Positions 1 to 35,975 of a stretch of DNA of 35,975 bases are shown here, piece by piece (the stretch's first letter is position 1; each line of letters starts with the position of its first letter). The notes beneath the pieces are model-generated. The model did not search any database and was not told the origin of the DNA. It worked only from the letters and a program-made list of their open reading frames with translations. Both the position numbers and the translations under genes were made by a program. Source of the stretch: an uncultured Maribacter sp. (GTDB taxonomy: Bacteria > Bacteroidota > Bacteroidia > Flavobacteriales > Flavobacteriaceae); the NCBI GenBank assembly GCA_938038975.1, contig CALHVP010000111.1, forward strand, positions 1 to 35,975, given 5' to 3'.

Positions 1-1800
1 ATATTTTGAAGGAACTCGAGAAATATCTATCTCCTTACCCTTTCTGTATATAAGATTTTTTAATTCTAAGGACACTATATCTTTCACAGAAGCAGGAGCT
101 AAATCTGGTTTAAAATTTAGATTCAATAATTCTACATATCGTTTTAAACCCTCCTTATAATTCCCGTTTTGAATATGAACATTAGCTAAATCTCTAAAGG
201 GCTGTATGCTATTACTGTCTAAGCTAACTATTTGCTCATAAATAGCTAATGCTTGTTTATAGCGTTCTGCTTTTTGATGATAAAAAGCTATGGTTCGTAG
301 TGCAGCAATAGAATTAGTTGAAACTTCTAAAGCAGAATTTAGAATATTTTCTGCCACAGCTGTATCAGAAGCTTCAAACAAATTATGTACATCTATAAAG
401 TAATAAGGGTCGTTAAAGTAATCACCTCTTTCTTTAATGTATGTGGCGTATGAATCTGTTAGAGTAGGTTGTGACCTAATATTTTTTAAATACGCCTTAT
501 TTGTAGCAAAGGACGCAACTTTTAAATCGCCAGTAAAAGTATTATTACGTAGTAGCGCACTATTGTTAGCTTTCGTATCATTTTTCTCACTGAGCTTTAC
601 ATCACCATAACGCGTTTGTACCAATATAACTCCGTTTGAACCCTCACCGCCATAAAAATTGGTAGCCGCTAATCCTTTAAGAACCTTTACAGAAACGATA
701 TCATTTGGATTTACCATATTTAAAATATCCGCATTTACATTACGCTGGCCTGTAAATTCTGCTTTAGGCATAGGAGCACCATCTATAATAATAAGTGGGA
801 AATTAGAATACTCTATACTAGAAAAACCTCTAATAATAGACCTGCCAAAACCATCCTTATTCGTTTGAACACCAGAAACCTTGCCGGCTAAAGATTCATT
901 TAACGAACCACTACTTACCGTTAAATCCTTCTTATCTATGGTTTGAATACCCCCGTAGCCTAGTACTTTTTCCTTTGGCAGCCATTTTATTTTTTCTTTT
1001 TGCACTAGAATAACTTCATCTAAATTTTCTGTGGCATCCTCTAAGGTTACTTCTATAAATCTAGACTTTGTACGAATAGGCAAGGTAACGGCTCGTTTGC
1101 CTAAGAACTGAAATAATATACTATCTCCTTCAACAACTTTTATAGCAAAACTACCATCTGCAATGGTCAAAGTACCTTCGTTAGTACCCTTTATGATAAT
1201 GGCTACATCTTCTAAAGGTCCGTTTAAATCACTAACCAAGCCATTAACCACTATCTGCTCTAAGTTACTTCTTAGCTTACGCCTATTACTGGCACTATTT
1301 TTACTTTCAGGTAGCAAGCCATTATATTCACCAATAGAATATAAAGAGAGTTTTTCTAAAATAGGGTTGCAGTTACCTGTGGCACAAATCACATCCATTT
1401 TAGATTTGCCATAGTGCAATTTCAATTCTTTTAATCTTGGATAACCATCTGTAAATAAAAGTGATGGCAAGTCGCTATATTCTTTGAGTAGGAAATCCAT
1501 ATCAGATATACCATCATACCCTATTCTGGACAAATAAGTACTAAGATTAGATAGACTATCATCTGCCAAAGTAAACTCTTTAGCACTGTTGATACCATTA
1601 GAGAATTCAACTAGAATAATACTTTTTACATTGTTTGTTTTAACGTACTCCTGTAAGAATAAAATCTCCTTTTCTAAATCTCGCTGTTCCATAGAAAGCG
1701 ATACATCCCAGTAAACTTTTACTTTAGTACTACTGGTTTGCCCATGCAAGCGTATAGTTGTTAAAACGAGTAAAAGAAGAAATAAGAAACGTGTCATCAT
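1..1800 (-). CDS. vWA / carboxypeptidase-regulatory / TonB-plug / TPR hybrid protein (3' part outside window)
   Basis: Reading from the ATG at 1800 down to base 1 gives 600 uninterrupted codons; the C-terminus lies outside the window. A hydrophobic signal peptide (about 1-20, ending LHGQ) points to export. Residues about 27-145 resemble a von Willebrand A domain: a MIDAS-type DVSLS at 32-36 and an FTDG motif ending at 119. A CarboxypepD_reg-like beta domain follows (about 184-250). Then comes a full SusC-type TonB plug (about 282-398) with GYG, IRGFSS, IIDGAP, VKVLKG and NGVILVQT signatures. Instead of a 22-strand barrel, the chain continues into TPR-like helices (about 475-560). It starts 9 nt after the M24 peptidase stop, so the two are probably co-transcribed. 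I do not know the function. A receptor is unlikely because no barrel is visible, although the unseen C-terminus could change this. Confidence 0.85.
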   Translation of the reverse strand, partial: MMTRFLFLLLLVLTTIRLHGQTSSTKVKVYWDVSLSMEQRDLEKEILFLQEYVKTNNVKSIILVEFSNGINSAKEFTLADDSLSNLSTYLSRIGYDGISDMDFLLKEYSDLPSLLFTDGYPRLKELKLHYGKSKMDVICATGNCNPILEKLSLYSIGEYNGLLPESKNSASNRRKLRSNLEQIVVNGLVSDLNGPLEDVAIIIKGTNEGTLTIADGSFAIKVVEGDSILFQFLGKRAVTLPIRTKSRFIEVTLEDATENLDEVILVQKEKIKWLPKEKVLGYGGIQTIDKKDLTVSSGSLNESLAGKVSGVQTNKDGFGRSIIRGFSSIEYSNFPLIIIDGAPMPKAEFTGQRNVNADILNMVNPNDIVSVKVLKGLAATNFYGGEGSNGVILVQTRYGDVKLSEKNDTKANNSALLRNNTFTGDLKVASFATNKAYLKNIRSQPTLTDSYATYIKERGDYFNDPYYFIDVHNLFEASDTAVAENILNSALEVSTNSIAALRTIAFYHQKAERYKQALAIYEQIVSLDSNSIQPFRDLANVHIQNGNYKEGLKRYVELLNLNFKPDLAPASVKDIVSLELKNLIYRKGKEIDISRVPSKY

Positions 1801-1809
1801 AGATTTCAA

Positions 1810-3156
1810 TTAATTCCCTTGATGAGTTGCAACTCTTGGCACCAACAACAATTCTGTTTGACGGCCATTTACATATCTAAAGCCATCTTCGCCATAAAAG
1901 CCTGCTTCTTCTAACATAATACGTATATCCTTATTCCACTCAGGTAAGGTGACCGTAGTATTTAATTCTATAGCATAAACCGTATTGTAATTTAGAGGCC
2001 AATTATCTGCATCGTCTTTACGGAGTCCGCCTTGGGCGTCCCACATACCAATTGTAGTCCCAGCAGAATGTCCGTAAGAGCCAAGAGGGTGTGTGTAAAT
2101 TGAAGGTCTTAATCCTACTGCTTTAGCCTCTCCTAAAGCAGTTAGTAGTATTTCATTTCCTACCCTACCCTTTTTCATATTGTTAGTTAAGAAATCTTGT
2201 ACTCGATTGCCATCTTTAAGTGCATTTACTAAGTAGCCTGGCGCTTCTTTTTCCTCTGGTTTTAGCACATATGCTAATTCTTGACAATCTGTATTTAATC
2301 TTAAATACGTTATACCAAAATCACAATGTAAAAGATCACCAGGCATAATAATCATCTCATCTGGCTTATCTGCGAACGAGTAGAAATTAGCATCATTTTT
2401 ATTACTTGTGCGTTGCACATCTACTGTTGGGTGAAACCATGTTTCCAAGCCCATGTCTGTAACTTTCTGACGCATCCACCAAACTACATCTGTAGTCTTA
2501 GTTACTCCTGGGGTAATCACTTTCTCTGAAAATGCCTCGGCAATAATGTCATGGGTAACAGCTACCAATTGATTAAAAATAATCATCTCACGATTGGTCC
2601 GTGTTTCTATCCATCTAACAGCTAACTGTTCTGCCGATACTACTTTAGAATGCATGCTTTTAGGAAGATTCTCCATAAATGCATCATAATCTGTCTTATC
2701 TAATCCGTCAGCAATGTTATGATCCTTAGAAAAGTTAAGTCCAATTGAATTTGGATTCCGTTCTTTAATAAGTTGTATTAAACGCTTCCATTGATTAGGC
2801 TCTTCCTCCTTGTTCCAAGCAGATTTAATGTTCTTACCTACATTGTAACGTGCAACTGCTAATTTCTCAATTGTATTTTTTGACTGGTTCCGATAGAACA
2901 CTAAAATGGTACGTCTTCTTGCATTTAACCAAGTAGAAGGCAGCATGGTCCTAAGCACAGGGTCTTCATTATACTCTCTAGAAATAACAACCCACATATC
3001 TATACCAGAAGCATCCATAAGTTCTGGCAACAAGTTATTGAAACGGTCGTCCAAAATCTCATCTACGACTTTAGCTCTATCGGCTTCTGGAAGAATTTGT
3101 TGTGCATTGAGCTGGATAGTTAAAAATATAAGGGATAATCGCAAAAGGTTTTTCAT
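1810..3156 (-). CDS. Secreted M24-family metallopeptidase (Xaa-Pro aminopeptidase-like)
   Basis: 448 aa with a signal peptide at about 1-18 (ends LNAQ). The N-terminal half matches a creatinase/prolidase-like domain and the C-terminal half (about 190-435) has the pita-bread M24 fold. Metal ligands are visible: D279 and D290 with the 11-residue spacing seen in PepP, a His at 363 (GHSAG) or 356, E397 (AIELNT) and E416/E417 (MLEEAG). The set is complete, so a di-metal enzyme acting on peptides with a penultimate proline, or a related dipeptidase, is likely; the substrate cannot be read from sequence. Export to the periplasm is inferred from the leader. It lies 78 nt downstream of the plug-only gene and 9 nt upstream of the vWA/plug hybrid, which suggests one transcript. 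Confidence 0.9.
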   Translation of the reverse strand: MKNLLRLSLIFLTIQLNAQQILPEADRAKVVDEILDDRFNNLLPELMDASGIDMWVVISREYNEDPVLRTMLPSTWLNARRRTILVFYRNQSKNTIEKLAVARYNVGKNIKSAWNKEEEPNQWKRLIQLIKERNPNSIGLNFSKDHNIADGLDKTDYDAFMENLPKSMHSKVVSAEQLAVRWIETRTNREMIIFNQLVAVTHDIIAEAFSEKVITPGVTKTTDVVWWMRQKVTDMGLETWFHPTVDVQRTSNKNDANFYSFADKPDEMIIMPGDLLHCDFGITYLRLNTDCQELAYVLKPEEKEAPGYLVNALKDGNRVQDFLTNNMKKGRVGNEILLTALGEAKAVGLRPSIYTHPLGSYGHSAGTTIGMWDAQGGLRKDDADNWPLNYNTVYAIELNTTVTLPEWNKDIRIMLEEAGFYGEDGFRYVNGRQTELLLVPRVATHQGN

Positions 3157-3234
3157 GCTTGGATTTGTTTAAGTCATGAAAATACAAAATTTAAAAACCT
3201 TTACATAGTCCACTTTACATTCTGGAAACGAATT

Positions 3235-3648
3235 TTATTGGTTTCTAAAATAGGTTCTTGCACCTAGATTGTTAGAAACCTTTACACTCTCAATATCTGC
3301 TGGATTAAGCACACTTAAAATAGACTTGTCATATCGTACGCCATCAACAATGACCATTGTGTCGTCGCCTCCTCTAATGCGCATGGTTAGCGAGGTATTC
3401 ATCTCATCTACACCAGTAATAACGATACCTGGTACTTGGGCCCTAACATCATTATACACATCTTGCTGTCTTGACCATACAGTATGCGTGGGCATTACCG
3501 TAAAAACTTTAAACGCATTTTCAGTAGTATTCTTTATTGGTTGTATTTCAAAATTCATAGGAACTACATCTGCTGTATTCTTTTCAACAGTTTGAGAAAA
3601 ACCCATTAATGATATTGCAAAAACGAGGGTAGTTAAAATAGCTTTCAT
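3235..3648 (-). CDS. Small secreted TonB plug-domain-only protein
   Basis: 137 aa with a signal peptide (about 1-19, MGFSQ cleavage region). Residues about 60-130 carry the SusC plug signatures: VRAQVPGIVI, MRIRGG, VIVDGVRYD and NPADIESVKV. The protein stops right after the position where plugs normally show a YGxxGxNGVI strand, here replaced by ARTYFRNQ and a stop. So it is a plug with no barrel and without its last conserved strand. This could be a remnant of a receptor gene, but the reading frame, signal peptide and codon use are clean and it heads a compact operon with M24 and vWA/plug genes. A soluble periplasmic decoy, chaperone or partner of the vWA/plug protein is possible; this is inference. 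Confidence 0.8.
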   Translation of the reverse strand: MKAILTTLVFAISLMGFSQTVEKNTADVVPMNFEIQPIKNTTENAFKVFTVMPTHTVWSRQQDVYNDVRAQVPGIVITGVDEMNTSLTMRIRGGDDTMVIVDGVRYDKSILSVLNPADIESVKVSNNLGARTYFRNQ

Positions 3649-3712
3649 CTTATAGTATTTTTAGATTGAATATAAAGCTCGTATTTATAAGCGTCTTTTT
3701 GAACAATTAATT

Positions 3713-3745
3713 AGGGAACGCTACTTTTCAATGAGGGAACGCTAC
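3713..3745 (-). promoter_or_regulatory. 12-bp direct repeat, period 21 bp; candidate LytTR-type operator
   Basis: AGGGAACGCTAC occurs at 3713-3724 and again, identically, at 3734-3745 (minus-strand reading GTAGCGTTCCCT). The 21-bp period equals two helical turns, so both copies face the same side of the DNA. That is the architecture of LytTR regulator sites (about 9-bp direct repeats with 12-13-bp spacers). The pair lies 65-97 nt upstream of the plug-only gene start and directly behind the menE stop. The binding protein is inferred. Confidence 0.5.
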
Positions 3746-3746
3746 C

Positions 3747-4823
3747 TCAAATTATTGATATGGTTTTAAAACGGTCTATTTTACCATTTTTAGTATCCAA
3801 AAATTTAGGAACTAAAAAGATATTTTTAGGAATTTGGTATTTAGAAAGAGTGGTTAGCGAAGCTATTTGTTCTTGAAGATTTGTTAGTGCTAGTTCTCCT
3901 TCAATCAAAAGGACCAATTTTTGACCCAACATTTTATCTGGTACTCCAGCAACAAAAAAACGTTGAGAAATTAGATGCGACAGTAGCGCTTCAATTTGTT
4001 CAGGAATTAGTTTTATACCTCCAGAATTAATAACAGTATCAAATCTACCCAACCATTTGAATTGGGTATTTGAGACTAAATCAACAATGTCGTTAGTCAG
4101 AACTAAACTATCCGATACTTTAGGAGCGTCTATGATTAAACATTCCCTACTGTCTATTGAAAGTATGACGTTTGGAACAGCTTTGAAAAGATTTTCCTGT
4201 TCCTTTTCTGCATGCTCAAAATGATTTACCTGCTTCACTGCGATATGAGTAATGGTCTCAGTCATCCCATAGGTCTCAAAAATTTTAGTCCTTATTTGAG
4301 ATACTTGACTCTTTAAATCTTCTGAAATGGGAGCTCCACCTACAATAAGGGAATGAATACCTCCAATATACTTAATAGAATTTCTTAACTGCAAAGGCAC
4401 CATAGCAGCAAAATCATAGCTCACTTGTATACCTTCTAAAGGGTTTGATGTTGGATTTACGCAAGTTAATCTTAGGCCTAAAACCATAGCTCTAACTAAC
4501 ATCATCTTACCCGCTATAAAATCCGCTGGTAAACACAGTAGCGCTGTACTCCCGGATTCTAATCCAAAAAAGCTACCTGTGGCCAGAGCAGAATTAATCA
4601 TGTGTTCCTTCTTGATTAGTATAGCTTTAGGCGCACCTGTGGAACCAGATGTGTTAACTATTAAGGTCGTTGAGGCAGATAACCAATCTAAAATAAAATC
4701 ACCAATGGGTACTTCATATGGCTCCCCTTCTTTTACAAGGCTATATGCATACTCCTTAAGTTCTTTGATTGAGTAGGAGTTTCCGTTAAATTGAAAATTA
4801 GAATGTAAGACGAATGTTTCCAC
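3747..4823 (-). CDS. menE: o-Succinylbenzoate-CoA ligase MenE
   Basis: 358 aa AMP-forming acyl-CoA synthetase. The phosphate-binding loop TSGSTGAPK is at 58-66, YGMTET at 185-190, the WLGRFD hinge region near 258-262, and the catalytic lysine of GKIDR at 348. It activates o-succinylbenzoate to its CoA thioester in menaquinone synthesis. It is about 100 residues shorter than Bacillus MenE because the N-terminal subdomain is reduced; I believe short forms are usual in Bacteroidota. The start is GTG at 4823, directly abutting the TAA stop of the CPBP gene with no gap, which points to translational coupling. Its place after menC supports the assignment over other ligases. Confidence 0.93.
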   Translation of the reverse strand: METFVLHSNFQFNGNSYSIKELKEYAYSLVKEGEPYEVPIGDFILDWLSASTTLIVNTSGSTGAPKAILIKKEHMINSALATGSFFGLESGSTALLCLPADFIAGKMMLVRAMVLGLRLTCVNPTSNPLEGIQVSYDFAAMVPLQLRNSIKYIGGIHSLIVGGAPISEDLKSQVSQIRTKIFETYGMTETITHIAVKQVNHFEHAEKEQENLFKAVPNVILSIDSRECLIIDAPKVSDSLVLTNDIVDLVSNTQFKWLGRFDTVINSGGIKLIPEQIEALLSHLISQRFFVAGVPDKMLGQKLVLLIEGELALTNLQEQIASLTTLSKYQIPKNIFLVPKFLDTKNGKIDRFKTISII

Positions 4824-5780
4824 TTATTCTAATTGTTTGGATGTAAATTCTTCTTCTGAAAGTACTTTTCCAGTAAGCTTTTCCTTCCAGTTATTCCAAT
4901 TGTACATTTGAGAAAATATAAAGAGAAGAATAGGGAAAACCACAAAAACAGGAATTAGAACATCCCATCCTAAAACCGGGTCAGAAACATCTCTATATAC
5001 AGAATGTGTTTGGAAGGCAGTCCAATCTGCAGTAACCAGTAACGCAGCGGTTAGATTGTTGGCAGCATGAAACCCTAAGGCCAATTCCAGACCCTCATCC
5101 ATAAGGGTTATGATACCCAGAAAAAAACCTGTACCAATGTAAAATATTAAAATACCGTATCCTAGCTTTTGAATTTCAGGATTAAAAATGTGCATCAATC
5201 CAAAAAGCAAAGAGGTGAAAACCAAAGGAAACCATCTATTTTTAACAGCAACACCTAATCCCTGCATCATATAACCTCGAATGAAGTACTCTTCCATACT
5301 GGTTTGTATTGGAATCATAATAATAGCAATTACAGCCAATATAAGAAACGGCTCTAAGTTGAAATTAAATTCGTAATCCTCGGGCGACATATACATATCT
5401 AAAAAGATAAATAGCACCGAAATAAATGCCCAAAGCCCAAAAGCAACTAATACCCTTGCCCAATCTACTTTTTTTCTAGAAGTAGTTAGTGCTGTCAGCG
5501 TTTGCTTATGAATTAATTTCACCATTAAAAAAAGGAACAAAAGCCCAATAGCAAAGGTCAATAGCATATAAAATAAAAAGCTATTTGAACCTAATGCGTT
5601 AGACAATATACCGATATCTTGACCAGCCTTTGCTAAAATTGCTATAGAACCAGTTTTTATAACCAATGCTGCTATTAAAGGAACACCACCAAGCACTTGC
5701 CAACCAAAAAACACTAGTATTATCCCAATTACATATCGCCAACTTTCGCTTAATCCTTTGTATGCCTGTTCTATATACAT
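4824..5780 (-). CDS. CPBP-family intramembrane metalloprotease
   Basis: 318 aa, mostly hydrophobic, with about seven or eight predicted membrane helices. CPBP (CAAX protease / bacteriocin-processing) motifs are present in order: EEYFIRG with E163, E164 and R168; FGLMH with H197; and HAANN with H238. The catalytic set for a glutamate/histidine-dependent membrane protease is therefore intact. The gene start overlaps the menC stop by 10 nt, and its stop abuts the menE start, so it is tightly embedded in a men operon. Its substrate is unknown. The location suggests a role tied to the quinone or prenyl pathway or simply to membrane quality control; that link is inference. Confidence 0.9.
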   Translation of the reverse strand: MYIEQAYKGLSESWRYVIGIILVFFGWQVLGGVPLIAALVIKTGSIAILAKAGQDIGILSNALGSNSFLFYMLLTFAIGLLFLFLMVKLIHKQTLTALTTSRKKVDWARVLVAFGLWAFISVLFIFLDMYMSPEDYEFNFNLEPFLILAVIAIIMIPIQTSMEEYFIRGYMMQGLGVAVKNRWFPLVFTSLLFGLMHIFNPEIQKLGYGILIFYIGTGFFLGIITLMDEGLELALGFHAANNLTAALLVTADWTAFQTHSVYRDVSDPVLGWDVLIPVFVVFPILLFIFSQMYNWNNWKEKLTGKVLSEEEFTSKQLE

Positions 5781-6823
5781 AAATCTGAAATTAAATGTTC
5801 TTGCCAGTTTTTAGATGTATCATAATAGATTCCTCCATTAGCTACAACCAAAGGACTAGTAAAATTATTAGTAAACAACGAACCTGTTCCCAAACCTTGT
5901 GGTAAAGGATTGTCTAATACAGCAGTCCATTGTGCTATGGCGTTAAGTCCTATATTACTTTCTAAGGCACTTGTAACCCACCACCCTATATTATTCTTAT
6001 CTGCTGCAGCTATCCATTCCTGACTACCTTGAAAACCTCCAACCAAACTAGGCTTTAATATAATATATTGAGGTTGTATGGTTTTTAATAACAGTTCCTT
6101 TTGTGCTAATTCCGTTATTCCTATAAGCTCCTCGTCTAAGGCAATGGGTAACGGAGTTTGTTGACACAAATTTTTCATTTCTTCCCATTGACCCTGCTTA
6201 ATGGGCTGCTCAATAGAATGCAAATCTAATTGAGACAACATAGTTAGCTTCTTTAGCGCATCATTTGGAGAAAATGCACCGTTAGCATCTACACGTAATT
6301 CAATCTGATCGCTGTCAAAATTTTTCCTTATTGATTCTAAAAGTCTTATTTCTGACTTAAAATCTATAGCTCCAATCTTCATTTTAATACAACGGAAGCC
6401 CTGTTCTAATTTCTGTTGAAGCTGCTCTTTCATAAACGCAGTATCACCCATCCAAATAAGTCCGTTGATTTCAACAGGGTTTTCAGATGTAGTAAAACCA
6501 GAAGGAAAAAGCTCAAACGAATCTGTAGACGCTAATGAAAGTAAAGCCTGCTCTAAGCCAAACTGGATACTAGGAAATTTTTGCAAAGATTTAAGCAGAC
6601 TATCTTTTTCTAAATTTATGTTCGAAACCAGCCACTCAAGCTGCTCCTCATAATTTGGAACATCATCATAACTTAAGCCCCTAAACATGCCACATTCACC
6701 TATTCCATAGCGACCATTTTCCTCCAAAACTAGAAACCAAGTTTCCTTAGTTTTTAAAATTCCGCGCGATGTCCCGCTTGGATTCTTAAAATTTAAAATA
6801 TACTTTTTATACTTCGCTTTCAT
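5771..6823 (-). CDS. menC: o-Succinylbenzoate synthase MenC
   Basis: 350 aa enolase-superfamily enzyme that dehydrates SHCHC to o-succinylbenzoate. The catalytic barrel shows KMK (K147, K149), metal ligands D179 (RVDANG), E205 (SIEQP) and D230 (LDEE), and the second catalytic lysine K257 (ILKPS). I chose the ATG at 6823 (MKAKYKKYIL) rather than the in-frame start at 6874, because homologues begin near this point and the longer version would nearly abut the divergent SDR start. The 3' end overlaps the CPBP protease start by 10 nt. The intergenic space to the divergent SDR gene is only 55 bp, so both promoters must sit in it. Confidence 0.93.
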   Translation of the reverse strand: MKAKYKKYILNFKNPSGTSRGILKTKETWFLVLEENGRYGIGECGMFRGLSYDDVPNYEEQLEWLVSNINLEKDSLLKSLQKFPSIQFGLEQALLSLASTDSFELFPSGFTTSENPVEINGLIWMGDTAFMKEQLQQKLEQGFRCIKMKIGAIDFKSEIRLLESIRKNFDSDQIELRVDANGAFSPNDALKKLTMLSQLDLHSIEQPIKQGQWEEMKNLCQQTPLPIALDEELIGITELAQKELLLKTIQPQYIILKPSLVGGFQGSQEWIAAADKNNIGWWVTSALESNIGLNAIAQWTAVLDNPLPQGLGTGSLFTNNFTSPLVVANGGIYYDTSKNWQEHLISDLCI

Positions 6824-6878
6824 ACAACGTATAAATTTAGGTATATTTTGAGTTTTAAAGAGATATAGAACCATAGTT

Positions 6879-7664
6879 ATGAAGGAAAAAATTGTTTGGA
6901 TTACTGGAGCATCATCTGGAATTGGAGAAGCACTAGCTTATGAACTAAATAAAAATGGAACAAAACTCATTCTTTCTGCGAGAAGGGAATATGAACTGAA
7001 TCGTGTAAAATCAAATTGTGCTTTTCCGGAAAAAGTAGGTATACTACCACTAGACCTTTCAATGTTTGATTCACTTCCTCAAAAGACCAAAGAAGCAATT
7101 GAAATTCATGGTGCAATTGATGTTTTAATCAATAACGGTGGTATTAGCCAGCGTTCCCTAATTACAGATACTACTTTTGAAGTTTTCAAGAAAATGATAG
7201 ACATTAACTATCTGGGAACGATTCAATTGACCAACTCACTACTTCCTCATTTTATAGCGCGAAATAAAGGTCATTTTGTTACTGTTACCAGCTTAATGGG
7301 TAAATTTGGCTCACCTTATCGCTCTGGCTACTGCGGAGCTAAACATGCGCTCCATGGCTTTTTTGATGTACTACGAATGGAGCACCAAAAAGATAATATT
7401 GATGTGACACTTATTTGCCCAGGGTTTGTGCAAACTAATGTTGCAAAAAATGCATTAGTGGGTGATGGAACAGCGCAAGAAAAACAAGATACAGCTACCG
7501 CAAATGGATTGCCTGTAGCTACCTGTGCAAAGAAAATTATTAGAGCTATTGAGCTTAAAAAATACGAAGCTTATATTGGAGGAAAAGAAATATTCGCAGT
7601 GTATCTGAAGCGTTTCTTCCCTAAATTATTACACAAACTAGTTCTTAAAAGTGCGGTAAGATAA
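6879..7664 (+). CDS. Short-chain dehydrogenase/reductase (classical SDR)
   Basis: 261 aa Rossmann-fold oxidoreductase. The cofactor loop TGASSGIGE is at 9-17, the NNGG motif at 85-88, a catalytic serine near 138, and YxxxK with Y151 and K155. An arginine pair after the second strand (SARR) suggests NADP(H) preference. The C-terminal basic/hydrophobic stretch (about 235-261) could associate with membrane. It resembles DHRS7-like SDRs; the substrate is not predictable. It is the only plus-strand gene between the two parts of the men locus, divergent from menC and convergent with the histidine kinase, whose stop lies only 5 bp away. Confidence 0.88.
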   Translation: MKEKIVWITGASSGIGEALAYELNKNGTKLILSARREYELNRVKSNCAFPEKVGILPLDLSMFDSLPQKTKEAIEIHGAIDVLINNGGISQRSLITDTTFEVFKKMIDINYLGTIQLTNSLLPHFIARNKGHFVTVTSLMGKFGSPYRSGYCGAKHALHGFFDVLRMEHQKDNIDVTLICPGFVQTNVAKNALVGDGTAQEKQDTATANGLPVATCAKKIIRAIELKKYEAYIGGKEIFAVYLKRFFPKLLHKLVLKSAVR

Positions 7665-7669
7665 TTGCG

Positions 7670-9637
7670 CTATTTAAAATTAAACCAAAAGCGAACACCA
7701 TCAGACGTTCTATCTGTATTTAGATTTGTTTGTAACTGATTCGCTAGACGATTCATTAAGCGTATACCCATAGAGGAATTTGCCCGTTCTTCCGTGTCTT
7801 CCGGTAAACCAACTCCGTTATCTGTATATTCGAAGAAACCTTCCTTTCCACCAATTTTTCTTAGATGAATATAAATTTTGCCATTCTCCTCATCATTGGG
7901 AAAGGCATATTTGAATGAATTGGAAACTAATTCATTAAGTATAAGACCAAAAGGTATAGCCCTATCTATATCCAACTCAACACCCTCTGCATCAATAGTA
8001 ATATTAATATTATGACCTCCTTTTTTGTATACCGATTGTACACTATTAATAAGACTTTCTATATACCCTTGCATTTCAATCACCGATAAATCATCGTTTT
8101 GATATAACTTCTGATGGATTAATGCCATTGCTTTAACTCTACTTTTTCCTTCTTCTAAGGCAGCAATTGCAGCTTTACTTCGCGTATTTTTAGTTTGTAA
8201 ACTAAGAAGGCTAGAAACCATCTGGAGGTTATTCTTTACTCTGTGATGTATTTCTTTAAGTAAAGAATCTTTTTCTATCAAAGAATTTTCAATGATATGC
8301 TTTTGTTCGGCTATTAGGCGTTGGTTTTTTATACTTTTAAGATAGGCATAAACTAAACCAGCAAAACCAAGTAATGTAAACACTAGGGAGATAAAAACAA
8401 GGCTTATATTTTTATCTTTTTCAATAATATCTATTCTAGATTTTTCCAATTCTAACTTCTGCTCGTCGATCAAGTTTTTAGAATTTTCTGCTTCTTGACT
8501 GATAATTGCCGTAAGCTGTTGTTTTTTAATCTTTGCGTCTTTATCGTCTATAGAGTCTCGTATTCTTATGTTACGTTTTAAATATGTCGTAGAGGTCTTA
8601 TAATCTCCTGTCCTATCGTAAAGAGCGGCGTATAGCCTGTTTTTCTTTAGGATGTTTGCTGTTTTAATAGGATTATCTATTTCCGTTAAATAATCGGTGG
8701 CTTTTTCATAATCCTTTAATTGAAGGTAACAATCTGCCAGTTCTAAAGAGTTCTCAATAAAATCTGAAGAAAATTTACCCTTGCTGTATTCATCTATAAT
8801 CGCAACACTTTCTTCTAAAAATGGTATCGCAATTTCATACTCCTTTTGCAACACATGGCATTTACCAATATTTCCAAGAATTTTACCTTTTAATAAATTC
8901 GCAGAAACAAGTTCTTCATCTGTTCTAACGCTTAAAATATCATTAAAATAAACATCTAGAAACGCATTTGCCTTTTTAAAAACAGTCAAGGCAGTAGGAA
9001 CAGATTTATCTAATCTTAAATAGTTACCTACATTGTTATTATAAATTGCTTTTGCAAAAAAATCACCCTCGTCGATAGTGTTTTTTTCTTGAATGATATA
9101 ATCATTCCTAGCCTTTACATACTGTCCAAGGTTAGCGTATATATCGTAAAAGGTAATATTTTCTGTAAGCCCAAGTTCTCTCTTTTTCCTTCGGATTTCA
9201 AATTGCCTGTCAAATAATTCTAGCTTAGAATAATTGGTATCCATTAACTCTAAAATACGAGTTTTGGTTTCCAAATTATAAAGCTTAAAATCATTGTAGA
9301 GCCCTTTTGAAATAGCTAAACTCCTTTCATAATCCCCCAAATCATGATAAATCTGAGATTGAATAAGTTGATAATTCACTACCCCTATAGAATCGTTCGT
9401 TTTTTCAGCTGTATTTAAATATACGTTTACAGAATCTAACCAATCGTAAGCGGAATTTTTATTATATCTGTTCTGTACCTTGAAGAAGAAAACAGAACGC
9501 TCCATTGCGCCTGGCCTTTCCTGAAACTCTGTAAAATAATCTTTGTCTTGTGATACCGATTCTTGCGCACTAATTGTGCAAACAAACATGAAGAAAAATG
9601 CAGTTCTAATAGCCCCCAAATAAAAGTGTCTTTTCAT
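7670..9637 (-). CDS. TPR-containing sensor histidine kinase, HisKA_2 type
   Basis: 655 aa. A signal peptide (about 1-24) is followed by a long periplasmic helical region (about 45-365) with TPR-like repeats, a coiled coil (about 365-408), one membrane helix (about 411-433), and a cytoplasmic kinase. The H-box is EIHHRVKNNLQ (H464/H465), typical of HisKA_2, followed by HATPase_c with N568 (N-box) and DNGVGLP at 606-612. It is a complete kinase. The nearest response regulator is the LytTR gene upstream (start 10808, separated by 406 bp), and pairing them is a reasonable inference. It has its own promoter region, described separately. The TPR ectodomain suggests sensing through protein-protein contacts rather than a small ligand. 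Confidence 0.9.
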   Translation of the reverse strand: MKRHFYLGAIRTAFFFMFVCTISAQESVSQDKDYFTEFQERPGAMERSVFFFKVQNRYNKNSAYDWLDSVNVYLNTAEKTNDSIGVVNYQLIQSQIYHDLGDYERSLAISKGLYNDFKLYNLETKTRILELMDTNYSKLELFDRQFEIRRKKRELGLTENITFYDIYANLGQYVKARNDYIIQEKNTIDEGDFFAKAIYNNNVGNYLRLDKSVPTALTVFKKANAFLDVYFNDILSVRTDEELVSANLLKGKILGNIGKCHVLQKEYEIAIPFLEESVAIIDEYSKGKFSSDFIENSLELADCYLQLKDYEKATDYLTEIDNPIKTANILKKNRLYAALYDRTGDYKTSTTYLKRNIRIRDSIDDKDAKIKKQQLTAIISQEAENSKNLIDEQKLELEKSRIDIIEKDKNISLVFISLVFTLLGFAGLVYAYLKSIKNQRLIAEQKHIIENSLIEKDSLLKEIHHRVKNNLQMVSSLLSLQTKNTRSKAAIAALEEGKSRVKAMALIHQKLYQNDDLSVIEMQGYIESLINSVQSVYKKGGHNINITIDAEGVELDIDRAIPFGLILNELVSNSFKYAFPNDEENGKIYIHLRKIGGKEGFFEYTDNGVGLPEDTEERANSSMGIRLMNRLANQLQTNLNTDRTSDGVRFWFNFK

Positions 9638-10043
9638 AGTATATACTACACCGTATCAAACATAATTATAATACTTGATTTTACTATTTATTTGTTGCGA
9701 ACAAAATAACAGATTCCGAACAAAAAAAATGATTTAAGATTTAGAAAACAACTCTGGAATCCTTTCCCTAATTACAAGACAGTACTTTTTTAACTTTAAA
9801 ATACTGACAAACAGGCACTTAAAAAACTAAATGCATTAGTAATTCATTGTAATTATATCACTTTTCTTTGCTATAAAAAACAGTAATTAACCTAATGAAC
9901 ATACAGATTTTGTTGTGTAAGTAATAAATTGTGTGGTTAGTTGGAAAAACTAAATACCCATTACAATCTCCTACATTGATGATAACTCATTTAGAGAAAT
10001 TCTAATTCACAACTGTGTGACCTACACGTTCAAAAGAAAAGAC
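9638..10043. other. 406-bp non-coding gap between response regulator and kinase genes
   Basis: AT-rich stretch with no credible reading frame and no hairpin with a U-tract that I can find behind the response-regulator stop. The kinase-proximal 90 bp hold the promoter-like element and direct repeat listed separately. Short ATTGTAAT / ATTACAAT inverted words occur near 9846 and 9961, too short to interpret. Nothing else stands out. Confidence 0.6.
9657..9725 (-). promoter_or_regulatory. Kinase promoter (-7 TATGTTTG) with upstream 9-bp direct repeat
   Basis: Minus-strand TATGTTTG at 9664-9657 fits the Bacteroidota TAnnTTTG -7 element and lies 19 nt before the kinase ATG. No good -33 element is at the expected distance. 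Upstream, CGAACAAAA (plus strand) is repeated at 9698-9706 and 9717-9725, period 19 bp. Relative to a start site a few bases past the -7 box, the copies lie near -50 and -70, positions typical of activator sites. A LytTR-type activator is a candidate. Confidence 0.45.
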
Positions 10044-10808
10044 CTATGAATTCATAGCTGAGATAATAAACTCTTTAAAGTCTTTAGAAATAGGTATGAG
10101 GGTATTATTTATCATAATATCCTTTGAGTTTATAGCATCTATATGATCCACATTTACTATGTAAGATTTATGTGCACGATAGAACTTATTCTGTGGAAGT
10201 TTTTCTAAATAATCCTTTAAAGGAGACCGAACTAAAAATTTCTTATCTACCGTATTTACCTCAAGATATACGTTATCTGCTTTGATAAATTGGATATCTC
10301 CGAACTGTATACGATAGTACAAATGTTGTTTCTTAACAAAAATGGAATCTTTTAATATTGAATTTGACATTGCAACATTATCTTCCACTTCGCCATCATT
10401 AGGGTTTGTCTTGTTTGCCGGCTGCTTACCATAAATAAAATTAGACAAGGCTATTTCTATTGAGGTATATAAATCTTGTTGCTCAAAAGGCTTTACCAAA
10501 TAACCATTTGGCTTAACAGTTTTTGCATTTTCTACCGTAGCTCTATCAGAGTTAGATGTAACGAAAATGAAAGGAATATCATAATTCTCTCTAATATGCT
10601 TTCCTAAATCTATTCCTGTTTTATCTGAAGCTAGGATGATGTCTATAAGAACTAAATCTACTTGTTTGGTTTTTAATACCTCAATAGCTTGCTCATATAC
10701 GATTACATTATCAACTATTTCATAGCCAATTTCCTCCAACATAGATTGCATATCATCAGCAATGATAACATTATCTTCTACAATAAGTATTTTAATAGCC
10801 TGCTCCAA
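10044..10808 (-). CDS. LytTR-family response regulator
   Basis: 254 aa. An N-terminal receiver domain (about 5-120) has the acidic pair at E11/D12, phospho-acceptor D56, T84 and K106 followed by proline. A linker is followed by a LytTR DNA-binding domain (about 155-252). It starts at TTG (10808): the in-frame codon two upstream is a TGA stop, so no longer form exists in this frame. An ATG seven bases upstream is out of frame and opens only a 7-codon ORF (see findings). The gene follows menA by 34 nt and is probably co-transcribed with it; the HisKA_2 kinase downstream is its likely partner. Targets are inferred from direct repeats at 3713-3745 and 9698-9725. Confidence 0.9.
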   Translation of the reverse strand: MEQAIKILIVEDNVIIADDMQSMLEEIGYEIVDNVIVYEQAIEVLKTKQVDLVLIDIILASDKTGIDLGKHIRENYDIPFIFVTSNSDRATVENAKTVKPNGYLVKPFEQQDLYTSIEIALSNFIYGKQPANKTNPNDGEVEDNVAMSNSILKDSIFVKKQHLYYRIQFGDIQFIKADNVYLEVNTVDKKFLVRSPLKDYLEKLPQNKFYRAHKSYIVNVDHIDAINSKDIMINNTLIPISKDFKEFIISAMNS

Positions 10809-10842
10809 AGTTCATAGTGGTTTAGATGGTTAACACTCAAAA

Positions 10843-11751
10843 TTACAAAAAATAAAGATAACTTATATAAAATAGAACGGCCATTAAAAAGGTGCTTAGG
10901 GCCAATTTCTTAAGCTCTGGGTCCAACAATTTTGGACTTGTGTTTTTTCTTACAAAACTTAGATGTAAAAAAATAGGAATAAAAGCAACCAAACAAATTA
11001 GCTGCGAGAAATGCCTATAATTTAAAAACGTAAAAATTGAAATAGCTAGAAAAGATACTACTAGCAAAATGGTATGATACTGTTTCCCATTTTCAAAACC
11101 CATTTTAACCACAACTGTGTTTTTTCCAGATTCTTTGTCGGATACAACATCTCGTAAATTATTAAGATTTAGTACTCCAACACTTAATAAACCTATACTT
11201 ATAGCGGGGAAAACAGCAGTTAATGGCACTGTTTTAATAAATAAAAACAAACTACCTAAGACCCCTACTAAACCAAAGAAGATAAAGACAAACACATCCC
11301 CCAACCCCCTATAACCATAAGCTTTGTTTCCTATTGTATAATTAATAGCTGCCCAAATACTTAAACCGCCAAGAACTAAAAATAAAAGGGATAAAAATAG
11401 ATTATCTACTCCGAAGGCGAAGTACAACAAAGCAATCACCAATAAAACATCTATAAGAATAGATACTAGGATACCTCTCTTCAGTGTTTTTCTAGAGAAT
11501 AACCCACTTTGTAAAGCTCTTTTAGGGCCTATCCTGTTTTCATTATCAGTACCCTTAACTCCATCACCGTAATCATTAGCAAAATTAGATGTTACCTGAA
11601 AACCAACTGTAGTAAAAATAGCAAGAGTAAAAACAAGATAATCTATGGTGGTATATAAACTGGCAATTCCAGTACCTACCAATATTCCAGAAATCGATAA
11701 TGGCAGCGTTCTTAGTCTAGCCGCATTAACCCAAGATTTCAAATTAGACAC
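10843..11751 (-). CDS. menA: 1,4-Dihydroxy-2-naphthoate polyprenyltransferase MenA
   Basis: 302 aa UbiA-superfamily membrane prenyltransferase with about eight or nine hydrophobic helices. The first Asp-rich motif is NFANDYGDG with D60 and D63, plus D69; the second is LRDVVSD. It joins DHNA to a polyprenyl diphosphate, giving demethylmenaquinone. The start is GTG at 11751, sharing one base with the TAG stop of the SPOR-protein gene (TAGTG), so translation is likely coupled. It precedes the LytTR regulator by 34 nt. MenA rather than UbiA is supported by the surrounding men genes. Confidence 0.94.
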   Translation of the reverse strand: MSNLKSWVNAARLRTLPLSISGILVGTGIASLYTTIDYLVFTLAIFTTVGFQVTSNFANDYGDGVKGTDNENRIGPKRALQSGLFSRKTLKRGILVSILIDVLLVIALLYFAFGVDNLFLSLLFLVLGGLSIWAAINYTIGNKAYGYRGLGDVFVFIFFGLVGVLGSLFLFIKTVPLTAVFPAISIGLLSVGVLNLNNLRDVVSDKESGKNTVVVKMGFENGKQYHTILLVVSFLAISIFTFLNYRHFSQLICLVAFIPIFLHLSFVRKNTSPKLLDPELKKLALSTFLMAVLFYISYLYFL

Positions 11752-12353
11752 TAGTATGGATCTTCAATCTGAATACGCTTACCTTCTTTATACGAAGCTA
11801 CAAAAGCGTCATCAAAACCTAATGAGACCAACTGCTTTCTAAAAGATTGTGCTTCAGAAAGGGTCTCAAAGTTCCCTAGTGAATAAGAGTAGAATGGATT
11901 TGTTTTAACAAACAAGGTGTTTGTTAAAGCCTCTGAAGCTAAGGTTACATTATTATCCACAAAAGATTTTACCTGTACTGAATATATTTTCTCTTTTTCT
12001 AAAAACTCTTTGGCGAGATAGAATTCCTTAACCAAACTTAGCTCATCGTTTTGAGCTTTCAAACTATTTATCCTAGTCTTGATAGCGTCTAAACTATCAA
12101 TGGAAACCAATAGATTGTTGTTTTGTCTTTCATAGTTATTAGACATGCTCCAACCTGCTGCTAGGGAACCAAAGGCTAAGCCTCCAATTAGAAAAAAAGT
12201 GGTAATACCCGCGAAAATATTACGTTGTATTTTGCTTTTTTTAAGCTCTTTATTCTTGAACTTAATTTGGTCCAAAAGACGTTCGTTAATAATCTGGGCT
12301 TTGTCCACATCTTTATGAAGCTCCAATAAATCACTCTCTTCAATAAACGGCAT
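11751..12353 (-). CDS. Membrane-anchored SPOR-domain-like protein
   Basis: 200 aa. A charged cytoplasmic N-terminus (1-45, helical), one membrane helix (about 46-68), a coiled-coil stretch (about 72-120), then a C-terminal SPOR-like module (about 150-195) with the pattern YSLGNFETLSEAQSFRKQL. SPOR domains bind denuded peptidoglycan at division sites, so a periplasmic cell-envelope role is likely, but the match is by pattern only. The stop codon overlaps the menA GTG start by one base. Why a SPOR-like protein is coupled to menA is unclear. Confidence 0.75.
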   Translation of the reverse strand: MPFIEESDLLELHKDVDKAQIINERLLDQIKFKNKELKKSKIQRNIFAGITTFFLIGGLAFGSLAAGWSMSNNYERQNNNLLVSIDSLDAIKTRINSLKAQNDELSLVKEFYLAKEFLEKEKIYSVQVKSFVDNNVTLASEALTNTLFVKTNPFYSYSLGNFETLSEAQSFRKQLVSLGFDDAFVASYKEGKRIQIEDPY

Positions 12354-12534
12354 TTGATACTATTTTTTAGTGCTTAACTCTCTAAATGTAATCAAAAAAC
12401 ACATCTAAAAAACAAAGCTTATATAATTTTCAACAAAAATAATGGATATAGCTGATTATACCTACAAAAAATGTTGAGATTTAGCAGTCATAAAACTGAA
12501 ATACAACTTGTTAAGCATAAAAAAGTGAAACATA
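12354..12534. other. Non-coding gap between cvfB and the SPOR gene
   Basis: 181 bp, AT-rich, no reading frame of interest. I see no strong hairpin with a T-run behind the cvfB stop and no clear TAnnTTTG element in front of the SPOR gene. Nothing else is recognisable. Confidence 0.5.
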
Positions 12535-13371
12535 TTATTCAGCAATCAAACGAACCCCACCTTCTTCAAGTTGGATTTTTTTAGCTTTATATAGCGTTCC
12601 TATACCTTTTTTAAAGGTTTTCTTACTCATCTGCATGATATCCCTAATTTCTTCTGGATTAGACTTGTCATGAAGCCTTAAAAAACCACCCTTTGCTTTA
12701 ATGATTTCGTAAATTTTATTTGCAGCTGGTTCCAATACTCTACTGCCTAGTGGCTGCAATGAAATATCAATTTTATTATCCTTTCTTATGGTCTTAATGC
12801 AACCAGGAATTACATCACCTATATTAATGGTTTTAAATACTTCATTAAAATAAACGAGCCCTTTGTGTTTTTCATTTACAATTACTTCCCAACCTAAATC
12901 GGTTTGGCGTGTGACTACTAAATCTACTTGATCCCATTCTCGTAAATCTAAGGTATCGTTACTAAGAAATTTATCAAGTTTATTAGATGCTACTAACCGT
13001 CCAGATCTATGATCTAAGTAACAATGAACTACATACCATTGTCCTTCTTTCATTTTATCCCGTTGCTCTCTAAATGGCACTAGTAGATGTTTTTCTAGCC
13101 CCCATTGCATAAAAGCACCAAATTCGTTTATCTCTGCCACTTGCAACAGTCTAAACTCCCCAAGCATTATATAAGGTTCTAAGGTGGTTGCTACCGGTCT
13201 TTCGTCATAATCTAAATAACAAAAAACTTCAATAGTTTGGCCTATTTCATAATTCTCAGGAACATATTTATTAGGCAATAACACATCATTATCCTCGTCA
13301 TCACCTAAAAAAAGGCCCACACTAGTATCCCGAAGGATTTCCAATTTATTTTTTCTCCCTAATTCAATCAT
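12535..13371 (-). CDS. cvfB: CvfB-like S1 RNA-binding protein
   Basis: 278 aa. The N-terminal half comprises S1-like OB folds (for example IGQTIEVFCYLDYDERP near 42-58 and GEFRLLQV near 111). A further S1-type segment (GDVIPGCIKTIRKDNKIDISL) is followed by a C-terminal winged-helix-like region (about 215-278) ending RLIAE. This matches the CvfB/YitL family, first linked to virulence regulation in Staphylococcus and able to bind RNA. Length is typical. It is followed by a 181-bp gap to the SPOR gene and preceded by an intrinsic terminator of the DUF2853 gene, so it probably has its own promoter between 13372 and 13435. Confidence 0.88.
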   Translation of the reverse strand: MIELGRKNKLEILRDTSVGLFLGDDEDNDVLLPNKYVPENYEIGQTIEVFCYLDYDERPVATTLEPYIMLGEFRLLQVAEINEFGAFMQWGLEKHLLVPFREQRDKMKEGQWYVVHCYLDHRSGRLVASNKLDKFLSNDTLDLREWDQVDLVVTRQTDLGWEVIVNEKHKGLVYFNEVFKTINIGDVIPGCIKTIRKDNKIDISLQPLGSRVLEPAANKIYEIIKAKGGFLRLHDKSNPEEIRDIMQMSKKTFKKGIGTLYKAKKIQLEEGGVRLIAE

Positions 13372-13435
13372 AGTGCAAAATTACATTATATATTCGGCAA
13401 GAGCACTTTCTTGACATTCTAGTTCCCTATTAAAC

Positions 13436-13466
13436 AAAAAAAAATCGTTTCAATGAAACGATTTTT
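13436..13466 (-). terminator. Intrinsic terminator behind the DUF2853 gene
   Basis: A perfect 12-bp stem (13440-13451 with 13455-13466; core AATCGTTTC / GAAACGATT) closes a 3-nt loop. On the minus strand it runs into a stretch of T (plus-strand A run at 13436-13444). It lies 22 bases past the DUF2853 stop and would end that transcript before cvfB. Confidence 0.85.
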
Positions 13467-13487
13467 CCCTTAAACTAATATCTATTA

Positions 13488-13826
13488 CTAGTATATTGAA
13501 GCTTTTTTAAAGTGCTTACAAAGCATATAGTAAACTACAGCTCTGTGCTTGTTCCTGTTAGCAGAACCATATTTTTCCATTACTGTCTTAATAGCTTCCA
13601 TTAAAGAAGGGCTATCTGCCATACCTAATTTTTTAATCAAGTAATTATTCTTTACAGTTTCAAGTTCTTTATCATCTCCACCGGATACTTTAGAAGCATC
13701 TAGATTATAAATTGATGGGCCTAAACCTACAGTTACCTTAGTAAGTAAATCCATATCAGCACTTTCTCCAAACTTATCTTTGATGTCGGCTGCGTATTTT
13801 GCAATTAAATCATCTCTTTTACTCAT
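13488..13826 (-). CDS. DUF2853-family protein
   Basis: 112 aa, soluble, helical, no signal peptide. It matches the DUF2853 pattern I know, with DMDLLTKVT, LGPSIYNLDAS, ETVKNNYLIKKLG and a basic C-terminus. The function is unknown. It follows menD by 53 nt and is closed by a strong terminator, so it is probably the last gene of the menI-menF-menD transcript. I cannot say whether it contributes to quinone synthesis. Confidence 0.88.
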   Translation of the reverse strand: MSKRDDLIAKYAADIKDKFGESADMDLLTKVTVGLGPSIYNLDASKVSGGDDKELETVKNNYLIKKLGMADSPSLMEAIKTVMEKYGSANRNKHRAVVYYMLCKHFKKASIY

Positions 13827-13879
13827 AATTGTTTAGTGTTTTAATAATAGTTAAGTGTTTAATTATAGTTACTAGTCCC

Positions 13880-15631
13880 CTAAGATATAAAATGAAAGTA
13901 ATCCATCAAAATTTTATCATTCAATAATCTAGGTGTCTCTACCTCTATTAGTTTTGCGCCATTAGAAGAATCAAAAAAACTAGATAAGGCGCTCTTTAAG
14001 GTAGCGCCGTCATTAACTTTAAAATAGTCTAAACCATACATATCACATAGAGACGATGCATTTAGCTTATGAGTAGTTTCAAAAAATCGTTGAAAATTAT
14101 CAGAATCATCTCTTCCAGGTAATATTCTAAAAATACCACCACCACTATTATTTATGACGATAATTCTAAAATCATCTCTTATATAATCATTCCACAACGC
14201 ATTACTATCGTAGAAAAAACTTAAATCTCCAGTTACCAATAACGTTGGCATTTTCTCATATTGTGACGCTCCTATAGCAGTCGAAGTACTCCCGTCAATA
14301 CCACTTGTTCCTCTATTACAGAATACGTTAATTGATGGCTTTATTTCAAATAATTGAGCATATCTTATGGTAGAACTATTTGCTAAGTGTAATTGATATT
14401 TAGGCGGAATACTATCTAATATGGTCTTGAAAGCAGAAAAGTCTGTAAATGGAATTTGCTCCAAGTATTCCTTTTGTTTAATTAAATACCTTGACCTAAT
14501 CTTATCCCAATGGTTAAAATAACTGCTTTTTATAGATCCAGTGTTATTATAAAACGCATTCAAAACGGTACTAATAGTTGTTTTTAAATGGGCATCTAGA
14601 CAATAGAACGTATCATTTGCTTTTGTTTCTCCAATATGCCAATGATGTTCTGGAGTATATTGTCTTAAAAAAGCCTTTATTTTTTTAGATACTATAAGCC
14701 CTCCAAATGTTAAAAGAATATCCGGCTGTAAGGCTTTAAATTGATCCTCCTTGTTCGTGGATAATTCTATTGGAGCAATCAACGTATCAATACTGTTAAA
14801 GAACCTAGGATGATGTAAGTTAGAAGTTGTCTCTGTTAGAACTAATACAGATGGGTCACTCCCTAAACTATCTAAAAGGGATTGTTCTACCATATTAGGT
14901 GGGTTCACGCCCACTAGCACTATTTTTTGCTTAGCAGTATTCCAAATTTCAGTATAAGACTCTAAAGCTATACTAGTCTCATTTTCTTTAGAGACTATAG
15001 TTTGTTCGGATACTATACAAGGAGCATCATTAAATTCATACAAAGGCTCTTCAAAAGGCACATTAATATGAACAGGTAATAGCTTTCTTCTAGCTGTATG
15101 AATTGCCGTATTAATTTCTATATTATTAAAGGCTTGCACCTCTTTTTGTTCTTTTTTTAAATCTTTATTTACAATCCATTCTGGCTTGTAACGCATTATT
15201 CTTTCTGTTGCGTGTGAAACGTCTTGTTTTAGATTTGCATTATATCCAATATGACGATTAAAAACATTGTCTTGACGAATCGTCTGGCCATCACCAACAT
15301 CAATCTTATAAGAAGGTCTATCCGCAGAAATTACAACTAATGGAATTTCACTATAATACCCCTCTGCAACCGCAGGGTAATAATTTAACAACGCACTACC
15401 AGAGGTACAAACTACCGCAACAGGTTTACCAATATTCTGAGCCATACCTAAAGCAAAAAAAGCGGCACAGCGCTCATCTACGATACTATAGCATGAAAAA
15501 AAGGAATCTTCAGTAAAGGAAATTGTTAATGGTGCGTTTCTAGAACCTGGAGAAATAACGATATTAGAAATACCGTTCTCCTTGCATTGTGCGATAACGG
15601 TTTGCGCTAATGGAATGGAAGAATATTTCAT
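13880..15631 (-). CDS. menD: SEPHCHC synthase MenD
   Basis: 583 aa thiamine-diphosphate enzyme that condenses 2-oxoglutarate and isochorismate. SPGSRN is at 27-32, the TPP-activating glutamate at E53 (VDERCAAFFA), and the C-terminal TPP/Mg motif starts with GD at 468 and reaches NN at 494-495. GRDDSDNF near 506-514 fits the active-site lid seen in MenD. Length is normal. It lies 49 nt downstream of menF and 53 nt upstream of DUF2853, all on the minus strand, consistent with one operon. Confidence 0.96.
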   Translation of the reverse strand: MKYSSIPLAQTVIAQCKENGISNIVISPGSRNAPLTISFTEDSFFSCYSIVDERCAAFFALGMAQNIGKPVAVVCTSGSALLNYYPAVAEGYYSEIPLVVISADRPSYKIDVGDGQTIRQDNVFNRHIGYNANLKQDVSHATERIMRYKPEWIVNKDLKKEQKEVQAFNNIEINTAIHTARRKLLPVHINVPFEEPLYEFNDAPCIVSEQTIVSKENETSIALESYTEIWNTAKQKIVLVGVNPPNMVEQSLLDSLGSDPSVLVLTETTSNLHHPRFFNSIDTLIAPIELSTNKEDQFKALQPDILLTFGGLIVSKKIKAFLRQYTPEHHWHIGETKANDTFYCLDAHLKTTISTVLNAFYNNTGSIKSSYFNHWDKIRSRYLIKQKEYLEQIPFTDFSAFKTILDSIPPKYQLHLANSSTIRYAQLFEIKPSINVFCNRGTSGIDGSTSTAIGASQYEKMPTLLVTGDLSFFYDSNALWNDYIRDDFRIIVINNSGGGIFRILPGRDDSDNFQRFFETTHKLNASSLCDMYGLDYFKVNDGATLKSALSSFFDSSNGAKLIEVETPRLLNDKILMDYFHFIS

Positions 15632-15680
15632 GTCCTACAAAAATACGATTTGGAAGGCTGCAATCCCAATTGTAAAGCGA

Positions 15681-16793
15681 CTAACTGAATAGTATCCGCA
15701 ACATAGTTTGTGCCTTACTTTGTGTTTCCATCCATTCTTTTTCAACATCTGAATCTTGGGTAACACCTCCACCAACATAAACTAAGGCATTATCCTTTAC
15801 CAACTGCATACAACGTAGATTAACAAAGAGCTCAGATGCAGTAGTAACAGATCTATATGCACTGTTTTCCTGATTTTTCTGATTTCTATTACGTGTACGA
15901 TTTGTTTTAAAATTTAACTCTCCAAGAAAACCCGTATAATAACTACGGCGATATTGCTCATTTTCAAGAATAAAGCTCCTTGCTTCATTTAACGGTAAGC
16001 CACAGACTGCAGGTGTTGGGTGTAAAGCCGTTACTAGTTCTTTTAATTGTCCTTTAGAAAATCTACCCGTTATCTTAGTTCTTAGGTGCCATAGGTGACC
16101 AGCCTTAACCGTTTCTGCTTCTGAATAACGAACTTCTTTTATTTTATGCTCAAGTACTTCTTTGATATAATCGGTAACTAATTGCTGTTCATCCAGTTCT
16201 TTCACAGTCCATTTAGGTTCATTCTCCCCTATTTTCTGGGTCTGTGTTCCTGCTAATGACATGGTTGTAAATTCCAAGCCTCTCGTCTTAATTAATATTT
16301 CTGGAGTAGCACCTAACCACATACCTACTTTAGGATGATACCACAGATAACAAAAGGCATTGGGATAGGTTTTTAGAAGTTGACCAAACAACTTTAAAAC
16401 AGGCTTGGTTTGTTTAACACTTATATATCTAGAGAGTACAATTTTTTTACATTTTCCAGATTTTATTTCTAAAATTGCTTTCTCTAGGAGTGTTTTATAT
16501 CTTTCTTCTTCTATAGCACTTACTTGTGCCTCCTCGCTTTTAAACACTGTACCTAACACCTCATCTTCAAGTGCAATACTATGAACCTCATCTGATCTTA
16601 AAAGTATAGGAGCCTCATCTGCCATAAAAGGAGCAAATACAAAACCATTCTCCGTATAATCTGTTACTTTATGAACAGCATCGTCAAATTGAAACATTGC
16701 ATTTAAAATATGTTCTCCAGGTTTACTGTAAAGAACAAACGGCAATGATTCATCTAACTGAACTTTTGTACGATCAAAAATTGTGCTTAACAT
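15681..16793 (-). CDS. menF: Isochorismate synthase MenF
   Basis: 370 aa chorismate-utilising enzyme catalysing chorismate to isochorismate, the entry step to menaquinone. Visible motifs are KIVLSR (K117), SLAGTQ (179-184), a conserved acidic position in DEQQLV near 202, HPTPAVCGLP (258-267), FVNLRCMQ (323-330) and YVGGGVTQDSD. A polar Arg/Asn/Gln-rich loop (about 297-310) sits between the GELNF strand and the last catalytic strands. Only 1 nt separates it from the upstream thioesterase stop. Salicylate or anthranilate synthase alternatives are unlikely given menD directly downstream. Confidence 0.93.
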   Translation of the reverse strand: MLSTIFDRTKVQLDESLPFVLYSKPGEHILNAMFQFDDAVHKVTDYTENGFVFAPFMADEAPILLRSDEVHSIALEDEVLGTVFKSEEAQVSAIEEERYKTLLEKAILEIKSGKCKKIVLSRYISVKQTKPVLKLFGQLLKTYPNAFCYLWYHPKVGMWLGATPEILIKTRGLEFTTMSLAGTQTQKIGENEPKWTVKELDEQQLVTDYIKEVLEHKIKEVRYSEAETVKAGHLWHLRTKITGRFSKGQLKELVTALHPTPAVCGLPLNEARSFILENEQYRRSYYTGFLGELNFKTNRTRNRNQKNQENSAYRSVTTASELFVNLRCMQLVKDNALVYVGGGVTQDSDVEKEWMETQSKAQTMLRILFS

Positions 16794-16794
16794 A

Positions 16795-17217
16795 CTATTT
16801 TCTTGGCAACGCGATTGTTGTTAATTTACAGACGGATATAAGCTGGTCCTTTTCGTCTGTTATTTTTATGTCCCAAACTTGGGTTGTTCTTCCTTTATGA
16901 ATAAACGTTGCTTTGGCAAAAACAAAACCTTCGGCAATACTTTTTACATGATTAGCAGAAATCTCAATTCCTCTTACTACATATTGTTGCGCATCAAGAA
17001 AAATAAAGCAAGCAGCGCTCCCTACACTCTCTGCAAGAGCAACCATTGCGCCACCATGAAGAACACCATCTGGCTGATGAACCTTTGGAGTTACTGGCAT
17101 TTTTCCTATCAAAAAATCCGGACCCACATCTACATATTCAATATCTAATGTCTCCATCAATGTATTTTCGCAGGATGCGTTACAAATTTTTAGAATCTTT
17201 TCTTTATGGTCGTTCAT
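16795..17217 (-). CDS. Hotdog-fold thioesterase, probable DHNA-CoA hydrolase (MenI-like)
   Basis: 140 aa PaaI/4HBT-type hotdog protein. The active-site strand-helix element HQPDGVLHGGAMVALAES has H47, D50, H54 and the catalytic acid E63. DHNA-CoA thioesterases share this DG-xx-HGG...E arrangement. It is the first gene of the menF-menD transcript, 1 nt from menF, which makes 1,4-dihydroxy-2-naphthoyl-CoA the most likely substrate; a general acyl-CoA thioesterase remains possible. The 54-bp gap to the divergent hydrolase must contain the operon promoter. Confidence 0.88.
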   Translation of the reverse strand: MNDHKEKILKICNASCENTLMETLDIEYVDVGPDFLIGKMPVTPKVHQPDGVLHGGAMVALAESVGSAACFIFLDAQQYVVRGIEISANHVKSIAEGFVFAKATFIHKGRTTQVWDIKITDEKDQLISVCKLTTIALPRK

Positions 17218-17271
17218 CTTTTTTTTTGTAAAATTAAGGAATAGTGTAGCAAAAGACCTTATTAGAGCCTA

Positions 17272-17919
17272 ATGAATAGTACCGAAAAAACAGTAAGCTA
17301 TTATAGCAGCAATACGTACAACACATTAAATAACCTAAATACAAAGACTAAGAACATTTGGATAGTATTTCATGGTATTGGTTATTTAAGTCGGTATTTC
17401 CTTAAGTATTTTAACGAATTAAATCCGGATGAAAACTACATTATAGCTCCACAAGCGCCCTCAAAATATTATTTAAAAGATACCTATAAACATGTAGGAG
17501 CAAGCTGGTTAACTAAAGAACATACAGCACTTGAAACAGACAATGTAGTGCGATATATAGATGCAATAATGGAAGCTGAAGAGATTCCAAAACAATGCAG
17601 ACTTTTGGTTTTTGGATTTTCCCAAGGGGTCTCTATCGCAACTAGATGGGTTTCACAAAAAAAGCTAAAATGTGATGACCTTATTCTCTATGCAGGTGGC
17701 CTACCTAATGAACTTACAAATACCGATTTTAGTCACTTGGCATTAAATAACACCAAGGTAAAAATCATTATTGGGACAAACGATTCTTATCTAACCTCCA
17801 TAAGATTGAAGGAAGAAGAAGAAAAAGCAGTAAATCTATTCCAAGGGAGATACGAACAATTACGATTTATTGGCGGACATGAAGTAAAAAAAGATATTAT
17901 TAATTCCTTAGTTTCATAA
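17272..17919 (+). CDS. Small alpha/beta-hydrolase (phospholipase/carboxylesterase-like)
   Basis: 215 aa, cytosolic, no leader. HGIGYLS after the first long strand gives an oxyanion region. The nucleophile elbow is GFSQG with S117, the acid is D171 (IGTND), and the histidine is H203 (GGHEV), a complete triad in canonical order. It resembles the Abhydrolase_2 esterase group. The substrate is unknown. It is divergent from the menI-menF-menD operon and followed 2 nt later by a GNAT gene, so the two form a small operon. A MenH role can be considered because MenH is also an alpha/beta-hydrolase, but I see no MenH-specific motif. Confidence 0.85.
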   Translation: MNSTEKTVSYYSSNTYNTLNNLNTKTKNIWIVFHGIGYLSRYFLKYFNELNPDENYIIAPQAPSKYYLKDTYKHVGASWLTKEHTALETDNVVRYIDAIMEAEEIPKQCRLLVFGFSQGVSIATRWVSQKKLKCDDLILYAGGLPNELTNTDFSHLALNNTKVKIIIGTNDSYLTSIRLKEEEEKAVNLFQGRYEQLRFIGGHEVKKDIINSLVS

Positions 17920-17921
17920 TT

Positions 17922-18503
17922 ATGCAACTTTCTCTAGAAAACCAACGAATAAAACTAGTTCCATTAAAAGAATCTGATTCTGATATTTTGTGGCCAATTG
18001 CTAAGGACATTGATATATTTAAATATGGCCCCAGTGATATATCATCGTTAGAAAAACTCAAAGCATATATTCAAGTTGCCCTTAGCGAAGCATCTATAGG
18101 TAGCAGTATTCCGTTTATTATTTATGACAAAACCATTAATGAACCTGTAGGTTGCACTAGGTATGGATTAATTGACCATAGGAATAAAGTACAACATATA
18201 GGATGGACCTGGATTTCAAAAAAGGTTCGTGGCAGCGGATTTAATCATGAAATGAAGTTCCTAATGCTGCGTTATGCCTTTGAAACATTAAAATTTGAAA
18301 AAGTAGAATTTAGAATTGATGAAAGAAATATAGCTTCTAGGAAAGCCGTAGAAAAATTAGGTGCTACTATGGAAGGCATCCTTCGAAAAAATGTAGTAGT
18401 AAAAAACGGGTTTAGAAGAAGTTCGTGTTGTTATGGCATTCTTTTAGATGAATGGTCAACGCTAAAAAAGAGCAGATTTAATATGATTGTAGGCAACAAC
18501 TAA
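17922..18503 (+). CDS. GNAT N-acetyltransferase (RimJ/RimL-like)
   Basis: 193 aa. It shows the Acetyltransf_3 layout: an N-terminal RIKLVPLKESD strand, a central strand near GCTRYGLID, the acetyl-CoA-binding turn in KKVRGSGFNHEMKF (about 105), and the helix-strand ending EFRIDERNIASRKAVEKLGA typical of RimJ/RimL. It probably acetylates an amine on a protein or small molecule; the target is unknown. It starts 2 nt after the hydrolase stop. It faces the minus-strand gene beyond it, 35 bp away, with no obvious hairpin terminator between. Confidence 0.88.
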   Translation: MQLSLENQRIKLVPLKESDSDILWPIAKDIDIFKYGPSDISSLEKLKAYIQVALSEASIGSSIPFIIYDKTINEPVGCTRYGLIDHRNKVQHIGWTWISKKVRGSGFNHEMKFLMLRYAFETLKFEKVEFRIDERNIASRKAVEKLGATMEGILRKNVVVKNGFRRSSCCYGILLDEWSTLKKSRFNMIVGNN

Positions 18504-18538
18504 CTTATTATTAATTCGCTAGTTTAAAATTCTATAAG

Positions 18539-19468
18539 CTATTCCTCCGCTACTGGCTCCTCTTCGTAGTAGGTAATTTTCCTAGTGACATAAGAATTTT
18601 CAGGTGTTACAATTTGCTTTACCCAATTACCCTTTTCTTTATCATCAAATTGATAAATGTAATTCTTGTCCTCTGTAGTATTCATACCTTTAGCTACCTC
18701 TTGTATCAACATATTATTTTCGTCATAAATATATGTAGTGCGCGTAGTAGGTATAAAAGTCTTCTTATCTTCTTTTGAATATTCAAATTCTTGTTGCGCC
18801 ATTAATTTTCCAGTTGCATCAAAAACTTCCTCAAATGCTTTATTGGCCTCACCTCTTAAAAACTCTTTGGTCAGTACTACTTTTTGAACAGCACCATTTT
18901 TTTTCTTTATAGTAGATGTTCTAATAGACTTTAGCGGAACATTATTAATCATATAAGTGATAGTAAATTCGCCCTTATATTTTTTATATTCTACTAAGGT
19001 CTCATCAATACCCTCATCATTAATTCGAGTCATTTTTACCAAGTCTCCTTTTTCGTCGTACTCGTAGATATATTGATCTAAAAACTCATTTTCGTACGAA
19101 ACTATTTTCTCAGTAATTTTTTTGTTTTCTAAAGTATCTAACTCATAGAAATGTGCTATTGAGGTACTAGAATCGAATACATTATCCCTGTAGGATTCTG
19201 ACCGCTTTTCGCTAAGCTCATCATTTTTGTAAGTATAAGAAACCAAATCATAGTCGGAATCATTAAAACGAGTAATAGCCTTTGTAAGCCTTCCTAATGT
19301 GTCAAAACTGTACTCCTCCTTACCGTAACTAGTACTTACAAGGCAGGACTTTACATTATGCTTTAAGTCAAAATCACTTAATGTAAATAATTCTAGTTCT
19401 TGAGAGTTCCCACAAAAAGAACTACAAAAAAGAATACATATTAGGAATCTATTAGCTTGTGATAACAT
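18539..19468 (-). CDS. Secreted protein with YD/RHS-like repeats, function unknown
   Basis: 309 aa with a signal peptide (about 1-23, ending GNSQ). The body contains recurring aromatic-x-aromatic-Asp strands: YSFDTLGRLTKA, YEYDEKGDLVKM, TYIYDENNMLIQEV and a degenerate IYQFDDKEKGNWVKQI. These look like a small number of RHS/YD-type or MORN-like beta repeats, as in many short Bacteroidota exported proteins. It has no toxin-like C-terminus and is far shorter than true RHS proteins. No catalytic residues are recognisable. It lies downstream of dnaK, separated by a terminator, so it is probably an independent unit. Confidence 0.8.
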   Translation of the reverse strand: MLSQANRFLICILFCSSFCGNSQELELFTLSDFDLKHNVKSCLVSTSYGKEEYSFDTLGRLTKAITRFNDSDYDLVSYTYKNDELSEKRSESYRDNVFDSSTSIAHFYELDTLENKKITEKIVSYENEFLDQYIYEYDEKGDLVKMTRINDEGIDETLVEYKKYKGEFTITYMINNVPLKSIRTSTIKKKNGAVQKVVLTKEFLRGEANKAFEEVFDATGKLMAQQEFEYSKEDKKTFIPTTRTTYIYDENNMLIQEVAKGMNTTEDKNYIYQFDDKEKGNWVKQIVTPENSYVTRKITYYEEEPVAEE

Positions 19469-19525
19469 ATGAGCAAAGGTACTTTATATTGTTTCACACT
19501 AAAAGCAAAATGTGTATCAAAATAA

Positions 19526-19555
19526 AAAGGGGTCGGATAAAATCCGTCCCCCTTT
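19526..19555 (-). terminator. Intrinsic terminator of dnaK
   Basis: On the minus strand GGGGGACGGAT and ATCCGACCCC pair around a TTT loop (one base bulged), then run into TTTTTATTTT. It begins about 25 bases past the dnaK stop. Confidence 0.8.
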
Positions 19556-19579
19556 AAAAAAATTAAAATTGTAAAATTA

Positions 19580-21487
19580 TTACTTAACTTCTTCGAAGTC
19601 TACGTCTTCTACATTATCAGCCTCAGCAGTAGCATCATCTGCAGTAGGCTCTCCTTGAGGAGCACCACCACCTTGCTGCGCATCAGCTTGTGCTTTGTAC
19701 ATTTCTTCTGAAGCAACTTTCCATGCCTCATTGATTTTATCTAAGGCAGGAGTTATCACTGCTAAGTCCTTAGACTCATAAGCAGCTTTAAGCTCTGTTA
19801 GCGCATCTTCGATAGGCTTTTTCTTATCATCAGATAATTTATCTCCAAACTCCTTAAGTTGATTTTCAGTTTGGAAAATCATCCCGTCAGCTTCGTTTAG
19901 CTTATCTGCAGTTTCCTTAGCTTTTTTATCAGATTCAGCATTTGCCTCTGCCTCTGCTTTCATCCTCTTAATTTCTTCTTCTGTTAAACCTGAAGAAGCT
20001 TCGATACGAATATCTTGCGTCTTGTTAGTTGCTTTATCAGTTGCAGAAACTTTTATGATTCCGTTCGCATCAATATCAAAAGTTACTTCAATTTGAGGTG
20101 TACCTCTTTTTGAAGGAGGAATACCGTCTAAATGAAAACGTCCAATTGTTTTATTGTCATTTGCCATTGGTCGCTCTCCTTGTAATACATGGATTTCAAC
20201 CGAAGGCTGATTATCAGCAGCAGTAGAGAATACTTGAGATTTTTTTGTTGGAATTGTCGTATTTGACTCAATTAATTTAGTCATTACACTACCCATTGTC
20301 TCAATTCCTAAAGATAAAGGTGTAACATCTAATAATAATACATCTTTAACATCTCCAGACAATACACCACCTTGTATAGCAGCACCTACAGCAACAACCT
20401 CATCTGGGTTTACACCTTTAGAAGGTTTTTTGCCAAAGAATTTTTCAACTGCTTCCTGTACAGCAGGGATTCTTGTAGAACCACCTACCAAAATGATCTC
20501 ATCGATATCGCTTTTAGATAAACCTGCAGCTTTTAGTGCCGTTTGGCAAGGCTCAATAGTTCTTTTTACCAAATCATCAATCAACTTGTTAAAGCTAGCC
20601 AATGTCAATGTGCGTACCAAGTGCTTTGGACCACTAGCAGTAGCCGTAACGTATGGAAGATTTATTTCGGTCTGTGCAGAAGATGATAATTCTATTTTTG
20701 CTTTTTCAGCAGCTTCTCTTAAACGTTGTAACGCCATAGCATCATCACGCAAATCGATGCTTTCATCTTTCTTAAACTCATCTGCTAACCAATCTATAAT
20801 TTTTTGATCTACATCATCTCCACCAAGATGCGTATCGCCATCTGTAGAAAGTACTTCAAACACGCCATCTCCCAATTCTAAAATGGAAACATCATGTGTA
20901 CCACCACCAAAATCAAAAACAACAATTTTTTGGTCTGTATCTTTCTTGTCCATTCCGTATGCCAAAGATGCTGCAGTTGGCTCGTTAATGATACGTTCTA
21001 CTGTTAGACCAGCAATTTCACCAGCTTCTTTAGTAGCCTGTCTTTGAGCATCATTAAAATAAGCAGGAACTGTTATTACTGCTCTTGTTACATCTTGACC
21101 TAAGTAGTCTTCAGCTGTTTTCTTCATTTTCTGAAGAATCATAGCAGATAACTCTTGTGGAGAATACATACGACCGTTAATATCAACTCTTGGCGTATCA
21201 TTATCTCCTTTAACAACCTTATAAGGAACTCTTTTAGCTTCCTTAGTTGATTCAGAGAATTTGTTCCCCATAAATCTTTTTATAGAATATATGGTGTTGT
21301 GTGGGTTGGTTACGGCCTGTCTTTTTGCAGGATCACCTACCTTGATTTCACCACCTTCTACGAAAGCTATTACTGATGGGGTTGTTCTTTTTCCTTCTGC
21401 ATTAGGTATTACTACTGGCTCATTACCTTCCATTACGGAGACACAGGAGTTGGTAGTACCCAAATCTATTCCTATAATTTTACTCAT
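19580..21487 (-). CDS. dnaK: Chaperone DnaK (Hsp70)
   Basis: 635 aa from the ATG at 21487 ([15 protein letters not shown]). The frame is open to 21601, but that extension does not resemble DnaK, so I reject it. The nucleotide-binding domain holds [27 protein letters not shown] and GGSTRIP; the interdomain linker is [14 protein letters not shown]; the substrate-binding domain and helical lid follow; the acidic C-terminus ends EDVDFEEVK. It folds and protects proteins with DnaJ and GrpE, neither of which is in the window. The upstream region has unusual TGAC/GTCA inverted repeats that may mediate heat-shock control. Confidence 0.98.
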
Positions 21488-21874
21488 TTTATATATTTTA
21501 ATTATTAGTGCTGATTTCTTTAAATCGATAACTAAATGACAAACAATATGCCAAGCCGAAACAAACTGACAGGATGTCATTTTTAATGACGGAAATAACA
21601 TTTCAAGCCTTTCCTAATCTGTTCTTTTTCTAAATCAATAAGTTCTTAACCCAATAATCTAAATCTACAAATCATAGCTTAACCTCTACAAGCACAACCG
21701 TTCAACGAAAAACTGCCAGATTCTAAATATGAACACAACAATAAAAAAAAATACCAGTTTCAAATAGGTAGACCAAAGCTTACCATATTAGAATGCCACC
21801 AAAAGTTCCATAAAAACTCAAATCATACACCAGAACGGTTGGTTAAACTTAATAGTAATTTAAACCCTACACTT
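21488..21874. promoter_or_regulatory. 387-bp divergent region between dnaK and the M66-like gene
   Basis: The dnaK-proximal part carries, on plus-strand coordinates, a TGAC word near 21537-21540, the inverted repeat TGACA-GGA-TGTCA at 21567-21579, and the overlapping inverted repeat GTCATT-TTT-AATGAC at 21576-21590. Between them and dnaK the minus strand reads TTGGCATATTGTTTG (21554-21540), which resembles a sigma-54 -24 box but lacks the invariant -12 GC. The distal 250 bp towards the lipoprotein gene is AT-rich and shows no clear TAnnTTTG element. Confidence 0.5.
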
Positions 21875-23587
21875 ATGCTACAATCTTTTAAAACCAAGAT
21901 ATACCCTTTGTTCTTTTTATTTACGATTTTATTTACGAGTTGTAATAAGGATGATGACTTACAATCTGCTATCAAGGATGAAAATGCGGATAACGAAACT
22001 ATTGATGTTTCACCAGTAGTCGTATTTATGGCGCAAAGCCATGTACTTAGAACTAACGACGAATTCTTTAATCTAGTCAGTGGAAAGGATGCGTTGATTA
22101 AAGTAAACATAACCACAGAAAACAAGGCCGGAATAGCTAATTTAACTGCGGTATTGAGTTTAAATGGAGCAGCGGAGACTATTCCATTAAATCCACCTGC
22201 AGGTATGTTAACACCGATAGACATGAGGCTGGGTAGTATTGAACATACTTTTGACAATAGTTATACTGCAATTATTAGCAAAGAATGGATTCTCCCAGGT
22301 TTAGAAATAGTTATAGAAGGTAATGACACGAACATAGTTTTGGACGGCCTTAAAATAGGTGCCCCGAATAAGATGATTATGAATATGTTTGATCTGCATT
22401 TTTTTGAATTATCACCTGGTGATTATCCAGAAGGTTGGAAAGAAGAATTAGAGGCCAAACTTCCTGTATCAGAAATAGCATTGATGAGAGTACCGAATAT
22501 TGTATTCTCTGAGCTTACTGTTCCCGCAAGAGCAGGCGCTCCTGCAGCACGTATCAGTTCCAAGGAAGACTATAAAACAATTACAGGCTTAAATTTTGAT
22601 GGAGAACAACTTGCAGCTTCGCAATGGGCAGGAGCCTTACGAACAGCAGCAGGCTACAGCGGTAGGTATGCATTGTACTATTTTAATATTTACGGAGTTT
22701 TTGCTGGTGGTCAAGCTGGCGGATATTCTGGCGTAGGTAGTGGTACCAGTTTAGGAATTTTGAATCACGAACTTGGTCATGCGCTATCCTTACCGCATTG
22801 GGGAAACAAAGCAGACTATCCTTACAGGGATGAAATGTTTGGTATTCCTGCGCCTGAAGTATTTAATGGAGTTCACGTTGGTCCGTCTTGGGGCTTTGAT
22901 ATGCCTACCAAAACTTTTATCCCGCCTACGGTACAATCAAACGCAGTAGGAGGTGTTGAAGGAACTTATAAAAAAGACCCTATGCAAGGAGGTGGTAGCG
23001 GTGATCAGGAAGAAGGATTTTTAATGCGACATTTTTCAAATTATTCTATGAACAAAATGCAGAATTATCTTCAAAACCATATTGCAGTAAACAACTCTGG
23101 GAATGGTACATATGCAAAATGGGATACAGCTACAAACTCATATTCAGATGTTCTATCCAACAATGGTGTTCAATATGCCACAACACAAAATGTTGAAGTT
23201 ATTAGTGTGATGGCAGGTGTAAGTTCTGTAACACCACAAGCTACTATTGTATATCCACCCATAGGACCATATAATAGTGGGTTAATTTCCGTTTTCGACC
23301 CTGCTTTAGAAGCTGACCGTTTAATGGCGCGGGATATCTACTGCCCAGATAATGGTTGTGACGTAAGTTTACGTATAACACAAGGTGGACAAATTAAAAC
23401 AAGAATGCTACCTATTGGCTTGGATGGATCAGCAGACCCTTTGAGTTCAAAAAGTTTTTATACAAAAGCAGTCAATTTAGCTGCAAGTGACGGGGCAGTC
23501 ACCAAAATAGAATTAATAGCAACGCCAGATGCTGAAATTAATGGATTACCAGATAATCCAGAGCTATTGTATTCTTGGGAAAACTAA
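21875..23587 (+). CDS. Lipoprotein zinc metalloprotease, M66 (StcE/TagA)-like
   Basis: 570 aa from the ATG at 21875, chosen over an in-frame TTG at 21839 because it places a lipoprotein signal at the N-terminus (lipobox FTSC, Cys23). The zinc motif HELGHALSLPH gives H298, E299, H302 and H308, a metzincin-type HExxHxxxxxH in which the usual glycine is serine. Downstream, PSWGFD, TKTFIPP and DPMQGGGSG resemble the conserved region after the active site of M66 mucin-type proteases, and YSGVGSGTSLG precedes it. A C-terminal beta domain with a two-Cys CPDNGC segment follows. A surface-anchored protease acting on glycoproteins is possible, but the substrate is inference. Confidence 0.82.
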   Translation: MLQSFKTKIYPLFFLFTILFTSCNKDDDLQSAIKDENADNETIDVSPVVVFMAQSHVLRTNDEFFNLVSGKDALIKVNITTENKAGIANLTAVLSLNGAAETIPLNPPAGMLTPIDMRLGSIEHTFDNSYTAIISKEWILPGLEIVIEGNDTNIVLDGLKIGAPNKMIMNMFDLHFFELSPGDYPEGWKEELEAKLPVSEIALMRVPNIVFSELTVPARAGAPAARISSKEDYKTITGLNFDGEQLAASQWAGALRTAAGYSGRYALYYFNIYGVFAGGQAGGYSGVGSGTSLGILNHELGHALSLPHWGNKADYPYRDEMFGIPAPEVFNGVHVGPSWGFDMPTKTFIPPTVQSNAVGGVEGTYKKDPMQGGGSGDQEEGFLMRHFSNYSMNKMQNYLQNHIAVNNSGNGTYAKWDTATNSYSDVLSNNGVQYATTQNVEVISVMAGVSSVTPQATIVYPPIGPYNSGLISVFDPALEADRLMARDIYCPDNGCDVSLRITQGGQIKTRMLPIGLDGSADPLSSKSFYTKAVNLAASDGAVTKIELIATPDAEINGLPDNPELLYSWEN

Positions 23588-23767
23588 TATGGGACCATAC
23601 CTTACAGAATAATGAAGGTAAAATTGTTATCAATATTTTAAAATTATAAGTGTTCTATCTAACCGATTTTAAGCCTTCTAGTTGATAATTTATTTCATGA
23701 CAATCCAATTATTTGACCTGTAACCAACAAACTTCTATGTAAATTAGCATACCAATTTCTGACCCAT

Positions 23768-25201
23768 ATGTTACAAATAGAATGCATCAGTATTTTCGAT
23801 ATGCTAAAAATAGGCGTAGGACCTTCTAGCTCACATACTTTAGGACCGTGGCGTGCAGCGGAAAGATGGTTAGTTGAATTACGTAAAAACGACTTTTTTG
23901 AGCAGGTAACAGAAGTTAAAGTTAATATGTATGGTTCCTTATCCTTAACAGGTAAAGGCCATGCTACTGATTATGCTGTTATGTTAGGGCTTTCAGGAGC
24001 TGATCCAGAATACATACCAATTGATGACATTCATCCACTAGTTCAGCATATAAAGGACAATAAGGTTTTAAATCTAGGGAAAGAAAAAGAAATTCATTTT
24101 GATCCAAATTCAGATATCATTTTTCATAGAAAATTCCTTCCTTTTCATGCTAATGGATTAAAGTTTGAAGCCACTTTGGCATCTGGACAAAAGAAATCAA
24201 AAACCTATTATTCTATAGGTGGTGGTTTCGTAGTAGTTGAAGAACGAAAAAATGCAAAGAAAAAGAACGATGCATTCAATTCCTTTCCGTTTCCTGTTCA
24301 AAAAGGAACCGAATTATTAGCCTTTTGTGAGAAGGAACAAAAAAGTATCTCTCAAATAGTTTTAGAGAACGAAAGATCCCTTAGAACGGATACAGAAATA
24401 GACCGGGAAATAAATCGAATTTGGGATACCATGCTAGAATGCATGTACACGGGTTGCCATACAGAAGGGAAATTACCAGGAGGCCTCAATGTTAAGCGAA
24501 GAGCTTTCGATATGCATAAGGGATTACAAGGCCAACTACCCTACTCCAATCCAAACGAATGGCTTACAAGTATTAGACAAACAGAGGTAAAGTTCCGTCA
24601 AATTTTACAATGGGTAAGCTGTTTTGCACTCAGCGTAAACGAAGTAAATGCTGCTCTAGGACGGGTAGTTACTGCCCCCACTAATGGGAGTGCGGGTGTT
24701 ATACCTTCTGTTTTAATGTATTACTTAGTAATCGAAAATCATGCGGGAAACATAGCACATATTAAACAGTTTCTTTTAGTTGCCGGTGAAATTGGAAGCA
24801 TCTTTAAAAAAGGAGCAACCATATCTGCCGCTATGGGAGGTTGCCAAGCAGAAATTGGAGTTTCTTCTGCAATGGCCGCTGGGGCTTTAACAGAATTGCT
24901 AGGTGGCACACCAGAACAAGTTTTAATGGCTGCGGAAATAGCTATGGAACATCACTTAGGTCTTACTTGTGACCCTATAGGCGGATTGGTTCAAATACCA
25001 TGTATTGAGCGCAATTCTATGGGAGCTATAAAAGCTATTAATGCAGCAGAACTTGCTTTGGGATCAGACCCAAAGGATGCTAAAGTTCCTTTAGACAAAG
25101 TTGTACAAACCATGTGGGAAACTGCAAAAGATATGAGTGCCAAATACAAGGAAACCTCCGAGGGAGGCCTTGCTGTTGGTGTATTTTTGAGTGATTGCTA
25201 A
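23768..25201 (+). CDS. sdaA: L-serine ammonia-lyase, iron-sulfur dependent, single chain
   Basis: 477 aa. It has the fused beta-alpha arrangement: N-terminal GVGPSSSHT (16-24) and KGHATD of the beta domain, then the alpha domain with [19 protein letters not shown] and [16 protein letters not shown]. The cysteines in these three segments fit [4Fe-4S] ligands. It converts L-serine to pyruvate and ammonia. Length matches single-chain SdaA/TdcG. It is alone on the plus strand between an M66-like gene (180-bp gap) and a tandem repeat that begins 2 bases after its stop. Confidence 0.95.
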
Positions 25202-25203
25202 AC

Positions 25204-25257
25204 GTTAGTGGTTAGTGGTTAGTGGTTAGTGGTTAGTGGTTAGTGGTTAGTGGTTAG
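25204..25257 (+). repeat. Heptanucleotide tandem repeat (GTTAGTG) x 7.7
   Basis: Seven perfect copies of GTTAGTG followed by GTTAG, with no substitutions, starting 2 bases after the sdaA stop. The 7-bp unit is too short for CRISPR. It gives evenly spaced GG pairs every 7 bases on the plus strand. The absence of any mismatch suggests recent expansion by slippage. Confidence 0.97.
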
Positions 25258-25310
25258 AAAAGTATAAAATCAAACTACCACAAAAATAAACTCCGCACCT
25301 ATTTTAAAAA

Positions 25311-26501
25311 CTATTCCGAATATTTACGAATTAAACGAACCATTAAGTCATTTAACTTTTCCACTTGATATTCTCCTACGCTTGCTTCTAAATGTTCTCC
25401 TCCAATACCACTATCATTGGTAATAAATACATAAGTACCATTTGTAGCTATAGAAAAAGACCGCATTAAGTATTCTGTTTCTTTATCTATTCCACTAGCC
25501 GTAATCGGAATAATTTTTATTCCTTTTCTTGCAGCCTCTGTTATAGCGTCTTGAAGTTGCCCAATGACGCTAGTTTCGTTGTGCGGCGGAGCATCTAAAA
25601 GTAGGAATGCGATTCTAGTTTTGGCTGTATTGGACCATTGTAATTCACTAAGAGCTGTATTTAATGCAGTATGCACCGCTTCTGGAAAATCACCTCCTCC
25701 ATCTGCACTCTGCTCCTTAATAAATTCTAATGTGGTAGTTGCATTACTAGTAAATCCAGAATGCCGCACTAAATAATCATCCTCAACATCTCTATAAAAA
25801 ACACTTGAAGTTAAAATATCTAAGTTGGGGGCATCCTGCTCTACCTTGGAAATTACATCTAAAAGGTCTTTTTTAAGAAATTCTAATTCATCAGCCATAG
25901 AGCCTGTAGCATCCACAATAAATGCTAATTCTACTTTATCATTTCCTGATGGTAAACCACTCAAAACAAATTCATTAATACCTTCATCAAACATCTTTAT
26001 AGGTGCAGCCATGGCTATATCATCAACAAATAAAGTATATTCTTCCATAGAAGAAATAGTAGCCGCTTGTCTTAGTCCAATAAATAATTCTGCTGTTCCT
26101 AAATTATCTGTTTTTGCTTCCCATAGTGTATTACCATTTTTTTCTAATCTTACAGAAACATCATTTATAGGCGCTCCAATCTCACTTTTAACAACTGTAG
26201 AAATTCTATTCAGGTTATAGAAGTTCCATATATCTGGTTTATTACTAAATTCTTCGGTTTGTAATAAATCCTTCCAAAAATCCCAATTGTTTAAATCATT
26301 CCACTCCGCAGCCGTTACTAATCCAGCGGCTTCACCATTTCCACCTCCATTACCACTTGGAGAAGTAGAAATACCCTCTGGACTATCTGATGCTTCGTCT
26401 ATAGTATTTAATAGCTCCCCATCTGAAGTAGCATCGCTATCGCAGGAAAAAAACAAAAAGCCAATAAATAAAAAGCTTAGAATACTACGAAAATTTTTCA
26501 T
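25311..26501 (-). CDS. vWA-domain lipoprotein
   Basis: 396 aa. The lipobox is LFFSC with Cys20, so it is a membrane-anchored lipoprotein. A Ser/Gly-rich linker (about 40-60) leads to a beta domain (about 100-150) like a carboxypeptidase regulatory or Ig-like fold (GAPINDVSVRLEKNGNTLWE). A vWA domain follows (about 190-390): MIDAS DATGS at 197-201, GGGDFPEA at 268-275, which resembles the GGGDxPE motif of VwkA-type vWA domains, and LLLDAPPHN. A metal-dependent protein-binding role at the cell surface is likely; the ligand is unknown. It is unrelated in arrangement to the vWA/plug protein at the left edge, and is separated from purC by 105 bp. Confidence 0.88.
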   Translation of the reverse strand: MKNFRSILSFLFIGFLFFSCDSDATSDGELLNTIDEASDSPEGISTSPSGNGGGNGEAAGLVTAAEWNDLNNWDFWKDLLQTEEFSNKPDIWNFYNLNRISTVVKSEIGAPINDVSVRLEKNGNTLWEAKTDNLGTAELFIGLRQAATISSMEEYTLFVDDIAMAAPIKMFDEGINEFVLSGLPSGNDKVELAFIVDATGSMADELEFLKKDLLDVISKVEQDAPNLDILTSSVFYRDVEDDYLVRHSGFTSNATTTLEFIKEQSADGGGDFPEAVHTALNTALSELQWSNTAKTRIAFLLLDAPPHNETSVIGQLQDAITEAARKGIKIIPITASGIDKETEYLMRSFSIATNGTYVFITNDSGIGGEHLEASVGEYQVEKLNDLMVRLIRKYSE

Positions 26502-26606
26502 GGGGTATGTTATTTAACAAATAGATGAAAATCAAGTATTTTGGTTGCGTAGGTATTTCCCAATTTTCATTACAAACTATAAAAATAAATTTACAGAGAT
26601 AAAATT

Positions 26607-27554
26607 TTAAGACTTTAAATAAGAAACAACATTCTTTTCTATACGTTCCAAAATGTTATCTGTATCTGCTTTGATAAATTGCTCTCCAGTTATTTTCTCG
26701 TACAACTCTATGTATCTATTTGATACAGAAATAATGTATTCATCTGTCATTTCCGGTACTTTTTGTCCTTCAAGACCTTGAAAACCATTAGAAATTAACC
26801 ATTGTCTTACAAATTCTTTTGAAAGTTGTTTTTGAGCTTCTCCTTTATCTTGTCTTTCTTGATAACCTTCTGCGTAAAAATAACGTGATGAGTCTGGCGT
26901 ATGTATTTCATCTATCAATACAATTTTACCATCAGTTGTTTTACCAAATTCGTATTTTGTATCTACCAAAATTAGACCTCTATCCGCTGCTATTTCAGTC
27001 CCTCTTTTAAATAAAGCGTATGTATATTGTTCCAAGACGGCATAATCCTCTGTAGAAACAATTCCTTTCTTTAGGATATCCTCTTTTGAAATATCCTCAT
27101 CGTGATCGCCCATTTCAGCTTTAGTGGCTGGTGTGATGATTGGAGAAGGAAACTTATCGTTCTCTTTCATTCCACTTGGCATGGCTACACCACACAGCTC
27201 GCGTTTACCTGCTTTATATTCCCTAGCAGCATGACCAGACATATAACCTCTAATCACCATTTCTATTTTAAAAGGTTCGCAGTTATAACCAACTGCAACA
27301 TTAGGGTCTGGAGTAGCTGTTAACCAATTAGGCACGATATCCGAAGTATCAGCCATCATTTTGGTTGCTATCTGATTCAAAATTTGACCTTTATAAGGTA
27401 TTCCTTTCGGCATTACCACATCAAAGGCTGAAAGTCTATCCGTAGCAATCATCACTAACACATCGTTAGCTACCGCATAAACTTCGCGTACTTTTCCTTT
27501 GTAAATGCTTTTTTGTCCTGGAAATGAAAAATTAGTATATGTAATTGTATTCAT
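26607..27554 (-). CDS. purC: SAICAR synthase PurC
   Basis: 315 aa ATP-grasp-like enzyme, in the longer form resembling yeast Ade1. Motifs are KGKVREVY (19-26), ATDRLSAFD (37-45), [21 protein letters not shown] and [13 protein letters not shown]. It joins CAIR and aspartate in purine biosynthesis. It follows phoH by 42 nt on the same strand, an arrangement that suggests co-transcription. Confidence 0.97.
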
Positions 27555-27596
27555 AGGTAAATTAGAAAGTGTTTCAAAAAATGTACTTGCTTGTTC

Positions 27597-28550
27597 TTAA
27601 TTATGATGTTCTATCGTCTTATAGGCAGCTATTACTTCTTTCACTAATTTATGACGAATTACATCCTTATCGTCCAAATAAATAATTTCAATTCCTTCTA
27701 CATTCTGCAAAATTAGTAAAGCTTCCTTTAGTCCTGATATGGTTCTCCGTGGTAAATCTATCTGACCTGGATCACCAGTAATAAGAAACTTTGCATTTTT
27801 ACCCATACGGGTCAAAAACATTTTCATTTGCGCATGAGTCGTATTTTGAGCTTCGTCAAGGATAACAAAGGCATTATCCAAAGTCCTACCGCGCATAAAA
27901 GCCATTGGAGCTACTTGTATTATTCCAGTTTCAATATAGTGCGTTAATTTTTCAGGCGTTATCATTTCTCGCAATGCATCATAAAGCGGTTGCATGTACG
28001 GATCTAATTTTTCTTTTAAATCACCTGGCAAGAAACCTAAATTTTCACCTGCCTCTACGGCAGGTCTAGTCAGAATAATTTTACGAACTTGTTTTTCTTT
28101 TAACGCTTTTACTGCTAGTGCAACACCAGTATAAGTCTTCCCAGTACCTGCCGGACCAATAGCAAATACCATATCATTATTTTTAGAGGCGTCTACCAAT
28201 CTCCTCTGGTTCGCAGTCTTGGCTTTTATGAGTCGGCCGCTTACACCATGTACAAGTGTTTCTCCACTCTTTGCTGATGATTGTGGTTGATCAGACTCAT
28301 CATTGGTTAAAACACGTTCTATGCTATCCTCATCTAGCTTATTATACTTAACAAAGTAAGCTGTAAGCATTTCAAAACGCTTCTCAAATTCTTCTAAGAG
28401 TGCTTCATCACCGTATACCTTAATTTTATTTCCCCTTGCTACAATTTTTAGTTTTGGAAAATATTTCTTCAGAAGGTCAATATGTTCATTTTGTTGTCCA
28501 AAAAAATCTCTTGGACTAATCTCAGTCAGTTCTAATATTAGCTCGTTCAA
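27597..28550 (-). CDS. phoH: PhoH-family ATPase / RNA-associated protein
   Basis: 317 aa if started at the TTG at 28550 (NELILELTEISP), where homologues I know begin with MNE. The frame also has a TTG at 28583, which would add 11 residues; no ATG is available for either. A small KH-like N-terminal domain is followed by the PhoH NTPase domain with P-loop GPAGTGKT (132-139) and Walker B ILDEAQN (about 230-236). PhoH proteins are linked to RNA metabolism. It precedes purC and is divergent from the SAM hydrolase-family gene. Confidence 0.93.
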   Translation of the reverse strand: MNELILELTEISPRDFFGQQNEHIDLLKKYFPKLKIVARGNKIKVYGDEALLEEFEKRFEMLTAYFVKYNKLDEDSIERVLTNDESDQPQSSAKSGETLVHGVSGRLIKAKTANQRRLVDASKNNDMVFAIGPAGTGKTYTGVALAVKALKEKQVRKIILTRPAVEAGENLGFLPGDLKEKLDPYMQPLYDALREMITPEKLTHYIETGIIQVAPMAFMRGRTLDNAFVILDEAQNTTHAQMKMFLTRMGKNAKFLITGDPGQIDLPRRTISGLKEALLILQNVEGIEIIYLDDKDVIRHKLVKEVIAAYKTIEHHN

Positions 28551-28679
28551 ACAGTAGTATTTAGTAAGTTGCAAACTAAGCAAAGTTTAATTTCGCTTGG
28601 CTACTTTTTTGTTTAATTTTGTTCATCAAATTTAAGTAAAAATTAAGTTCACCTTAGTAAAACATATTAACAGTGCAGC

Positions 28680-29519
28680 ATGGCAATAATTACCTTAACG
28701 ACCGATTTTGGACTTAAAGATCACTTTGTTGGGGTATTAAAAGGTTCCATTTATTCTGAACTGCCAGATATAACTATTGTTGATATTTCACATGAAATTT
28801 CGCCATTCAATATTCAGGAATGTGCATATATACTTCAAAACTCTTATCACAATTTTCCAAAGGGCACTATTCACATTGTTGGTGTTGATTCTGAAGCTAC
28901 ACTAGAAAACAAACATATTGCTGTTTTAGTGGATGGGCATTACTTTATAAGTGCAAATACAGGCGTAATAGGACTTATCACTTCTGAAATGAAACCAGAA
29001 AAAGTGGTTGAGTTGAATATTCCTGATCCAGTTCACCGTTCTTTTCCTGTGATGAGTGTTTTTATCCAAGTCGCTTGCCATATTGCACGAGGCGGCACCT
29101 TAGAAATAGTGGGGAAACCCTTTAGTGATTTAAAAAACCTAAGAGAATTTTCTCCAAGGGTCTCTGAAGATGGAAAAAAAATAGTGGGCAGCGTAATCTA
29201 TATTGATAATTACGGTAATGTTGTTACCAACATCCGAAAAAATCTTATGGATGCCTACAGAAAAGGAATGGACTTTGAACTTCATGCCCGTAATAGAAAA
29301 ATAAATAAAATTCATTCAACATACAGTGATATTATTGATTACAATCTCGAGAAAAGTAAAAGAAAAGGTGATGGTGATCTTTTAGCCTTATTTAACTCCT
29401 CTGGTTATTTAGAACTTGCTATTTACAAAAGCAACCTTAACACCGTAGGAGGCGCATCGACACTTTTAGGTTTATATTATAGAGATACTATAATTATAGA
29501 TTTTTCTCCAAGTACATAA
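28680..29519 (+). CDS. SAM hydroxide adenosyltransferase (DUF62 / duf-62 family)
   Basis: 279 aa. The N-terminus TTDFGLKDHFVG (7-18) with an invariant aspartate, the DISHEI motif, IHIVGVD, and the middle segment IYIDNYGNVVTNI are hallmarks of the family that hydrolyses S-adenosylmethionine to adenosine and methionine. Related fluorinases and chlorinases share the fold, but I see nothing that marks this as a halogenase, and hydrolase is the default. No leader. It is divergent from phoH with a 129-bp gap and is followed by a 305-bp non-coding region before dnaN. Confidence 0.92.
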   Translation: MAIITLTTDFGLKDHFVGVLKGSIYSELPDITIVDISHEISPFNIQECAYILQNSYHNFPKGTIHIVGVDSEATLENKHIAVLVDGHYFISANTGVIGLITSEMKPEKVVELNIPDPVHRSFPVMSVFIQVACHIARGGTLEIVGKPFSDLKNLREFSPRVSEDGKKIVGSVIYIDNYGNVVTNIRKNLMDAYRKGMDFELHARNRKINKIHSTYSDIIDYNLEKSKRKGDGDLLALFNSSGYLELAIYKSNLNTVGGASTLLGLYYRDTIIIDFSPST

Positions 29520-29824
29520 GGGAGCTTATAAGCTTTCCGTTGGCAGTTCAATGGCACAAGAAAAACGCACTGATACGACCTTATACGATACGTTTTCGTA
29601 AATGACAACGGTTAATAACTAAATAAATCGTCTCTACTGAATATCCTTTTAAGTTGGTTTAAGGGTGCTTGAGTGATGAAATTCTAGTCATACAGGTGTT
29701 AATAAGTTTGTTTCCAACAAAACACGAATTCAAATATCTTTGTTTTAAATGTTTTTTCTAAAAACAAAGGTTCTTATTGCCTTATTCAGGCATAGTTTAA
29801 AGAAATAAATCAAAGTAAAAAAAG
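29520..29824. other. 305-bp non-coding region upstream of dnaN
   Basis: Just behind the preceding stop is a perfect 12-bp palindrome, AGCTTATAAGCT (29523-29534), without a T-run. The dnaN promoter element lies near 29735. In the inferred leader a small hairpin TGCCT-TATTC-AGGCA sits at 29778-29792. I find no gene in it and nothing resembling DnaA-box clusters. Confidence 0.55.
29735..29742 (+). promoter_or_regulatory. Probable dnaN promoter, -7 element TATCTTTG
   Basis: An exact match to the Bacteroidota TAnnTTTG -7 consensus, 82 nt upstream of the dnaN ATG. A TTTG at 29707-29710 could be the -33 element but is spaced 24 bp away, longer than the usual 19-21. Confidence 0.55.
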
Positions 29825-30943
29825 ATGAAATTTATAGTCTCTAGTACGTACTTGCTAAAACAACTTCAAATTTTAGGTGGGGTTATTAATAATAGTAACA
29901 CCCTACCAATTTTGGATAATTTCTTGTTTGACCTAAAAAAGGACAAACTAACTGTGTCGGCATCGGATTTAGAAACAACAATGAGCTCAGTGCTTAATGT
30001 TGATTCTGACAATGAAGGAACCATTGCAGTACCTGCTAGATTGTTGTTGGATACTTTAAAAACGTTCCCTGAACAACCTTTGACTTTTGTTGTAGCGGAT
30101 AACAATACGGTGGAAATTAGTAGTAATCACGGTAAATATGCACTTGCATATGCTGATGGTGCTGAATTTCCTAAAGCTGTTGAATTATCAAATCCAAGTT
30201 CCACAACTTTACTAGGAGACATTTTAGCCACTGCTATAGCTAAAACTATTTTTGCTGCAGGTAACGACGACCTTAGACCCGTAATGAGCGGAGTTTTTTT
30301 CCAGTTCTCAACAGAGAATCTAACTTTTGTTGCTACAGATGCACATAAACTTGTTAAATACCAAAGAACAGATGTTACTGCTTCTGAAGTAGCAGAGTTT
30401 ATCATGCCTAAAAAACCGCTTACGTTACTTAAAGGTATTTTGGCAGGAAGTGAATCTGATGTTCTAATAGAATACAATGAGAGTAACGCTAAATTTACTT
30501 TTGATGATACGGAGCTTATCTGTAGGTTAATTGATGGGAAATATCCGAATTATGAAGCTGTAATTCCTAAAGAGAATCCAAACAAATTAACCATAGCTCG
30601 AAATCAATTTTTAAGTTCAGTGCGCAGGGTGTCTATATTTTCAAACAAAACGACACATCAAATTAGATTAAAAATAGCAGGAGCAGAATTAAATATATCT
30701 GCTGAAGATATTGATTATTCTAATAAAGCTGAAGAACGCCTTACATGTGCTTATCAAGGAGATGATATGCAAATTGGCTTCAATTCAAGATTTTTAACTG
30801 AAATGCTTAATAATTTAGGAGCAGATGAAGTTTCACTAGAAATGAGTTTACCAAATAGAGCTGGAATCCTTACACCAATAGACGGACTGGATGAAGGAGA
30901 AAATGTTACTATGTTGGTAATGCCTGTTATGCTAAATGGATAA
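29825..30943 (+). CDS. dnaN: DNA polymerase III beta subunit (sliding clamp)
   Basis: 372 aa, the normal clamp length. It starts MKFIVSSTYLLKQL and shows NSNTLPILDNFLFDL, FVATDAHKLVKY in the middle domain, LICRLIDGKYPNYEAVIP and a C-terminus ending VMPVMLNG, the conserved MPM-L region near the peptide-binding pocket. It forms the dimeric ring that tethers the replicative polymerase. It is monocistronic: its own promoter lies upstream and a strong terminator lies behind it. No dnaA, recF or origin features are next to it, as is common in this phylum. Confidence 0.97.
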   Translation: MKFIVSSTYLLKQLQILGGVINNSNTLPILDNFLFDLKKDKLTVSASDLETTMSSVLNVDSDNEGTIAVPARLLLDTLKTFPEQPLTFVVADNNTVEISSNHGKYALAYADGAEFPKAVELSNPSSTTLLGDILATAIAKTIFAAGNDDLRPVMSGVFFQFSTENLTFVATDAHKLVKYQRTDVTASEVAEFIMPKKPLTLLKGILAGSESDVLIEYNESNAKFTFDDTELICRLIDGKYPNYEAVIPKENPNKLTIARNQFLSSVRRVSIFSNKTTHQIRLKIAGAELNISAEDIDYSNKAEERLTCAYQGDDMQIGFNSRFLTEMLNNLGADEVSLEMSLPNRAGILTPIDGLDEGENVTMLVMPVMLNG

Positions 30944-30984
30944 CCGATACTATAATAACATTCATCAGCATACATATCTACTTA

Positions 30985-31016
30985 AAAAAACCGTTGTTAA
31001 AAAACAACGGTTTTTT
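30985..31016 (+). terminator. Intrinsic terminator of dnaN
   Basis: A 14-bp perfect stem (AACCGTTGTT / AACAACGGTT plus A-T extension) with an AAAA loop followed by TTTTTTG, 42 bases after the dnaN stop. The flanking A-run makes it potentially bidirectional. Confidence 0.9.
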
Positions 31017-31139
31017 GTTTATACTACTCTTTTTTTTATTGGCATCTGATAAATCTGCTTTTAAACGATGTTTTAAATTTATAATCCTCTGTTTTTCATA
31101 TCTTTAAAGTACCCCCATTTAATCTTAAAAACAATAATC

Positions 31140-32225
31140 ATGAAAAAATGCGCACTATTCGTTTTGAGTATTAGCTTACTATTATTCTCTTGTGAGGTAG
31201 ATAATGTAGGTAAAGAAGCTTTATTGGAGAGTGTCTCTGGTAAAGGTCAAAAAGCAAAAAATACAGATATTAAACTACTTAAAGAATGTAAAGTCATTAA
31301 TGCGGATAGATGTAACTACAGTAATTACGCAGCTTCAAGCTTTTGGTGGCCCAAAGAAGGTGTGCCTCAAGGTCTTTTCTCCGTAGGTAATGGCTATGAA
31401 ATGTCTTATTTAGAATATGATGATGGAAGTATTAATATTAAAGGGCAGACAGAACTAGATGGTTGTATTGCAACAATAGATTTGTGGCTAGTTGGTAAGA
31501 CTAATTTAGAGGATTGGATTGACAAAGGCGGACTTTTTAAAGATGAAATTGAAAGTGCTAGCTGCTCTGAGGTTTTAGCGGAGCTTCTTAACTATTATAC
31601 GGTTGATGAAACTCGAAGTAATATGACAGCTTCTGGATGTGAAGAAAGAGACGGAAATTATTATATTTCACATAGACCTACAGACGAACGTTATGGATTT
31701 CAAGTAGGACCAGGTGGAGCATTATTTGATTCGGGAGATGATTACGGTGTAAGTGGTTGGGCATCAGCTATAAACAAAGAGACAGGGGAATCACATATTT
31801 TAGATTTCAACTTTACCATTGGATGTACAAACGATGAAAAATCATGTGAAACCGCTTTTGCTAGAGGTAAAGATGGGGCTACCTGCTTCATTGGAAATGG
31901 TTTTAGTCGATGGGGCTGGACCTTAGGTCCTTTATCCGAAGGAAACTACACGTATGAAATTTACGCAGGCGCTGGACAATGTGATATTAATAAAGGTAAC
32001 TTAGTTGGAACTGTCGACGTTAGTTATCAGATGGGAGATGTTACGGTAACTTATAATATAGACAATACCTTTACCACAGAAGAAACACATACTTATGCTG
32101 GGAACCTCATGTTCCCTATCGGTAATAATGGTAAGCCTACTGTAGCACCTGGACAGTATAGTATTTCTGAAAATCTATCGGGAGAAATTTATGTTATAGC
32201 ACATGCTGTAGTTTGTGCTGACTAA
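31140..32225 (+). CDS. Cys-rich two-module lipoprotein, function unknown
   Basis: 361 aa. The lipobox is LLFSC with Cys18. The first module (about 45-240) is rich in Gly and Tyr, with a WWPKEGVPQG segment, paired cysteines and FQVGPGGALFDSGDDYGVSGWAS. The second (about 243-361) begins CETAFARG and contains RWGWTLGPL, YEIYAGAGQCD, NKGNLVGTV, GNNGKPTVAPGQY and IYVIAHAVVC. I recall this second module as a recurring domain in flavobacterial surface proteins and adhesins, but cannot name a function. A near-consensus -7 element TATCTTTA lies at 31099-31106 and a terminator follows the gene, so it is monocistronic. Confidence 0.85.
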   Translation: MKKCALFVLSISLLLFSCEVDNVGKEALLESVSGKGQKAKNTDIKLLKECKVINADRCNYSNYAASSFWWPKEGVPQGLFSVGNGYEMSYLEYDDGSINIKGQTELDGCIATIDLWLVGKTNLEDWIDKGGLFKDEIESASCSEVLAELLNYYTVDETRSNMTASGCEERDGNYYISHRPTDERYGFQVGPGGALFDSGDDYGVSGWASAINKETGESHILDFNFTIGCTNDEKSCETAFARGKDGATCFIGNGFSRWGWTLGPLSEGNYTYEIYAGAGQCDINKGNLVGTVDVSYQMGDVTVTYNIDNTFTTEETHTYAGNLMFPIGNNGKPTVAPGQYSISENLSGEIYVIAHAVVCAD

Positions 32226-32248
32226 GTATGTAAACGTTATTATAATAT

Positions 32249-32280
32249 AAAAAGCAGCCATGAAAAATGGCTGCTTTTTT
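32249..32280. terminator. Bidirectional intrinsic terminator
   Basis: A 13-bp perfect stem (AAAAAGCAGCCAT / ATGGCTGCTTTTT) with a GAAAA loop and T-runs on both strands. It lies between the convergent lipoprotein and DUF4870 genes and can serve both. Confidence 0.92.
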
Positions 32281-32299
32281 TTTATATCTCCGGTCAGAT

Positions 32300-32662
32300 T
32301 TAAACAAATTCAATACTCATTGGGTAATGAGGTTTCTTACCTTCACTAGCCCTAAAGGCATTAATAATGGGGAAAATCAAGTAACCTATACCTAATACTA
32401 TAAACCCAAGAAGACCTAAGCCAAAAACAAGTATTAATGGAATGCAGATAAGTACATAAATAAACATAGAAATTCTAAAGTTTATAATGGCCCTACCATT
32501 TATATCCATATCCATTACCTTGTCCTTTTGAGTTAGCCATATGACCAACGGCACTATAAGTCCACCAAGTCCGGTTACAAAATCTAAATATTGTGACAAA
32601 TGAGCTATGACCAGTACATTTCGATCTTCTCTTACGGCGATGTTTTGATTGATTATTTCCAT
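32300..32662 (-). CDS. DUF4870 small membrane protein
   Basis: 120 aa with about three hydrophobic stretches (about 28-43, 66-84 and 86-105). It shows the DUF4870 pattern: AHLSQYLDFVTGLGGLIVPLVIWLT, a conserved NGRAIINFRIS, a glycine-rich hydrophobic tail and NAFRASEGKKPHYP at the end. Members resemble Tic20-like membrane proteins; the function is unknown. It lies 84 bp downstream of the K-rich coiled-coil gene on the same strand. Confidence 0.87.
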   Translation of the reverse strand: MEIINQNIAVREDRNVLVIAHLSQYLDFVTGLGGLIVPLVIWLTQKDKVMDMDINGRAIINFRISMFIYVLICIPLILVFGLGLLGFIVLGIGYLIFPIINAFRASEGKKPHYPMSIEFV

Positions 32663-32746
32663 TTTTGATTGATTTTAAGATGAATAACTATCTATATGTA
32701 TCAAAAAAATGGTATTTGTTACAAAACACTAATAAGATTAAAGTTA

Positions 32747-33178
32747 TTACTTCTTAAGTAGCTTAGTTAACTTATCCTTGTTCTTAGCAGTTTTGATATT
32801 TAGCTTATGTATCTTTTCCTTTAATTTTTCCATATCTACAGGAGATAATTTTCCTTGAGCAGAACCCTTGTCTAGTTTTGTTTTTAGTTTCGCTATTTGC
32901 TTTGTATCCTTAGCAATATCTTTTCGTTTTGAAGCGATACTTTTTTTAAGTTTTTCTTCTGCTGCTTTCTTCTTTTCTGCTTTTTTATCTTTTTGAACCT
33001 GTTTCTTTTCTTTTTTTGCTTGCTTTTCCGCGTCCTCCACTTTTGCTATTACTGCAAGTCTTTCCTCTTCAGCGATAGCCAAAACTGCGGTAGAATCTTT
33101 TGGAGTTTCCTGTTCTTGTGCAAAAGCATTTGAAGTGGAAACAATTATAACAAAAAGTAATAATGCAAATTTTTTCAT
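32747..33178 (-). CDS. Secreted lysine-rich coiled-coil protein
   Basis: 143 aa with a clear signal peptide (about 1-20, NAFAQ). The mature chain is a continuous charged helix with about 36 Lys, 2 Arg and 21 acidic residues, a net charge near +17 by my count. Heptad-like spacing is seen in QIAKLKTKLDKG and LKEKIHKLNIKTAK. There is no catalytic motif and no cysteine. A periplasmic structural, nucleic-acid- or envelope-binding role is conceivable, and I do not recognise a family. The neighbouring gene encodes a similar-sized secreted coiled coil of opposite charge. Confidence 0.8.
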   Translation of the reverse strand: MKKFALLLFVIIVSTSNAFAQEQETPKDSTAVLAIAEEERLAVIAKVEDAEKQAKKEKKQVQKDKKAEKKKAAEEKLKKSIASKRKDIAKDTKQIAKLKTKLDKGSAQGKLSPVDMEKLKEKIHKLNIKTAKNKDKLTKLLKK

Positions 33179-33277
33179 TGAATCGTGTTTAGTAAATTAA
33201 TAGTGTTTCTTATTAAAAAATCTTAAATCTCTTTTGTTGTAAAGGCATTAATTTAGACTATACTAAAGTTATTTACA

Positions 33278-33335
33278 ATATCAGGGCAAAAAGATGAAGC
33301 ACATCATATAAATCGCACATAATATGCTCTGATAT
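33278..33335. repeat. Inverted repeat between the two coiled-coil genes
   Basis: ATATCAGGGC (33278-33287) pairs with GCTCTGATAT (33326-33335), one G-T wobble, across a 38-bp spacer. It begins 7 bases past the stop of the acidic coiled-coil gene. There is no T-run, so it is not a standard terminator; it may be chance or a protein site. Confidence 0.35.
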
Positions 33336-33341
33336 CTAGCT

Positions 33342-33788
33342 CTAATCTAAATCTTTAACTAATCCGCGTAACTTTTCCTGTTCCTTGAGTATATCCTTTT
33401 CCTCTTTTAAAATATCCTCTCTAAGTTTAATCAACTCTTTTGTAGAAACGTTGTTGGATTCGCGAACGTTATCTAGCTCTAATTTTAATTCTCTAATCTT
33501 CTGTTTTGCCTCATCAATTTCTTCCTTGCTGTCTTCAATATCCTCTAATATATCTTCCAAATCGTCCAACTTTCTCTCCGCATCTCTTTCCTCTTTTTTT
33601 GCATTTTTCCGAATATCTTCTGCTTTGTCCAAAGCTTTCTCTGCAGCTTCAATGCGCTTTTTCAAATTCATTATTTGAATTTCAGATACTACCACTAAAT
33701 CTGGTTGTATCTTAGCTAGCTCCTGTCCATTAACGGTTAGTACAGAGATTAATGCCATAACACTAGTTACTACTATATTAGATTTCAT
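33342..33788 (-). CDS. Secreted acidic coiled-coil protein
   Basis: 148 aa with a signal peptide (about 1-21, VNGQ). The mature chain is an almost unbroken heptad-repeat helix with about 38 acidic and 28 basic residues (net near -10), for example LDDLEDILEDIEDSKEEI and ILKEQEKLRGLVKDLD. No enzyme motif. It is transcribed toward the lysine-rich coiled-coil gene with a 163-bp gap that carries a long-looped inverted repeat (33278-33287 with 33326-33335). Function unknown. Confidence 0.8.
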   Translation of the reverse strand: MKSNIVVTSVMALISVLTVNGQELAKIQPDLVVVSEIQIMNLKKRIEAAEKALDKAEDIRKNAKKEERDAERKLDDLEDILEDIEDSKEEIDEAKQKIRELKLELDNVRESNNVSTKELIKLREDILKEEKDILKEQEKLRGLVKDLD

Positions 33789-33963
33789 ATTGTATTTTTT
33801 ATATTAAAATTGAGATACATCTTTATATCCTTACCTATAATATTCATTTATAACTACTGAACCTAAAAGAAGCCAAGTTATTTTTAACTACAAAACTAAC
33901 TTTACTGATTCATTTGATAACATTCCTCCGTTAGCCTGTTCCATAAGAAACGAATCGATTGCG

Positions 33964-33971
33964 TATTTTTG
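33964..33971 (+). promoter_or_regulatory. TATTTTTG -7-like element just before mnmE
   Basis: An exact TAnnTTTG match ending 5 bases before the mnmE ATG. If active, transcription would start at or inside the start codon, giving a leaderless mRNA. It may equally be coincidence in AT-rich DNA. Confidence 0.3.
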
Positions 33972-33975
33972 CCGC

Positions 33976-35349
33976 ATGATTCAAAACGATACCATTATTG
34001 CCTTGGCTACTCCTTCGGGAGCTGGTGCCATTGCTGTCATCCGTATATCGGGAACAGCGGCCATAACATTAGTTTCTAAACAATTTAAATCCATTACCCC
34101 TAATAAGAAACTAAAAGAACAAAAAAGTCACACCATACATTTGGGTCATATCGTTGATGGTGAAATTCTATTAGATGAAGTTTTAATTTCTATTTTTAAA
34201 AACCCTCGCTCCTACACGGGCGAGGATGTCATAGAAATTTCCTGCCACGGATCCTCATATATCCAACAGCAAATAATTCAATTATTTTTAAGAAAAGGGT
34301 GTCGTATGGCATCCGCTGGCGAATTTACCATGCGCGCATTCTTGAATGGGAAAATGGATTTAAGCCAAGCAGAAGCCGTTGCCGACCTCATTGCTAGCGA
34401 TAGTGAAGCAGCACATCAGATTGCGATGCAACAAATGCGTGGTGGGTTTAGCACAAAAATCAATGATCTTAGACAGGAGCTTTTGAATTTTGCTTCCTTA
34501 ATAGAATTAGAGTTAGATTTTTCAGGAGAGGATGTGGAGTTTGCAGATCGAACTCAGTTTAATCAATTGCTACAAAAAATAACTGAAGTTTTTAAAAATC
34601 TCATTGATTCCTTTGCACTTGGTAACGTTATAAAGAACGGTATACCCATAGCAATAGTTGGAGAACCTAATGTAGGAAAGTCCACTTTATTAAATGCTAT
34701 TTTAAACGAAGAACGTGCTATTGTAAGTGATATTCCAGGCACGACACGTGATACAGTAGAAGACCAAATAGCCATTGGCGGTGTAAACTTTAGATTTATC
34801 GATACTGCTGGGTTAAGAGATACTAGTGATAAAATTGAGCAAATAGGAATTGCTAGAGCATTTGAAAAAATAGAACAGGCACAACTTACTATTTACCTTT
34901 TCGAGGCTTCCAAAAACAAGGAAGCAGAAATTAAAATAGTAAAGGAAAAGTATCCTGATAAGAATATACTATTGATTGCAAATAAAATAGATGAGGTTTC
35001 AGAAGATCGGATTAGTAATTTAAAACAATTGTATCCTACAATTGTATTTGTATCTGCAAAAAACAATCTAGGGATAGAAGAATTAAAAAAAACACTATTA
35101 TCGCTATCAACAGCTGGAGAACTAGGCAAGAACGACACTATAGTTACCAACAATCGTCATTATGACGCCCTTTTAAAAGCTTTAGAAGCTATACAAAAAG
35201 TAAAAGAAGCAATGGATATTGAGTTATCTAGCGATTTAATGGCTATAGATATTAGGGAGGCCTTATTTCACTTAGGTGAAATTACAGGTAGTGTTTCTAC
35301 AGATGATCTATTAGGTAATATTTTCTCTAATTTCTGTATCGGTAAATAA
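33976..35349 (+). CDS. mnmE: tRNA-modification GTPase MnmE
   Basis: 457 aa, typical length. The N-terminal tetrahydrofolate-binding domain begins NDTIIALATPSGAGAIAVIRISG. The helical domain contains GEFTMRAFLNGKMDLSQAEAV. The inserted G domain has G1 GEPNVGKST from 229, a DIPGTTRD switch, DTAG and NKID. The C-terminus ends FCIGK, with Cys454 in the family's C-[IV]-G-K motif. With MnmG it installs the (carboxymethyl)aminomethyl group on U34 of several tRNAs; MnmG is not in the window. Confidence 0.97.
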   Translation: MIQNDTIIALATPSGAGAIAVIRISGTAAITLVSKQFKSITPNKKLKEQKSHTIHLGHIVDGEILLDEVLISIFKNPRSYTGEDVIEISCHGSSYIQQQIIQLFLRKGCRMASAGEFTMRAFLNGKMDLSQAEAVADLIASDSEAAHQIAMQQMRGGFSTKINDLRQELLNFASLIELELDFSGEDVEFADRTQFNQLLQKITEVFKNLIDSFALGNVIKNGIPIAIVGEPNVGKSTLLNAILNEERAIVSDIPGTTRDTVEDQIAIGGVNFRFIDTAGLRDTSDKIEQIGIARAFEKIEQAQLTIYLFEASKNKEAEIKIVKEKYPDKNILLIANKIDEVSEDRISNLKQLYPTIVFVSAKNNLGIEELKKTLLSLSTAGELGKNDTIVTNNRHYDALLKALEAIQKVKEAMDIELSSDLMAIDIREALFHLGEITGSVSTDDLLGNIFSNFCIGK

Positions 35350-35439
35350 TTTGAGATAAATCTAATTATTAGAGTGGATTGGAAAAAATTAAATCCATAG
35401 TAATATGGTAACTTTACGGTCCCTAAACTTATTAAGACA

Positions 35440-35975
35440 ATGTTTGATTTCTTCGTTAAAAAAAAATACCTAGTAGATTATTTAGGTGGTTTTACAGACA
35501 TTCACAATCATATTCTTCCAGGAATAGATGATGGAGCTAAAAACGTAAAAGAATCCTTAAGCTTAATAAAAGGAATGGGAGAACTAGGAGTCACAGATTT
35601 TATTTGCACTCCTCATATCATGGATAATTACTATCCAAATACTCCAGAAACTATTAAAAACGCCTTAAATAGTATAGAAAAAGCTCTGAAAGAAAATGGA
35701 AATTCTGATGTTAGAATTAGAGCTGCTGCAGAACATATGATAGATTCAGGATTTGAGACATTGGTAGATACAAATGGTATAATGCCGATTTCAAATCAAT
35801 ATATATTAGTTGAAATGTCATATTTACAAGCCTCATTAAATTTTGATGAATCTATTCAAAAGCTAAAAGACAACGAATTATTTCCCATATTTGCTCACCC
35901 TGAGCGTTACGTATATCTTAAACATAATAAGGGTGATTATACCCGTATGAAAGACCTTGGCATGTTGTTTCAACT
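35440..35975 (+). CDS. CpsB/YwqE-type PHP-domain tyrosine phosphatase (3' part outside window)
   Basis: 178 complete codons are visible from the ATG at 35440 to the window end. The N-terminus has the metal-binding DIHNHILPGIDDGA (20-33; H22, H24, D31), followed by CTPHIM, AAAEHM and FPIFAHPERY, the series of His/Asp/Glu ligands of polymerase-histidinol-phosphatase (PHP) fold phosphatases. This group dephosphorylates tyrosine kinases of capsule or exopolysaccharide synthesis, so an EPS locus may follow to the right. A near-consensus TAACTTTA lies at 35409-35416, 24 bases upstream, as a weak promoter candidate. Confidence 0.9.
   Translation, partial: MFDFFVKKKYLVDYLGGFTDIHNHILPGIDDGAKNVKESLSLIKGMGELGVTDFICTPHIMDNYYPNTPETIKNALNSIEKALKENGNSDVRIRAAAEHMIDSGFETLVDTNGIMPISNQYILVEMSYLQASLNFDESIQKLKDNELFPIFAHPERYVYLKHNKGDYTRMKDLGMLFQ

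Follow-up and report, generated by a model that had tools for sequence, protein, structure and literature searches.

A Maribacter locus encoding barrel-less plug proteins behind a tandem repeat shared with tonB and exbD

The window analyzed here, a 35,975-nt stretch from a contig of a Maribacter draft genome, begins with three minus-strand genes for a vWA/plug/TPR protein, an M24 peptidase-like protein, and a short plug protein (the free plug). All three genes are real. An earlier, sequence-only reading had separated them by gaps of 9 nt (vWA gene to M24) and 78 nt (M24 to plug), assigned export signals to all three products, and recognized TonB plug sequence in two of them. The coordinates and both re-measured gaps hold, all three proteins have a signal peptide-like start when judged by eye, and Pfam Plug matches both the large vWA protein (E 7.5e-13) and the free plug. 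The locus comprises:

1..1809, minus strand: vWA - CTD (NTE) - Ton-box-like LDEV - plug - TPR protein, extending past the contig end, with its first ATG at 1800
1810..3156, minus strand: secreted M24-family metallopeptidase-like protein (Pfam M24 E 1.7e-07)
3235..3648, minus strand: free plug protein of 137 aa without a barrel, a CTD, or the last plug strand (Pfam Plug E 1.8e-06)
3709..3739, minus strand: tandem direct repeat TTCCCTCATT-N11-TTCCCTAATT, 60 nt upstream of the plug start, with LytTR-like geometry
3747..4823, minus strand: menE-like AMP-binding gene, the constant left neighbor of the slot
4824..6874, minus strand: CAAX (Rce1-like) gene and menC-like gene, conserved context
7670..9637, minus strand: HisKA_2 histidine kinase with TPR, candidate regulator partner
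10044..10808, minus strand: LytTR response regulator (PF04397 E 8.8e-18), which may bind the repeat

The sequence-only reading had not named the CTD (NTE) domain, the men-gene surroundings, or the tandem repeat at 3709-3739. The free plug, M24, and vWA genes probably form one transcript.

In addition to the plug, the large protein matches CarbopepD_reg_2 and TPR domains in Pfam, and TIGR04056 covers residues 187-474 (E 6.1e-44), corresponding to a SusC-like NTE-plug cassette. The vWA domain is weak in Pfam (E 0.009, below the cut-off); the metal-site residues DxSxS and [TS]DG are present in 18 of 18 vWA rows, and the conserved plug residues DG...YG...GV...T are kept in the family. The gene is truncated by the contig end, and complete relatives measure about 680-760 aa. 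Near-full-query homologues in five Maribacter genomes are open frames of 726-743 aa, and an AF2 model of a 721-aa relative (L149) shows a beta sandwich C-terminal to the vWA, CTD, plug, and TPR domains. This model matches SusC NTE and plug structures, and its best structural match is inter-alpha-inhibitor heavy chain 1, which belongs to the vWA proteins. In complete relatives the region after the TPR is a DUF2135-like sandwich, not a beta barrel. Because neither the frames of the near-complete homologues nor the L149 model, which ends in the sandwich, show a barrel, we rule out one past the window edge, a possibility that the sequence-only reading had raised. Pfam detects no VIT domain in the window protein, and relatives L240-L242 have one. 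DUF2135 scores above the cut-off in these VIT forms and below it in derived relatives, and the end of the window protein is truncated. We place the window protein in a VIT-vWA-CTD-plug-TPR-DUF2135 family, as a member that lacks VIT.

The NTE, the Ton-box-like motif, and the plug follow the identical order in SusC/RagA TonB-dependent transporters (TIGR04056; PF13715 for the NTE and PF07715 for the plug), but the window protein is barrel-less and its cassette is fused to vWA, TPR, and DUF2135-like domains. Compared with bacterial VIT/vWA proteins carrying DUF2135, it retains vWA, CTD, plug, and TPR, whereas VIT has been lost and DUF2135 has drifted below the cut-off in derived forms. All sequences compared (40 of 40) keep the Ton-box-like LxEV, which falls where model confidence is low and corresponds in position to the Ton box described as essential in Bt1763 (PMC7782687). 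In one relative used as a control (Maribacter G007), LxEVxV-like motifs also follow the CTD in proteins without a detected plug: the strict motif occurs in 19 of 49 plug-less CTD proteins and at least a relaxed one in 13 of the 18 short ones. The plug profile used in this comparison is SusC-like, so part of the plug-less rows, chiefly the long frames, may represent other receptors, and the 16 rows with both a plug and a long frame include an 892-aa array protein. Since such motifs occur in plug-less CTD proteins, LxEV is no proof of TonB contact and was dropped as such.

Variable vWA/plug arrays sit behind a conserved M24 gene, beside menC-CAAX-menE, and because this neighborhood recurs across genera it is more than chance. 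The array behind M24 ranges from none to about five genes. Maribacter slots without a free plug are empty or hold a YfbK-type CTD-plug-vWA gene, and in three relatives the same slot encodes VIT-(vWA)-CTD-plug-TPR-DUF2135. The YfbK-type proteins (PF12450, PF12034) occupy this slot behind the same repeat, but represent another vWA class and are absent from the window. The three-gene unit proposed from the sequence alone thus stands in part: a search across Flavobacteriaceae found the genes to stay neighbors in relatives, but the exact trio varies in the presence of the free plug and in array size. Contacts of plugs with each other or with receptors, and cleavage of Pro-containing peptides by M24, both suggested by that reading, are putative.

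Intact short ORFs of the free-plug family occur in 12 of 397 Flavobacteriaceae genomes, which rules out that the solo plug is a one-off; none of the 35 further Maribacter genomes searched gave a comparable match. The cultured relative Croceivirga thetidis (L135) carries a free plug. The score step after these 12 matches is small (E 6e-15 versus 4e-14), whereas frame length separates them clearly. In 11 of the 12 genomes the free plug directly adjoins menE (in the exception, G159, three opposite-strand ORFs lie between the two), and M24 is found downstream in 9. The protein lacks both CTD and Ton box and models poorly (mean pLDDT 56), and the best PDB match of its fold is a SusC plug, with a weak score (E 0.22). 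An isolated FepA plug was reported as unfolded (PMC11658791).

Most free plugs, most of the YfbK-type genes that occupy the slot, and all three VIT forms are preceded, at about 60 nt, by a TTCMCTCATT-like tandem repeat with a 21-bp period and LytTR-like geometry. LytTR operators are described as direct repeats of 9-11 bp, spaced 11-13 bp apart, upstream of the promoter (PMC6193735); the window repeat, with 10 bp and 11 bp between, has a comparable layout but differs in sequence. A LytTR regulator may bind it, and the one in the window, encoded 6 kb from the repeat, is a candidate only. With identical upstream regions removed, and with some genomes present twice among the underlying 125 loci, repeat scores of at least 17 occur upstream of 3/3 VIT forms, 21/30 YfbK genes, and 11/13 free plugs, and of 0/114 M24, 0/107 menE, 0/34 vWA-TPR, and 0/108 TPR array genes, for a pattern chosen after the sites were seen and a matrix trained on free-plug sites.

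In Maribacter, DNA-checked sites place the repeat upstream of tonB (9 genomes), exbD (at least 9), a vWA lipoprotein (6), and a CTD/transglutaminase operon (6). Across 25 Maribacter genomes there are 155 matches, versus 41 for the reversed pattern. A set of 15 genomes from other families showed no enrichment (38 versus 41), so the link of the repeat to tonB and exbD is known only in Maribacter. Among the matches listed, which cover genomes up to G022, G003, G017, and G004 have 11, 11, and 6, and 14 of these 28 precede named genes. The other 14 all carry two mismatches, and the 13 examined comprise 6 intragenic sites, 5 without a near gene, and 2 located 20 and 49 nt upstream of unrelated ORFs. 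Of the 7 matches in G000, 2 lie upstream of the slot gene and tonB, and 2 of the other 5 were examined and have no near start. Separately, one zero-mismatch repeat (G011, L356) precedes a 140-aa protein without a Pfam match. Because the Maribacter repeat is common to slot genes, tonB, and exbD, co-regulation of the barrel-less plug proteins with the TonB/ExbD motor is probable, and this sharing gives independent support to the TonB link suggested earlier from the plug sequences.

The domain make-up, the missing barrel, the conserved neighborhood, and the shared repeat with its Maribacter targets come from computation, and TonB contact and any physiological role are inferred from them. We tentatively propose, at somewhat less than an even chance, an envelope module in which the TonB/ExbD motor has the cassette-bearing proteins as its clients and the free plug has a tuning function. 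Such a module would consist of barrel-less secreted proteins that join a SusC-type N-terminal cassette of CTD/NTE, Ton-box-like motif, and plug to vWA, TPR, and DUF2135-like domains. A truncated free plug and the M24 peptidase would accompany them, and the first gene of the module lies behind a tandem-repeat operator that would also serve tonB in this cell and exbD in relatives. TonB would engage the NTE/Ton-box region and load or unfold the plug, and this change would transmit force or a change in shape to the vWA/TPR/DUF2135 part, which would hold an envelope partner. The free plug would tune the process by competing for a plug-binding partner. By analogy, the proteins may be likened to the vWA force transducers described in PMC12204202, with which they share the vWA fold and, as proposed here, a link to 5:2 motors, although a helix is described as anchoring those in the inner membrane, whereas the window proteins are secreted and carry a plug cassette. 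Against clients of the motor, co-regulation is not contact, the free plug has no CTD or Ton box, LxEVxV-like motifs occur in plug-less proteins, the tie of the repeat to tonB and exbD is known only in Maribacter, one zero-mismatch repeat precedes a protein without a Pfam match, and the isolated FepA plug was reported as unfolded.

Alternatively, the CTD-plug may be a reused fold in TonB-independent periplasmic or secreted binders like other VIT/vWA proteins, with the operator marking one envelope regulon. The many plug-less proteins with CTD and LxEV, the non-motor vWA lipoprotein and CTD/transglutaminase operon among the repeat targets, and the structural match to inter-alpha-inhibitor heavy chain 1 all point this way, but the kept plug residues and an operator common to tonB and exbD would go unexplained, and we regard this account as possible but rather doubtful. 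It is quite improbable that the free plug, perhaps with the longer proteins, titrates TonB or binds receptor barrels that are plug-less or have been opened, in the manner of the separate protein Plug, which is described as sealing SprA (PMC7463736, PMC10994853). One family of intact short ORFs is consistent with such a decoy or gate, and Plug of the type 9 secretion translocon, compared by its description in PMC7463736, likewise is separate and has no barrel of its own, but its context differs, and the window's free plug has no last plug strand, models poorly, and is absent from most genomes.

The M24 domain scores above the cut-off (31.7 bits versus 23), a sequence search found no relative of known structure, and 23 of the 24 other Maribacter genomes compared have the gene, fragmented in G009 and incomplete at a contig end in G024. 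M24 may quite possibly be a bystander through ancient synteny with menE, leaving the plug/vWA genes as the functional set: it adjoins menE even at loci without plug or array genes (e.g., L127, L131, L134, and L143), the repeat precedes none of the M24 genes, and 51 of 114 M24 genomes have no strong array match among the matches listed. However, array and M24 stay together despite altered gene order (L196/L245, with no menE listed alongside, and L240-L243), and 60 of 126 array places in M24 genomes, among the matches listed, fall within 10 kb of M24, versus 0.7 expected at random with kinship ignored.

We found no description of this plug/M24/vWA unit in the open-licence literature, which is weak evidence of absence, and nothing there on DUF2135 or on the plug domain together with alpha-2-macroglobulin and TonB in Bacteroid- lineages. 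New here is the tandem repeat before barrel-less plug genes, common to tonB and exbD in Maribacter. Plugs and Ton boxes are usually taken as marks of importers; with a barrel-less plug set behind a tonB/exbD switch, TonB pull on non-receptors becomes testable at a simple locus, which also offers a handle on vWA/VIT/DUF2135 proteins, so far known by domain only. For the family, it is conceivable, if unlikely, that Flavobacteriaceae TonB/ExbD has a second job in pulling barrel-less vWA/VIT/TPR/DUF2135 plug proteins, a force-driven envelope maintenance that may replace Tol-Pal, for which a passage of PMC12204202 reports no identifiable loci in Bacteroidetes. The locus hints that the import motor may act beyond importers.

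The unit comprises three minus-strand genes, with the gaps and domains that the sequence-only reading had given them, and the large protein additionally carries a CarbopepD_reg_2 domain (CTD, the NTE of SusC-type receptors) before its plug.

1-1809, minus strand: vWA/CTD/plug/TPR gene, truncated by the contig end
1810-3156, minus strand: M24 peptidase gene
3235-3648, minus strand: free plug gene
3709-3739: tandem TTCMCTCATT-like repeat, 60 nt before the free-plug start

The genome is a draft, 85% complete. Maribacter genomes G008, G011, G014, G016, and G017 encode homologues of the large protein that align with almost all of the query at 26-29% identity. Across 80 M24 loci (the best of 568 matches), vWA and TPR-DUF2135 signals occur together in 17 frames of 677-758 aa, including L129, truncated by its contig, and L122, which repeats the G014 gene. 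None of the 17 contains a barrel; the barrel past the window edge that the sequence-only reading had named as evidence against itself was therefore not found.

The C-terminal part of these relatives is a beta sandwich, and 18 of 18 vWA rows retain DxSxS and [TS]DG at the metal site. For L149, a relative of 721 aa, AF2 gives a model with mean pLDDT 82.7 (mostly 66-76 in the plug) that matches the structures of vWA proteins, the SusC NTE, and the SusC plug. Related array proteins, encoded behind M24 by TPR-DUF2135 genes with or without vWA, match DUF2135 below cut-off (E 0.007-0.12), while a VIT-CTD-plug-TPR protein of genome G018, whose end aligns with the array proteins, matches at E 2e-13. 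Three genomes of other genera (L240-L242) encode a VIT-CTD-plug-TPR-DUF2135 protein between menE and M24, with vWA detected by Pfam in two of three (sub-threshold) and by a vWA profile in all three. Because of these DUF2135 matches and VIT forms, domain order suggests reading the large protein as a member of this type that lacks VIT, and the array proteins of roughly 580 aa as members that lack vWA.

A free-plug profile built from four members and searched in 397 Flavobacteriaceae genomes ranked 12 short frames highest (≤221 aa, E ≤ 6e-15), that of the window among them. From E 4e-14 onward the matches fall in receptors roughly 1000 aa long; lower in the ranking stand at least two more short frames, of 159 and 212 aa, at E near 1e-7. 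Among 36 Maribacter genomes, only that of the window has a match of this strength, and two (G009 and G024) have weaker matches in short frames. The free plug adjoins menE on the same strand in 11 of the 12 genomes, the exception being G159, where three opposite-strand ORFs intervene. Downstream, within the stretches examined, M24 comes next, or with one or two genes in between, in nine genomes, YfbK without M24 in one, and neither in two; after M24 comes a TPR-DUF2135 gene in eight, in four of them the vWA form. The N-terminal half is variable, being a short linker, a CTD, or a second plug-like piece (L133:9292-9924, L135:9331-9954, L231:9461-10090; in L133 and L135 the rear plug is the only one that Pfam detects). 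AF2 models the free plug poorly (mean pLDDT 56; residues 45-137 about 56-81), and the best PDB match of the model is a SusC plug at E 0.22.

The gene order is menC, CAAX, menE, slot A, M24, array, and an opposite-strand gene that we take to be carboxylase-like. Slot A either lacks a gene or is occupied by a YfbK-type CTD-plug-vWA gene (PF12450, PF12034), a free plug, or other small genes. At the 80 M24 loci, which as the best of 568 confirmed matches are biased to close kin, a TPR-DUF2135 gene immediately follows M24 on the same strand in 43 (eight of the vWA form), and the four genes before M24 include YfbK in 13 and a free plug in three. M24 is present in 114 of 299 family genomes and strong array matches in at least 85; at least 63 have both, at least 40 of them within 10 kb, counts uncorrected for kinship. 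On contig C194 of the window's genome, an array gene comes first and then the usual right-hand neighbours; a short gap in the assembly therefore probably contains the lost end of the vWA/plug gene.

Several loci show further variation. The G009 locus (L118, 8021-15000) is split into many short frames, and frame breaks occur elsewhere on that genome's single contig. In other genera (L190:9283-9903, L246-L251), the slot A product is a secreted protein of roughly 200 aa with no assigned name; a vWA profile matches it in L251, Pfam finds no match, and the repeat lies upstream in most. The VIT-plug gene and M24 are separated by the gene of a large (about 1060 aa) membrane protein in L241:1765-4938 and L242:8034-11219.

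The repeat upstream of free plugs has a 21-bp period and is degenerate in two of 13 upstream regions (scores 12.5 and 5.3). The window holds one strong site (score 29.7; next best 12.2), and its 17-base half pattern matches twice vs. 0.03 expected. At neighbourhood loci (score ≥17 within 170 nt upstream), it precedes 3/3 VIT forms, 21/30 YfbK genes, and 11/13 free plugs, the last count not being independent, unlike those of other gene classes, because free-plug sites were the training set of the matrix. It precedes 0/114 M24, 0/107 menE, 0/34 vWA-TPR, and 0/108 TPR array genes there, and 8/693 other ORFs. Where present at these loci, the repeat is mostly located 56-63 nt before the gene start.

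Genome-wide, at ≤2 mismatches, 25 Maribacter genomes contain 155 matches vs. 41 for the reversed pattern, and 15 genomes of other families 38 vs. 41.

Targets of the repeat, checked on the DNA, with distance before the gene start
tonB: nine genomes, 92-98 nt (L343, L345, L354, L357, L362, L368, L377; an H+-pyrophosphatase gene adjoins in L345)
exbD: at least nine genomes, 57-66 nt, or 25 with one longer start call (L344, L346, L349, L351, L355, L359, L376)
vWA lipoprotein(-like) gene: six genomes, 38-62 nt (L348, L350, L352, L375, L378, L317)
CTD-protein/transglutaminase operon: six genomes, 60-62 nt, or 97 with one shorter start call (L347:1822-3557, a 243-aa CTD-bearing protein, then a transglutaminase-domain protein; also L353, L358, L361, L373)
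Slot A gene

Pfam confirmed TonB_C, two ExbD, VWA, CarbopepD_reg_2, and transglutaminase domains in these targets. Across G003, G017, and G004, they account for all ten matches with ≤1 mismatch and for 14 of all 28. The window's genome has the repeat upstream of tonB (contig C155) and of the free plug. As a counter-example, a zero-mismatch repeat in G011 is followed after 57 nt by the gene of a 140-aa protein (L356:1036-1458) that looks secreted and has no Pfam match.

Published LytTR operators share the geometry of the window repeat (PMC6193735), and a LytTR regulator and HisKA_2 kinase are encoded 4-6 kb from it. This regulator is only a candidate binder, because the repeat is also present at L168, L178, and L190, where the six genes on either side include no kinase homologue.

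Bt1763 has an essential Ton box, VDEVVV, after its NTE (PMC7782687); at that position LxEV is invariant in 40/40 barrel-less relatives. Among 66 CTD matches in one genome, Maribacter G007, the strict motif follows the CTD in 12/16 with a plug and long frame, 1/1 with a plug and short frame, and 19/49 where no plug was found; of 18 short plug-less proteins, eight show the strict motif and 13 either the strict or the relaxed one. The motif is thus common after plug-less CTDs, and LxEV alone is no proof of TonB contact. PMC12204202 describes force transducers of the vWA type and has the NTE take part in TonB contact; in the sections consulted, the barrel-less plug/M24/vWA unit does not appear.

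The analysis shows the anatomy of the locus, its neighbourhood, and the repeat that it shares with other genes. We best read the locus as an envelope module whose barrel-less plug proteins are linked to TonB; it would be expressed as one transcript and its proteins would make contact with TonB, under a repeat that is apparently a common switch of Ton motor genes in Maribacter.
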